Part shown: positions 1-64,000 of the stretch, piece after piece
Layout of the letters: every line of letters starts with the position of its first letter
Numbering within the stretch: the first letter of the stretch is position 1
NCBI GenBank assembly: GCA_914767715.1
Contig: OU612067.1
Location: 6,696,001-6,760,000, forward strand
Source of the DNA: Membranipora membranacea
Taxonomy: Eukaryota; Bryozoa; Gymnolaemata; Cheilostomatida; Membraniporidae
Length of the DNA stretch: 64,000 nucleotides
Reading direction: 5' to 3'
The notes under the pieces: generated by a model
The model's database searches: none
What the model was told of the DNA's origin: nothing
The model's input: only the letters and a program-made list of their open reading frames with translations
Made by a program: the position numbers and the translations under genes

Positions 1-106
1 AGAAGTTGTTCAAGAATTCCGTTACTTTGTAAATAACCAAGCGAGAAGTGATGATGTCAGTAATATGTGGAAACAAAGAGACAACCGCTTCAAACACCTC
101 AGCTAA
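1..106 (+). CDS. 3'-terminal exon of an unidentified gene (partial)
   Basis: Reading from base 2, an open frame of 34 codons ends at a TAA at 104-106. The peptide is polar and mixed in composition, containing EVVQEFRYFVNNQARSDD and ending DNRFKHLS, which looks like a genuine protein C-terminus rather than random AT-rich sequence. The start and any splice acceptor lie outside the window. It would be transcribed toward the convergent EVG1 gene. I do not recognise the family. Confidence 0.45.
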   Translation, partial: EVVQEFRYFVNNQARSDDVSNMWKQRDNRFKHLS

Positions 107-964
107 AGTAGTTTCGCGTTAAGAAAGTTATTTCCAGGATAATGCCGCGTAAAAGTGTCAAGAGTGTCCATTTTCAATAGCACTCCTTTATGTCGTATGA
201 AGTAGGATGTGCTGCGGAATAAGTGGAAATTACATCTCATGAGAGTAACTTATCTAGTTAAATATTTATTCAAAAAATAAACAGCATTATTGCACAAAAT
301 AAACCTTTTCGGCTAACGAGATATTGACAGAGCATACAGATGATCAAAAAAAGATAACAGCTTGTACAGGAAAAGGTTTGAATCTTACAAGAGTCATCGC
401 CTCTTAGAGAATACTTGGACAACTCCCAAAATAAAATAAAACTGGATGTCACATTTAACCAGTTTGATCAAACTTCAAGTTTAGTATATTATTCCTGTTT
501 CAAGTCAGGTGAATAGAATGAAATCAAGTGACAGCAAAAAATATGGTAAATTTTACATCAATAGTAACAGTGATGTTCAACATAGTTGCACCGCACTCAT
601 GAAGATGTAAAACGCTGGTAAGAGTTACAAAGATCGCTGTCATATATCAATTTAAATGCTCGTAATAACTGTGTCATCATGGTCAGCTGCAAGAACCCAA
701 CTTATAAACAGCACATAAACAGCACATTAAACTCAAATGTATCTTATGGTAGCATGCAACTTTGGTTTTTTTTATCCTGCTTTAACTACCAAGCTTCTCA
801 AGACAGGATAACGTCTCTCCTACTCATGATAGTAGTTTATTTGGCAAGTGAAGACTCTTCATGAAGTAAGCAAGTGGCAAATCACATATAAGTTGCAGGT
901 GCCATGACACAGGATACTTTAATAGCTGATGCCTAGTTGTGAAGTCTAATGTCAACAGAATCTC
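107..964. other. Intergenic, no gene seen
   Basis: This is the space between two convergent genes. Short open frames exist on both strands but none has a recognisable motif, splice context or coding-like composition. Apart from a poly(A) signal candidate at 836-841 I see nothing in it. Confidence 0.5.
836..841 (-). promoter_or_regulatory. Candidate poly(A) signal for EVG1
   Basis: TTTATT on the + strand reads AATAAA on the minus strand, about 125 bases past the EVG1 stop codon at 965-967. The spacing is normal for an animal 3' UTR. No cleavage-site evidence is available. Confidence 0.4.
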
Positions 965-3919
965 TCATGATTGATTGTCCCTCCTTGCATCTTGTGATGC
1001 AATCATCTTCTCAAGTTGATCAGATCGATCTTTGTCTATCACTTCCATTTCTCGTAATTTCTGAAAAACAATAACAATTCCGATTATTCACTGTTAGCGC
1101 ATATCTGAAAGAAGCGAAAACCTGGTAAGAAAGGGAAATGATATCCGAGCATAGGTGGTAAATGATTAGAAGTATTTTATTAAATATATCAATATACGAT
1201 AGTTGTCACACATTATAACATATTTGTTTGCAACAGCCGAAAGTGAAACTAGCCAATTTCATTTAAAGTATAGAAGGGATAATGACTTTTTTGCTTAGGT
1301 TGAAACAAATAGAAGCACTCTATGAATTCTCGTTTAATTTCATATATTGGAATCGTGATTGTCCACATCACGCATTTCAATCAAGAGTTTTTATTGGAAG
1401 TAAACTAAGCCAATAACACAGAGAACACTATATAATATCCTCATTAAATCTGGATAAGATCAAATACCCAAGCTCACTTGAGATATTTCAGTGCTGATTA
1501 TTGGCCTGTATTTTGCACCTTGTCCGAGAGCAATCATCTCCTCCAGAAAATTCTGACGATCATTGATTTCTGCTTGTACTGTAATAATAAATCATAAAAA
1601 TATGTCATGAAGCAGTGTTACTGCCACCTCTCGGAAATAGTCATATGATACCTTTGTGACAGCTGTTATTTTATATCAGATATGCAAGTTATGTGATGCG
1701 TTGCAATCATGAGCGTATCAGTCTTCCAGGAAGTAAATAACCCCGAGGGTGAAAGAGGCTGGAACAATCAGCCTTGAAAACTCCTCCAGAGGGACTCAAA
1801 TTCAGGACTCCTGCGGCAGCATCAATCGCCTGGTAGTGAATAGCGAGCGCACGGTAGTCGTATGTGCCACCAAACCATCTCAAACATATAAAACCTTTCG
1901 ATTCATAGTATGTTTTACCAAAAGAAAATAACACAGATGGCCTAAGAAGACAGGCAAAATCTATGAAAGCTACATACGTTCATCAAATCTGTCGCTGCCT
2001 TGACTTGGGTCATCAAGCTGCTGTAGCTGGTCTCTCCACATCTTCTCTCTGGCAGCCTGTAAAGATTTAGAAGATGGGGGTGCTATGTCCTCTCCGTAAG
2101 CCATCATGTTTGATAATCGGTCTTTATCTTTCTGTGTCCTGGCAACTGTAGGCAGTGAAAAGGAAATTACGGTAATGTCAAAGATCAAGAAAATGATTTT
2201 GTATTGTTCATCATAAACTAAAACAACATTGTGGGAAGTTGGGAGAAAGACGGCCAGTATCATTCAGATGATGAAAGTTTTCACTCATATATTTTTTTTC
2301 AGAAACGGTTAACTTTGAGGTGGCTAAGAGAGCAATGTACTAACCAACAGGGCGAGGTTTGTAGTCTGTTTTCTCGTATGCTCCAGATTGTTCGATAGCG
2401 TCTCTTGACTTGACACCTCCCGAGTAGTTTCGAGGGTTGAGCACCTTGGGTGGAGCAGCTTTTGGAGCTCCTCGTTTTGGTTTAGCACTTGTTGTAGGAT
2501 GACAGGCTTGTGGCAATGAGCTGCCACTTCTCATTCGGTCATTGAGCTGTCTCTGTTGAAAGTTATTGAGCTTTGATTCCTGCATCATATCTGAAAAATA
2601 AAATTGTTCCAATAAAATTAACTGTGAGAGATGTGCCTGGCTTTAGGGGTCTTAATTAAATTATTGTACACATATGTTGTAGAAAAAAACGAGATTTACC
2701 ATTTGTAACTACTAAAACCTAAGCTAAGCCTGCATTATGACAGTATGTATTAACAATAGAAAGCTATCATGCCTGTCATGCTCATACATTCAATATAGTG
2801 AGAGTTCTGCAAAAACAGTCTTTACCTTTCATCAAAAATTGGATAATTTGGATAACTCTCACAGTACACGCCATTGTTACAATCATGTATGTTTTGATGT
2901 GCAATAATAGTTGGGTTTGGATATTTAACACCATAGATTACACCTATAATTATCGATATCTTGTGGCGCTAGAATTGAGCAACAATATACCCTGGAGCTC
3001 ACAAGCAGTGTTGGTAAGATGTATGGCAGACATTATTATCGCTATGACTAGTCAGATCAGATCAATTGTCTGTTATAAATGGCACTCTCATCTGCGTCAG
3101 ATGAGATCCAGCAAATGCCAACGCATTGCCCACATTTTTTGTATATCGGACGCAGTTTTTATTGTAGTGTTATTCAGATGCATGCTTTTAGTTCATTGCT
3201 ATCACTGAATGTCCTTGTGTAACTTACAGAGCATTTATAATTTGTAACTTTCAAGTTTGGTTTTACCTGTATTATATTTTCGTCACTGTATATTTCAAGA
3301 CATCCTAAATTTGACACCCTTTTCTGGAGTGCCAGATCACTTATTAGAGATAATAGATAAAGTTCTATTTGCACTGTATCAGTAAGTCTCAGAATATGAT
3401 TATCAGGTGCTGATGGAACAACTAGCAACAGAAATAGTCTTTCCCCATACATAAGTTGAAGATAAAAAATATCTGATGACAATAAATTGTATGTAAGTAT
3501 AAATATACATACATTTAGCATCATAATGATGGAGCCAATGTAAGTTCAACTACTGAAACTGAATCTGTAGGCTCAGGCCTACAGACAGCAAAATGAACAT
3601 AACTGACAAAGCAACACTAGATGGGCTTCAGATGCATTATACAAGGAGATAAGGCTCCCATCATTCAGGAGAGATCACCTCTAGCTTCTTGCTCACACCT
3701 AAGTCACTAAATTATTGTAGACTAAAATAAGTTGAAATTAAGATCAACTTTGTTTGTTTGGTCATTATTCATGGATTCACTTCAGAGGTTTTAAATAGCC
3801 AGTCTCAACAAACTCATGTGCTTACTTTGCAATAACTTTTGAGTTGATGCACTGTATGAGGCTGGCCTAGAGTTCCAAAAGCCTCCATCCTGTACTTTTC
3901 CTCCTCTATTGGCAGCCAT
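965..3919 (-). CDS. EVG1: UPF0193 family protein (EVG1 / C22orf23 orthologue)
   Basis: Five coding exons read continuously on the minus strand: 3919-3826, 2590-2345, 2145-1978, 1578-1478 and 1060-965. All have GT-AG borders and consistent phases, giving 234 codons plus stop; the human protein is about 217 residues. Diagnostic family stretches are visible: MMQESKLNNFQQRQ near the N-terminus, then DRLSNMMAYG, RFDELQAEINDRQNFL and ALGQGAKYRPII, and a charged C-terminus (KLREMEVIDKDRSDQL). The start ATG (3917-3919) opens the first exon. UPF0193 has no established biochemical function that I know of; it is a small, charged, mostly helical protein conserved in animals. The gene is divergent from MTG1 with under 200 bases between start codons. 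Intron 3 carries a SINE-like repeat. The reading frame is intact. Confidence 0.93.
1715..1935 (-). repeat. tRNA-derived SINE-like fragment in EVG1 intron 3
   Basis: On the minus strand a segment reads TGGCACATACGACTACCG and then GAATTTGAGTCCC, an A-box-like and a B-box-like sequence about 70 bases apart. The clover-leaf is degenerate. This fits a decayed tRNA-derived SINE lying inside the intron between exons 3 and 4 of EVG1. Confidence 0.35.
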
Positions 3920-4106
3920 TTTAATGCTCTACCAAGACAACTAATCTCGCAGACTCACGCAGTATATAAAAGTCCTTAGTCTATAATAACATACTCACAG
4001 TTTTCCGATCATATTCTGAAACTAATATTACCATGAAACCTGCTATATCTATTCTTTCAGCTGCAAGTTAAAACGTTGTGCAGAACTGGTTGTGGAGATA
4101 CAGAAT
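3920..4106. promoter_or_regulatory. Divergent promoter region EVG1/MTG1
   Basis: The start codons of the minus-strand EVG1 (3917-3919) and plus-strand MTG1 (4107-4109) are separated by 187 bases, so both 5' UTRs and core promoters must fit here. A TATATAAAAG box on the + strand at 3963-3972 lies about 135 bases before the MTG1 start. Shared regulation of the two genes is inference. Confidence 0.6.
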
Positions 4107-7100
4107 ATGAGGAGAGTTTTCAAATACCCACAATATGATATGGCAACATGGTTCCCTGGTCATATGTATAAAGGTAAGGGTCTTACCAAGGATTAATATA
4201 ATATCAATGTTCTAGCTACTGATGTTGCTGCTGCAAAAAAGAAAAACAATTCATCAATCAAAAATAATAAAATAAATCAGAATCCTGTTGCAGCAGAAGA
4301 CTAAGTTAGGCATAGAAGCAATGAACTAAACCAATGAACTAAACCTCCAGGAAGAACAACTCATAGTTAAGCTGGCTGCTGATTGGCTAATTCCGAAAAA
4401 TTGAAAAATGATGTGCATACATAAATAATGGTCACTTGAAATTAGAGAGTGATCAGTAAAAATGGAATTGCAATCATTTTAGGAGTAATTGTTTATGATG
4501 AAACATGGTTATGAGGGATAACAGGACTCAGGTTTAGTTCATTGATAGAAGTGTCTAGTGAGTGTATGGGACCAATGACTTCCTCTTGATGGGACTAACT
4601 ATCACCATTGATTGTTTGCCAGTCACTAATAATTTGAAAAAGCCATATTATTACATCAGAGAGTTTGGGTTCCTAACTCCCTGATTACATGTAAGAGCAA
4701 TTGCTATGTAACTTTGGAGTTGTCTTCTTATATGAAATAAATATCAAAGATATGATTACTCCCAATGTGATATGATAGATCAGTTTTGTAGCAATCATCT
4801 TGCTTTATTTTTTGTGATTAAGTCCCATTTTAATGGAATACACACTCTGAGCTGTGATATGTAGTGTCAAATTATATCTACTAATACTGAATGGTATTAG
4901 CACTTGCTGGTATACGCTCTCACTTTCAACATCTTTAAATTGTAGGTCTGCAGCAGATGCAGAAAAGGATCGGAGAGATGGACTGTGTGGTAGAAGTTCA
5001 TGATGCTAGAATTCCTCTCACTGGTAGAAATCCTCTGTTTGACAGACAAGCTAAAATGAGGCCTCATATTCTCATTTTGAACAAGGTTAGTACAAACACA
5101 AGTATATGTATACCAGTACTTATGCTATTTATATTATGTTTGAGTAAGAATAAGAATTAACTTCAACAATAGGGCTGCTTCTAAGCAATGTGAACCATAG
5201 TTCGTTGAGTGCTAGTTAATCATAATGGAACCTCATAGCTTTACCATGTGCGCTGTATCAACTCTTAAGAATTATTCTTCTGTACCCCTGGGAAGCTACC
5301 CCCAATTAAATGGTTTCCAACGGCTCAGAAAGCGCGACAATGGAAATTTAGGTGATGCAAACATAACTTATGTCATATAAAATATCCCATCTTGAAACTC
5401 ACGTTTTTTACTTGTAATATTTGTCCAATACTTGTTTGTTGGCTGTCTCTCCATTGCTGTCATTTGCTGCAAGACCTAATAGAAGTTGTGTAAAAACATT
5501 CATTCTTCTGTCTTCCCCTTCAGGTTGATCTTATTGAGAGGTCCACCCTCACTAATCTGAAAAATAATGCTGAGAAACTTGGAGCCAGTAAGGTACTTTT
5601 CACCGATTTGAAAACCAAATCTCGCTCTGCTGTTTATGAGGTAAGCTGCTCCACTCGGCTGTATTTGCTTGTAGTGATTTGGCGTTGGATAATGCAGTTG
5701 GTTGTAGCTAATCAAAATAAAATTTCCTTCTTAGTAAAAATAACCTCCGGTCCGGACTTGTGGATGAGTAAGGAGACAAGTTTGTCACAAACCAGTTATA
5801 ATTTTGCAAGTCAATGGTCAATATCCAGAAAGCCCTGAGTTGCCAGGACATTTTTAAACAAGTCTTAGGCTTGTCAATCTGTAGATTGTGTCAGCTTGAA
5901 TCACTGAATGCAAGCAATTATCTACGGAGACATGAAATAAACAGCCTATTCCATTCATCGATACCAGCATTCCACCGGTCCTAACTATCCATATCAATTT
6001 TCTTTCTGTAGATCATAGATGAAGCAACTGATGTCATATTGAGAACAAAAAGATTCCATCGTGAAGATGTGAGTGACGTAAACTGGGGTTATGAATGAAG
6101 GTCATCCGTGCTCTTAAAATGATTGGTGTCCTAAGAATTATTTGTATTGAGACTGATGAAATATACCACATCGACTACTCTGATAATTATCAAGTTGAGT
6201 TTGTCGTACATATCACTGACTTTTGATTATATTTCAGGATGAGGATTTGAATCTTCTGGTAGTAGGAATTCCTAATGTTGGTAAATCAACATTGATCAAT
6301 TTTCTTAGGAATAACGCTCTCGGAAAGAAAGGTCGGTAGTTTGCCCCTAAATACATCAATGCATTTGTCTCTGTTTGACATTTATTAAAAGTGATGATAA
6401 TAATGATTTGTCTCAATTTCATCTCATTTAGGCTACTATGTTGGTACATCACTACCCTGCTGTTGATGATAATGTTTGAATATGCACTATTTTGTTGTAT
6501 TGTAGGCAAAGCCAGTAAAGTGGGAGCATTGCCTGGAATAACAAGGAGTGTGCTGGAAAGAATAAGAGTAAGATAACACTAAAATAATATTAAATTTCCC
6601 TTTTAGCTACTTGACTTCAGTCCACAGTTATGATCTGACATTACTGAGTTCACTAAGAGATTCTATTTCTACAGATGTTCTCATTGTTTTGCTTAGTGCT
6701 CCACGTGACTGCAGGACAAAATGTTGTTCAAGTTTGGTTGATTAGTTTGGATCATGACACTAACATACAACACAAGCTTGCGTTGTGATGACTTGTGCCA
6801 CACTTATGCAACAGTTATTTGATGCGGTAACCGTCTTATAATATTAACATGATTTCCTATTGCAGGTATGTAATGATCCGACTATGTTCCTGTTTGATAC
6901 CCCAGGTATCCTCACACCTAGGATTGAGTCAGCTGATGTAGCTCTCAAACTGGCCGCCTGTAATACAGTAATGTCTCATATAGTCGAGCCAGAAGTTATA
7001 TGTGATTATATTCTATTCAACCTGAACTTGCAGCGAAAGTTCAAGTAAGTAAATCTTTGAGTGGTATGGCACTAACAACACAGCTATAAGCCTTTATGAA

Positions 7101-8274
7101 TGTTCCTGTATTACTTAGACCTTGGATTTTCAGTACTCTTTGTATTCATGTTAATGTTACTGGTCTTGTATCTATTCTGTTTCTGTGTAGATATGTAGAG
7201 AAGTATGGCCTCTCCGAACCATGTGATGACATATTCCAGCTGCTAACATCTCTGGCTGTGGGACACGATAACTTTGTGAAACGACGGATCGATGGTGAGT
7301 GGTTTAATTCAAACAGAGATTTCTCCTCAAATCTGAGCTTAAAGCATCCATGAAATAAAGCTTAAAATAATCAGAGAGACTGCTCCAGCTTATAAGCTTC
7401 GAAACGGGCCTAAGAACAGCTCAATTGGGCAACCGGGACTGAAGTTACGACTTATCAAAGTTAGGCCTCACTGACGCTCACTCGCTAGCCTTGCGTAGGG
7501 GGATATGATGTCATAAATATACATTTTGTGTATATTTCCACCAGGAGAAAGATCGGACCCACGTTATTTCAACAAAATTGGATGAAGCGAGTTGTAATCC
7601 AACATAGGTCGTGTCATCAAAGAGATTAATCCAAAGCAAAAAATTGAAAAAGAATAACGTTGATTTTTAGGTGGAAAAAAGTTGGTTTCACTTTAATAGT
7701 TCAATTTATAAAAAATGTCGAATATTGGTCAAAAACCCTGATGCGACCTCACACCCAGGCTTTCTGACCTCGCGAGCGAATATTGAAAGGGTCGACTTCA
7801 ATGACTCATAACACAGCTTCTGGTGGTCCTGGAGGGTCAATGTTGGGCCCGTTTTGAAGCTGATCAGCTGGGGAAACATCCTTGATAGTCTTAATTTCAT
7901 GGATGCTTTAAGTGATAGAGAAGTCTTGGAAGATTGGATGGTAAGGATTTATGTGATAATGTGAATTCAGGTAATATAATGTGTGACAAACTTCTACAGT
8001 ATATTAGTAACTCAACATATCACTAATAAAGGGAATGGTATCAGAATTAGCTTAGACCATAGACTTAATAATAAATTAAGTCTATGGCTTAGACACAAGG
8101 TTTGTGATGTGAATGCTTTACCGTTAAATTTTAGGTCAATACATAGAACGTCCTAACTACAAATTTGCCACTCAGACCATGATGAAGGATTTCAATGAGG
8201 GACGACTGGGCCGTCTTTGCTTTGATAAAGATCTACTCTCTGCTGGTGTTGAGAAACAAGCGAGCAAAGGATGA
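4107..8274 (+). CDS. MTG1: Mitochondrial ribosome-associated GTPase 1 (circularly permuted YlqF/RbgA family)
   Basis: Nine exons: 4107-4173, 4946-5085, 5524-5640, 6012-6068, 6238-6331, 6506-6567, 6866-7044, 7191-7294 and 8135-8274. All are GT-AG and phases agree, for 319 codons plus stop (human MTG1 is 334). G motifs appear in circularly permuted order: NKVD (G4) at residues 68-71, spanning the exon 2/3 border; P-loop GIPNVGKST (G1) at 137-145; LPGITR in exon 6; and DTPG (G3) at 190-193. The N-terminal WFPGHMYKGLQQMQKRIGEM and VHDARIPLTGRNP are typical of the family. MTG1 acts in late assembly of the mitochondrial large ribosomal subunit on the matrix side of the inner membrane. The exon 5 donor (GTCGGT) is unusual but the frame closes perfectly. 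The copy looks functional. Confidence 0.96.
8057..8087. repeat. 13-bp inverted repeat in MTG1 intron 8
   Basis: CCATAGACTTAAT at 8057-8069 is followed after five bases by its exact reverse complement at 8075-8087. It lies in the last MTG1 intron and could be the relic of a small palindromic element. Confidence 0.6.
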
Positions 8275-9365
8275 GAAAAGTCATAGAGACTGATAGTCTG
8301 TCACATCCTCATCAAGATATAAGGTATTGTCAACACACTGAAACTGCATAGAATAGATTTAAGGATTGATATATGCAGTGTTAATAGGCCTACTGGCCTT
8401 AGGATGAAAACATGAACAAAAAAGCCCAAACATGAGTATGAGAAAGTATAAAATATGGCAAATCTAAGCATTTCTCATCAATTCTGTTCCACTGAATGCA
8501 GAGAGACAAAATACTGATCTGGAAAAGTGTCATTCTTTCTTCCGCACACTAGATCAAACTCCGCAGTAGCTTCTGCAAACTGCTGAAATCAGCCAGAAAC
8601 GGAAATTGAGAAGAAACTAGTTGAAAATCGAAGTCCCGTTCCGGCAAACAGCACAGCATAATGAGATCTGAGACAGCTCTCATATTTTTATTCTATCAGC
8701 AGGGAGCGCTTTTAAACAATTGCTTGTTGACAATCAAGTGCTTACCCAGTGGAATTGCACTGTGGTCACTAAGGTTTATCACTATCACCTGTGTGAGCTC
8801 TGTGAGGTTCTGGTAAAGTAGTAGGTTATTAATGTTTGCTAAGTATAGTGTGTATAATTAACACACCAGTTTTAGTATAGTTCTTGCCGTAAAAGCATTC
8901 CGGAGTAGGAGAGCCCCTCCATTTTAGGTGCGTTCGTTATGAAAGCTTTCTTACTCTCCTGGTGATGTTCCACTTGCCATATATATCGCCTCCATAAGCC
9001 CTTTTTCCAATAATATCTTTCTTGTTTCTAAGTCAAGCAGTGTATCTATAATGAGGAATATTCAAATGTGCCAACTTGATATGTCTATTTTATTAGACCA
9101 TCGAAGAAGCACTAATTTGCTGTTCTGTGGGCCTATTCGCTTGCAAATCATGGTGGCAAATGCATAATCATAACAAACAAACAAACCTGGAAAAATCCAG
9201 TCAACAAGTTCTTTCCCTTGCTCGTTGTACCCAATTTCTTCTCTCACATTTACCGATTCCCCCCACTTTCCCACTTTCCACATGACTTCAACCTTGCCAT
9301 TCGTCGGTCACCTGGAGGTGTGTTGGTAATTACATGCCATAGGTGGGCTACAATTGCCGGTATCG
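8275..9365. other. MTG1 3' flank, no gene seen
   Basis: No AATAAA lies close to the MTG1 stop and no coding-like open frame with a recognisable motif is visible on either strand. The right half may be the edge of the decayed transposon region that follows. Confidence 0.4.
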
Positions 9366-9369
9366 ATCG

Positions 9370-10245
9370 GCCAAAAGCAACTTTCTTTGTTGACAACTTG
9401 TTAAGTTTCTTACGCAATCCTACAACAGATTTGTTAACAATATCATCAATAAGTCATAGGCAGCATAATTTGCTGCCACTTGAATATTCAAATGTTCCTA
9501 GTCAACTATGAAAATGACTGAGTGTGAAATTGTGATGCAAAAATATTACAGAGTCAAGGCTTGTCCACTCATTGATATTCAGAAGATTACTCTTCGTAAT
9601 AGTCACATCTATTTCGAGTGGTATTTTGACCAGGAAGAAACCACAGTGTCAAAACTGTTTACCTTGCAGTCATGTTATTATGCTATGAGAGTAGGGTGTA
9701 TTATTTTTTTATAAATTAATTGGCATCTATATCAAATTTTCAAGAAAATGTTTTTCAAAAATGCCAATAAAAACATACTCTTTTCATACACTTCCTTTAC
9801 AACCTCAGCGAAATTTAATTCTTTCTATTAAAACCTCGATCATTAAGATCATTAAGTCAAGAAAATAGCCCAAAGTAAATTCTGCTACAAACCACCTCTG
9901 GCTACAGAAATATTTCACTCTTTCAGTAATAAAACATACTGGATCATAGCAACATGATTTCTCGGAAACTTCACTTACACCGAGTATATAATCCTGTTGG
10001 TACTTGAAGAATGTACTGGGGCTTACTGTTGCATCATTGAGGAAGTTGAACGCCCGTATAAACTTTGTAGGTAGGCAGCAGGTGAATAGTATTGCGGCAC
10101 ACAGGAGGAGATTGAGAATGGGCAAACCATTCACCTTGTCACTGTTGGCCCACTCTCTAACATAACCGCATTTGCTAAAAAGCAACCTTCTTTGGTGACA
10201 GCTTGTTCAGTTTCTTTTGCAATCTTACAACAGATTTGATAAAGT
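9370..10245. repeat. Diverged ~65-bp direct duplication (two copies)
   Basis: The block around 9376-9440 and the block around 10181-10245 are alike over about 65 bases (both read roughly CTTGTT-AGTTTCTT-GCAATC-TACAACAGATTTG). In the same minus-strand frame both encode peptides similar to KSVVGLRKKLNKLSTKKVAF. This suggests a duplicated, decayed protein-coding segment, perhaps of the transposon described next. I cannot name the protein. Confidence 0.5.
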
Positions 10246-10889
10246 GTAAGTACACACACAGTGGTTTTAAAAGATTTTTGCAACATATTTTTTGTGCAAC
10301 AAAGATCGGGAAAAGCGGAAATTTTTTTTGGCCTCAAAAATTAATTTAAACTTATGGAAAATGAACTTAAACCAATTAGGAAATCCTCTGAAGCCAAAGC
10401 AGCTGTTCTGGTATCCCCCTGAGAGACTTATTTTGCTTTCTGTAGGTATCAGCAAAATGTGCAAGGTGTACAATTTCCACTGTGAAGTCGCTATCAGTTA
10501 GTGGTCTCATCGCCCGAGTTCCTGCTCGTCTGTTTTTGTCATCCTTGCTACAAGCACCCCCATCTTTCCAAGGGGAGTCATATCACTTCCAGTTCTGGTC
10601 TTCAACCGATGGGTATTCCTTTTCTCATTTTTGCTTCTCATATGTTGAAAATATTCAAGAAAGTCGGCAGGCCCATTATAAATCGGTGCCTGTAGAATAT
10701 CAAGCTTTCCCCAGCAAAGTCGTTTGACAGATTTCTCCCTTATGTTGTTGTAGTGATAGATTTGATGTGTTGCAATTCCAGAAAATATAGTGTGGTTCTG
10801 ATTTTTCTTTCAACATTTTGTTTTCTAAATTGATGTGCTTCATCAGTCTCCGCAAAAGAAATATGCTGATTGATTTTACAAACAATCCT

Positions 10890-11600
10890 GAATGCAAACC
10901 CTGAAAAAAACAAAAAACTATTACCTAGCAATGTTGTTTTTTGCATTAGTAGCTGCAACGGCATGACCTCCTGCAGTAGCAGCCATGCGACCCAAATCCT
11001 CGTGGTTCACACTCCAAAACTCCTCCAGCTACCTCACCATTTGGATTCACATTGTCGCCGAATCCTGGTGGCACATAGGCATTGTCACTGAGTGTACATA
11101 ACATGTTATGCAAAACACAGCAAGTTCTCTCAATTGAAGTTGCTTTTTCCGCATCAGCATCTATTCTAGTAAATAGGACTCGGAATCTGTTAGTTAATAT
11201 CCCGATTGCATTTTCTACAACATGTCTAGCACGAGAAAGTCGGTAATTATATCTTAGACATCGTATCAAGTTCTCGACCAGGATATGGTCTTAAGAGAAT
11301 ACACTGCAATGGGATCACCTCATCACCTATCATTACAACATTCAACTAACACATCATCTGTCTCAGGTAGAGGATTTAGGGGAGGTGTGTTGATGTTTTC
11401 TGCCTTGTTGAAAAAGTTGAATCAAATTTTCAGCCATTCCCATTTTCCAGAACCTGTCACATTCATAATATCTGCTGTTACTGCAGGCCCCTCTAAACTT
11501 TCCTGATTGGTCTGTCACGTTTGAAATATTCAAGGAGAACTGGTGATACATGCAGTAATGCAAGTACCCAGTAGGAGTCATTTATCATAGTAAGACTTAA
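10890..11600 (-). pseudogene. Decayed PIF/Harbinger (HARBI1-like) DDE transposase
   Basis: The minus strand carries the C-terminal half of a DDE_Tnp_4-type transposase. The clearest part (11269 to about 11090) contains NYRLSRARHVVENAIGIL, then LTNRFRV and CCVLHNML, the classic end of the HARBI1 catalytic domain. Upstream in shifted frames are GDEVIPLQCILLRPYPG (11290-11330) and NINTPPLNPLP (about 11390), which precede that block in the family. At least two frameshifts and several stops separate them, so the gene is dead. The N-terminal part and a Myb-like partner gene were looked for and not found. Terminal inverted repeats were not identified. Confidence 0.75.
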
Positions 11601-12645
11601 GTGCAATAGTAACAACATTGTGTAGATATTCCAACTTTGAGCTTACATTGACGGCAAAGGCTTCTTCAGTATTTTACAAAAGGGTTATTTTAGCCTTTGC
11701 CTACTTTTTCAGCATTTTTTCTCCTCCATGGTCAGTATTGTCAGTTAAAATCCCTTGTTAGATGTGGAAGGAAATGGCATTCTATTTGATGCATATTCAA
11801 AGTTCCACTGTTTTTTCCACAAAATATTATGCTTTTTTTTTCCAACTGAAAAAATATATGGTAAAGTGGTGATATCTCCTGGTTGTTTTCTTTTTGTCTT
11901 TGTGCTCATTGATAGTGTCAATTGTCCGGGCACAGTGTCTTGACCGTTTTGCAATCTTGTTTTTTTCTTCAGATTGGGTACACTTATACAGATTGACACA
12001 TCATAGTCCTAATTTTTTTTATATAATGGTCTTCAAATGAAGCATGGGAATGTGGTCATATCTAGTTCAATTTTACATCTTATTGTCAAATTAAGGCCAG
12101 ACTGGGCTCTTTTATGAGATTACAGCGCTATTAGTCCCAGTGAAATATCAGGGCAGCTGGCATTGTTATCTGACTGGTGATGAAATATCTTCCAGATTGC
12201 AGCATGAATTGCTGAGTACTATCATTTCCTCACGCTGTGGCACCATAATGGCACTGTATTGGAAGGATGCTCTTTTGGGTTAGACGGTTCACCCTTCCTC
12301 TGCCTGTCAATGTTCTCTCCACCATCTTCCCAGGTAGCAGACACTACAACACTCTCTGTTCTGCTACAATTGGCAGATAGTTGAGCTTTTTCTAGCTTCT
12401 CATACCCTTTCTTCTTGATCACAGAGCGCACTTTTTTTTCAATCACTACGAAGAGTTTTGCATTTAGTATAAGATGTTGGATGACAAATTTCAACCTTTT
12501 TTAATCAAGACAGTATCTGTATATCAGCCACCACTTTCCCAAAGCAATCAAGAGTTTTTTTCTTTCAATATGTTTTGAAGCATCTGTCCCTAATCGACCA
12601 TCCTAGTGACAGTAGACATTCTGACTCGCCCATGTTTGTGGATTG
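11600..12645. other. Transposon-flanking sequence without a recognisable gene
   Basis: Short open frames occur on both strands, including a lysine-rich minus-strand frame at 12222-12494, but none shows a family motif. It may be the decayed 5' part of the Harbinger-like element. Confidence 0.35.
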
Positions 12646-12649
12646 ATCC

Positions 12650-12722
12650 GAAGTTCTCCCAACTACCCAAGCAGTGAAGAGTGTTTACCTCAGGTTCGAA
12701 TCCTGTTTTATAGTCCTAGGTC
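12650..12722 (+). repeat. tRNA-like SINE fragment (B-box)
   Basis: CTCAGGTTCGAATCCTG at about 12691-12707 has a perfect RNA polymerase III B-box (GGTTCGAATCC) flanked by complementary CAGG/CCTG, as in a tRNA T-arm. The rest of a clover-leaf is not convincing, so this is probably a SINE relic rather than a tRNA gene. Confidence 0.4.
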
Positions 12723-12845
12723 TAATGATAGTGACTATGTTGTCTAATGTCTCTTGTGACATGGGGAAGAATTTTTGGTGTTTAATTTCGGATACTCCCT
12801 GATGTCTTGTACAAGGTGGCTGAACCTAGAGTGTCCTTGAAGAAA

Positions 12846-13459
12846 CTATTATGACACTGTTACCCATTACCTCACAATATGATACCAAAACACAATAATA
12901 AATAATGTAATAGTAGTAATAATTATAATAAAAATAATAGAGGTGAATGCAGCAGGCAGCACCTGTAATTTGCTTTCATGAGGGTTGAACAAACCAAATA
13001 AATAGGACTACAGCACCAAGAACTGTGATAGCATGTAGGCCAGGGTGTGATAATGGTAATAATTAATGAGGTTTTCCAAAACTTATTTTTTCCAACACTT
13101 CACAATCAACTTACACTATAACATTCCTACTTATTTAAATCAACTAACCATTTAAATGTGTTCACCTTTTTTTGGGCGTCTTGGAGTTCTTCTCTTTATT
13201 TATTATTTATATCAAAACAAAGATGATGAAGCTTCTGCCAAGCTTGATAGTGTCTTACGCACGTAGTCATACACAGCCACACCATGGTTATATGTTATGT
13301 TGACATCTCCCGTTGATTTCAGTGAATTTCTTATCACAAATCCGATTCAGTTCTGTGCACAATATAGAGGAGATGTCAAATTTATGGAAAAATTATGACA
13401 CTGTTACCCATTACCTCACAATATGATACCAAAAAACAAAAATAAATAATGTAATAGAA

Positions 13460-13504
<45 letters not shown>

Positions 13505-14567
13505 GAGGTGAATGCAGCAGGCAGCACCTGTAATTTGCTTTCATGAGGGTTGAACAAACCAAATAAATAGGACTACAGCACCAAGAACTGTGATAGCATG
13601 TAGGCCAGGGTGTGATAATGGTAATAATTAATGAGGTTTTCCAAAACTTATTTTTTCCAACACTTCACAATCAACTTACACTATAACATTCCTACTTATT
13701 TAAATCAACTAACCATTTAAATGTGTTCACCTTTTTTTGGGCGTCTTGGAGTTCTTCTCTTTATTTATTATTTATATCAAAACAAAGATGATGAAGCTTC
13801 TGCCAAGCTTGATAGTGTCTTACGCACATAGTCATACACAGCCACACCATGGTTATATGTTATGTTGACATCTCCCATTGATTTCAGTAAATTTCTTATC
13901 ACAAATCCGATTCAGTTCTGTGCACAATATAGAGGAGATGTCAAATTTATGGAAAAATTATGACACTGTTACCCATTACCTCACAATATGATACCAAAAA
14001 ACAATAATAAATAATGTAATAGTAGTAATAATAATGATAATAATAATAGAGGTGAATGCAGCAGGCAGCACCTGTAATTTGCTTTCATGAGGGTTGAACA
14101 AACCAAATAAATAGGACTACAGCACCAAGAACTGTGATAGCATGTAGGCCAGGGTGTGATAATGGTAATAATTAATGAGGTTTTCCAAAACTTATTTTTT
14201 CCAACACTTCACAATCAACTTACACTATAACATTCCTACTTATTTAGATCAACTAACCATTTAAATGTGTTCACCTTTTTTGGGCGTCTTGGAGTTCTTC
14301 TCTTTATTTATTATTTATATCAAAACAAAGATGATGAAGCTTCTGCCAAGCTTGATAGTGTCTTACGCACATAGTCATACACAGCCACACCATGGTTATA
14401 TGTTATGTTGACATCTCCCGTTGATTTCAGTGAATTTCTTATCACAAATCCAATTCAGTTCTGTGCACAATATAGAGGAGATGTCAAATTTATGGAAAAA
14501 TTATGACACTGTTACCCATTACCTCACAATATGATACCAAAAAACAAAAATAAATAATGTAATAGAA

Positions 14568-14606
<39 letters not shown>

Positions 14607-15598
14607 GAGGTGAATGCAGCAGGCAGCACCTGTAATTTGCTTTCATGAGGGTTGAACAAACCAAATAAATAGGACTACAGCACCAAGAACTGTGATAGCA
14701 TGTAGGCCAGGGTGTGATAATGGTAATAATTAATGAGGTTTTCCAAAACTTATTTTTTCCAACACTTCACAATCAACTTACACTATAACATTCCTACTTA
14801 TTTAGATCAACTAACCATTTAAATGTGTTCACCTTTTTTTGGGCGTCTTGGAGTTCTCTTTATTTATTATTTATATCAAAACAAAGATGATGAAGCTTCT
14901 GCCAAGCTTGATAGTGTCTTACGCACATAGTCATACACAGCCACACCATGGTTATATGTTATGTTGACATCTCCCGTTGATTTCAGTAAATTTCTTATCA
15001 CAAATCCGATTCAGTTCTGTGCACAATATAGAGGAGATGTCAAATTTATGGAAAATTATGACACTGTTACCCATTACCTCACAATATGATACCAAAAAAC
15101 AATAATAAATAATGTAATAGTAGTAATAATAATGATAATAATAATAGAGGTGAATGCAGCAGGCAGCACCTGTAATTTGCTTTCATGAGGGTTGAACAAA
15201 CCAAATAAATAGGACTACAGCACCAAGAACTGTGATAGCATGTAGGCCAGGGTGTGATAATGGTAATAATTAATGAGGTTTTCCAAAACTTATTTTTTCC
15301 AACACTTCACAATCAACTTACACTATAACATTCCTACTTATTTAGATCAACTAACCATTTAAATGTGTTCACCTTTTTTTGGGCGTCTTGGAGTTCTTCT
15401 CTTTATTTATTATTTATATCAAAACAAAGATGATGAAGCTTCTGCCAAGCTTGATAGTGTCTTACGCACATAGTCATACACAGCCACACCATGGTTATAT
15501 GTTATGTTGACATCTCCCGTTGATTTCAGTGAATTTCTTATCACAAATCCGATTCAGTTCTGTGCACAATATAGAGGAGATGTCAAATTTATGGAAAA
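12846..15598. repeat. Tandem array of five ~543-565-bp units with an A/B alternation
   Basis: Units begin with ATTATGACACTGTTACCC at about 12846, 13392, 13957, 14500 and 15054, and the last ends near 15598. Units are nearly identical. Length differences come mainly from an internal AAT/TAA microsatellite (long in units 2 and 4). Diagnostic bases alternate: units 1, 3 and 5 read ACAATAATAAATAATG and TTTCAGTGAATTTC, while units 2 and 4 read ACAAAAATAAATAATG and TTTCAGTAAATTTC. Units 3 to 5 share TTTAGATCAACT where 1 and 2 have TTTAAATCAACT. Minus-strand reading gives only short frames. The array looks like a young satellite grown by dimer duplication. Confidence 0.93.
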
Positions 15599-15819
15599 TA
15601 AGTTTCAGGTCAGAATTCATAATTAATACTATAGCAACTAAGTAGTGATGTGGAAATAAAAAGAGAGTGTAACTAATACAACTAATACAATAAAGCTTTC
15701 TGAGCCTAAAATAAGACAAGTTGTACCAAGATTATATATATGGTACATAATCTGTTATCAGTACATTCAAAATGATGAGCCTGAGTATAGAATCAGGAGT
15801 TGGAAATGGGCAATGCATC

Positions 15820-16025
15820 AATTGAAAATGTGTACGTTGGTCTGGTCAAGGAGATTGGGACAGATATGAAGTAGATTGGCAGCTCTGCATACAAGTCTTA
15901 CATTTGAATGTTATTTCATCATCAGGGTTATCACTAGCGTTGAGCTTGAACATTTTCCTGTTTGCTGATATGCCGTCACACACAAATGAACCCTGTCAGC
16001 TCCAGACTCGCAACGCAATCCCTAA
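15820..16025 (-). pseudogene. Short transposase-like fragment (P-element/THAP9-like?)
   Basis: The minus strand reads a peptide containing VCDGISANRKMFKLNAS and then DNPDDEITFKCKT. It resembles the segment before the catalytic core of P-element/THAP9-like transposases, where a 'SDG.S.NR+F+++H' string is usual; this is a comparison from memory. One in-frame stop lies upstream and nothing else of such a protein is seen nearby. Assignment is tentative. Confidence 0.3.
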
Positions 16026-16374
16026 AACAAGATACATTTGATCATTAGTCACCCTCGTAGCCACAGGATGTGTAAGTCTCTACTTCAGCCCCTGTATCAT
16101 AAAGTCTAGGCTGTGGGTGGCAACCTTAGACTTCGAGTTCCCAGCAGTCTCGATGGCTTGGCTGATGTCATTGTGCTCGAGGAAAAGGGAGTTGAAGTTT
16201 GGTACTTGCAGAAGCCGACAAAATCAGGTGAAAAAGCTACTATTATTTTTGTATGTCTGCCAAACAGTCATAAATATTCCACTAAAAATTCCCTACACCA
16301 TGACTGGTGTATTTGGTAATCCTAGCAGTTCTTCTCAGGGCTTTCTGGTTTGGATCACATGCCTTTTTAGCCTG

Positions 16375-16620
16375 TAGGGGAGAGCGGGGTAGGTTGGACC
16401 ACGTTTTATAAACAGGTCCGCTGTTGCAATTTGTTTTGATAGATCTTGATGCTTTTAGATGTTTTGAATCTCTATCTAGCTCCATCTTGACCAATAGTTA
16501 TATTTTTCTTCGATTGATTTACATTTTAAAGACCAAAGTCATAAGTCCGACCTGCCCCGGGTGTGGGGCAGGTTGGACCACCACTGGGGCAGGTTGGCAG
16601 GGTGTTTTGTGCACAATGGG
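16375..16620. repeat. Possible DNA-transposon terminal sequence with hairpin
   Basis: GGGGTAGGTTGGACCA (about 16388), and TGGGGCAGGTTGGACCA twice near 16564-16600, are repeats of one motif. An inverted repeat pairs 16545-16558 with 16565-16578 (13 of 14 bases). Such G-rich motifs are common at ends of some invertebrate DNA transposons, but I could not find the opposite end. Confidence 0.35.
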
Positions 16621-16683
16621 AAAGTGTGGCAGCGCAATATTAAAGAAGAATCAGCTGTACACTCGAAACTCCGCTATTCACTG

Positions 16684-16985
16684 TAAGCTGTTTGACTGCT
16701 AGCTGTTAACTGTTGGACTGCTGGCTGTCAGCTGTTGGGCTGCTGGCTGTTAGCTGTTGGACTGCTAGCTGTTAGCTGTTAGACTGCTGGCTGTTAGACT
16801 ACTAGCTGTTAGCTGTTAGACTGCCGGCTGTTAGCTGTTAGGCTGCTAGCTGTTAGACTGCTGGCTGTAAGCTGTCAGACTGTTAGCTGTTGGGCTGCTA
16901 GCTGTTAGCTATTAGACTGCTGGCTGTTAGCTGTTAGACTGCTAGCTGTTAGACTGCTAGCTGTCAGACTGCAAGCTGTTATCTG
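16684..16985. repeat. GCTGTTAG-type minisatellite
   Basis: About 300 bases consist of imperfect repeats of ACTGCTAGCTGTTAGCTGTT with unit lengths of roughly 15 to 23 bases. No reading frame of interest is carried. It directly precedes a second tandem repeat. Confidence 0.9.
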
Positions 16986-17007
16986 CTACTGCTGTCTTGA
17001 ACTTCCC

Positions 17008-17119
17008 CGCTGTGGTAGCGGCTTGAAGATTCTGAATATCTGAACGCTGTGGTAGCGGCTTGAAGATTCTGAATGTCTGAACGCTGTGGTAGCGGCTCGA
17101 AGGTTCTGAATGTCTGGTC
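17008..17119. repeat. ~38-bp tandem repeat, three copies
   Basis: The unit CGCTGTGGTAGCGGCTTGAA plus GATTCTGAATATCTGAA occurs three times in a row with a few substitutions. It lies just past the 3' end of the minus-strand gene that ends at 17308 and may be part of its 3' UTR. Confidence 0.85.
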
Positions 17120-17307
17120 CCCAAAAATACACCTCACAACAACTCAGAAGACAAGATGAGATACGCAACCAATAATTCACTTACTTCAGAATTAGCAGAG
17201 CGCTCAAATATAGCAGTAATGCAGAGAAGTGATACAAGCAAGCAAGAAGTTACAAGATTTTCTATAGACTTTTATTTTAACATGTGCAACAAGCAAAAGC
17301 AAAGGTT

Positions 17308-19248
17308 AGCATGCCCCACTGGCACCTTGGTCAGTCTTGGTCAGCTCCCAGAAGGCATCGTATATCACTTGCCTCCTGTTCTGCACGAGTTTTCCCGAAC
17401 ACATCAGAGTCTTGCAATTGCATGCAGGTCTCATAGGATGCTTACTCTGCTTCTTGTGCATCCTGGCCGGCAGAGTCCTGGCACTAGCTGGCCGTGGAGT
17501 CTTTGGCCGAGGAGCAAAGATAGAGACAGACGGCTCATCCTCTGATGAAGAGCTGCTGCTGAGCTTCCTCACCCTCTTCCGAGAACATCTCACTGGGCTG
17601 ATGGATTGGCTCCTGGGAGACGTTGCAGCAGATGGTGGTTGAGAGTGAACAGCAGTGGCTTGCAGGAACTGCTCCATCATCTCAGCAGCATCATCACCAT
17701 CTGAATCCAAGATCTGCTCCATTGCCTCCAGATCTTGGAGGCCGGAGGATCCAGGCTGCTCAGTCGCTACTGGAAGGAGACTGTGGAGACTCGGACGGCG
17801 TTGGCAACGGGCTCTGTCCTCCTCTCTGGCTCTCTGTGCCAGCATCGACAGTTCACCAGACTCCGTCTGGTGTCTCAGTCGTCCTATGGAGGCAGTTGCT
17901 GGTGTTGATGCAGCGGCTGCAGCTCCATAGAATGATGATGCTGGTGGTGGGCTGGCTTGATGTCCTAGCTCCTCCTGCTGGCTGTCTGTCTGGCTGGTAG
18001 TGAGGTTGGACGAGCTTTTGCTCCAGCCTTTCCTTTCCTTCCTCTCTTTCCTCTCCTCTTCCTGGTGGTGGTGGTGGTGGAGGAGGAGGAGGAGGAGAAA
18101 ACGCTTCTAGCAGCTGCTGCTGACGATGATGATGGGGCTGACGTCTTGGCCTTGGCCGCCTTCGACTGAGCCACTTTGGCTGCTAGCTGGTGCGACCTGC
18201 TTATCACCTGTGTTATAGCCGACGGGCCCTGTGCTATTTTCTCGTTCTCCGCCATAGAACTGATGTATGCGGCGGTGATGGCCGCTTCTGCCACCTCAGC
18301 CGCCTGAGCCCCTGCAATGGCATCAAGTGGGTGATCCTCAGTGGTTGGTAGCTGGTTGGTAGGCTGGACGTTGGTAGCCGCTGGTGTCACTTTAGCAGGA
18401 CGCTTCTTGGCCTGGCCCTTCTTATTTCCCTTCTTTGCTATAATAACAATAATACATTGAATAAATAACTGATTTAATTACACAATATTATGCAAACCTA
18501 TAGAGCCAGGGTGCCATCCGCATTCCGATTCCCAACCAAGTTGTATTGAAGAATTTAGTTGGCAAGATTAATATGGAATATAATACACACCTCCTTTAGG
18601 CATCGCCAGACAATAACAAGTTGTTGATGGTACTGGTACGTCATCCGCACCAGGTCCTTGCTCCTGCTTGATGTTCCTCACGATGGCCGTAACCATACCC
18701 CCTGAGGGATGGCCTTGCTTTTTCTCTTAGGAGTCTTAGGTGGAGGTGGTGACTTAACAACCGAAGCATAGGTTGGAGTTGGAGCAGCTGGAGCTGCTGC
18801 TGCTTCTGCAGCTTGCACCGATTCGGCTGTAAATAGAAAAAATAAACTGTTATATAACTCACATCAAAACTTTTACTTCGGCGGCTAATTTTCGTTAGCA
18901 CTCTAAGTGGATCACTCACCCCTCAATCCAAATATCAGTCTGCAGAAACTGCACACTCTTATACTCTCAGGACGGTCTTTGGTGTAATTCCTGTTGCATT
19001 TTTTGCAAATTGCCATCTTAATTATTTTTACTATTTTTACCAAACTGTATCACTGGTGAATAAATTTACTGTGGTAAAGCACTCTGAGTGATGACTCTGA
19101 GTGAGTCAGAGTGCGACTGATTGTAAAAAATAGTTTTTCAACATTCCAGAATTTATGAGACATTGATGTGACGTATAAAGTGTAATAAATAGTACTTACC
19201 GAGTACTCTCTCAAGGTCCGAGTTGTACTTTCTTGTTGGATACGCCAT
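17308..19248 (-). CDS. Cys-motif, Ala/Ser-rich basic protein; N-terminal part of a transposon-type gene
   Basis: Candidate exons on the minus strand: 19248-19200 (MAYPTRKYNSDLERVL), 19016-18920 (zinc-ribbon-like MAICKKCNRNYTKDRP and VCSFCRLIFG), 18826-18591 and 18437 to the stop near 17308. The middle is low-complexity Ala/Ser/Pro/Lys (AAAARSVFSSSSSSTTTT, then RKRRGKRGRKG). The end carries CNCKTLMCSGKLVQNRR and VIYDAFWELTKTDQ, which matches the start of the DUF7869-like fragment at 21.8-22.8 kb. Two breaks occur in simple repeats: a GGGGG run near 18700 and a GACA run near 17990. A one-base or one-unit change at each would restore frame, so the gene is recently broken, polymorphic or affected by sequence error. 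Exon 1 to 2 joining is uncertain. Function unknown; likely from a transposon. Confidence 0.5.
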
Positions 19249-19462
19249 TGTTGAATAAGTTGAATAATGAGTATAGATGAATTTGAATAATAATGTTAAT
19301 AATGGTTGATGCAGCAGCTAGAGTGTAGTAATAGAGTATAGTAAGTAAAAGTTGTATAGAGTAAGTAGAGTAAGTATATCCAGTTGTATCCAGTTGATAT
19401 CCGTGTAATCCGAGAGTGTGGTTGTATGTGGTTGTGTGGAACGAACATACTATCGCTGTCAG

Positions 19463-19470
19463 TTTATATA
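19463..19470 (-). promoter_or_regulatory. TATA box for the 17.3-19.2 kb gene
   Basis: Read on the minus strand this is TATATAAA within GGTATATAAACTGACAG. It lies about 215 bases upstream of the ATG at 19246-19248, leaving room for a start site near 19435 and a 190-base leader. It is one of the cleaner TATA boxes in the window. Confidence 0.5.
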
Positions 19471-20159
19471 CCTTGTGAGGGCTATCTACTGTATTCAAAT
19501 GCAAATAACCCGACAGCCTGCTTGACCCGTTTATCCAAAGTTCCACAGAATCATGTCGGGACGGCCTTTCAGATCTGAGCGTCGAGCACAGTGTATGAAA
19601 AATAACTGTATGGTTCATAATAACTGACCGGTTATAGTAGGTGGTTCATATCTTTTTATGGGGCGGGACCAGTCGTCTAGAAAATCCTCGCGTATATAAG
19701 TAATTGAGCTAAATTCATAACTGTACGGCTCCAGTCACCCTGCCAGTACCGGCCAAATCTGGACAATGACCATGCAGACGCCGAGAAAAAATATGTAAAC
19801 AAACAATCATGGTTTGCCCTTTTGCGACATGGTACATATTTTATTGATATTATGTCGTCTGCTCGACAACCACACCTATTCCTGTCATGACTTATTGGTG
19901 CCATCCCCAGCTGATTTGGCAGACGGAATGTCTAATTGAAGTCAGTAAAATAGGATGGAGTGATGCATTTTACTCTACCATGACAACGTCGTCTGCTTTC
20001 ATTTCACAATTTTGCTTCCTATTTATCAATAAACTGACAGGAAAACCTTTATACTGTATTCCTTATCACCTGGTAAAGCAGACGGCAATATACATTAATT
20101 TTTCATTCAATCAAGTCATTCAGTGGTCTCTTCTGAACTTTAAATTAATAGTTCAGACT

Positions 20160-20490
20160 TAGGGCATTTTGACCTGCCAACAATCGATTAGGGTATCATG
20201 ACAGAAAAAACGCTTACATAGGGCGTTTTGACTTGCACCAAAATTGAAGTTGCCTAGGACTCGGCCCCTAATGGTGACTCAGCCTCAAGGTTTTTAAGGT
20301 AAGCGGAGGGAGTAGTAACATGCATGAAAACCAAACAAGATTAAATATATAAAGTACTGTCTTCTCTATAAGTTGAATTTATTACATTTGACCTATACTT
20401 TTTATGGTGTTTTGACCTGCCAACAATCAAATAGGGTATCATGACAGAAAATGCAAACATAGGGTGTTTTGACTTGCACAAAAGATAAAA
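20160..20490. repeat. ~85-bp direct duplication (GCATTTTGACCTGCC type)
   Basis: Two blocks, about 20163-20250 and 20405-20485, share GTTTTGACCTGCCAACAATC, GTATCATGACAGAAAA and CATAGGG-GTTTTGACTTGCAC with few changes. They flank about 150 bases of unrelated sequence. The GCATTTTGAC core recalls the array near 48.95 kb. Confidence 0.75.
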
Positions 20491-20529
20491 TACGAGGCCA
20501 TCGACTTTAACCTTAAATAAGCCATTTTG

Positions 20530-21480
20530 ACATGCGGTTACTGAATTCTGCTAAAATATCCTCTTCCTGAAATTCATGAGGAACATTTTGAACTATTACC
20601 GTGTCCATAGGTCTTTGAATGGTGTCTCTCGCTGAAGAAGCTCCAAGTAGACTTGAAGGCCAATTTTCTACTATTTGTTTCCTTATCATGTCGTCATCGA
20701 TATGTACAATGAACCTACTCCTGATTCCATCAGCTCGCTCTCCATGTAGTTCGTATTTATTGATGAGCTTTATTTCAGTCGGTCCATATTTTTGAAAAAT
20801 ACCGATCCTAATAACATCTCTGTTGAGGCTGGCATTTCTGCTCTCAACGTTGTAAAACCACCTGGATTACTATTCAGTGCCTCTTGAAGGTTTCTTTTGA
20901 CTAAATCAGATGCTAAAGGTTTTGCAGACACTTAAGCAGACAGCTCTCTGAATGCTTCCATTAGGCTTTGTACATCAGCATTGAGCTTTTCTATTTGGAT
21001 GTTGAGCGGCTTCCCAACAGACTCATCCATTGGTTTGGAGGACGCCACATTATTACACTCCACCTTTTCAATCTTATCTCTCAAAGATTCTATCTCTGAA
21101 GACAAAGATCTCACACGGGAAGCTAGCGTGATGCTGTTTTTACACTGATTGTTTTCAGCGTCTAGCGACGTGCTAGACATTCTATTATTACATTCCATTC
21201 TACTTACACTTCTATCGGAGAGGGGCGATCGGCTCCGGGAGACTGAATCAGCAGAACTGCTATCTCTGCATAGGGAATCCAGATAAGACTGGTCAAAGTC
21301 TGCCCATGTACATTGTACTCCAGCACGTCTTGAAAATTGTTCTGCTTCTTCAAGGGACACCCCACTAACCTTGTTTACTGCGGCGTTACATTTTAACCAG
21401 TTTTTTAATATTCCTGTGGTGTTGCCTTTTGCAACAGCATAAAATAATATATAGCCTTTCTTCTTCTTATGTTCGCTCAT
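20530..21480 (-). pseudogene. Transposon ORF with viroplasmin/RNase-H1-type N-terminal domain and coiled coil
   Basis: A 182-codon frame starts at 21480. Residues 8-50 (YILFYAVAKGNTTGILKNWL, then CNAAVNKVSGVSLEEAEQF) match the pattern of the RNase H1 hybrid-binding/caulimovirus-viroplasmin domain: YAV..G...GI...W..C...V....G...LEEAE.F. A Ser-rich linker follows, then heptad-like coiled coil at about residues 118-145 and 160-180. A TAA at 20932 interrupts the frame, which continues in phase as VSAKPLASDLVKRNLQEAL and then, after a frameshift, as a basic segment (YGPTEIKLINKYELHG) down to about 20530. This suggests the ORF1-like protein of a retroelement, now broken. The host element was not identified. 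Confidence 0.55.
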
Positions 21481-21566
21481 CGAGTCATTATAAGTAATAA
21501 ATCCAGTAATTTGACAAGAAAATTAGAGAGAAAATTTCTCTTCTTGACTACGCGACTCGCCGCCCC

Positions 21567-21637
21567 GCTCAACAATTCCTGTAATTCAACAATATGCTGC
21601 TCAACAATTCCTGCAATTCAACAATATGCTGTTCCAT
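21567..21637. repeat. 34-bp tandem duplication
   Basis: GCTCAACAATTCCTGTAATT plus CAACAATATGCT occurs twice in tandem with one substitution. It carries no feature I recognise. Confidence 0.8.
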
Positions 21638-21830
21638 AGTGAATTGCCGAGATTAATAAAAATGTTATGCAGATCTTCATGATGTGGACCTGCAGTTCAC
21701 AGTCACCCAAATACTACTGACTGATAAAATTGTCACATGAGTCAAATAATTATCTGTGTATAATACAGCTATTGAAAATGAACAAAAGAATGCACAGAAT
21801 AAATAACAGCTTATAGCTTATTAGTGCATG

Positions 21831-22800
21831 CCAACACAATGAAACCATTCCCTATACCAGCTCATAGATGGAGGCTGCTGGCAGTGGCTTCTCAAGTTAT
21901 TGTATAATATTCTGATATTTAGCCCATGCTCCAGATAAAATTTCTTAGTCTTCTCTCGGCAATAGTGAGCTGGTATCCTAGAGAAATAAAACAGAACCGA
22001 TTGTTAGCACAAGCTTCGCATAAATCATGAACAGGCTACAGCTACTGAACTGATGTACCAGCTTAATCAACCAATGAGTCAATTGCATCTAACTTTCAAC
22101 GGGAAGACTTAATTACCTGTTAAAATTCCTGAGTCGTTCCTTAGCAAGCCGTATGGTTAGCTCAGGGACTTTGTTGGCTAGTGTATGAGGGGTGGGTGGC
22201 GTCTGGATGTTGCTCATGCAAACCTTTATAGTTCTTGCCGCCTGAAAGAGATAGGATAAGAGTTACAAACGCTGTTAGTGGAGAAGCTAATCAACAGCAG
22301 CTCTGACTTTATTCAAGACACAGTTACCCATAATTCATAGCTCTTTTCAACGGAAACTATCAAAGTCACAAACCTTGTTGTAGGATACATCAAGTGTACA
22401 ACGGTAGAACGCCTTACACACTCTTTTGACTATTATCTGCCATGGTCAGGTAGTAGGCATTCGACACAGACTTCCTTCTGGACGTGAGCACTTTGAAAGA
22501 GAACAGTCACAACATTAAGAGGCAATTGATTTGAAACACAAGCGGTACATACAAACAACTTTGGGAAAACAACACCAAACATACTGGCAGTGATAAGATT
22601 GTAACAGTAGGAACGTATTAAACTGGGCGGTACTTACCGATCTTACTGACTGGGCCTCGTAGGCCCAGCGGCCTTCCCTTCTTCCTTGTGCCCAGTAGGC
22701 ATCTAATGCCTGCGGCCTATCAGCCTCTGAAATGGTGTGGCATTTAAATGCTGGGCTGATATGACCCTCTGCAGGGCAAAGCCTCTGGCGTAACTGCCTT
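21831..22800 (-). pseudogene. DUF7869-like transposon gene, N-terminal/middle fragment
   Basis: Spliced minus-strand exons read into a coherent protein: about 22800-22638 (SEADRPQALDAYWAQGRREG), 22490-22374 (SVSNAYYLT, then VCKAFYRCTLDVSYNK after a one-base shift), 22241-22117 (AARTIKVCMSNIQTPPTP, then RLAKERLRNFNR) and 21977-21831 (IPAHYCREKTKKFYLEHGLN and LYNNLRSHC). The C.C-K, 'VCK.F....L', 'R.P.HYCR..S++.YLE' order is that of a large uncharacterised family in invertebrate genomes that I recall as DUF7869 proteins. Introns are conserved but one frameshift is present and the protein stops early. The catalytic-looking C-terminal half is found separately at 23.3-24.5 kb, in the wrong order for one gene. 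Confidence 0.6.
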
Positions 22801-23345
22801 GGTACTGGTGTGAGTGTAATTAAAACGTGTGTGTATATAGGTCAATTAATAAAATGACATGATAACGTTATATAAATAGTAAGCTTGTGACATAAAATAG
22901 AACGGATTGAATTAAAGCTGGCAATTTGTTTTCCACCTAGCAACCCATACCTGAGAGTGAAAAACACAAACTAGAAAAATTGTGTTATCGAAGAGCAACG
23001 TGTGTGGTGATGGGTGAGTTCTTTGCTCAACCAATTTACGACCTGATTTAAACTGATTTAAAACTAACACACATTGTTACTATGATTAATAATATTTCGT
23101 AAAATATATTATTTTATTTATTATATTACACATAATTTTAAACAACTGAAGTAACTGTTGTCCTCTTTTGCTTTTAGCACTCTTTCTTCAGCTTTCGACT
23201 TCCCTTTCTTATTTGTCGCCTTACTAGTCTTTGGCGTGCCGCTCTTACTGTTATCTGTAAACAAACATGCATTATGTTTACTCTCAAGTATTTATACCAA
23301 CCATTTAGTCCTATCCAACATGTAACCGGTTCATCTTCGTGAAAT

Positions 23346-24456
23346 TTAATTCCAAACAATCTCTAACCAGATGCTTTTCTTTCGATGGCAGCTGTCTGAT
23401 CTCACTGTAAAGATAGTACTGTCTGTCATGGGAGAGTCCGATAGGGTAAGAGTCTCAGGGAGAATCTTTTCTTCCTCTTTTGGCACCGGCGTGACTCGGA
23501 GGTCGACTTTATCCTCGGTGGTACTGTCACTATACAACTTCATGCTTAGTTGTCCTGTGTGGACAAATAAGTCTGTGACATTGATGCCAAAATCTTGAAA
23601 ATCTGAAATTTTCTCTTATAACATAGCAATAACCAGCTACCATTCAAAATTGATGTTACTTGCCTGGATGGTCCTTGTCAAAGATGAACTGGTGTGGCTT
23701 CTTTATACCTTCAAACTTCTGATAGTACGTCTTCAAGTAATTGGTCCAGTCGTATGTTGGAACCAACCCCTTACCATCCCAACAAGTACTGCCTCAATTA
23801 GATGAGAAGAGTCAGCCACGCATCAAAATGTTCAAAGGGAAATATAATTTTCAAGTTTTCAATCTATCAATCAGGGGCATGATGAAAATACATCGGTTGA
23901 GAAAACAGTGAATTGATTGTTGCTTACCTGCCTGATCTCATCGAGGGAGGAGACAAAGGTTTTACAAAAGCGTCTCTTAAAAACTCCAAAGAACCAGTCT
24001 GGGCCGAACTTCGTATGGCCTACCACCATAAAGTTCATCTCCACTCGGTCATGATATCTCTGTTCTACCCTCCATGCTAGGTACATCATCATTGTGCTGA
24101 TCTTGTTTTGACCTCGGGGAAACCAAAATAGATTATCAATCGACAAAAAATCGATTTGAGTTTAAAAAAAATATTGCTTATTAGAGAAAAATGCTTGTAC
24201 AGTCCATTTACATCCACCTACGTGCATTTGTCGGCATGGATAACAAGGTTCTTTGAGAAATTCCGCTCCAGAGCTGAGAGATAGTGATGGTGCCATGAAA
24301 TCAATTTATACTCCCCTTCCCCAGGTTAACTGACTCATCAATGAGATAGTTTGTCTGAAGTGGGAGTGTTTTATTGGATATACCAAAAACTCTGCACTTC
24401 TGTGAAGTCTTGAGGTATATTGGCCCAGGCTGAAGAGGGTTGGGCGGGTTATGTAC
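23346..24456 (-). pseudogene. DUF7869-like transposon gene, C-terminal fragment
   Basis: Minus-strand exons: 24456-24222 (NPPNPLQPGPIYLKTSQKC, TNYLIDESVNLGKGS, then after a frameshift WHHHYLSALERNFSKN and VIHADKC), about 24113-23928 (GQNKISTMMMYLAWRVEQR, FMVVGHTKFGPDWFFGVFK, RRFCKTFVSSLDEIRQ), 23788-23664 (GLVPTYDWTNYL, IFDKDHP) and 23602 to about 23346 (ending, after another one-base shift, with GLSHDRQYYLYSEIRQ). The HADK...GQNK and GHTKFGPDW strings are the hallmark of the DUF7869 core. Exon 23788-23664 appears to end at a GC donor (GCAAGT). At least two frameshifts make it a pseudogene. Small exon-like sequence at 23174-23256 may be its end. Confidence 0.65.
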
Positions 24457-24559
24457 CTGCAAGATAATTGAGCTGATTTTAATCAAAAAACAGCTGCTGC
24501 TCTTTGCCTTTCTCATACATGCACAGTGCATCATACTATAATTAAAAGTGTAGAAGTTC

Positions 24560-26040
24560 TGTTAATTTATTATCACAACAGTTAGGCAGAAGAGAAAGTG
24601 AATCACACACCATAGTATGCTAGGATGAGACGGTTGTAGAGTCAACTGATTTTGTTTAACTTTTGTAATTGTCACATCAGGTCAAAGGATTGTCATGGCA
24701 ATCGAGGACGATTGCAACCAGGGGAGTGCATATGTCGCATCTACAGCAGCAAACAGGATAATTTCTATATCAACATCAGATACAATAAGAACATCCAATA
24801 TTATAGCCAGCATCATCATCAGTACACTCAACCTCGACGCGAGGACACGCAGTTACCAGCTAGTGCATATCACCTCGAATCGGGGACAGGCAAATATATG
24901 CAAATCTAAATTCTATTCTTAATACTGGTGCCACCCTAACGCCAGAACCGTGACAACCATGACAATGCAGTAAATGTGGCGCCAACCGAGACAATTCAGA
25001 ATTAGCATAATGCCGGACTTACACCAACCCACACTTGCGGCCGATCAACCCTGGATCAACCCACTCTTGCGGCCGATCAACCCTCTTTTTGCGGTAATTG
25101 AAAATTGTGTTTATTTCTTGTTTTTTTGCTTATTGACGTCAGCAGTTTTTTAATGTGTCTGGAACCATGCTATATAAGAGCATGGTTCACCAATGGAAAG
25201 CATTATCTGTTTGTCGACCCTCTGGTCGACAAGCAGCGCTCTTTTGTTTGCAACTTCATTCAGAGACAGGTCAGTTTTTTTTTAAACATGAAAGTTTTAC
25301 ATTTTTTATCATAGTATTTTCATTTATTATACATTAGTGATATTTATAGGGAAATAGAACTTACCTTATTATTTGATAATGGCACAGTACAACACTTGGT
25401 TGGATTATTTATATCATCAACTAATTTAGTTAAATGAATTAAATTGAGCATGCATGGCATCATTAACTAGAAAGTATAACTTGTTGAAATAAGACATGCA
25501 TTGTTTAAGTTGAATTGCGTTTGATGTTAAACTTGATAAGAATTAAAAGGCATGCTCTTGAGTCATCATACCGAGCTCGTGAGCACAGATCCAGGAATCC
25601 CACATAATTGTAACCTGAAAGATATTTTATAACTTGAATCGGTGCAATATAGAAAATTTAGACAATTTATATGACAAGGCTCCATAAGGCAATAACTAGT
25701 AGGTTGGTTGAATGGTGGTAAGATCCGTATCTGGAAAGTAATATGTGAACATTAATAAACATTCACGCATAATGCATAAAGATTGAATTCAATTACATAT
25801 TCATGAATAAAATAAAAAAAATTCATCATCAAGAGATTCAACACAATTTACCATTACTTAAAGTTAATGTTCACTGCCATGTTGCCTGGCTCTCCACTCA
25901 ACGCTGACAAACACTGACTCATGTTAGCTATCAATGTTATTACAAAGGAAAGCACAGATCATATTACTGGTCATAAGTTATTGCTTTATAGCAAAGAGGC
26001 AAAATTTAGTGTTTATAGATATTATGTGTGATAGATACAG
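24560..26040. other. No gene recognised; two short palindromes
   Basis: No motif-bearing frame is seen. GAACCATGCT (25162-25171) pairs with AGCATGGTTC (25179-25188) around a TATATAAG-like loop, followed by GTCGAC-CCTCTG-GTCGAC near 25216. Together with a splice-donor-like CAGGTCAG at about 25267 this could be a promoter/leader of a lost element. CACTTGCGGCCGATCAACCC is repeated twice near 25030-25080. Confidence 0.35.
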
Positions 26041-26479
26041 TATTTGCATCAACAAAAACTGTCCAAATACACTCCTACCACAGGGGTTGATGCAATACGA
26101 CACAGACGGCAATTCCCCTCTTCTGTAAAATGGAAACCGTCTCGGAGAAAGTATTTCTCCCCGAGACGGCTATGCTTCCAAAATAGAAGATAGGGATATC
26201 TGCTGCATCTCTCTTTCATGCAAGCGTTAAATGCATCTGTCAGCTCTGAAAACTTGGCCTTGGTAACAAACTTGGGCCTAACTCTATACATGATATTACC
26301 AAAAACTACAACTTTAGCAGCCTGGGAATGTTTTAAGAAGTTACATTCATTGGCCACTACCTCCGGTTTCTACCCAGGGTGCTCTATATCATTCCCACCC
26401 AGGTGGACTACCAGAATGGAGAGCCGTAGGGTAATTATCTGCAAAAGCAGAATAAATTCTTATATTAGGAAATTACTTG

Positions 26480-26488
26480 GTATTTTTC
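26480..26488. repeat. Left 9-bp target-site duplication
   Basis: GTATTTTTC directly precedes the terminal inverted repeat starting GCAAACGGTAATATTATACC and is repeated exactly after the other end at 31698-31706. Confidence 0.85.
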
Positions 26489-26587
26489 GCAAACGGTAAT
26501 ATTATACCAAATCCCATGTGAGAGAAAATTACAACGAATAGGTGAATATGTGAATAGTAGAATATCCATTCTCTTCGATTCCACAAG

Positions 26588-26935
26588 CTCAGAAATTCCT
26601 AGCCGAATAGTGAATAACCGAATAATCTTATTCATCATCTCTATAAGCTCAAAAAATTCCTAGCCGAACAGTGAATAACCGAATAATCTTATCCATCATC
26701 TCTATAAGCTCAGAAATTCCTAGCCGAATAGTGAATAACTGAATAATCTTATCCACCATCTCTATAAGCTCAAAAATTCCTAGCCGAATAGTGAATAACC
26801 GAATAATCTTATTCATCATCTCTATAAGCTCAGAAATTCCTAGCAGAATAGTGAATAAACGAATAATCTTATTCATCATCTCTATAAGCTCAGAAATTCC
26901 TAGCCGAATAGTGAATAACCAAATAATCCAATGAT
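26588..26935. repeat. 60-bp minisatellite, left arm
   Basis: About six copies of CTCAGAAATTCCTAGCCGAA plus TAGTGAATAACCGAATAATC and TTATTCATCATCTCTATAAG. They are the reverse complement of the units at 31138-31610. Because 60 is divisible by three, several frames stay open; these frames are not genes. Confidence 0.95.
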
Positions 26936-27962
26936 GCGCTGAAACATAGATATTTTATTGTGATTCTATATATGAAAATGCTTGCACATTTCTACAAAGG
27001 CAACAACTTTTAGTGTGATATAAAACGAGAAAAAAGTTTGCTATTATTATTATTATTCACTCAGTCACAGTCAGTCTTTTTCCCTCAACGTCTCTTGGCC
27101 TTTATCTTTTTTCTGTAATAAAAGAGTCATTACTTTTCATAACGGACATATCCACACATGCAAAAACATGTTGGTTAGCGCAAGTGACATGTAGTAAGTC
27201 GTTCACAGATCGTTCATTCAGATCGTTCCAGATCACCCTTTACTTCCTTTATACTCATAACACAACATATAGACATACAGTAGGCCTCGACATATATAAA
27301 ATATGATGTATCCTTTGCAACATTGTATGAAAAAGTATAAAATATAGTATCGAGAAAGTTCATCAAACTAAATCACTGCAAATTTCCTTTCATCGTGGAG
27401 TTCCAATAGTCTGAGTTATCTCACGTAATAGAAATAACCGAATCCTTGTGTTGTCTGCATATCGACCCATTAACAATGAAGATAAATTACAGTGACAGAC
27501 TGGCCTCAGAAATAGAGAATGCAATAATTAAGAACTGTATGATGCTACAAAAAGTTGAGAATTTTGCCATCATCATGCATAGTAAGGGTAGTATTTCATA
27601 TATCATACCATATCCTCCCGAGTCGCTGACTGCGCCTGGGTGGTCCTGCATGCTCTAGAAACACGAGAAAAAAGAGATGGTTAACATTTGCAATAATGAG
27701 TCTGGTACAGCAAAAAAATACCATAAATGGTTGTGCTATCCATACGCACAACTTCTTTTTTTAACAACAGTCCAGTCTTGACTCGTCTACTAGTATCAAA
27801 GTAAATAAAAATACAGTACTAATAATATACAATGTTTACACTGGTATGCTTAATCTGAGATAGGTAGGAACTCGGATTTATTGGTGGTGGATGTAAAGAA
27901 ATAAATATCAATATCCAAGAATCCCTACGAGTGAGTGTATTGACAAGCCCTAAACATGATCC

Positions 27963-28055
27963 TGTTATCAGTACCTGATTTTGTGACAGCTTTTCTTTGT
28001 TTGTGTGTAGAAGGTGCAAAGTTTTTAACATCAACTTTGCTATGACCATCTACTA
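27963..28055 (-). other. Candidate exon inside the foldback-like element
   Basis: On the minus strand TTTTGCAG precedes an open stretch (VPVVDGHSKVDVKNFAPS, then THKQRKAVTKS) that ends at a GTACTG donor, phase 1 to phase 1. A second possible exon, rich in Arg (EHAGPPRRSQRLGR), lies near 27604-27655. These could belong to a captured or element-encoded gene, but no family is recognisable. Confidence 0.25.
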
Positions 28056-28253
28056 CTGGTACTGCAAAATTATGACAGGTAACTTTAGGTAAAATCTCAC
28101 ATAAAACAAGTCCTAGTGCAGTATGCAGACATTTATAAAGCGTTATATCTAAGTGTTTTTGGTTTTACGGGAGGGGGCTTTGAGGTGTCTTGGTTTGGGG
28201 TTTTGGGGTATGTTTTTGAAATTTTCGGGTAGTGGCGAAATGTGATTCGCGAA

Positions 28254-28320
28254 ATGTTGCGGATTTCCTAGTGCACACATCGTATCTTTCGAGATGTTTG
28301 CACTAGGAAATCCGCAACAT
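28254..28320. repeat. 21-bp perfect inverted repeat (hairpin)
   Basis: The 21 bases at 28254-28274 (ATGTTGCGGATTTCCTAGTG then C) are exactly complementary to 28300-28320. Pairing continues into the loop for six more pairs with one mismatch, so an RNA copy would fold into a stem of about 27 pairs. Confidence 0.9.
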
Positions 28321-28491
28321 ACACAAAACAAGATACACAAAACATGTAGGCCTGGACCCTTTATGCTTAGGACATTATGCGCTATAAGAAAATCATTGTG
28401 CATTATTTTTGTCAGCAAAGCGGAACCGTAAAAAGCAATTTACATTGAAAACAAGAGAAGCTGTCAAATGAACTATGTCCCTTTTTCGGCT

Positions 28492-29434
28492 ATCAATAGC
28501 CTGGCATGAAAAGCCTCTCTGGGGGGGGGGGGGGGTGGGGAGAGGGCATGTCAACTTCCAACCCCAACTCCATTGGTCGACCTAGGTCGTCAGATTTGGG
28601 AAGTTATCCTCTCAAATTGAGAGAGGACAACTCACAAACTAAGCATTTTCTCTTTGAAAAGCGCTTAGAGGTAGGAATCGAAGGGGGTGCACGGGGATTA
28701 ATCATGTGAAGTGACAGGCAAGACCATTGGCTGATCAATGTAATTAGAGGCGGAGAATGGCCTTGGTCTCCGCCTCTAACAGCCAGTCCACATTGCGTTC
28801 TCAAGTGGTCAAGTGTGTTATATAAGAAATTGTGATTCGCAGACACCCATAAATAAAGTTGAATAGAAGCTATGATATTGCTATTGTTGTGTTGGCTCAT
28901 CACACTTGGGATTATTGGGTTTAATTACAACGGTCAATTTCAATCTTGACAACGGTATCTAGGCAACCTCTAAAACCATAAATTATAACGTCAAAATTGA
29001 CCAATAAGAGCTCGTATATTTTGAAGCGGATGATTTGAAATCATCGGAACTGGGCAATTTCGTATGACATTAGTCATATTTTCACCACTTTCCAATGCCA
29101 TTATTGGAATGAAAATTTATTGGGCGTGTGTATCACACAATTCCATTAAAAAAAATTCCCATTAAAAATAATTCACTGCTTCTCCTCTTAATTCCGAAAA
29201 AGCAGGAGGAATTTGAATGCTGCTAACCCCATTTGAATTTGATATGGCTGGGTGATCGCTTTACATTGACTGGCCCTTATATACCGGTCGAGGCACTTTA
29301 ATACAAAAAGTTTATGAGTTGTCCTCTCTCAATTTGAGAGGATTTGGAAGTTGACAAGCCCTCTCGCCACCCGTATCCCCCCCCCCCCCCCCCCCCCCCC
29401 CAGAGAGGCTTGTCAAGACAGGCTAGGCTATCAA
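28492..29434. mobile_element. Nested ~940-bp MITE-like element with inverted ends
   Basis: The left end (GATAGCC-type, then AAAAGCCTCTCTGGGGG, TGTCAACTTCC, CCTCTCAAATTGAGAGAGGA) recurs as reverse complement at 29305-29434, with poly-G opposite poly-C. The left arm carries about 45 extra bases. In the middle, TTAGAGGCGGAGA (28744-28756) pairs with 28767-28779. No coding frame is seen. It lies wholly inside the larger foldback-like element. Confidence 0.7.
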
Positions 29435-30078
29435 CTACTTGTCCTCCAAAGAACTACGTACCTTGTTCTGTAGGGTTAGCCTCATCAACTACTTGTGCTC
29501 CATGTGTATATACTTTCTCTGTAAAAGAGACCAAATAGTTTTATAACAAGCCATTTTTATTTGTAGCCCTCATTTTGTATCAAATTAAACGCTTTAAAGG
29601 ATTTGCCTATAAACCTACACACGTCAGTTTTACACTGTGACAAACCGCCGACTGCAGTCTCTATTCAATGAAAAGAATCATACCCTTTTGTGACCTAAAA
29701 TATCTTAGGGTTCCGATTAGCTTTCTCTGCGAAAGGATTAGGATGTGCGTATGAATCCAAATTTTTGCCAATCTGCTGACAGCATAGTGAGCCATATATA
29801 AAAAGAAACTGTCAACTACCTATTCGAGGGGCCGCTGCATGCGTCGGGAATTGATGGGGCTCCACTATCAAACATCCACTTACTGTGGGTGAAATTTTGA
29901 TAGTGGAGCGCCACAAAATACATACCTGGGCAGCGGTTATTTGGTTATCAACTACTTGTCCTCAAATGAACTACGTACCTTGTTCTGTAGGGTTAGCCTC
30001 ATCAACTACTTGTGCTCCATGTGCATCTACTTTCTCTTTAAAAGAGACCAAGTAGTTTTATAACAAGCCATCAATTTT
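29428..30078. repeat. ~130-bp direct duplication
   Basis: 29428-29560 and 29944-30075 share TATCAACTACTTGTCCTC, AACTACGTACCTTGTTCTGT and AGTTTTATAACAAGCCAT with few differences. Between the copies a 14-bp inverted repeat pairs 29859-29872 with 29896-29909. Confidence 0.85.
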
Positions 30079-30894
30079 GATTTATTTGGATTTTGGAGTT
30101 CTCCCTCCTGTCCTCCCTCCACTCTTCTAGAATACAGAGGGCAATAATGGTAAAAACACTGCAAGAAAAGATCTCACAACATTTTGCATTACATGACATT
30201 GTAATTGACTAGTAAGTCTGTACAACAGGTACCGGTTGGGAGTGAACACAATCAAATTTAAAGACTGGAAAAGGAAGCATAGTAGAAAACTTAGAATTGA
30301 CAATTTTCTTATAAAAGAGGGAATATATTTTGTCGTATGTTGTAATGTCGGAATCAGGCTTTGTGAATAAGTTGTCAGATAAAGCTTTGTATCCACTTAA
30401 TATAAGCACCCACCTCCACTCGTATATGGTATAATGTAAAAGTTCTTAAACTTCGCTCCTTCCTGGCTTTTCTTCTCTACAAAGAAAAGTCTAATACTTC
30501 TCAAACCATAAACTATCGATCAAGGACGCTAAGATGAGCTAGAGGTATCCAGGGACATACCCCAACACTTGATTATTGCCAAAACTGCATGTGGAGTCGT
30601 AATCCATGCCTCTCATCTTGGTGAAAAAAGTAAGATATATATAGTTGTGAAGAAACCATTGTTATGCTTTTATTAATAACTCGGAGTTGTCCTCTCAATT
30701 AAATAGACAGACATTTTCTAAATCGAATAACGTCTTGTTGTCATTAATTTCAATGGCTGTGGTAAACTATTACTTCGCAGAAGAGAAGAAAATGAGAAAT
30801 TCTTCTTCCAATTGTTGATCTTGTGGATAATTCAACTCAATCTCTCCTGGCTTTAGAGAGGAAAGAGAACATCACAACTCAGTGAAATCCAGTC

Positions 30895-30956
30895 CATAGC
30901 GTATAGTGATGGTATACATATAAATTATAATATGGAGACCATCACTATACGCTATG
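30895..30956. repeat. 19-bp perfect inverted repeat (hairpin)
   Basis: CATAGCGTATAGTGATGGT (30895-30913) is the exact reverse complement of 30938-30956, with a 24-base loop. Arm and loop sizes resemble the hairpins at 28254 and 29859. Confidence 0.9.
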
Positions 30957-31106
30957 CAATGCGTATGGAATGGATGAGCAATAACAATAATTATAAATTT
31001 GGGAGCGAAAGTACCACTATAAATACCACCACAGAGTGCAGGACAGGATAGGAGATGAGAATCCATACCTGGGGCACCGTGATACGACCTTAGATGATGC
31101 CCTGTA

Positions 31107-31134
31107 CAGATAATGAGTAATTACTCATTATCTG
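31107..31134. repeat. 28-bp perfect palindrome next to the right arm
   Basis: CAGATAATGAGTAA is followed with no spacer by its reverse complement, ending at the point where the right-arm 60-bp repeats begin. Confidence 0.9.
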
Positions 31135-31137
31135 GAC

Positions 31138-31610
31138 AGATTATTCGGTCATTCACTATTCCGCCGGGATTTTCTGAGCTTATAGAGATGATGAATAAGA
31201 ATATTCGGTTATTCACAATTCGGCTGTGAATTTCTGAGCTTATTGAGATGGTGGATAAGATTATTCGGTTATTCATTATTCGGCTGGGAATTTCTGCCCT
31301 TATAGAGATGATGAATAAGATTATTCGGTTATTCACTATTTGGCTGGGAATTTCTGAGCTTATTGAGATGGTGGATAAGATTATTCTGTTACTCACTATT
31401 CGGCTGGGAATTTCTGAGCTTCTTGAGATGGTGGATAAGATTATTCGGTTATTCACTATTCGGCTGGGAATTTCTGAGCTTATTGAGATGGTGGATAAGT
31501 TTATTCGGTTATTCACTATTCGGCTGGGAATTTCTGAGCTTATTGAGATGGTGGATAAGTTTATTCGGTTATTCACTATTCGGCTGGGAATTTCTGAGCT
31601 TGTGGAATCG
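31138..31610. repeat. 60-bp minisatellite, right arm
   Basis: About eight copies of TTATTCGGTTATTCACTATT plus CGGCTGGGAATTTCTGAGCT and TATTGAGATGGTGGATAAG. It is the inverted counterpart of the left array, with two more copies. All frames stay open because of the 60-base period. Confidence 0.95.
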
Positions 31611-31697
31611 AAGAGTATGGTTATTCTACTATTCACATATTCACCTATTCGTTGTAATTTTCTCTCACATGGGATTTGGTATAATATTACCGTTTGC

Positions 31698-31706
31698 GTA
31701 TTTTTC
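31698..31706. repeat. Right 9-bp target-site duplication
   Basis: GTATTTTTC immediately follows CCGTTTGC, matching the copy at 26480-26488. Confidence 0.85.
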
Positions 31707-32169
31707 TGCTCTTTTAAAAATTTAGAAATAATTTATACGTGTTTTCTTTTCGATCAAACACTTGTTGCACCCGAAGCTTTGCACTGTACTTACAGGAAGC
31801 TTTCCAAACTAAGCCCCGCTTACTCCATTCAGCTGGACCACCTGGAGTTGACTCCCTTCTGCTGATATATTCAATCCCTAAAACAAGAATCAAATAAAGA
31901 ATAAACAAAGGATGATGGCGAAATGATCTACTGTGTCACAAATCATACAAATCATTATACGCTGTAAATTTCCCTCCACAGCAGCAACAAGCACTTGTGA
32001 GGCAATGATTATTGGTCATAGAGCTCAATTAAAAGTTAAGATTAGACTTACTTTTCTATTCATAATCTCCTTCAACCAGGTAATGTAACTTTGGCCAATA
32101 ATGGCCGTTGTAGGCCCTGCCATCCGGTTTTGATATTTTGTGTTTGTGTTTTTGTTACTGGAGGCCATT

Positions 32170-33930
32170 TTTTGAGTTTGGCTATTGTCTTTCTGTAATA
32201 CAGAGAAAATTAAATTGTTACTGCAAGAATGAAGAGTGGAGAAAGTTTGGGGTTTTCATAATGGTGGATTGAGATATTGTTACGTTCCCGCAACATAGTA
32301 ACAATATATCATAGTAACTTGTTGTAGTCACATCGTGCATGGACTGAAACTTTTCATCTACTCCACCAGCGCAACCGAGCACATCCATGCATATCATCAT
32401 TCTGGGGCAACTAGAGCAGAGGGAAGGTGTGGGTAGTATGGGCTTGAGATTCGGTGTTATATCACCAAAATGGCAATGTTAACACCTATTGCTTTCTCGA
32501 GTAGAGGATAATGCCAAAGTGAGAATATCTGATTCTAGCCATTGACTGAACATTGTGAGTGCAAAAAGTAATTAGGCAAGTGCAGAGCAGCAAAGCAATA
32601 TCGAAACTTAACAGGAGATAGAAAAGCAAAGAAACTTGTAGGTGGCTTAGGGGATATGTAGATACTTCAAGCAAATGACTTAATCACGAGTCTGATCCAC
32701 AGTGCAACATCATGCTTCACACCCCTTTGCTAGCTCTACAAGTAAACGATCAAGATAATGAAAGTCAAGGCCCAACAGAGCAGCATCTCGCTTCGCACTG
32801 TTAAGGAAATATATGACTTGGCAGGGCATAATTATGAGTCTGATCCACAGTGCAGCATCGCGCTTCACACCTCTTTGCAAACTTACTAGTTGTGCTCGGA
32901 TAGGACAATGGTGATTATTGGCAACAATAGATCGTTGTAAGAGATGGTGTTCTTGTATTGAATGAAATATTGTACCCTGTTGACAAAACAAAAGTGCATG
33001 GTTAAAACACAGTATGGATTTGATTTCAATGGTGAAATAAAAATTTCTTGCCATATTAAAAAACAGGATAACTATTAAAAATATTATCCCGGGAATTAGG
33101 AAGATAAACTTTATCAAGTTAAATATGAAACGAAATTATAATGTCGAATTGCAATGATCAATGTTTTGCGGATTACTTAATCATCGTCACAAAAATTATA
33201 CATTTAGATTTTATAATCACGACTTACAATTACTGGTGGGATAAGTGTCAAACCGAGCAATGGGGTGAGTTTGTACTCTAAAGGCACTCTTAAAATTCCT
33301 GATGCAACTGAAAACGAAAATAATAAGCAGTGACAATAACTGATTGTGATCGACGAGCAGAGCCTGACCTCGATGCCGCATTATAAGTGATTGAATAATC
33401 ATATCGATATGATTACTGATGATATACACTTGGAGATGAAGTGATCGGATCGAAGTGTAGTGTGGTATTTCTAGATCGATATTACTCAGGCAACATGTTG
33501 TAGATAGGCGTACAATGGATAAAACGTCTGTCATTACTGCTGAATTGCCACAGCGAGTTAAACACTATTGTTAATACCTAATTTAGTTCCCAAACTTTAA
33601 AACATTTATAGTGCCAAAAACGATAAGAAAATGAGTACAATTAAACTCACCACCATATCGAGAGGTGTCTAGCTTTAGTGTTCAGTGGTCGATGTCCATT
33701 ATAAACTGTTCAGAGTATTCATTGTGATGGTTGATTGAATACAATTACCATGTAGAATATGGTTAAATACAGATACACTGAGTCAGGATATTTTAGAGCG
33801 ACATTAAAATAACCGTGCTGGCTGATGTTGACAGTTCGCCAGTCTTACACAAACTGAATTGACGGATGAGGCTAGCACAAATCTGATTGGCTGATTTGAG
33901 AAAAGATAGACAACTCTTTTAGATTAAAGA
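32170..33930. other. No gene recognised; short direct repeat
   Basis: AGTCTGATCCACAGTGCA followed by a C-rich stretch (32688-32735) is repeated at 32834-32880. Several minus-strand frames exist (for example 32710-33117 and 33217-33534), hydrophobic and without motifs, and I do not believe they are genes. Confidence 0.4.
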
Positions 33931-33956
33931 TTTAGATTCAGATTAAACTTCCTAAT

Positions 33957-34893
33957 ACACTAGTTAAGCCATAATCTGTAATAGGGAGATCTGCAAACAC
34001 ATCAGGGAGGAGAACCTCATAGTTTTCAGAATCCTCGAAGGTCTCCTCATCTTTCCAATATACCCAACATATACTGTTACGTTGCCTACTTTCCAAGGTC
34101 TGTAATGTTGTTAGGGTATGATAACACCAGTCTGTTTGTACAGGTGTTAGCAGTCGAAGCTCTTGGATCTGTGACTTCACTGAATCCTATTGTTGGTTGT
34201 AGAGAGGAACCTAATGGGAGCTTGCCCTCACTACTCCTGTGCAGAATCTTAGGGTCATTGCCAGAGTTAACTTAACATCACCATACTTCCGTGAACTCCC
34301 TAAAAGGAAAAGTATGTAAGCATCATAATCAACGTCTTTAGTTAGATAGGTAGTCAGTTGCTATAAGCTACTATGTGGCCGCCAACTTGTGGAAAAATAT
34401 TGATACTAAGCGTGTGAAATATGGCTACAGTGTTACTCACTTCATTCGGACCCTAACATAGAGGTTATAAACCCATCAATGGACACCAAGGAACCAACAA
34501 TTTTGGTCTGAATTAGGAGTCCAAAAATGAAGTAACACTACTGCATGTATTCGTTTTGTGGATTTTGCAATGTGGATTGCTTCTGGTGCTGAGATGAACA
34601 TGAGATTATGCTGCAAACTGCTAACACATCAGGGAGGAGAACCTCACAGTTTTCAGAATCACCGAAGGCTCACAATGTTGTCAGCCGGAGAATTTTTTCC
34701 TAGTAAAACCATATCAGGTTCCATATTGACAAATTGTCCTCCAGGTAGATGGTCTTTGAGGTATCTTTTAACCACTACCAGAAACTCACTTCCTACAGCT
34801 TTGATAAAGTTCAATGTTTCACTATCAATCTCATACCCGAGCAGATGCTCATGCACTTTCTTAGAAAGTTCATTCCTTTCATGCCTGACAGGA
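33957..34893 (-). pseudogene. Two related coding-like fragments of an unknown family
   Basis: Minus-strand peptide DSENYEVLLPDVFADLPI (about 34050-33990) and DSENCEVLLPDVLAVC (about 34670-34615) are encoded by a ~55-bp near-identical DNA segment. Upstream of the second lies a longer frame, 34886-34659 (HERNELSKKVHEHLLGYEID, LPGGQFVN, MVLLGKNSPADN), that breaks before the shared part. They look like degenerate copies of the same gene. I do not know the family. Confidence 0.35.
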
Positions 34894-34907
34894 AGATGAA
34901 GAGGTTA

Positions 34908-36060
34908 CACCATTGACCGTTACACGATGAGATCGGTTTTCGAGCCAGCTTTAAATCCTGTTTCTTGTGTTTGGATGAATGACTAGTTGGGCCATTTTAA
35001 ACATTAATTTGGGATGGGAAACAACATCAAATGCTTTGGAGAAGTCCAAGATAATTAGGTCTAACGTGGACAGTAAGTCGTAGCTACTTACAAAATCAGT
35101 TATGGTATTAAGTAGTTGGGTATCGCATCCGTGTTTATTACGAAAGCCATGTTGATGCTCGTATAGGATCTGATGTTTGTCAAGATAGGCATGGATGTTG
35201 TGTGCAATAATGTGTTCAAGGTTTTTACATAAAATTGAAGTAAGAGAAATGGGCCTGTAATTGAGGGGATCTGACTTAGAATTTTTCTTATGAACGGGGA
35301 TCACATTGGCCTGTCTCCAGTCACTAGGGACTGTAGACGTTGTAATAGAGTACTGGTAAATTTTAGCAACAGTTTTGTAGATGTAGGGGGCAAGAAACTT
35401 CAGGAGTGCTGGCGAGAGATTATCAGGTCCTGTACTTTTAGTAGGGTCTAATTTATTGAGCAGACTGAAAACTCCGTTCTCATCGATTCGAATTTCGTCA
35501 GTTTGTAGGTGTTTGGGAGAAACTGGTGTGGGAAGGGTATTGTCGTCCACAGTGAATACCGACGTGAATGCCTCCACAAAACTCTCTGCAATGCCCTGGT
35601 CTCCGCTGGTACCATTAATATTTTTGATGGTGTTATTTTTCCTCTTTTATTGTTTATGAAGTTATAAAGTGGTTTTGGGTTTCCCTGGGCCAGTTTGTCA
35701 CAAATATGTTCATTCACATAATTGTTAAAATCATCGTTCGTGAGTTTTTTGCGATGCTGATTTTGTTCCTCAAGTTTCCTAATATTGAAGTCAGAGTTAT
35801 CTTTTCTAAGGTTCTTTTTCATACGTCTACGTTTTCTAATCTCACGGATAGTGCTTCTGGTGTACCAGTGCTTCTTTCGGTTGGTGGCAGGGTAATTTGG
35901 TATATGAGTCGTGGCAATTTTGTGTATATTTGTTTTGAGTTCATTCCATACATGGTCTATTATGGGCTGAGCTGAAGAAATCATGTTGTCTACGGACTTG
36001 CCTAGGCAATGAAAATCCAGAGATAATTCATAATGATTTGCCTCTTCAAATTTGAAAAAT
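34908..36060 (-). pseudogene. LINE ORF2, linker and N-terminal reverse transcriptase
   Basis: The minus-strand frame 35984 to about 35640 gives the basic linker (IREIRKRRRMKKNLRKDNSD). After a frameshift, 35577-34951 gives the reverse-transcriptase fingers/palm: STGPDNLSPALLKFLAP, VIPVHKKNSKSDPLNYRPIS, FRNKHGCDTQLL and LIILDFSKAFDVVSHPKL. A further shift gives WLENRSHRVTVNGVTSSS to 34908. The endonuclease is absent and the catalytic FADD region would lie on the other, forward half. The gene is dead. Confidence 0.85.
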
Positions 36061-36072
36061 GTCCTACTGACT

Positions 36073-37005
36073 CTATTGTCTAGTGATATCTATATCTATA
36101 CCAATATCTAAGGCAGCCGACTCAAGTGGTAATCCAGTAACCTCATCGACTTGGCGAAAGCGATTCTCATTGTTCACCACGGCCATAATTTTTCGACCTT
36201 TGATTTTATACTTGATGTTTTTGTCGCTGTTTATTTCCTCAAACAGAAGCTTTTGTTGCCTAATTTTATATTCAATGTCTCTCTCAGCCTTGCTTAGATC
36301 AGGCTTCGCAAACATCCGCCCCCTCTGACTCCACGTGTTGAAGGGATAGATAAAATCATTCCTATCAACCTCACACACAAAGCCAAGTTTGAGTGGGCAT
36401 GGGACGGTTCTATTCCTATGATTGTAGCCTAGCCTTTGGACGTTCATGACATTTCGATAGGGGAAATGCATTTCGGGACAAATACCTGACACAAACTCTT
36501 CAGCCCTACTAGTTTCTGGCAACATATAAATTATGCAGCTCTTACGCCTATCTGCCTCCTCCACTTTTTCATGATGTCTTGTCATCTGCTCAGCTATGCG
36601 TAAGCTGATCTCAGCAGCTCTTTCTCCTTCCTGAGAGGCTTTATTGATATTGGCTGCGGTCACCTCAGCAAAAGAGCGAGTTTGCTATAAGCTCTCTCGC
36701 AAGAGGTCACCCAGTCTACCAATGTCACCCTCTATTTTGTCGACTTTCTTTTCCAGTTGTGGCGCATGAACATAACCTTGCAGTTGTGGGACACAGTCAG
36801 GACAGTACCAGACTACACCAGGTCTGTTCAGCAGATCAAGATCAGAGGCTTTACTGATGTCTCGCCAGTCACTCAGACAGGACGAATGGTAGTCCTTGTG
36901 ACACAGATAACATGTTAGGAATTTATTGTTTGCTATATTGCTTGCACACGAGCCACACTTGCCAGGGCCTGACATACCCACCTCAATACACACCCAGCCC
37001 ACCAA
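36073..37005 (-). pseudogene. LINE ORF1 with PHD finger and RRM-like domain
   Basis: Starting at the ATG at about 36973 (MSGPGKCGSCASNI), a C4HC3 PHD finger is visible: CGSC, CYLC, H...C (HKDYHSSC) and CPDC within about 65 residues. A coiled-coil stretch follows (LEKKVDKIEGDIGRLGDLL). One TAG at about 36685 (RESL*QTRSF) interrupts; the same frame continues to 36073 with SCIIYMLPETSRAEEF, NVMNVQRLGYNHRNR and FAKPDLSKAERDIEYKIRQQ, an RRM-like ORF1 domain. PHD-containing ORF1 proteins are known in CR1/L2-clade LINEs. Only one stop in about 310 codons suggests a fairly recent insertion. Confidence 0.8.
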
Positions 37006-37498
37006 ACAACCTAGAGATAATAGACCACCTGCTACAGCGGTTCGCTTGATTGAGTTATAAGCCTGTTGGGTAGCACAGGTTGTTTTCAGCTTTAGTATAT
37101 ATTATATATACTATATAGTGATAAGGTTGGGCCAACACTGAATAAACATACATAGGAAGTACAAATATTTGATCATGCAACCGGGGTACAGTATTAGATG
37201 TTGTGACTTTTCTACCATGAGCTACCCTCCTCAGGAGGAGTGCAAACCAGTTAAGACCTACCGACCAATCTTCAGATTGAGTTAGCCTCAGCAACTTCAG
37301 ACTCACTGTTAGTATGTTATATCCTGGTAGCATATGAGATGAGCTTCAGTATAAAGTAGGATGATCTATTCTCGCTTTCCATTCAGTTTAAGCAGTGGAT
37401 GGCAGCGGTAAGTGATGATTTTTTACAGATTTGGTTGGTGATGTACACAGAGACAAATTTTTCACTTCTTGTTCACACGATGACCTTGACCTTGACCT

Positions 37499-38210
37499 TA
37501 ACCTCTTCATCTAAACTTGTCACATATGGTGTACCCCAGGGTTCTGTTCTGGACACCCTTCTTTTCCTAATTTACATTAATGATATGCCTGACTGATCAC
37601 ATGCTCTACATCGAGCATTACGTGCCCATCATATTGTATCAGTAATACCCAATTAGATTCTGTTGACTCTGTCAAATATCTTGGTGTTTAATATTGACCA
37701 TAAACTAAATTTTAAAAATCACATAATTAAAATCTGTAATAAAGCTAATGACACCCTTCACATGCTAATGAGGTCATTAAAGAGAGCTCGTACACTTACC
37801 AGAATAACTGCTTATAAATCACTTTGATCTTAGAGTATGCTACAATCGTGTGGTCCCCCCACACAGACAAACTGATCAAACTTATTGAAGCTGTTAATAG
37901 GAAAGCCTTTAGGTGGTGTTATAAAATTCCTAAATATGATAGAATATCCGCTACTATGTTGCTTGAAAATCGGCAAACACTTAAATTTAGGAGAGAGTCA
38001 GCAGACATACGTATGTACAGCAGGCAAAGCTAGTGTTGACCCACAGCGATTTACTCTCAATCTCAATCAATGTGTGCATGATACTAGGATGGGAGGAATT
38101 AGGGACACAGTCAGTACCAATGTGAGGCGCTTCTCCTATCAACACAGAATACACAAAATATTAAATCGTGAGCCAAGTTCCAATTTGCTGTCATACCTTA
38201 TTTAGCGTAG
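37499..38210 (+). pseudogene. LINE ORF2, C-terminal reverse transcriptase
   Basis: The plus strand reads VTYGVPQGSVLDTLLFLIYI, NDMPD, then after the catalytic YADD region has been lost, SVKYLGV and HKLNF (about 37660-37720) and 37824-38033 (EYATIVWSPHTDKLIKLIEA, NRKAFRWCYKIPKYDR). These are the last reverse-transcriptase motif and the thumb/C-terminal region. Multiple frameshifts. It completes the half on the minus strand at 34.9-36.1 kb. Confidence 0.8.
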
Positions 38211-38401
38211 TGATCTTATATAAACCGCTGTGTACAAGTTGACAAAATCACATCACGCACACCATATATACCACTGTACCCACATTCGTTTGAACAATAG
38301 CTCTTTCCTTCCTTTGCTTCCAAATTATGTCAAACAGCCCATGAAATATTGTGTATTCTGTGCCTCGTGGTGATTACACTCACTCCATTATCTTTGTGCA
38401 A

Positions 38402-38830
38402 TTATGTTTTTCAATGTTTTTCTTTACATGACACCACCCCCCCCCCCCCCCAAAACAGTAATCTCAACAATTTATTCGCGAAATTCAACTGTCAAAGCCC
38501 TGACGGTGGTTAATTACACTCCATCGTCTTGGCCAAACAGTCGTTTCTATGTTTATTATTGTTTTGCTTTCCATGTTTTTCTCTACAGGACCCCCCTTCC
38601 CCGGACAGTAATCTCAACAATTTCTACGCAGATCTTACTGTCGAAGCCCTGGCGGTGGTTAATTACACTCCATCGTCTTGGCCAGGCAGTCGCTACTACG
38701 TTTATTGGTATTTAATTGATATTCTTTAAACATCACATACGCCTCAATCCTGCCGTGACACATCACACAAAGCTATGCTGATCGAGCCTTGGTGGTGGTA
38801 AAGTAACCCCCATCATCATGGCCTGATAGC
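38402..38830 (+). repeat. ~175-bp duplicated exon-like segments
   Basis: Two copies (about 38402-38575 and 38576-38715) share ACAGTAATCTCAACAATTT, GTGGTTAATTACACTCCATC and GTCTTGGCCA-CAGTCG; a weaker third copy lies at 38775-38830. In frame they give peptides like VVNYTPSSWPGSRYYVYW after an acceptor-like CTCTACAG at 38588. They may be duplicated exons of a lost gene. Confidence 0.5.
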
Positions 38831-39087
38831 TTGTCTGCACATCGCCACAGCTTGTTGTGCCCTGTGTTGCCCTTCTCTTGTACGCATTCCAGCGTCACTG
38901 GCTCAGCCTGTTTAATGATAGTTAATGGTATTGATCATCCTCGTAAATGAGGCTGATAAAATACGCTGTGGGTAGCACTCATCCACCACATCTCTACTGT
39001 CAATATTGTTTTCTTGATCATCCCTTTTCTGTCCATGTTAGCACTGTTATTACATCACCCCATACAAATGTACTAATCTCCACCCAG

Positions 39088-39281
39088 GAGATCCCAAATC
39101 ATTAGGAACACCGGGACTGAAATCCGGTTGGATGCGAGACGCTGTCAACGCACTTCAGCCACAACCACAGCAATCTGCCAAATTCCGCTATCGCTACACT
39201 GATATTTATAACGACTGGACATTATCTACAGAAAATCTCACTACAGAATATTGTTATAAGGACCCAGTCGACTACAATTAA
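39088..39281 (+). CDS. Candidate terminal exon, unknown protein
   Basis: After CCACCCAG at 39081-39087 an open stretch in phase 1 runs 64 codons to TAA at 39279-39281: GDPKSLGTPGLKSGWMRDAV, then FRYRYTDIYNDWTLSTENL and EYCYKDPVDYN. Composition looks coding. The duplicated exon-like segments at 38.4-38.8 kb do not join in phase. Family unknown; it may be a pseudogene remnant. Confidence 0.35.
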
Positions 39282-39369
39282 AAAGCAGAAGCAGCAGAAG
39301 ATAGAAACAACAAAATCTGGCATCAAATAACAGTTGGGGATTTTCTATCAGACTAACCCGTTTCTATTC

Positions 39370-40450
39370 CATTTTTGTTAGGGGGACAGAACTATCTAAG
39401 TTGCTAAAGTCAGCCTTCCTACACAGAGCTGTCATCCAGGGACCAGTCAAAACTTTGCCGAACAGGCCGCTAACAACCATTTCTCGTTGGATGATGGGTG
39501 AAGAAAGATCTTTTTTCATCAAGTTTCTGTACTAATCTCTTTTTGAACAGGTTCTAGTCAAATGATCAGGCAGTTCATCCTTGATATAATACCGGTTTCT
39601 AGCAAATTCAAATAGATCATGGACTCTGTTACCTACATATCGCATCAGTAGCTTAGAATCAATGTTATGCATATCAGAGTATCCCCTGATGCCTGCAGGA
39701 TCTCCCATCTTCTTTTACTAAGTTTAGTAATGTTGTAAATAATTTTTACTATTGCAGCTTCTGTTCCAAACAAATCACATCTTATAGCTTTTCTAAGCCT
39801 CATGGTCTTACATGATTTTCGATAAGAGATAGATAGGCCATCTAGGAGATGAATATTACAATTTAAATCAAAAACATCATGGCCAACCCACTCTCTGATA
39901 GCTGCTGAGACATTACTATTAACTTTAGCACGATCACTATTTAATTTTTGAAAGATAAGCGGGCTCTGAGATTGGCAGTTGTCTTGGAAGGACGTTGGCG
40001 GTGTTTTTTGTATTTTTCCAGGGATGTAGCCACGCTTGCTTAGCGGGTTTGGAGTCTAATGATTGTGTTGTTTCTATCACAAGTTCTTTGATGAACCTGA
40101 GACTCATGATGGCTTTCCACTCTCCTTGCACAACTGTAAGATGGGATGGCGATGGGGTTAGGGACAGTTTGTACTGGAGTCTGGTTTGCAGTATGGCCAA
40201 AATCTTGTTCATATAAGACATTGTGCCCTCTGTGAGGCACAGCTTGTTGTGTCACATGCGAGAAACATAGCACCTGGCTGGGAACTGTTTGGTCTGGAGG
40301 GCACACATAATCCACTTGCTCTGACCCCCCCCCCCCCATCACTTTACTCTGATTATCAATCCACCTTCCTCACGTCATACCATGTCACCTGGATGATGTG
40401 GCCCCAGTCCATATTAGACAGCCCCCACCAGGGCCACCAGCCTCCACTCT
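39370..40450 (-). pseudogene. Decayed coding region of unknown family
   Basis: The minus strand has a coherent basic stretch around 39935-39690 (AAIREWVGHDVFDLNCNIHL, SYRKSCKTMRLRKAIRCD, NITKLSKRRWEIL) that continues after a frameshift to about 39400 (SKLLMRYVGNRVHDLFEF, ELPDHLTRTC). Near 40440-40350 a Trp-rich piece SGGWWPWWGLSNMDWGH ends at a stop. Frames break several times. It reads like transposon protein but I cannot name it. Confidence 0.35.
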
Positions 40451-40840
40451 TTCCCTCAACATACAATGCCACTCTGAAATAATATTATTTGTTTGTGATT
40501 TGTTGCTCGATTGCTTTTCGTCTGCATTGTCTTCACATGCCACTATTAGGTACAACACCTCGATTTAATTCCCAAATTGTGTTATTTATGAATTATCCTG
40601 TCTTTCTAATCCAAAGATTGCTTAAAATCGTGATACTTGCCATTGAAAACCACTCAAAATGAAGCTCAAACCATGTATTGTAACATACATCACATTGTCA
40701 AATCCTAGACAGTGCCAACTTTTTCACAGGCTTGGGAAGAGCAATGCATTATGGTACAGATTTGAATATTTTTAATTTTCGAAATTCAATTATTCACGCA
40801 TTCAACAATTTATTTCCAAAGTATTTTACAACTTTACGGA

Positions 40841-41098
40841 CAGTCGGTTTGACTCAGTGGTAAGCGCCTCTGCCATTTGACCAGCGTTGTGGGTTCAAAC
40901 CCATACCAGACCCCAAAGTCGTCTCGATCTCACAGTCCATTCGGATCAGGAGATAAAATAATGGCGGTCTTATGTATGTACAGCAACATCGTGCATGCAG
41001 ATAAAAGAACCCTCCTGTATGGTATAGCTCTATACAGCGGGACGCTGTCATCAACCAGCCTTGTAGCTCTATGCTTCACGCTGGGTTAAAGCTGTCAG
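40841..41098 (+). repeat. tRNA-derived SINE
   Basis: GGTTTGACTCAGTGGTAAGC is a good A-box and GGGTTCAAACCC at about 40891-40902 a good B-box, spaced as in a tRNA. The acceptor stem does not pair, and a tRNA-unrelated body follows to about 41098 (containing GCAGATAAAAGAACCCTCC). This is a SINE, not a tRNA gene. Confidence 0.65.
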
Positions 41099-41152
41099 TG
41101 GTAGAAAAGTTCATCTGTATTATCAGTTATATCTTTGTCACTACGCTCTTTC

Positions 41153-41935
41153 TCAATTTACTTTTCGATGGACCATACATACCAGATATGCCTTCACTGG
41201 CATCCTCTGTAACATCCACTTCCTTATTCTCACCACACAAGGGGACAACTGGCGAGACCAAAACTTGCTCAAGGGGGTCAGAATTGTTGACAAATCCCAC
41301 TCATCACTTTTCTCACCACATAGCACACTCACACCACTTTCCGTTACATACTTTCGCGGCTCACTACCATAAGCACATTTTACTATATTAATCAAGTCCT
41401 GGGCATATTCCATTCCCTCATTTATTTTGTTTTCCGACTCTTGAGGTCTCATTTTTCTACTCTTGTACCAATCATCTACTTTCTCTCTCTTCCTGTTCCA
41501 AAAACTCATTCTCGCTTTTATCTAGGTTACTTTTGAATCGGTTTTTGCATCTATGCTAGCTATTGAGGGGATAGGAAGGGAGATAACCCCACAGCATCAG
41601 CTGTACGCTTTAGGCACACTCAGTCAGAAAAGCTGACACCTGCATTAATCAAGCTGGGCAAATTTTCTGTGGTCACTTTTCTGACAACAATTTATGGGGA
41701 AACACTGGGAGGTAGATGGCTGGTCTCTAACAAGTTTCACCGGTTGGCTCTTATCAGTCTTCTCTACAAAGCTCTTGCTATAATATTCTCGGCAATCATT
41801 TTTGAAATGACACGCTTTTCCGCTAATCCAACACAAGGCTTTCAGAGAAAACTTTTTTGAATATCCCATAACACCACAACTTTTCATTGCACACTTAATT
41901 TTAGGGCACCACCTAAGCATACCCCATGCTGACAT
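41153..41935 (-). pseudogene. Coding-like frames of an unknown transposon-type protein
   Basis: A Cys-rich frame at 41935-41645 (CPKIKCAMKSCGVMGYSKKF, ISGKACHFKNDCREYY) and a second at 41509 to about 41240 (KREKVDDWYKSRKMRPQESE, GVSVLCGEKSDEWD) look coding. The second continues only after a frameshift (PVVPLCGENKEVDV). No known domain is recognised; a gag- or ORF1-like protein is one possibility. Confidence 0.3.
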
Positions 41936-42889
41936 CTTGGTTTAGATTATTCGACCATCAGTCATCTACAACACTACTCTAGTCACAGAAGTCTGGACTT
42001 TGTCCTGGTAGGCTTAGTAACTGCAGGTTTAATATTTTTTGCTTTACTTCCTTTAGGTACTTTTTCAACAACGGGATTATTTTGTCCAGACTCCAGAATT
42101 TGCACTTCTACTTTCATCATCGTTAGCAACACTACAGAGCAACACCTCTATTTATTTCGTCATTGTGTTATATATGAATCATGCTGTCTTGTTAGCTCCA
42201 AAAGCCTACTTCACAATGTGACACTCACCATGAATAACCACTCCAAAGATTTTAGATCATTTTAAATTTCGGATTTCAATTCTTTACACATTTGAAAATA
42301 TTTGACCGCGACTTGTCCATCTGGAGTAATTCTCTCGGACCTTAACCGCTGTCTGTCTATAAGTGGCTGCAGCGTTTTGGACTGTCAGTTGATCAGACCT
42401 GTTTGAGTAATCTAAAAATGACTTGCACATGGCTGACTCCCGATGACTCTCCCCTTCCGCTGTCGTCAACCAAAGTAGTTCTATGTTATCTTACAAGTTG
42501 TTTCGAATGATTCTGATAGATGGTCATTGGTAACTATGTTTTCGGGTCAGTTATGGTGTAATGAATCTTGATATGCTCAGCTAAGATCTAGAATTATGCC
42601 TTCATGATTCATGCTGCTACCTTCTTGGAATATAACGAGAAGCAAGTGGATGATCACACTATTACGTACCTAGTAGCAAGCCTGAGCCTATCATCCGACC
42701 ACTGCCGACATCTATAGTTCCATACAAAATCTGCAACCACCACCACGTGATGAGGGTCCAGGGTTTGCTAACATTTGAATTAAAACTGCATTTCTATTTT
42801 TATGAAATGGCAAAGTAAGTTATTTAAAGCTTATCATTGATTGGCAATTCATCGTTATCCAATACGGCCGGAGGAAATCACAGATTCTT

Positions 42890-43150
42890 TTGATTAAAAA
42901 AGGTTGATTAAAATCAGATGTCATATCACACGCCACATCCCGAAGCATGGGCGGCGAAATACCAGTTGCCTTAGGGGCTAGGCTGCAATATCTGCGCCCA
43001 TTTGCTCTCAGTTTGCAGGCAGGTCGGAGCACACCTGAGGGTCCAACCAAACCCCAGTAGTCAATAGACTGCAGTGGGATTCGGACCCGCGACCTTCAAC
43101 ACTTGCATGCTGAAGGGATGGCGCTCTAACCAACTGAGCTACCTCCTACT
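42890..43150 (-). repeat. tRNA-derived SINE
   Basis: On the minus strand GGAGGTAGCTCAGTTGGTTA and GCGGGTCCGAATCCCAC form a tRNA-like 5' half with excellent A- and B-boxes. The 3' acceptor strand (TGCAGTC) does not pair with GGAGGTA, and a 150-base unrelated body follows. The tRNA fold is therefore only the promoter head of a SINE. Confidence 0.7.
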
Positions 43151-43154
43151 CCTG

Positions 43155-43860
43155 TGTTATCCTATGATTGAAAAAAATTGTATATGAGAATTTTTAATCC
43201 ATAATGACCATTCTTATTCCATAGGAAGGTTTTGTGATCTTGAAAAACTGCCCTGCACAGTGCACCCAATGGATATATAAATAAGGTAGCTAACTGCTTT
43301 CACAGCAAAAAAGGTTCTATCAAGCTGTAAAAGGGACAACTTGCTAATCCATAAATAACTAGTACCCATCAAACAGTTTGTGACAACAATGCCTTACCAC
43401 GGTTGTTTTTGGAAATAAAATTTGTAAAAATAATTAAGTATGGAAACTGGTGCAGGAAACATACCATAGAATTGGGACAGCTAGACCATAACCACTATCT
43501 AAAAGGTAAAGTTAGTCTAGACTAATTTTCATTTTAGACAATGCTGATATTTAGTCTGATTTGTATATAATCATTGTTATCATGTGGATGTTTTCTTTTA
43601 GGGGGTAACAGTTATCCACCATTTCCTTTGTGATGAAATAAATGTAACGTTGATTTATTAAAAACGGCTACATACATATTATTTGTGATTAGGGTCATGT
43701 ATCTTCCCCACATGACCATGATTAATCAGGCAATGACTGATGCAATATTTGAGGCAATCAAAACATCCTGTTCATGTATTACTTATAAGCGGCTTGCTGA
43801 TACTAACACAATCAGTATTAAATCACAACATCTGAGACCTTAGCAAATCACTCCTGAGCA
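43155..43860. other. Upstream region of the secreted-protein gene
   Basis: No coding frame or repeat of note. TTATAAG at about 43782-43788, some 75 bases before the ATG at 43861, could serve as a TATA-like element. Confidence 0.35.
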
Positions 43861-44411
43861 ATGAAGATATTAACAGCAAGCTGGATTTATGTGATATTAT
43901 TGTTCCACATTGCACGTAAGTTTAATGTGACCTACTTAATTTCTCTAGATTTGGAGCCAACAAAATATTGCATGCATACAAATAGCATGTTGTGCATTGA
44001 ACTAATATTCTTCAGCTTTACGTCATGATTGAGAGATTGGTTGGGTGTAATCAACTTGCTGCTTTTGAATCACTAAGACGAAACGAAATGATCTAATGTT
44101 CTCTACTTACAGTTGTATATGCACGTGGAGGTGGAAGCGGAGGTGGACGAAGCTCAAGTAGTGGACGTAGTAGCTCGAGTAGAAGCTCGAGTAGTAGCTC
44201 GAGTAGAAGCTCAAGCTGGTCTTCCAGTAGAGGGTCAAGCTGGTCTTCCAGTAGAGGTTCAAGCTGGGGTTCCAGTAGAGTGCCGAGCAGGTCAGGATCT
44301 AGTGGCTTTGGGACATTTGGGAACAGTTGGAATAGTCCTAGCAAAGGAACAGGATGGAATGGATTAGGGATACCCATTGGGTTACAAGGATCTAGGTCAG
44401 GACCATATTGA
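43861..44411 (+). CDS. Small secreted Ser/Arg/Gly/Trp-rich protein
   Basis: Two exons, 43861-43915 and 44113-44411, GT-AG, phase 1, give 117 codons. Exon 1 encodes a signal peptide (MKILTASWIYVILLFHIA), and cleavage is expected near VYA-RGGG. The mature protein is almost pure low complexity: GGGSGGGRSS, SR runs, then three SSSRGSSW-type repeats (SSWSSSRG, SSWSSSRG, SSWGSSR), and a tail with GFGTFGNSWNSP and GLGIPIGLQGSRSGPY. No cysteines are present in the mature part. The frame is intact despite the repetitive DNA. Such proteins occur among adhesive, silk-like, matrix and biomineral-associated proteins; no homologue is recognised, so function is open. An antisense Leu-rich frame over the same bases is a shadow. 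Confidence 0.75.
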
Positions 44412-44913
44412 CATGATGCGGCTAACTGTATCGCTGTAAATGGATAGCATATTGATTCTCTTTTGCATGATCACCTTTCAATACACATGGTTGAAAATTC
44501 ACTGACGTAGTTTAAGCCTGATGGCGTGTTTGGTTGAGTATATGGAACATGTATCTTCAAATGTTTACACTTGACGCCATGGAGTTTGAAGTATATCGTA
44601 TGAGACCCATGTCAAATGAACGTTTCTCTTCCCACCAATGTAATCCAGTTTTACAGCCCTTTGAACTGATTATACTAGTCCATGTAATACGGCGGCAGTT
44701 TTATAAATGACAACCATGATCATCAGTATGCATCTGTCTGCAGCCTAATCTATAGTCACATAGGTTGGGCTGACATGAACAGGTAAATGGCCAGTACATT
44801 ATAGACCCTTAACAGGAGAGACATTTAATGTTGTGCCCATCAATAATTATTATAGGATAACGGAGAGAGCAACAGTTGAAAAAATGCATAAATTATTCAT
44901 CTTTGTTTACCAG

Positions 44914-45121
44914 TACCCTGTATTTGATAGGAACACGGAAACAAGTACTTCTCAACCCACTACACAGAAGATTCGAAGCTTCCATTCAACTACACAGAGG
45001 GCTCGCATAGCCCAAACCACCACACTAAGGGCTCATAGTTTCCAAAGAACTTATACCACACGGAACAGATGGAGTACTACAAAGAATTTATGGAGAAGCC
45101 GGAGTACAATACAAACACCTA
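44914..45121 (+). other. Candidate Thr-rich exon
   Basis: Between TTGTTTACCAG and a GTATGT donor is an open stretch YPVFDRNTETSTSQPTTQ followed by Thr/Arg-rich sequence (TTQRARIAQTTTLRAHSF). It might be a stalk exon of an alternative product of the preceding secreted gene or of a lost gene. No partner exon is certain. Confidence 0.25.
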
Positions 45122-45149
45122 GTATGTTGATAATCTTAGAATTAAGAAC

Positions 45150-45840
45150 CTGATCACATTTTAGCAAAGCAAGCTTTACCATATAGCACTCCCATTAAGG
45201 TCATGCCTCACCTGCAACGCTAACTTTGGTCTCAGTTGTTCGATTTAATCGATTTTCGAACCAGAATGTAGGCAATTCTTTTTGTATGAATATTACAACC
45301 CTCAGATTAGTATAAGCAGCGATTTGGTGGCTACTATGACAATTTTAAAAACTTTATTTACCCCTTTTTAATGCAATGCAATGCAATCTTATATGAGGGG
45401 TCAAATACTAAGAGTATCTGGCTCAGACGCCTCACCACCGTTCATTTGTATAAATGCGCAATGGCAGCATCAGCTAAACAAACAAATAGTCCCAATGTAA
45501 ACACTGAACAGTGTTATTATTACAGTGCATGTCTAAACAAATGTCTACATGTCTAAATGTATAACACAGGATTCGGTGATTAACATCAAGCCAATGCAGT
45601 GACTTTACATTGTACTTTATTGATGTATGAGAACAGCGTCTTTCTTTATATAAAAACTATGTGGCAGTGTAACAAAATTACGAAACTGAAAATATTCCTG
45701 ATTGGAAATTGGTGAAAAAAATCAAGGTGCAGGTATCACTTCTAATATCCCCTATATAAAACTGTCATAAAGAGTAGTTTAAATGTTCATTTTTCTCTGT
45801 CTAAAACCATAGGGTCATAGCCAACAAACTCTGGGTGAAG
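45150..45840. other. Intergenic, nothing seen
   Basis: AT-rich sequence with no motif-bearing frame, repeat or RNA gene that I can recognise. Confidence 0.4.
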
Positions 45841-45847
45841 CAGTTTA

Positions 45848-47132
45848 TTAAAGCGATAGAGAGGGTGTGCACTGAGGAAGCACTGACTGCCAGAAAACAG
45901 CATCCAATAAATCGGTGACAACAACCATAGAAGCGCCATAGCCTCTAACAACAAAATGACACCATGTTGTATTTGTAGCCATCATGGCTCCCTGTACTTG
46001 ATAGTAAAAGTTGTGGTTTTCCTTTAGTTTGTACTGGCCATCTTCAGTTACCATGAGGCAAAATCCTTGCTAAGAAGTGATGGCATTTTGCACTGTCATT
46101 TTACTGTCAATTAGACTTTTAGGGTTCTTATATTCTACTATAAACTCATGGGGAATACCCGAGCTGCCTGGGTCACATGTCACAACACCATCAGGAGATG
46201 CCGCCAACTCTGGTGAGGTTGATATTGTAGTGAATCCAGGATGAGAAATAGAAATGACACTAACCCCTTGATCTTTTAGGTACTGATTATACTGTTGCTC
46301 ACTGTCCTTCCAAGGAGTTTCTCTGTAAGTCCCTGGTCCTTCTCTGCATCAAGGCCATACTGGGTAGCCGAATTACCGTTAAAATTAGAGTAAAGAAGGT
46401 CACGTACTGTTGCTATTGGCTCTGTATTTGCTCTCATTTTTGATACCCTTCCAAAATTTGATCTGGTTAGCCTTTCCCTTCTCTCTGCTTTCCAACTGAT
46501 CTCTTCTTGAGCTGTTTTCTCGATTATTTCTTTATATTTAGTGTGCATCAGTTTCAGCAGTTCTGGTCTCGGCAGTTCATGGTCCATAGCCGATCCTCTG
46601 CCATAGCCTTCTGGAAAATACAGCGAATTATCTAAATACAGTTTGGATGATCGGGTGATAAATGACAATATTTGTAGTCATTATACTTTATGCGCCAGGC
46701 TCCTGGCTCGAATGTGGTTAATATTGATATTTTTTCCACTACAATTGAATTGTTTTATCGAGCTGTACATATCATTTGATTCCAATAACATTTCTTTGTA
46801 ACATAAGTTGTTTACTCTCGACAAATAAGCAGATAACTCCCCCAGTAGATGATTATGAGTCAAAATTCAATATATTTGATGAATAATTTAGTGTAAGGTG
46901 ATAAGCATATAAGATTGGATGATATTGGATGACCTACCTTTACCAATACTATCAGATGGTACAGGTTTTACTCTCTTAGCTTTTCTCCTTTTCTTTGCTT
47001 CACACAGGTTGCTCCTGCGGCGGTTTCCTGCCAGTTTGTTATCGAGGTTTTCATAGTACTTGTGTGCGAATTTGCTGGTGTTTAACACACATTCAGGCCA
47101 CGTGTTCCCAAGGTTGGTTCGTAGTCCAGCAG
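45848..47132 (-). pseudogene. Decayed YqaJ-type (lambda-exonuclease-like) nuclease, transposon-associated
   Basis: Minus-strand exons 47132-46938 (LNTSKFAHKYYENLDNKLAG, NRRRSNLCEAKKRRKAKR) and 46610-45848 join in phase. The second contains SWKAERRERLTRSNFGRVSK, DLLYSNFNGNSATQYGLDAE, LAASPDGVVTCDPG, FIVEYKNPKSL and HNFYYQVQGAMMATNTTWCH. The Gly-Asn/ATQYG, SPDG, E-Y-K and YYYQVQG order is that of YqaJ recombinases, metal-dependent exonucleases found in many eukaryotic DNA transposons. The E-x-K metal-binding pair appears as EYK. One frameshift near 46290 and one TAG near 46075 (ITS*QGF) inactivate it. No transposon ends were found. Confidence 0.75.
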
Positions 47133-47139
47133 CTAAAAT

Positions 47140-48750
47140 GATGATAAGTCCACTTTATTTGAAAATCATAGTGAAGCTAGCTTGCCCTGTTACTAACAAC
47201 CACCCGATCAATTCTCTTTCATATCTTACTATGATATAATCATGAGAAATTGAATAATATTTTTTGGTTTTATAAAAGAGCTGTTGCAGTTTGCAATAGC
47301 GTATCCTCAATGTTGTATTTATCTTACCGTAACATATGATATTCCAGGCTCGCCCTTTTCCTCTTTCTACTCCCTTGTGTCCATTCATGGCAGATCTGGT
47401 GTTCATGTATTGTTCGCATGGGTTGTATTCTATTCAATTTCTATTTTATGGGCGCCTGCTGCAGTTTTGAGAAATTCCCGCTCTATATCAACTCCTACCT
47501 CTTCCTAAATGTCTGGGGGCGGATCGCTAAAGTGGAAGAGAATAGAAACAATACTGATTTGTTCAAAATATTTTGGCTGAATATGCCTTTCTATCTCAGC
47601 AATAGGTGATTTATTACTGCGAATAGTTTTGCCTGAACTATTACTTGACTGAGTCAATGTTTTACTAAGATTTGCAATAATTAGGTAGTAGGGGCAAATA
47701 TATTAGCAAATATTTATTTTCATGTAGCTGTCCCGATGGAAAACCCTATCATCCTAATAACTCTCAAATTTTAAACTTACGTGGGTATGATTTAGTGTCC
47801 TATATGCCGACCTGCGCGTCACAACACTGGTGGTTTGGCATACATATCGGTATAAGAGAATTTTGTTCTGCACTACAGTAGTCACACATTTCGTTATATT
47901 ATTAAGTTTAATTTACACAAGTTTTGTTAGTTTTCAGTCCCGCGGGTAACAGAATAATTTTACAATTGCCAATAATTTCAAATTTTGTGGCAAAAGTTCT
48001 GTAAAACAAGTTCTTTCCTGGGTATTACAGCAATTAGATGATTGTGCTATCTGAATGACTATTGTCAGATTTTCCATAGTAAATTGGACGTAATTTGGTG
48101 TCCTGTGCATTTCACGCCGTCCATTACAAGTGGAAGGCAAATTTGATGGTTCATCATAATTAAACCAGTGAATTTTTGTGTTGAATATTTAAAATTCTCA
48201 ACATTCTTATTAAATGGAATAAAAAGAAGTTTCGTTGCATATTGTTTGCATATTTAAGAAAAACAATAACGTTGCCTAGTAACACCACATCTTGACGAAA
48301 CGGCTCTGAATTGGCTTTCATACCTTTGAGTAGGAAAACAAATTTTGTTGAATGTGTATATGGTCGGAAAAGATGTAAATAACTGATCTATATCCTCATT
48401 ATCATACCCTAATTTCCACATGACATTCAAGTTGTGAACGTCCTGGGTGTCACAAACCCCTTTAAATTGACTTTGCTTAATACTATGGCCATGGCCTAAC
48501 CATGAAAGTTCATTTTGGGTAAACAGATTTTTTCTTTTCTTGATAGTTGTAACTGTAACTTTTTATACAGCTAATAAATACAGAGTTTACCTGCTCTAAG
48601 TTCAATCATCGTAGTCTTGTCAAGTCATCAGTAGCATGAGTCTCTAGGGCAGCGATGAGTCAAGACTTAAAAAAAAAGTTGGTAATAATCCATAGTTATT
48701 GTAATATTATTCTAGCTAGAGAATAGTTGGGAAATATTTGTTACAAGTCA
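47140..48750. other. No gene recognised
   Basis: A minus-strand exon-like stretch near 47405-47340 ends at a GTAAG donor and might belong upstream of the YqaJ gene. The rest shows no feature I can support. Confidence 0.3.
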
Positions 48751-48759
48751 CTAGCTCTC

Positions 48760-48860
48760 AGTTTGTGGACCCCAACGAACCCCTGATCATCGAAATTGAA
48801 CGAAGAAACTTTATGACTTGCACAGTAAAGGGGACGGGTCTAAACAGCTAAGCCACCTCC
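48760..48860 (-). repeat. Degenerate tRNA-derived SINE
   Basis: On the minus strand GTGGGAGGTGGCTTAGCTGT resembles the tRNA head of the SINE at 42890-43150, with a weak B-box (CGTTCAATTTC) further on. Heavily mutated. Confidence 0.4.
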
Positions 48861-48929
48861 CACTTTCAACAAGCAACTCGCAGCTGTAATACAACACACA
48901 CAAAGAATACAGTGTAGCTTGATCTCCTT

Positions 48930-49125
48930 TGGTTACATATTATTTTGGCATTATGGCAATGGTATTTTGGGATATGGTATGTTGTCACAAATGGTATTAT
49001 GTCCAATCTGGCTTTATATCCACTGGTATTTTGACACAACTGGCGTTTTGTACAACTGGTATTTTGGCATAGGTATAGTGTTCAGTGGTGTTATCACCTA
49101 TGGCATTATGGCCATGGCATTTTGA
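48930..49125. repeat. Degenerate TGGTATTTTGGCA minisatellite
   Basis: About ten imperfect repeats of (A)CTGGTATTTTGACACAA or TGGCATTATGGCAATGG type, period near 17-34 bases. An open frame across it is a by-product of the repeat. Confidence 0.7.
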
Positions 49126-49129
49126 CACG

Positions 49130-50880
49130 GAATCGAATCTACTGGCCATCAATCTCAAAGACTAGTGTGAGTGTGCCTGATTGCCTTTTTTTTCTAGGCC
49201 TTCGACAGCGAGAGAAGAAGTACCCTATTAGAAATATACAGAGCGGCACAAACAAACTATACTCTACCATCAGTATTCTCATCGCTAATATTATAATTGT
49301 ATCCAATCTTTTCTCCGACTAATGCTAGTCAAAATCTAGTGCCAGCTGACATTTAGTCACCCCAAAACAAAACAAGCTGAATTTATAACAATAGCTAACA
49401 TTTACTCCTCTAGAGTATCATGCTCTCATGTCTGTGATCACGTGTTCTCATTAGTAATAACTTATACTATTCTTTTAATCAACACAGTATTAATTTTTGT
49501 TTTACACACAGAATAAGTGAATACTCATATAGCCTATATGCTCAAGGCCTCATCCAAGTTGTTGCTTTACTTTCCTTTGACAATAGTGAGGAGATAGATA
49601 GATCATAGCTACTTTTTTTAATGGATCTTAATATCGGACAAGACAATGTGATAAATTATTTAGGGTGCGTTTTTTGCCGTGCCAGCTGTGTGTCGGACAA
49701 AAAGCTCTTCGCTGTAGCAGTTATCACTTACTACTTTTCTTTTGTGTTGCGATTTATTTTTGTCATTTTTGAGGTGGTAATCCAAAGAAGTACTATACAA
49801 TATTACTGCCATAATTACTGTGACTTGTCCTGTCTACCATTTTTATGTTAATAATGTTAATAAACTGGCTCATTTCATACCTTATTATTTTGATCAAGAA
49901 AAATCAGGAGTTCTTTGACGCAGGCTATGGAGAATCTGTCGGCATCTGGCTGCTCTTACAATACAAATCTCGAACTTTGATACGAGTAATTTGTGTGTCA
50001 CAAATAAAGCTTGACTAGACTGAAATTCCTATGGAAAACATGCAAGATGAAAGAATATGGATATGAAAATTTTGAGCGGCCAACAAAGAGTATAATAAAG
50101 TATAGAAATTAATGCCACAAGCTTATGTTGACTGTTTGTTGGCGCTGTCTTGCAAATTTCTTAGCTCTGTGTATTGAGAAACTCAGTCGATCCCGATCAC
50201 CGATAATAGTTATGTACTTCTGATAAGATAGAAGATAATCCCTGTCCAAAGCAAGCATTGTTGAACCTCATCGAAGTCGTTCGTGTGCAGCTCAGAAAAA
50301 AACTAACCAGATATAATAGCTGCATCTGCTTGTTGAAGATCAAATTTAGGGCATAGGGATAGAGTTAATTACAGTCTCCGAAAAGAGAAATAATACGGTG
50401 TTTCGACAGAGCTAAAAGGCGAGTCAATGTAAAATTGCTGATGTTACATAGATATAAATAGAAATATAAAAATAATATTACTCATATCACTGAGTTCATA
50501 TACTTTATAGCCTTTGCTCGGTAGCAGTTGCTACAAAGGCTCACTCTAGTTTGTAATGTTCTGTATCGACGTGATGGTAGGCAGTCTAACGTGAAGAGGG
50601 GGTTATCAGCAAACATACGGAGGCAGCGTGATTTCATGCACCGGTTATATATAGTGCCAATATCATCAAAAGTACAGTCCCCCCATACTACATTATCATT
50701 TCAACAAAACATGAAACTAATAAATATTGCCATTGCGGGCATTCTCTATATTTTACCCTCAGTCAACAAATCAATACATTCAACAAGTTCTTTGTAAAAG
50801 AACAGTATTTAATAAGGGCGTTGCTATCAACTGAATGGAAGAAAATAAAGTTTTACTTGTCAAGCGAAAAAAAACAGAAG
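49130..50880. other. No gene recognised
   Basis: No convincing exon or RNA gene is visible. The last ~100 bases belong to the duplicated upstream region of the receptor genes (shared with about 51.45-51.6 and 57.1-57.25 kb). Confidence 0.4.
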
Positions 50881-50917
50881 AATTGGCCTATTCAGATGGC
50901 TGTATCCATGATAGTGG

Positions 50918-50932
50918 ACTTCCTCTTTCCTG
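50918..50932. promoter_or_regulatory. ETS-like motif in promoter copy 1
   Basis: ACTTCCTCTTTCCTG (reverse: CAGGAAAGAGGAAGT) contains an AGAGGAAGT core typical of PU.1/ETS sites. It lies 58 bases before the ATG at 50990 and is identical, at the same distance, in promoter copy 3 (57229-57243). Confidence 0.4.
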
Positions 50933-50989
50933 TAACTAACTTTAATTATAACACAAGGCTGAAGATCAGAGGTTTGTTAAACTAGGTCG

Positions 50990-53900
50990 ATGGGGATATT
51001 CAGATTCAAATTTGGATTGATCTTCTTAGCCTCAATTGTACCAAGATCGTGTGGTGAGTTTGAAAATATGTCAACATGTACCACAATCATATTTTGGCTG
51101 TGGCTGGGCCTGGCTCGCATATTTCTGACCTTGTGTGATTATTCCTCTTTTACAATAATACCTTATTACATTATTAGTTATGTTCTTCCGATAAGAGAGG
51201 GGATAACCCTTAATCATAATCTTACTGAGGCTGATGGTTATAGCCATAGACTTAATATATCTATAGTATGGTTATAGCAGCCACATTTGAACGTTTGTAG
51301 TTCTAAGAAACAACTACCAGCCATACAGATTAAATTGATTCATCCATTTGGTTAAAGGTAAATTTAGCCATACAACACTAACATTTCAAATTTGATGGCA
51401 ACTATTGCAGGGAGATTCATTTTTAGATTAATAAGAAAATCAAGCTTCAATAAACCACTTTACTTGTAAAAACACATAACAAGGGCGTTGCTTTTCGCTA
51501 GATGACATAAAATGAAGGGTTAATGGTTTGCATAAAATAACAGCCAACAATGAGCCCATTCAAATGCTCAGTATTCATGATTGTGAACTTCCCTCTTACC
51601 TATAAGGTAGGTGTTTTGATGGCTCAAAGAGCTCTGAAAATATCGATCCATCTAAATGCAGTGTATGCCTTCCGCATAACAAACTGGAAGGGAGGTTTGT
51701 TTCACTAGGACTATGGAGATATTCAGACTCAAACTTGGATTGATTTTCTTAGCCTCAATTTTACAGACATCGTGTGGTGAGTTACCAGTTACCGTCTGCT
51801 ATCAAATTTGGGCAGGGAAATCTGACAATCACTACTTTATTTACACTATACAAATATAAGACTTAATATTATCAGTATCTCGCCTGAATGATTGAACTAG
51901 ACTTGATCAACTAGAGCTTAACTTGTATCAGACTCTGTTACGACTCATGTTTGTTTGTTTTGTTCGTTTGTTTACTTGGTAGCTTTTCATCCGAAAATGC
52001 TTACAATTATAAAAAGTATGTCATAAAATCGCATTCTAATTGATCAATTATTAAAAATCCAAAGTCTTCCCTTGGTAGATTTCAAAAAGTGATGCAAAAA
52101 TAAATAGTATACAAAAATGTTAAAACTGGCTTAATCATTATATTATTTTGGACTAGCTAAAATAAAGTCACTCCGCCTTACAGTTCTGGTCTTTGCATAA
52201 TAAAAGTCAGGCTATGCGCTGCTGACTGCACGTTTTGGCCTGGCAGTTAGTTTAAATGCCATCCGTTCTCTGAGTGGGTGATCGATGTTTAGTCTGAATC
52301 TAGACATATAAGTTGGGCGCTGATCATCGAGTGCGGTGCACAAGGTTGGAATCTGTGCAGCTTTGAGCTTGTTGCAGTAATGTTCCACGTCATGGTAAGT
52401 TATTCGGAGTGCAAGCTTTTGACATTTCTCCAGATCAGATTTCTGCTGATCAGTGTGTATATAATTTAACCTACAGAATAGACTGACCTGAAATCTCCAT
52501 ATCGAATGACTAACTTCCTTATATTATTATTATTATTATTCTAAAAAATGCCTCTATTTGTAGGCTTTATCGAATCCAAGAGTGTGCTTAGAAAAAAAGT
52601 GAAAAATAGTATCGTAAGTGTATAAGTCACCATCAATTTTTTAGAGAGTGTTGTAAAGATAAATAGAGTTGATTTAACAAAAGAGTAACAAGGGACTCCT
52701 TGATTTAACTTGGCAATCTTTTGTATAGTATTATATTGTATAACGCGAATCTGACTGGCTCTCATCAGCCCTAAGGTTGATGCCAGCAGTCTGCTACTTA
52801 ATTAATTGTGCTTTGCCAGTTACCTATATTAGGATTGTGTTTTGCTCTTGCGTCTTGGTTTAAAATACATTCATTTGAATAATAATAATAATAATGCCGA
52901 CTCATCAGATTGTCGGCACAGACAGAGTGGTTGGTTTTTGGTTTTTGCACACGATCGTTGATCTGCAAAGGAAAGTTTGTTGTCAATGAGCACACCCAGG
53001 ATATTGGTGGATTGACATGTTTTAATGATGGTACCATTTAATAGAAAATTTTCAGTTGGTGGGTTCGAAAAGAACATGAGTTTGGTCTTGGATGTGTTAA
53101 TATTTAAATCGTCAATGGATGTATCCTCAATCAGTTTGAACCATGATTTATCTAAAATACTCTCATCCAGCTGTTTTCCAGGTGTAACATTCATATTATC
53201 CTCATATGTGGTAGGTAGATATTCTGACAAGTATACCTGTATGTTATATAGAATCCCTTCCAGAAGCTTACAGCCTAGGCGGTAGTCCTTTCATTATGTC
53301 ATTTTTTTGGATTTAATGATATAAAATTTGAACATATGTGATATGTGATGGAGGTTGTTCCCTCTGGTTTGTTGGCAGAGGAACATGGAAAAAGTCTTGA
53401 GTAATAGTAAAATAATAATTCCTCAGTGCATATTAAGATAGCAGTCTGCCTTATCTGGTTGCTGCTAGGTGGATTCCTGGTTAACTTACTGAGAAATGAT
53501 ATCTGTACCTTCCCTGTAGATTACTAGCTATCTTAGCCAGTTATTTACGTAACTTAGCACTAGATTTACCCTGCTAAGTTTGAGTAATCATTAGTTAGCA
53601 GCCAATTTCATGCCTGGGAGAAATTTAATACCCTCTGTGAATGTGTAAATGACAACTGGACTGAATGATACTGATAGTTACCAATGCAGCAGCATAACCT
53701 GCCTCAAAATAGTTTTCAGAACTATATAAAATGGAATCTTTGGAAGCAATACATAGTACCTACTAAGGCTACTAATAAAGGTTTATTATTAGTAGGTCTA
53801 TGGAAGCAATTAAGAAATGTAGAAGGACATCAGGTAAAGGACCAATAATATACCAGGCATAGTATGAAAGATAACTATGTTAAAATTTAGTTTGTCTTTT

Positions 53901-56417
53901 TTAGTGACAGGTTGTACAGTTGACTACCCTAATGCTACAATAAAACGTATACGAAACTCTGCATCAGTGCATTTCCTATTTTGTGCTGACTCTATGACTA
54001 CTTCTGTTATCATTTGCAAGGATGGGAGTTGGTCAGGGGGTCTCCATCCATTACTATGTCCAGGCCCGTCATCACTGATAGATTCCATAGGTGTCAGGCG
54101 TCAGGTAACAGGTGAGGGAACCAATACAATGCTCTTATAGTATCTCATTTGTTTTCCTTTGTGCTCGTTTATAGAATAATCAGGATTTTGTTTACATAAT
54201 TGATGTCGCAAATACAGGGTGCCTGTCAGCATGTTTCCATGTGAATTTTGAGGTTGGCCTAGATCGAGCTGAGTTTTCACCTCTTGACTCGACCTCATAT
54301 TATGCATCCATACCCATAGATAGATAGAGCTGAGAAAGAAAACATAAAAAAACCTGCCGCCACCGGGATTTGAACTCGGACCTCTTGTGCTGGGATCAGA
54401 TCGAACCGGTAGGTGTTTCAAAGGCTCATCAGGTCGATCCATCGAAATGCAGTGTAAACCTTCCTCACACAAAAAAACAAACTTTCATTTATATATCACC
54501 AATATTTTTAAGGAAAGCTTCATATATCGAGTTGTTCCTTTGAATATATAACCATATTCGTATACATTATTACTTTCATGGTTCATTGGCCTAGTATAGG
54601 TAAGCTAAAAACAGTAAAGGTAAAGAGCGGCCCATGTCTGAACAAGAGAGGAAACTCTTTTGTGCCATATTATGGAGCATCATTTTTTCACTTGCAGAGT
54701 TCACCAATTATTGTCCTACTACTACCACTCCTCCACCAACAGAACCTGCTAGTAGCATCGAAGGTACATCTGCACTATATCACCATAACCATTGTATCAC
54801 ACAAATCAATTTATATATTATGCAATAGTGTGAATGATGTAGTTGTGCTCTTACTACGTTGTAGAGGAAGTGGTATCGATGGTTTGCTGGACAAAATATC
54901 CAATCAAATCTTGTCAATAATGGGCCCAGGCCAATAATGGTAATATAAATCATCGAAGCCTCAACTACATGCCCAATGCTATTGCTAATGACCCTTTGCT
55001 GAAGGTTCAGTGTTTTGGAAAGTTGAACCACATTTGATGAGTTAAATCTTCTTTGTTATCAAACTATAGTTTTCCATGTTGATACCTTGCGATATACATG
55101 TACATATATACATGTAATGTTCTTGTCAAAAAACCAAAAGCGTTCAAACAAGATGAGAGTGACTGGGTAATAATATAACTTCACTGAGTGTTCCGATTTT
55201 TTCAGAAGTTCAGCAGAAACAGACCACACCTGAGAACCTTAGGGGTGAGCTAGTTTATATAACTACTAAACAAGAGAGTATTTCCATTGCAGCCCACAAA
55301 CAGCATTACCCAAGTTATAAAGTTGTTTGCAAATTGCAGAGTTAGATATTACAGTGTTAACACTGAGTTGTGCACTCATAGCTAAAAAGAGTATAATTTG
55401 TCGTTCTTTGGTTGAATTTGGCATTGATATAAATTGAGAGAACATGAAAAAGGTTGCCATACTGAGGTTGAAACGGTCCGAAAAATACACACCAAGATAT
55501 GCCCAACAAAATATATGAATCTTATAGTTCAATTAATTCCCTTGAAAGAGAGATCTATTTCCCTTTGGTTGTAGGTGATCAACCCATAGTCATAGTAAGT
55601 TCGATCTTTGGAGTTGTCTGCATACTTCTGGTTGCTGGTTTGGTTCTGTTAGGGATCAGAAACAGAAAGTTGACTACAGAAATGCAAAGGTATGCTGAGA
55701 TAATGGCTGATTGTCTTAATGAGCTAGATCCCTGGTCTTGGTAATAATTATTCCTTTCCATCCTTTTCTATCCTCATAGTTCAATGGTGATGATAAGCTA
55801 ATCACCGTTTCTATTTCAGATTGAATGCATCTGGGAAAACAACTCAACCTGCTATGGAAAGATGTGCCATCAAAGGTATCAATTTAGGAATGATGCAAAT
55901 ACATATTGAATGCGTTGTATAAATTTATTTACATTTACTTTTTCACATTTGAGGCATGATATTTCTTGACGAGTCAAAATAGCTACATGCTTTGAGTGAC
56001 TCATGTCCACATGTTCGTGCGACGCAAGATTAATGTCACTAGTTTGAATTATTGAAGACAAATCAAACCTGATTTAATATCTTCATTTTCTAAGAAAAAA
56101 GTTAGCTAAAGTACACATAAAATTGGAAAAATGAAATATTAATAATAACTTAGCCATAAAATGATTCCAAACACGTAGCGTTGCCTTTTTTTGAAGCTGG
56201 ATTGAACAATCCTACTAACTACGAGACTGTGGAATTGGACCTCTCCCGAATTAATCCAGCGCTTGATTATGAAACTGTCAATCAAGTCACCGCCGGAGCC
56301 AGTAATTATGAGAACGCTGGTATGGCAGGAAATATTCCGTCGCGAAATCCAGAGTATGAGATGGTGAAGCAAGAAGGAGGAGTAGAAGATCATGTGTATA
56401 CATCTCTGAATGAATAG
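50990..56417 (+). CDS. Receptor gene A: sushi-stalk-TM-tyrosine-motif tail
   Basis: Alternative first exons 50990-51053 (MGIFRFKFGLIFLASIVPRS) and 51713-51776 (MEIFRLKLGLIFLASILQTS) encode signal peptides and end in the same phase. Shared exons: 53905-54111, 54698-54763, 55206-55244, 55575-55689, 55820-55875, 56179-56417; 261 codons. Residues 22-90 form a four-Cys sushi/CCP domain (GCTVDYPNATIKR, ICKDGSWSG); 91-125 a Thr/Pro stalk; about 130-152 the membrane span (IVIVSSIFGVVCILLVAG). The tail has five tyrosines: Y197 (NYETV), Y213 (LDYETV, matching ITIM LxYxxV), Y226 (NYENA, Grb2-type YxN), Y242 (EYEMV) and Y256 (VYTSL). Probably a phosphotyrosine-signalling surface receptor. Compared with gene B it lacks both CUB-like exons; a LINE fragment occupies the corresponding intron. 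Confidence 0.8.
51604..51683 (-). repeat. SINE fragment in promoter copy 2
   Basis: TAGGTGTTTTGATGGCTCAA through ATCGATCCATCTAAATGCAG matches, with changes, the segment at about 54408-54475. It separates the (altered) ETS-like motif region from the first exon at 51713 and accounts for the longer spacing there. Confidence 0.5.
52240..53290 (-). pseudogene. LINE reverse-transcriptase C-terminal fragment
   Basis: Minus-strand frame 53230-52871 contains LNINTSKTKLMFFSNPPTEN and TNILGVLIDNKLSFADQ, the usual sequence after the YADD motif in LINE reverse transcriptases. Near 52425-52245 a second piece reads LALRITYHDVEHYCNKLKAA and MSRFRLNIDHPLRER, the extreme C-terminus. It is inserted between the signal-peptide exons and the sushi exon of gene A. 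Confidence 0.7.
54340..54480 (-). repeat. tRNA-related SINE in gene A intron
   Basis: On the minus strand GAGGTCCGAGTTCAAATCCC carries a B-box-like sequence; the head (CTGCATTTCGATGGATCGAC) is shared with the fragment at 51604-51683. It lies between the sushi and stalk exons. Confidence 0.5.
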
Positions 56418-57087
56418 AGACAAATGCTCATTCTGCTGAATAGGGTTGTTGATGCTAGACTGAGCCTCCCAGACACTTGCTAGTTTTTGTTTCTTTCAAT
56501 AATATTTATTTCTATGTGATGTTTTATAAAGTTTTATGTCACAAAATACTGTTGCGGGGTCTGAATTTAGTATTTCTCTGAGCTTTGTGTCAATCTAGAT
56601 ATCATGAGAGGAGCACTGTTGAGCCATTAGTAGTTGTGTCCTTCAGACAAGAGAGGGGATAACCCCTGATCTCAGCGAGCATCTGGAAACCCAGGATATA
56701 ACACCCCTATCAATATCTGATAATCCAGTCAATCGGATAGATAAGCTGAAGATTAGACTGAACCAGATATGAATGACTACCAGTTGAAGGTACTACAAAT
56801 TTAGCCATACTACACTACTATTTTCGTAAAGATCTGAATTGTCTTTGCACGCAAAGAATTACAAAAAAAAATTATTATAGTCAACCACTTACCTCAATTT
56901 TTCGGGTGGTAAATGACGTCTGTCTCCTAATATGTCTCATCTTAATATGCCTGTGACATCAGGATGACCCAACATGATAGGGTATCTAGGTATGCCCTGC
57001 CTAAACAAGGGTGTTACATGGTTTCAGTTTCGTCAAGTTTGACCTTCAACAAGTTGTTTGTAGAAATTGAGCATGTATCATCATAGC

Positions 57088-57115
57088 CATTGATATATAA
57101 ATTTATATATCAATG
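57088..57115. repeat. 28-bp perfect palindrome upstream of gene B
   Basis: CATTGATATATAAA is followed directly by its reverse complement, about 190 bases before the gene B ATG. Being AT-rich it could extrude as a cruciform or simply be chance in AT-rich DNA. Confidence 0.85.
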
Positions 57116-57228
57116 ATTGTAGCATGATGTTATCTTTTCGCTGAATGACACAAAATGAATGGTTAATAGTTTACATAAAAAAACAGCAAACAATGAGCCC
57201 ATTCAGATGGTTAGTATTCATGATCGTG

Positions 57229-57243
57229 GACTTCCTCTTTCCT
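57229..57243. promoter_or_regulatory. ETS-like motif in promoter copy 3 (gene B)
   Basis: Same 15 bases as at 50918-50932, 58 bases before the gene B ATG. The surrounding ~100 bases (CCCATTCAGATGG, GTATTCATGAT, CTAACTTTAAT) are also conserved between copies. Confidence 0.4.
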
Positions 57244-57301
57244 GTGACTAACTTTAATAAAAACGCAACACTTGAGATCAGAGGTTTGTTACGCAAGGAT
57301 G

Positions 57302-60300
57302 ATGGGGTTATCCAAATTCAGAATTGGATTGTTTGTCTACGTCTCGATTTCACAGATATTGTGTGGTGAGTTACATGCTATTAATGGAGTTGGACTTGGG
57401 ACCCAAGGATAATTTATCTCTTCTAACAACATCTTTTGCATAAAAAGAAGGGTAACCCCTCTAAGGCTTTATCAACTAGACCTGCTTTGTATCGGATTAC
57501 AACCCATGCTGGGTTATGTCTACACACGTGTATGAAATATTGGCAATACAAAATAGGGTATCTGGATAGTTGATAGGCCTACACTTCAGCACCTATGAAA
57601 CAAATAGAACAGACTTCCGAAACTGATCCCTTAGATATAACTTCCTCATTGTTTGATCTGTTACAGTGTAATAACATTTGAGATGAATTTACAACTTTCA
57701 TCTACATCCTGTATAAGTTAGCTGTGCAGTATACAAAGTTGGTAGGAGACTGAACCATGTCTAATGTAGTGGTCTTTTGGTTGTGGCTGTTGTTTGAATA
57801 TTGTAAATTTTGTTGATAAAATGTACAAATCATTTCGTTACACCCTATATTTACGTCATAGAAAGTCTTGGAGTTTATTGCTTATGTTATTGAACTTCTG
57901 CACTGGCAAAACGTTGATCAGTACAAAACATCTATATCTTAACAATCATGCTTATCACTACCCAAAAAAGTAAATATTAGCCAAAGTAAATTTTAACTAG
58001 TTTGGGGCTGACATCATGTGTTCTTTAGCTTACGAAAATGGGTGTTGATAACAAAAATAACCAGGTTGAGTGAAAGTTGGTTAGAACTAAATTTCAATTG
58101 CCTGTGAGAAATGGCGAGCTTATCCTGTGAATACTTTACACCTCAGTGGTATACACTGTTATAGATATGTGAATGGGAGCGTTCTCACTTCATGGGTCAC
58201 AAAGAAGTCAATATGACAAGAGCAGCTCCAGAGTTATGTGACGGCTATCGATTGCAAATCGACTGTAAATTAATATATCACGATTATATATAACAATACC
58301 AGAGTAGTTAAATTATAAGGGAATTTATGTTGTAGGTGCATACCGATTTCCAGACTTCGGTGCTGAGACAGTTTCTATTGATATGAGCTATGATGGGAAC
58401 CGAGCCGGCACAATTCAGAACCCTCTTATGAATCAAACGAATGATTCCGCTGATTCCTATATAGTGTTCAGCAATCTTCCTCCAGTTGTTTGGTTATCAC
58501 TGAAGTATACTTCTAACTCGTGTCAACCACTCCCTTTTGAAATTACTGCATTGCAAGACCAGAAAGTGACTTTCAGTACTTCCCTATGCAACGCAACAAG
58601 CGAAGCAATCATAAATATAGCCCACTACATTGATGCATTGACCTTTACTTTACCAGCGACCACACAAATCCCAGAATTCCAGCTAAGATACCAGAGTAAG
58701 TGCATCAATACCTATATACCATGTCTATAATTTATAGTACAGTATAAGCTGGCTAATTCAAACTTTTTAACTCGAAACTCCTGTAGTTAGACTCATATTA
58801 AAATATGCGACCAGAAAACAGCTCCCAGTCTGAGAGAGATCTATCAAATCACGCAGAACATTCTCTTTTGTGAACTCAGCTCATCACTAGTTTTGCTAAC
58901 GTACACCTGAGGAAATATCTGCCGTGTTGGAAGGGTGTTGAAGCCATAGATATCAAAACAGTATTATTATATTTATGGTTGAAGCCTATTTTAGGCTGAG
59001 ATTTGATTGCGCAATTGTGACACTATATTTCTATGCAGCTATGCTTGCCAAATCCCTTAGCAAACATCAATACTTTCCCGTGAATTTCTCAACAAACTCA
59101 TGAATATAATTATTTTAGCAGTCGACTGCAGCTCACTGCCCCACATGTCCCATTGAAAGTAGCTGTTTATAAAATGTGCTGTAACACCTTTGGCAGTGTT
59201 TTATGGATGTTTATGCTCAATGTTTTTCTTGTCTTTTCAGTAAGATATGACGTCTCCATCCTAAGAAAAGAACCAAACACAGTCGCAGTTAATATATCCA
59301 CTCCATCAGGTTACATTATGAGCCATGAAAACTTTAATTTTGGTGTAGACATTCCTGCTGCATCATTATTACAAGCTCCAAAATCAGCGTCCTATCTGCG
59401 CTGGACCGACAGCTCTCTACTTCTCATACTTCCTCCAGCTACTACTCATGTACATCTCTACTTTGTACACTATAATATCGGTAATAATAATGTCACGTTA
59501 TTGGAGCAGGCACAACCTGATAACAATTTAGATCAGTTTGCTGTTTACAATGGGGATACAGCGCTCTACAAATACGCTGGTGGAAATTTACCGCCACCTA
59601 ATCAGACAATTGACATCACCACTGATAACAGCACACTCCGCTTTACGTTCAAATCAAACAGTGCCTTACCGGAAAATACAACCGGGTTTACAGGATTTCT
59701 GCTCCGTTATAAAGGTGTGTATAGTATTCATTGCTTTGTGCTTCTGTTTGGTAGACAGGAAAATTTTCTGATACAAAGCCGATTTGAGCCACAAAAGTAT
59801 TCATATTTCACAGTTTACCAAGATTTTTATTCTCATCATTAAACTTTTAATATGGCAACTGGATTGCATGATTATCACTTCTAATGAGCATCATTCCCTG
59901 AACAGTAACATGTCACAAAACAAAAGAAGAAACCAGCAAAATTAGTTCAGTAGCAAAATTTCAAATAATACAAATTGTAGTACTTAATTTTCCATGTACC
60001 AGTGACAGGTTGTAAAGTAGACTACCCTAATGCTACAATAAAACGTCAACTCAACTCTGTATCGACGTTTATCCTATCCTGTGCTGACAATGAGACTACT
60101 GATGAAATCATATGTATCGATGGAACATGGTCAGGGAGTCTACCTCCATCACAATGTCCAGGCCCGTCTCCACCGGTACATTCTACAATGGTCACAAGTA
60201 AGGAATTCTTTGTCTTCCGTCGCATTGCTTTAATTGTTCTAACTTATTTTTCGCTTGGATATAGCCTTCCAAGAATAGTCTCTAACTTAGCTTGTCACAA

Positions 60301-62288
60301 TTGATGTTACCTGTACAGGGTGCTTAATTCTATCAAAAATTCCATAAACATCACGAATTTTAGACCATCTACAATGAGTTTCATATATTGAGTCCTCCTT
60401 TGTAGCCTTCTAGCTATACCAATGGCAGTAAATGATCTATAACGGTGTCTGGTGTTATCACTCAAGTCTGCATATATACACACGGCTATGCATAACCCGT
60501 ACAATGTTTGATTCTTCAATAGACATCAACTGGCATGTAAGCTAAAGAATAGGCCAGCTCACACAAACAGAAAATGAGGAGGGCTGAGCTGGTTTGTGAC
60601 TGTTTGATCTTACATAACGCCACTAAAAGACTTTGCTTGGACCCTGTCAGAACAGTAGAAGTTCTGTCTGATTTCTTTGTATGATACAAAAGTTTTTTTT
60701 ACTTTCAGAAATCGCACCTAATGGCAGTACAAAAACTTCTCAACCAACAGAAGCCACTGGCAGTACTGGTAGTACTGATTCTACTGGCAGTACAGGCACC
60801 ACTGGCTCTACTGGCGCCACTGGCAACACTAGCACTACACAAGCTGCAAGTTCAAATAGCTTTAATACAACTGTTGCCACCCCAGATTCCAAAAGTACTG
60901 ATATGATGATTCAGACCAATTCTATCCAGTCGTGGGAGATGATACACACAGTATCTGTGGCAGCTGGTGGAGGCGGTCTCGTACTGATTATCATCATCGT
61001 GATTTTGGGCGTGGTCATCTGTAGGAATAAATCCGATACCAGGTTAGTATCAAAATTCTGAGCAGAATACATCTAAATAATATCAACATAGTCATAAAAT
61101 GTCCAGCACATACAATGTTAGCTTTGTTGAATCTACAACAAGCATATACATTCATAGCTTCTTTGTCAATTATGATTTTGAGAAGTGAAACCTTTTCACT
61201 CTGTGGTTCCAGAGAACAGACAAAACATAGAGATAGGGAGGACGTGGATACAAGCCAGTGTCCAGACAATGATTATCACTGCCTGGAGGAGAATGTAGAT
61301 GGGTGTAATGAGACTCATCTACAATCAGGTATGCTGACATGTTATTTGTCTCGCTACAGGCTCATTTTTGCTACAAAAAACTTTGTTTGAAATGATAAGA
61401 GGATAAGTAACGTTAGATAATTTTGTGTCTATTCGAGCGATGACAATGCTTGAGGAACTACAGGTTCGGATTAGTGTGTCTTCTTTGCTTCAATAAATCT
61501 CACGTACAAATTTGTTTATTACCATCAAGAACAGCTATCCAGCTGAGGTTACATGGCATCTATTTGCCCTTTCTCAGCTTGTTGGAACTGCAGAGATTAA
61601 TTTTGTTGCCACACTAAATTATTTTCTCCAGGAAATAACAGAGACAGTGACGGTGATGGTTATGCTATGGTTGATATGTCTGAAAACAGGAGAGCCGCAG
61701 AAGCTGCAGAGAACGAAGATCATAAACCATCATCAGAAATGATTGATCCAAGCGATGGAGGCCCATATTCTACAGTAATTATAGTATCTGACAAGTCTTA
61801 CACCTCATGTGAGGAGGATACCCACAATGCAGCTGAAGATAAGGATGTACAGGTAGAGGAGAGCTCTACTGCTGTCTCTGACTCTACAGACAAGGCAGAC
61901 GGAGAGCTAGGCTGTGAGAGAGATGAGGACGATGTGGATACTTACGCAAACCAGGCAACAATAAAGAGACAGTAAGTTAGATTATCTTGTGACAGTACCG
62001 TTACTTACCAGTCAAAATAGGTCATATTGTAGGTGCTACAGTTCAACTTGAACTACTATTCAATAGGTCATATTGTCAGTGTCAACTTGAACTAGTAGTC
62101 AATAAGTCATTATAGGTCATGACACTGACCATCTCTTTTCTTCTGACAGGAACACTGAAAAACAGAAAGGAACCACTGATTTGTATGGAAGCATTTTGGC
62201 TGAAAATAAGAAGAAGCCAGCGTCAGATGAACAGCCAATGACATCTACAGACTCAGATATGGTGGAAAATGACCTATACGGTACATAG
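57302..62288 (+). CDS. Receptor gene B: CUB-like x2, sushi, mucin-like stalk, TM, tyrosine-motif tail
   Basis: Eight exons: 57302-57365, 58336-58695, 59241-59714, 60003-60197, 60709-61042, 61213-61328, 61632-61971, 62150-62288; all GT-AG, consistent phases, 673 codons. Residues 1-21 signal peptide; 22-141 first CUB-related module (SYIVFSNLPPVVWLSLKY); 142-299 CUB-like module (LDQFAVYNGDTALYKYAG, ending GFTGFLLRYK) without the usual cysteines and with many NxS/T sites; 300-364 sushi domain (GCKVDYPNATIKRQ, ICIDGTWSG); Thr/Gly/Ser stalk; membrane span about 448-468 (GLVLIIIIVILGVVI). The acidic tail holds YHCL, YAMV, YSTV, YANQ (Grb2-type) and YGSI. Extracellular exons are phase 1-1 modules, typical of exon shuffling. 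Likely a type I phosphotyrosine-signalling receptor; ligand unknown. Confidence 0.85.
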
Positions 62289-63241
62289 GCATAGTAGAGC
62301 TATCGGGATTGTTTACCAAGCAAAATCATCTCAACGTGCGATATATAATAATTGATTAATCCCAGTGAGTCTGACACTATGTTTGGTCAGTACACAAAAA
62401 GAGGATTACCATCTCATCTGGGTTTCAGTTGCAGAATCATAAAAAAAAGAGACATGTTTGTGTTTCTCTACAACTTTACGCGACGCATATTCCTATACCA
62501 ACAATCAGATTTATTACTTACGAATTCATCAAACTTTATCCCTGAAGAAACTCCATCTATGTATAAACTTATTGAATTAAATTATTGAATTTGTGAAATG
62601 AATTGATGTAATCGCAATTTTTTTGACGACAATGATTTCAGTTAAGATCTTTTATATTAACTATCAAAGATTTGGTGATGTTGCTACTATGGTTATTTAC
62701 AAAATTATTTTTTTCCGTTGTCATTATGAAATACATAGGTTAACTTTTTGTTTGATCACATCCTAGTACCATTCTGCATGCTGCATACAATTCTGCAAAC
62801 AACTAAACAAGTATGATTTGCTCCTATTGTGACATATACAAAAAAAACTGTACAAAACGGTATACATGCATGCATCTGTTAATCGCCGCCTTTACTGAGG
62901 GAAAGCTTCTGAGATAACCCATCACTGGTAATAACAACTCAAATAATCGCTCTTTCTATTAGGGTGTTTTTTTCAGGTCATGCATCTCTACCTAGGCTAG
63001 ATATAGCAATATTATGACTAGTTTTTTAATATGTTTGCATGATGGTTAATATCCTATAGTCTTTTTGTATCCTTTGTCTGGTTGAAACAATAGTGTTCTT
63101 AGAAATGAAAAGTATGAATGCTGACCAAATATTTATATAGCATATTCAGTGCAGCTTTGAAGAAGGAAGTACTACTACTTCTTGGGTGTTGTGTTATGCT
63201 GCTAATCATTCGTCTCAAACAAGGAGTGTCTCTAGTAAAAC
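62289..63241. other. Intergenic between receptor genes B and C
   Basis: 3' UTR of gene B (no canonical AATAAA; GAATTAAATT near 62572-62581 is a weak candidate) and the promoter of gene C. The duplicated promoter block of genes A and B is not found here. Confidence 0.4.
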
Positions 63242-64000
63242 ATGAAGTCTCTAATGTTTCTGGTTATAATCATCATGTTAAGCTCAATATCTAAAGGTAT
63301 GACTATCTGCTTGTTCTTCTAAGTAAGTAGATGGTTTTCATTTCTTCTCTACCTCGAGAACTATAATCATCCATTATGTATCAGGGTGACAATGCTTGGT
63401 AGATCGTCATGATTGGAAACATTTATGACTGCCAGTCAAGACTGGTTTAAACGATCATTCATTTATTTTTATAGAGGTTTATGGATATCAATTTCTGCAA
63501 TCAAACACCACCATAGATATTGCACTACGCAGTAATCGCCACGGCAGAATCTTAAGTCCCAGCCATCAAAACGCTTACATTGGTGGAACAACATTTTTCA
63601 TCACTTTCATCAATCTCCCTGAGTTATTCTGGTTTAAGATGGAGGCATTTCTTGTTGGCTATGGCAGTTCATGTATGACATTGCCAGTCAAGTTCAGCCT
63701 GTCACATCCTTATGGACCCGTCAAACTCACTCAAACCTGTAGCCAATGCTGTAGCTGTGGAATAATGGTATATGACTCTGTGGTCAGAAGGGGAGACTCT
63801 GAGTATCTGGTAATGAGTACACAGGCCAAGTTTCAGGAGGTTCCATACCGGCTTTTGAAATATTTTATTGGAGTAAGGAGATAAGTAATATGTATACACA
63901 TTATGATGTTTCAAAATGGTAATATTGTGATTGTGAGCAGCCCAGAAGTACTCTCTACTTCTGGACTGCAGAAGATTACTTATTTCCTAGGACATTTTCT
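63242..64000 (+). CDS. Receptor gene C, 5' part (runs off window)
   Basis: Exon 1, 63242-63296, encodes a signal peptide (MKSLMFLVIIIMLSSIS) ending in phase 1. Exon 2 starts at 63475 and encodes the same module as gene B exon 2: TTIDIALRSNRHGRILSPS, FFITFINLPELFWFKMEAF and a Cys-rich part (TCSQCCSCGIMVYDS). A donor (GTAAGG) follows at 63873, but joining there would leave phase 0 instead of the phase 1 of gene B; read straight on, the frame stops at 63884. It is either a gene with a changed exon border, a short secreted form, or a damaged copy. The rest lies beyond the window. Confidence 0.6.

What the first reader, a model, noticed from the sequence alone, without database searches (positions are those of the whole stretch)
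50880..64000. Tandem family of CUB/sushi transmembrane receptors with ITIM-like tyrosine motifs
Three adjacent plus-strand genes share signal-peptide exons, sushi and CUB-like modules on phase-1 introns, a stalk, one membrane span, and (in A and B) long tails rich in YxxV/L/I and YxN motifs. One, LDYETV, fits the ITIM consensus (S/I/V/L)xYxx(I/V/L). Domain-shuffled, tandemly duplicated receptors with inhibitory or activating tyrosine motifs are the usual make-up of innate-immune or allorecognition systems. I know of no described family with this exact order. Sequence shows the modules; immune role is inference.
Basis: partly seen in the sequence, partly recalled or inferred. Interest (0 to 1): 0.88.

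Follow-up and report, generated by a model that had tools for sequence, protein, structure and literature searches.

The report
Bryozoan receptor array with swappable tails
The finding is the edge of a large array of cell-surface receptor genes in a colony-forming sea-mat animal, in which similar outer parts appear on two different signalling tails, as in immune or self-recognition receptors; the function itself is untested.

Summary
Genes A and B are real, coherent type-I membrane receptor genes; gene C's membrane span and tail lie outside the window. The genome is Membranipora membranacea (colonial bryozoan), chromosome 3. A, B and C are the left edge of a ~125-kb same-strand array of 21 gene units, many broken. 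Related clusters lie at 15.7-16.1 and 24.95-25.50 Mb, almost all on this chromosome.

Two tail classes carry conserved tyrosines. Near-identical promoter, signal-peptide and CUB1-like DNA (95.6% over 1.93 kb) sits on opposite tails in B and a partly broken downstream gene; two open genes of opposite tails share CUB1-CUB2 DNA at 85.7%. This is a hallmark of paired receptors.

Corrections: A has no CUB-like module and C no sushi. Sushi identity holds only by profile-profile comparison, CUB identity is weak, CUB1 has no fold match. The highlighted ITIM (LDYETV) is not beyond chance (P 0.18) and is absent from the related array; four other A-tail tyrosines are near-invariant.

Best reading: paired phosphotyrosine-signalling recognition receptors, possibly for allorecognition. 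Structure is shown; ligand, signalling and role are inferred.

The parts
50990..51053 (+). Orphan signal-peptide exon (MGIFRFKFGLIFLASIVPRSC) with donor; duplicate of the SP exons at 51713 and 57302, no downstream exon assigned
   Evidence: translation; self-blastn: 79% and 87% identity to the other two copies and their upstream DNA
51713..51776 (+). Gene A exon 1, signal peptide (phase 1 end)
53905..54111 (+). Gene A exon 2, sushi-like module (4 Cys + Trp)
   Evidence: 62.5% aa identity to B's; hhalign to sushi of this genome
54698..54763 (+). Gene A exon 3, short Thr/Pro stalk
55206..55244 (+). Gene A exon 4, short stalk
   Evidence: conserved in the paralogue at 73838
55575..55689 (+). Gene A exon 5, membrane span (19-residue hydropathy up to 2.9)
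   Evidence: seven further copies in array 1
55820..55875 (+). Gene A exon 6, juxtamembrane
56197..56417 (+). Gene A exon 7, A-type tail with five tyrosines and stop
   Evidence: start corrected from 56179
56214..56231 (+). Y1 motif TNYETV (TxYxxV, ITSM-like; consensus recalled)
   Evidence: Tyr kept in 6 of 6 array-1 and 13 of 15 array-3 tails, the other 2 being gapped there
56262..56279 (+). Y2 motif LDYETV (the ITIM-consensus match)
   Evidence: Tyr in 6 of 6 intact array-1 tails, 0 of 15 array-3 tails (10 aligned, 5 gapped; one has a Tyr one column away); chance P 0.18
56307..56315 (+). Y3 motif YEN (YxN)
   Evidence: 14 of 15 array-3 tails keep Y
56355..56366 (+). Y4 motif YEMV
   Evidence: 15 of 15 array-3 tails keep Y
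56397..56408 (+). Y5 motif YTSL near the C-terminus
   Evidence: 15 of 15 array-3 tails keep Y
57302..57365 (+). Gene B exon 1, signal peptide
58336..58695 (+). Gene B exon 2, CUB1-like module (fold not established)
   Evidence: similarity to C; 1.93 kb around it 95.6% identical to an A-tail gene; model without a clear fold match
59241..59714 (+). Gene B exon 3, CUB2-like beta module; the Cys pair of the other intact copies is lost here
60003..60197 (+). Gene B exon 4, sushi-like module
60709..61042 (+). Gene B exon 5, Ser/Thr/Gly-rich stalk and membrane span
   Evidence: tandem repeats
61213..61328 (+). Gene B exon 6, tail
61632..61971 (+). Gene B exon 7, tail with YAMV (61661-61672), YSTV (61766-61777), YAN (61943-61951)
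   Evidence: Tyr in 10, 10 and 11 of 11 B-type exon copies, two of them identical
62150..62288 (+). Gene B exon 8, tail end with YGSI (62184-62195) and C-terminal LYGT (62274-62285)
   Evidence: both Tyr in 11 of 11 copies, two of them identical
63242..63296 (+). Gene C exon 1, signal peptide
63475..63885 (+). Gene C exon 2, CUB1-related module (3' border uncertain; open frame runs to 63884). The rest of the gene lies outside the window (to about 68.3 kb)

Best explanation
This is the left edge of a tandem array of type-I membrane receptors on chromosome 3 of the colonial bryozoan Membranipora membranacea. The commonest gene joins a modular ectodomain (signal peptide, CUB1-like, CUB2-like, short sushi-like module, stalk) to one of two tail classes. 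SHOWN by sequence: the modules, the exon structure, the array, the two tail classes, the conserved tyrosines, and closely similar ectodomain DNA on opposite tails. INFERRED: the receptors bind a cell-surface or foreign ligand through the ectodomain; Src-type kinases phosphorylate the tail; each tail class recruits a different set of SH2 proteins (A-type YxxV/YxxL sites suggest phosphatase recruitment, YxN sites in both suggest Grb2-type adaptors; preferences recalled). The two classes would then give different or opposed outputs from similar recognition units, as vertebrate paired receptors do. The most likely biology is innate immune or colony self/non-self recognition.
For: Array of 21 units, about 125 kb, one strand (my unit list). 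Matches on C3: 93 of 94 for the B ectodomain, 60 of 63 for the A TM+tail, 46 of 47 for the B TM+tail (E<=10, window genes included), while C3 is 10.3% of the genome. Splice sites at the template place in 54 of 54 and 66 of 66 testable paralogue exon edges. Promoter+SP+CUB1 of B is 95.6% identical over 1.93 kb to an A-tail gene, then 83%, then a different tail class; an A-tail unit (107.7-113.1 kb) and a B-tail unit (123.8-128.2 kb), both open in the exons read, share 1.45 kb of CUB1-CUB2 DNA at 85.7%. In the CUB1 tree (8 rows) tail class is one clade in 0% of 200 bootstrap trees. A-tail: 4 of 5 tyrosines 0.93-1.0 identical between arrays against 0.54 for 61 other columns. B-tail: five tyrosine columns hold Y in 10, 10, 11, 11, 11 of 11 copies. 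Sushi-like pN/pS 0.85 against 0.51-0.52 for CUB1/CUB2 (codon bootstrap P 0.009, 0.007). SH2 exons are present (44 matches).
Against: No transcript, protein or phosphorylation evidence was available. The two tail classes have no tested opposed effect, and neither carries a strict ITIM conserved between arrays or a two-site ITAM. YxxV/I/L also fits clathrin-adaptor sorting signals. The permutation test over all five A-tail tyrosines gives P 0.051; 0.0004 appears only after leaving out Y2, which is post hoc. Many units look broken: 6 of 12 A-tail exons hold a stop or frameshift, and so do parts of the very A-tail gene that shares B's head. In the CUB2 and sushi trees tail class is one clade in 2% and 28% of bootstraps, and shuffled labels match the CUB1 result in 192 of 500. 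No close cross-tail pair exists for the sushi module (lowest dS 0.28), so only the outer part is exchanged. High sushi pN/pS may be relaxed constraint (95% interval 0.63-1.14) and does not exceed the A-tail's clearly (P 0.135).
Confidence: 0.55

Rival explanations
1. Endocytic or scavenger receptors: the YxxV/I/L motifs are clathrin-adaptor sorting signals, and the array is an expanded set of uptake or filtering receptors for food or microbes rather than SH2-signalling receptors.
For: All conserved YxxV/I/L sites also fit the YxxPhi sorting consensus (recalled). CUB modules occur in cubilin-like uptake receptors (recalled), and the best PDB sequence hit of the CUB2 exon is cubilin (E 0.15). 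A large true-CUB cluster exists on the same chromosome.
Against: Both tails also conserve a YxN site, which is no sorting signal. Several spaced tyrosines per tail are more than uptake needs. Two tail classes on similar ectodomains are not expected.
Confidence: 0.22
2. Gamete- or cell-adhesion receptors with phosphotyrosine scaffolding, expanded by sexual conflict or tissue-specific adhesion and not by immunity.
For: Fast-evolving sushi-like module, tandem array, single span, Ser/Thr-rich stalks.
Against: Nothing here speaks specifically for it. The head-swap between tail classes fits signalling choice better.
Confidence: 0.13
3. Mostly a decaying, neutrally duplicating tandem array with few working genes; the motifs are leftovers.
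For: Many exons carry stops or frameshifts; several units lack whole modules; sushi pN/pS near 1.
Against: CUB1, CUB2, TM and tail modules of intact copies have pooled pN/pS 0.34-0.59; A, B and one further unit read through, the latter with one script-chosen border; tail tyrosines are conserved between arrays, arrays 1 and 2 sharing about 31-42% in CUB2.
Confidence: 0.1

Closest known systems
Fester family (FF) and fester co-receptors (FcoR) of Botryllus schlosseri (PMC12065747, passages read)
   Same: Colonial animal; clustered, polygenic receptors with a sushi domain; FcoR are type-I with long tails that can hold ITIM, hemITAM or core YxxI/L/V motifs; some FcoR alleles and splice forms swap one motif for the other.
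   Different: FF/FcoR ectodomains have Ig domains; none was recognised here (Pfam misses the sushi module too), and CUB-like beta modules stand in that place. Fester has three membrane spans. The tails here carry no strict ITIM conserved between arrays. Chordate against lophotrochozoan, so shared design is most likely convergent.
Hydractinia Alr receptors (as cited in PMC12065747; otherwise recalled)
   Same: Gene complex in a colonial animal, single-span receptors, tyrosine motifs in the tail.
   Different: Alr ectodomains are Ig-superfamily (recalled); the modules here are sushi-like and CUB-like.
Vertebrate paired receptors such as KIR, LILR, SIRP, FcR-like (recalled; PMC2413239 seen in a search listing only)
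   Same: Similar ectodomains on different tails within one tandem array; sharp identity breaks between head and tail.
   Different: Activating vertebrate members usually have a short tail with a charged TM residue and an adaptor. Here both classes have long, tyrosine-bearing tails and the spans of A and B hold no charged residue.
SEZ6 / CSMD CUB-sushi membrane proteins (recalled)
   Same: CUB and sushi modules on a single-span protein.
   Different: Single-copy, conserved, with canonical CUB and sushi repeats; this family is tandem, divergent, and not recognised by Pfam CUB or Sushi models.

Membership tests
Sushi (CCP) domain | Above the Pfam Sushi cut-off | tested here: not met
   no match; an array-2 relative reaches E 0.33, 11.8 bits against a cut-off of 20.7
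Sushi (CCP) domain | Four-cysteine, one-tryptophan pattern and profile similarity to true sushi | tested here: met
   3 of 4 Cys and the Trp invariant in 10 intact copies, the 4th Cys lost in one; hhalign, local mode, to 24 sushi-pattern stretches in eight loci around Pfam sushi hits: probability 81%, score 25.6 over 30 columns against 16.95 as the best of 60 column shuffles; global mode only 10.9%
CUB domain | Above the Pfam CUB cut-off, or profile match to known CUB | tested here: not met
   no CUB match; profile of 7 CUB2 copies finds no CUB in PDB
CUB domain | CUB jelly-roll fold | tested here: inconclusive
ITIM receptors | (S/I/V/L)xYxx(I/V/L) in the tail | tested here: met
   LDYETV once in A, none in B; the site is kept in 6 of 6 intact array-1 A-tails; chance P 0.18; no Tyr there in 15 array-3 tails, 5 of them gapped
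ITIM receptors | Phosphorylation-dependent SHP/SHIP binding and inhibition | not testable with these tools
   needs peptides or cells; SH2 exons exist; the phosphatase search did not complete
Paired receptors | Similar ectodomains on different tail classes in one cluster | tested here: met
   95.6% over 1.93 kb between a B-tail gene and a partly broken A-tail gene, 85.7% over 1.45 kb between two open ones; trees are consistent but weak
Paired receptors | Opposed signalling output of the two classes | not testable with these tools
   no functional data
Botryllus FF/FcoR | Ig domain in the ectodomain | tested here: inconclusive
   no Ig family in the Pfam scans of A, B, C or exons, but the same scans miss the sushi module
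Allorecognition system | High polymorphism that tracks fusion or rejection | not testable with these tools
   one haplotype only; an alternate haplotype exists as GCA_914767555.1

The most novel reading that the evidence does not exclude
The chromosome-3 superfamily (arrays at 6.75-6.87, 15.7-16.1 and 24.95-25.50 Mb, with a few further CUB2-like matches at 30.3-30.8 Mb) is the histocompatibility complex of a bryozoan: paired receptors with exchangeable heads and two phosphotyrosine tails that decide colony fusion or rejection. It would be a third colonial phylum, after cnidarians and tunicates, reaching tyrosine-motif receptors for allorecognition, with CUB-like and sushi-like modules in place of Ig domains.
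Probability: 0.17. Interest if true: 0.95.

Novelty: new variant of a known kind. Interest (0 to 1): 0.74.

Why it matters
Bryozoans fuse or reject neighbouring colonies (titles such as 'Kin or self-recognition? [quoted passage not shown] Three searches with bryozoan terms listed 8 of 8, 10 of 311 and 10 of 7,465 papers (titles and starts of abstracts only), and none of these names bryozoan genes for it; the library lacks most subscription papers. A multi-gene receptor superfamily on one chromosome, with head swaps between two conserved phosphotyrosine tails, gives concrete candidates that existing data can test: RNA-seq ERR6464929 and the alternate haplotype GCA_914767555.1, both named in the genome note. 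If right, it would be another independent arrival at the paired-receptor design. If wrong about recognition, it is still a large tyrosine-tailed receptor family in a phylum with little molecular immunology.

Tried and rejected
Sponge or tunicate origin: my first guess from the receptor style, which shaped; rejected by mitochondrial code 5 and by the contig lengths.

Homologues in the protein database: B gave none at E<=1 among the 8000 candidates scored.

Structure: CUB2 alone and CUB1 with C gave low-confidence models. The CUB1 model found no match at E<=0.001. The GOLD fold ranked first for CUB2 by VIA-align and is not excluded. Sushi alignment A1 found no sushi in PDB, nor did A2 find a CUB.

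hemITAM in the B tail (DGDGYAMV): considered from memory; array 2 has GEDNYASV, so the Gly before Tyr is not conserved. Not claimed.

SHP search: SH2 answered (44 matches at E<=0.001; on C9 two SH2 starts within 3 kb). Tyrosine phosphatase (PF00102) did not complete, so SHP itself was not shown.

Weak A-TM matches at C3:21.3-21.4 Mb (E 0.6-1.9) and B-TM matches at C3:17.5-17.7 Mb (E 0.14-0.5) are not claimed as family.

Rows dropped before counts: exon hits under 50% identity or covering under 55% of the module; then exons with stops (CUB1 1 of 9, CUB2 2 of 12, sushi 1 of 12, A-tail 6 of 12); then one CUB2 and one sushi copy with a frameshift-like end. Array-3 tails: 15 read (14 fetched plus the one in L030); two of them (L041, L043) lack the Y1 region. 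One further array-3 match (15909232, C-terminal part only) was not fetched. In one search the two exon sets differ by one unit, and L029 and L046 are identical rows. Splice counts use only module copies at 50% identity or more that match to the edge.

The family sushi alignment included the array-2 relative; a first attempt collected no known sushi and gave no result.
Full report
ORGANISM. The window is C3:6,696,001-6,760,000 of a 339,339,785-base genome in 18 contigs. COX1 lies on contig C18 with 10 in-frame TGA and reads sensibly with AGR=Ser, ATA=Met and AAA=Lys, which is mitochondrial code 5 and not the sponge, echinoderm or tunicate codes (which residues are expected is my judgement). Contig lengths C1 41,072,641, C5 29,963,023 and C3 35.04 Mb equal the longest scaffold, N50 and chromosome 3 of the Membranipora membranacea assembly tzMemMemb1.1 (PMC10290214, sections 4 and 5 read; lengths here). 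This is a cheilostome bryozoan, sequenced from a colony. The published assembly lists 21 scaffolds and 339.4 Mb, so a few small contigs are not held here.

GENE MODELS. Gene A: seven exons, 51713-56417, 255 aa. Gene B: eight exons, 57302-62288, 673 aa. Both read through with GT-AG borders. Gene C starts at 63242 and continues beyond the window; its A-type TM exon is at 67330-67444 and its tail ends near 68.28 kb, after an open Ser/Thr repeat stretch at about 66.2-66.8 kb that I take for its stalk. The orphan SP exon at 50990 is a third copy of the promoter and first exon.

ARRAY. Twenty 10-kb stretches around the window were fetched. Searching the modules in 263 kb gave nothing better than E 0.19 in the 80 kb upstream of the window and in its first 50 kb, and a run of copies from window 51 kb to 175.8 kb, all on the plus strand; the last 7 kb fetched hold none. 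I count 21 gene units, 12 with A-type and 9 with B-type tails (my list). Where a copy matches a module to its edge, the splice site is at the template's codon and phase in 54 of 54 acceptors and 66 of 66 donors. Several units are broken or lack modules.

WHOLE GENOME. The B ectodomain has 94 matches at E<=10; 93 are on C3, in the window's array, in a second array at 24.95-25.50 Mb (CUB2-like at 31-42% identity) and in a few places at 30.3-30.8 Mb. The A TM+tail has 63 matches, 60 on C3, including a third array at 15.717-16.10 Mb. The B TM+tail has 47 matches, 46 on C3. C3 is 10.3% of the genome. One array-2 gene (L029) has CUB1-like, CUB2-like, sushi-like, TM and B-type tail exons. One array-3 gene (L030) has a beta-type open stretch, four sushi-pattern open stretches (one over the Pfam cut-off), an A-type TM and an A-type tail; its splicing was not modelled. 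Tail class and ectodomain kind are therefore combined differently in different arrays.

HEAD SWAP. B from 57000 to 58916 (upstream DNA, SP, first intron, CUB1 exon and the start of the next intron) is 95.6% identical to 75528-77444 of a downstream gene with A-type TM and tail exons. Identity then falls to 83% over the CUB2 part and 77% over sushi, and no match of 150 bases or more at E<=1e-10 remains over TM and tail. CUB1 exons of the two differ by dS 0, dN 0.026. That A-tail gene itself has frameshift-like breaks in its sushi and tail exons. A second pair, whose read exons are all open, shares 1.45 kb of CUB1-CUB2 DNA at 85.7%, then 73.7% over sushi and no tail match. The sushi module shows no close cross-tail pair (lowest dS 0.28), so exchange seems to stop between CUB2 and sushi. 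Trees: tail class is one clade in 0% (CUB1, 8 rows), 2% (CUB2, 9 rows) and 28% (sushi, 10 rows) of 200 bootstraps; shuffled labels need as few changes in 192, 55-61 and 58-65 of 500. These trees show mixing but are weak tests.

TAILS. Between 6 intact array-1 and 15 array-3 A-tails, cross-array identity is 1.0 (Y1, TxYxxV in A), 0.0 (Y2, LDYETV; 10 aligned and 5 gapped rows, one with a Tyr a column away), 0.93 (Y3, YEN), 1.0 (Y4, YEMV), 1.0 (Y5, YTSL); 61 other columns average 0.54. Permutation P is 0.051 for all five and 0.0004 for the four without Y2, the latter post hoc. In 11 copies of each B-type tail exon (array 1, two C-type genes, array 2; two rows identical), five tyrosine columns hold Y in 10, 10, 11, 11 and 11. 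By shuffling, YxxV/I/L is enriched in both window tails (P 0.0025, 0.0024), but a single ITIM match is not (P 0.18). The conserved signal is thus a multi-tyrosine tail, and the ITIM proper is a local feature of array 1.

SELECTION. Pooled pN/pS: CUB1 0.51, CUB2 0.52, sushi 0.85 (0.63-1.14), A-TM 0.36, A-tail 0.59, B-tail exons 0.34-0.45; sushi exceeds CUB1 and CUB2 by codon bootstrap (P 0.009, 0.007) but not the A-tail (P 0.135). Pairwise medians: sushi 0.88 with 13 of 43 pairs over 1, CUB1 0.36, CUB2 0.45. Between A and B the sushi exon has dN 0.282 and dS 0.279, while flanking introns do not align. The membrane-proximal sushi-like module is therefore the most changeable ectodomain part. Whether this is diversifying or relaxed selection cannot be told here.

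DOMAINS. Sushi-like: no Pfam match, but local hhalign to 24 sushi-pattern stretches of this genome gives probability 81%, E 1.2e-5, and beats all 60 column shuffles; the global mode gives 10.9%. CUB2: the eight best Foldseek hits come from entries with CUB domains, yet TM-scores are 0.31-0.39, the model is poor (pLDDT 47.5), VIA-align puts GOLD domains first, phmmer finds cubilin only at E 0.15, and a 7-row profile finds no CUB. The other intact copies hold a Cys pair at the place expected for CUB, which B has lost on both sides (expectation recalled). I call it CUB-like with reserve. CUB1 has no fold assignment.

MECHANISM. Steps shown: open gene structure, single span, extracellular modules, two conserved tyrosine tails, head exchange, SH2 exons in the genome (44 matches). 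Steps inferred: expression, ligand binding, kinase action, which SH2 proteins bind, and opposite output of the two tails. The closest working parallel is Botryllus FF/FcoR, whose FcoR tails carry ITIM, hemITAM or core YxxI/L/V motifs (PMC12065747, passages); no Ig domain, which defines that family, was recognised here, though the same Pfam scans also miss the sushi module. Literature searches with bryozoan terms (listings only, two of them capped at 10 rows) showed no paper on such genes in bryozoans; most subscription papers are not held.

VERDICT.

Noticed in passing
window 34951-37101, minus strand: Non-LTR retrotransposon remains: reverse transcriptase (Pfam RVT_1, E 4.6e-11) and, beside it, an ORF with a PHD finger (E 3e-5).
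   Followed up: partly
window 20935-21522, minus strand: ORF with a ribonuclease H1 N-terminal-type domain (Pfam PF01693, E 3.9e-8), perhaps part of a transposable element.
   Followed up: no
window 26585-26928 and 31138-31601: Two arrays of a 60-base tandem unit whose consensus units look like reverse complements of each other, about 4.2 kb apart (judged by eye).
   Followed up: no
window 50990-51053 and upstream: An unused-looking third copy of the promoter and signal-peptide exon in front of gene A, which could be an alternative first exon.
   Followed up: partly
window 59241-59714 against other array copies: Gene B's CUB2-like module has lost both cysteines of a pair that the other intact copies keep.
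   Followed up: no
G000 C3:22.76-23.60 Mb: Very large cluster of canonical CUB exons on the same chromosome; most matches cover only one half of the CUB profile, as if an intron splits it.
   Followed up: no
G000 C3:16.0195-16.0275 Mb (L030): Gene with four sushi-pattern stretches and an A-type TM and tail: the same tail on another ectodomain.
   Followed up: partly
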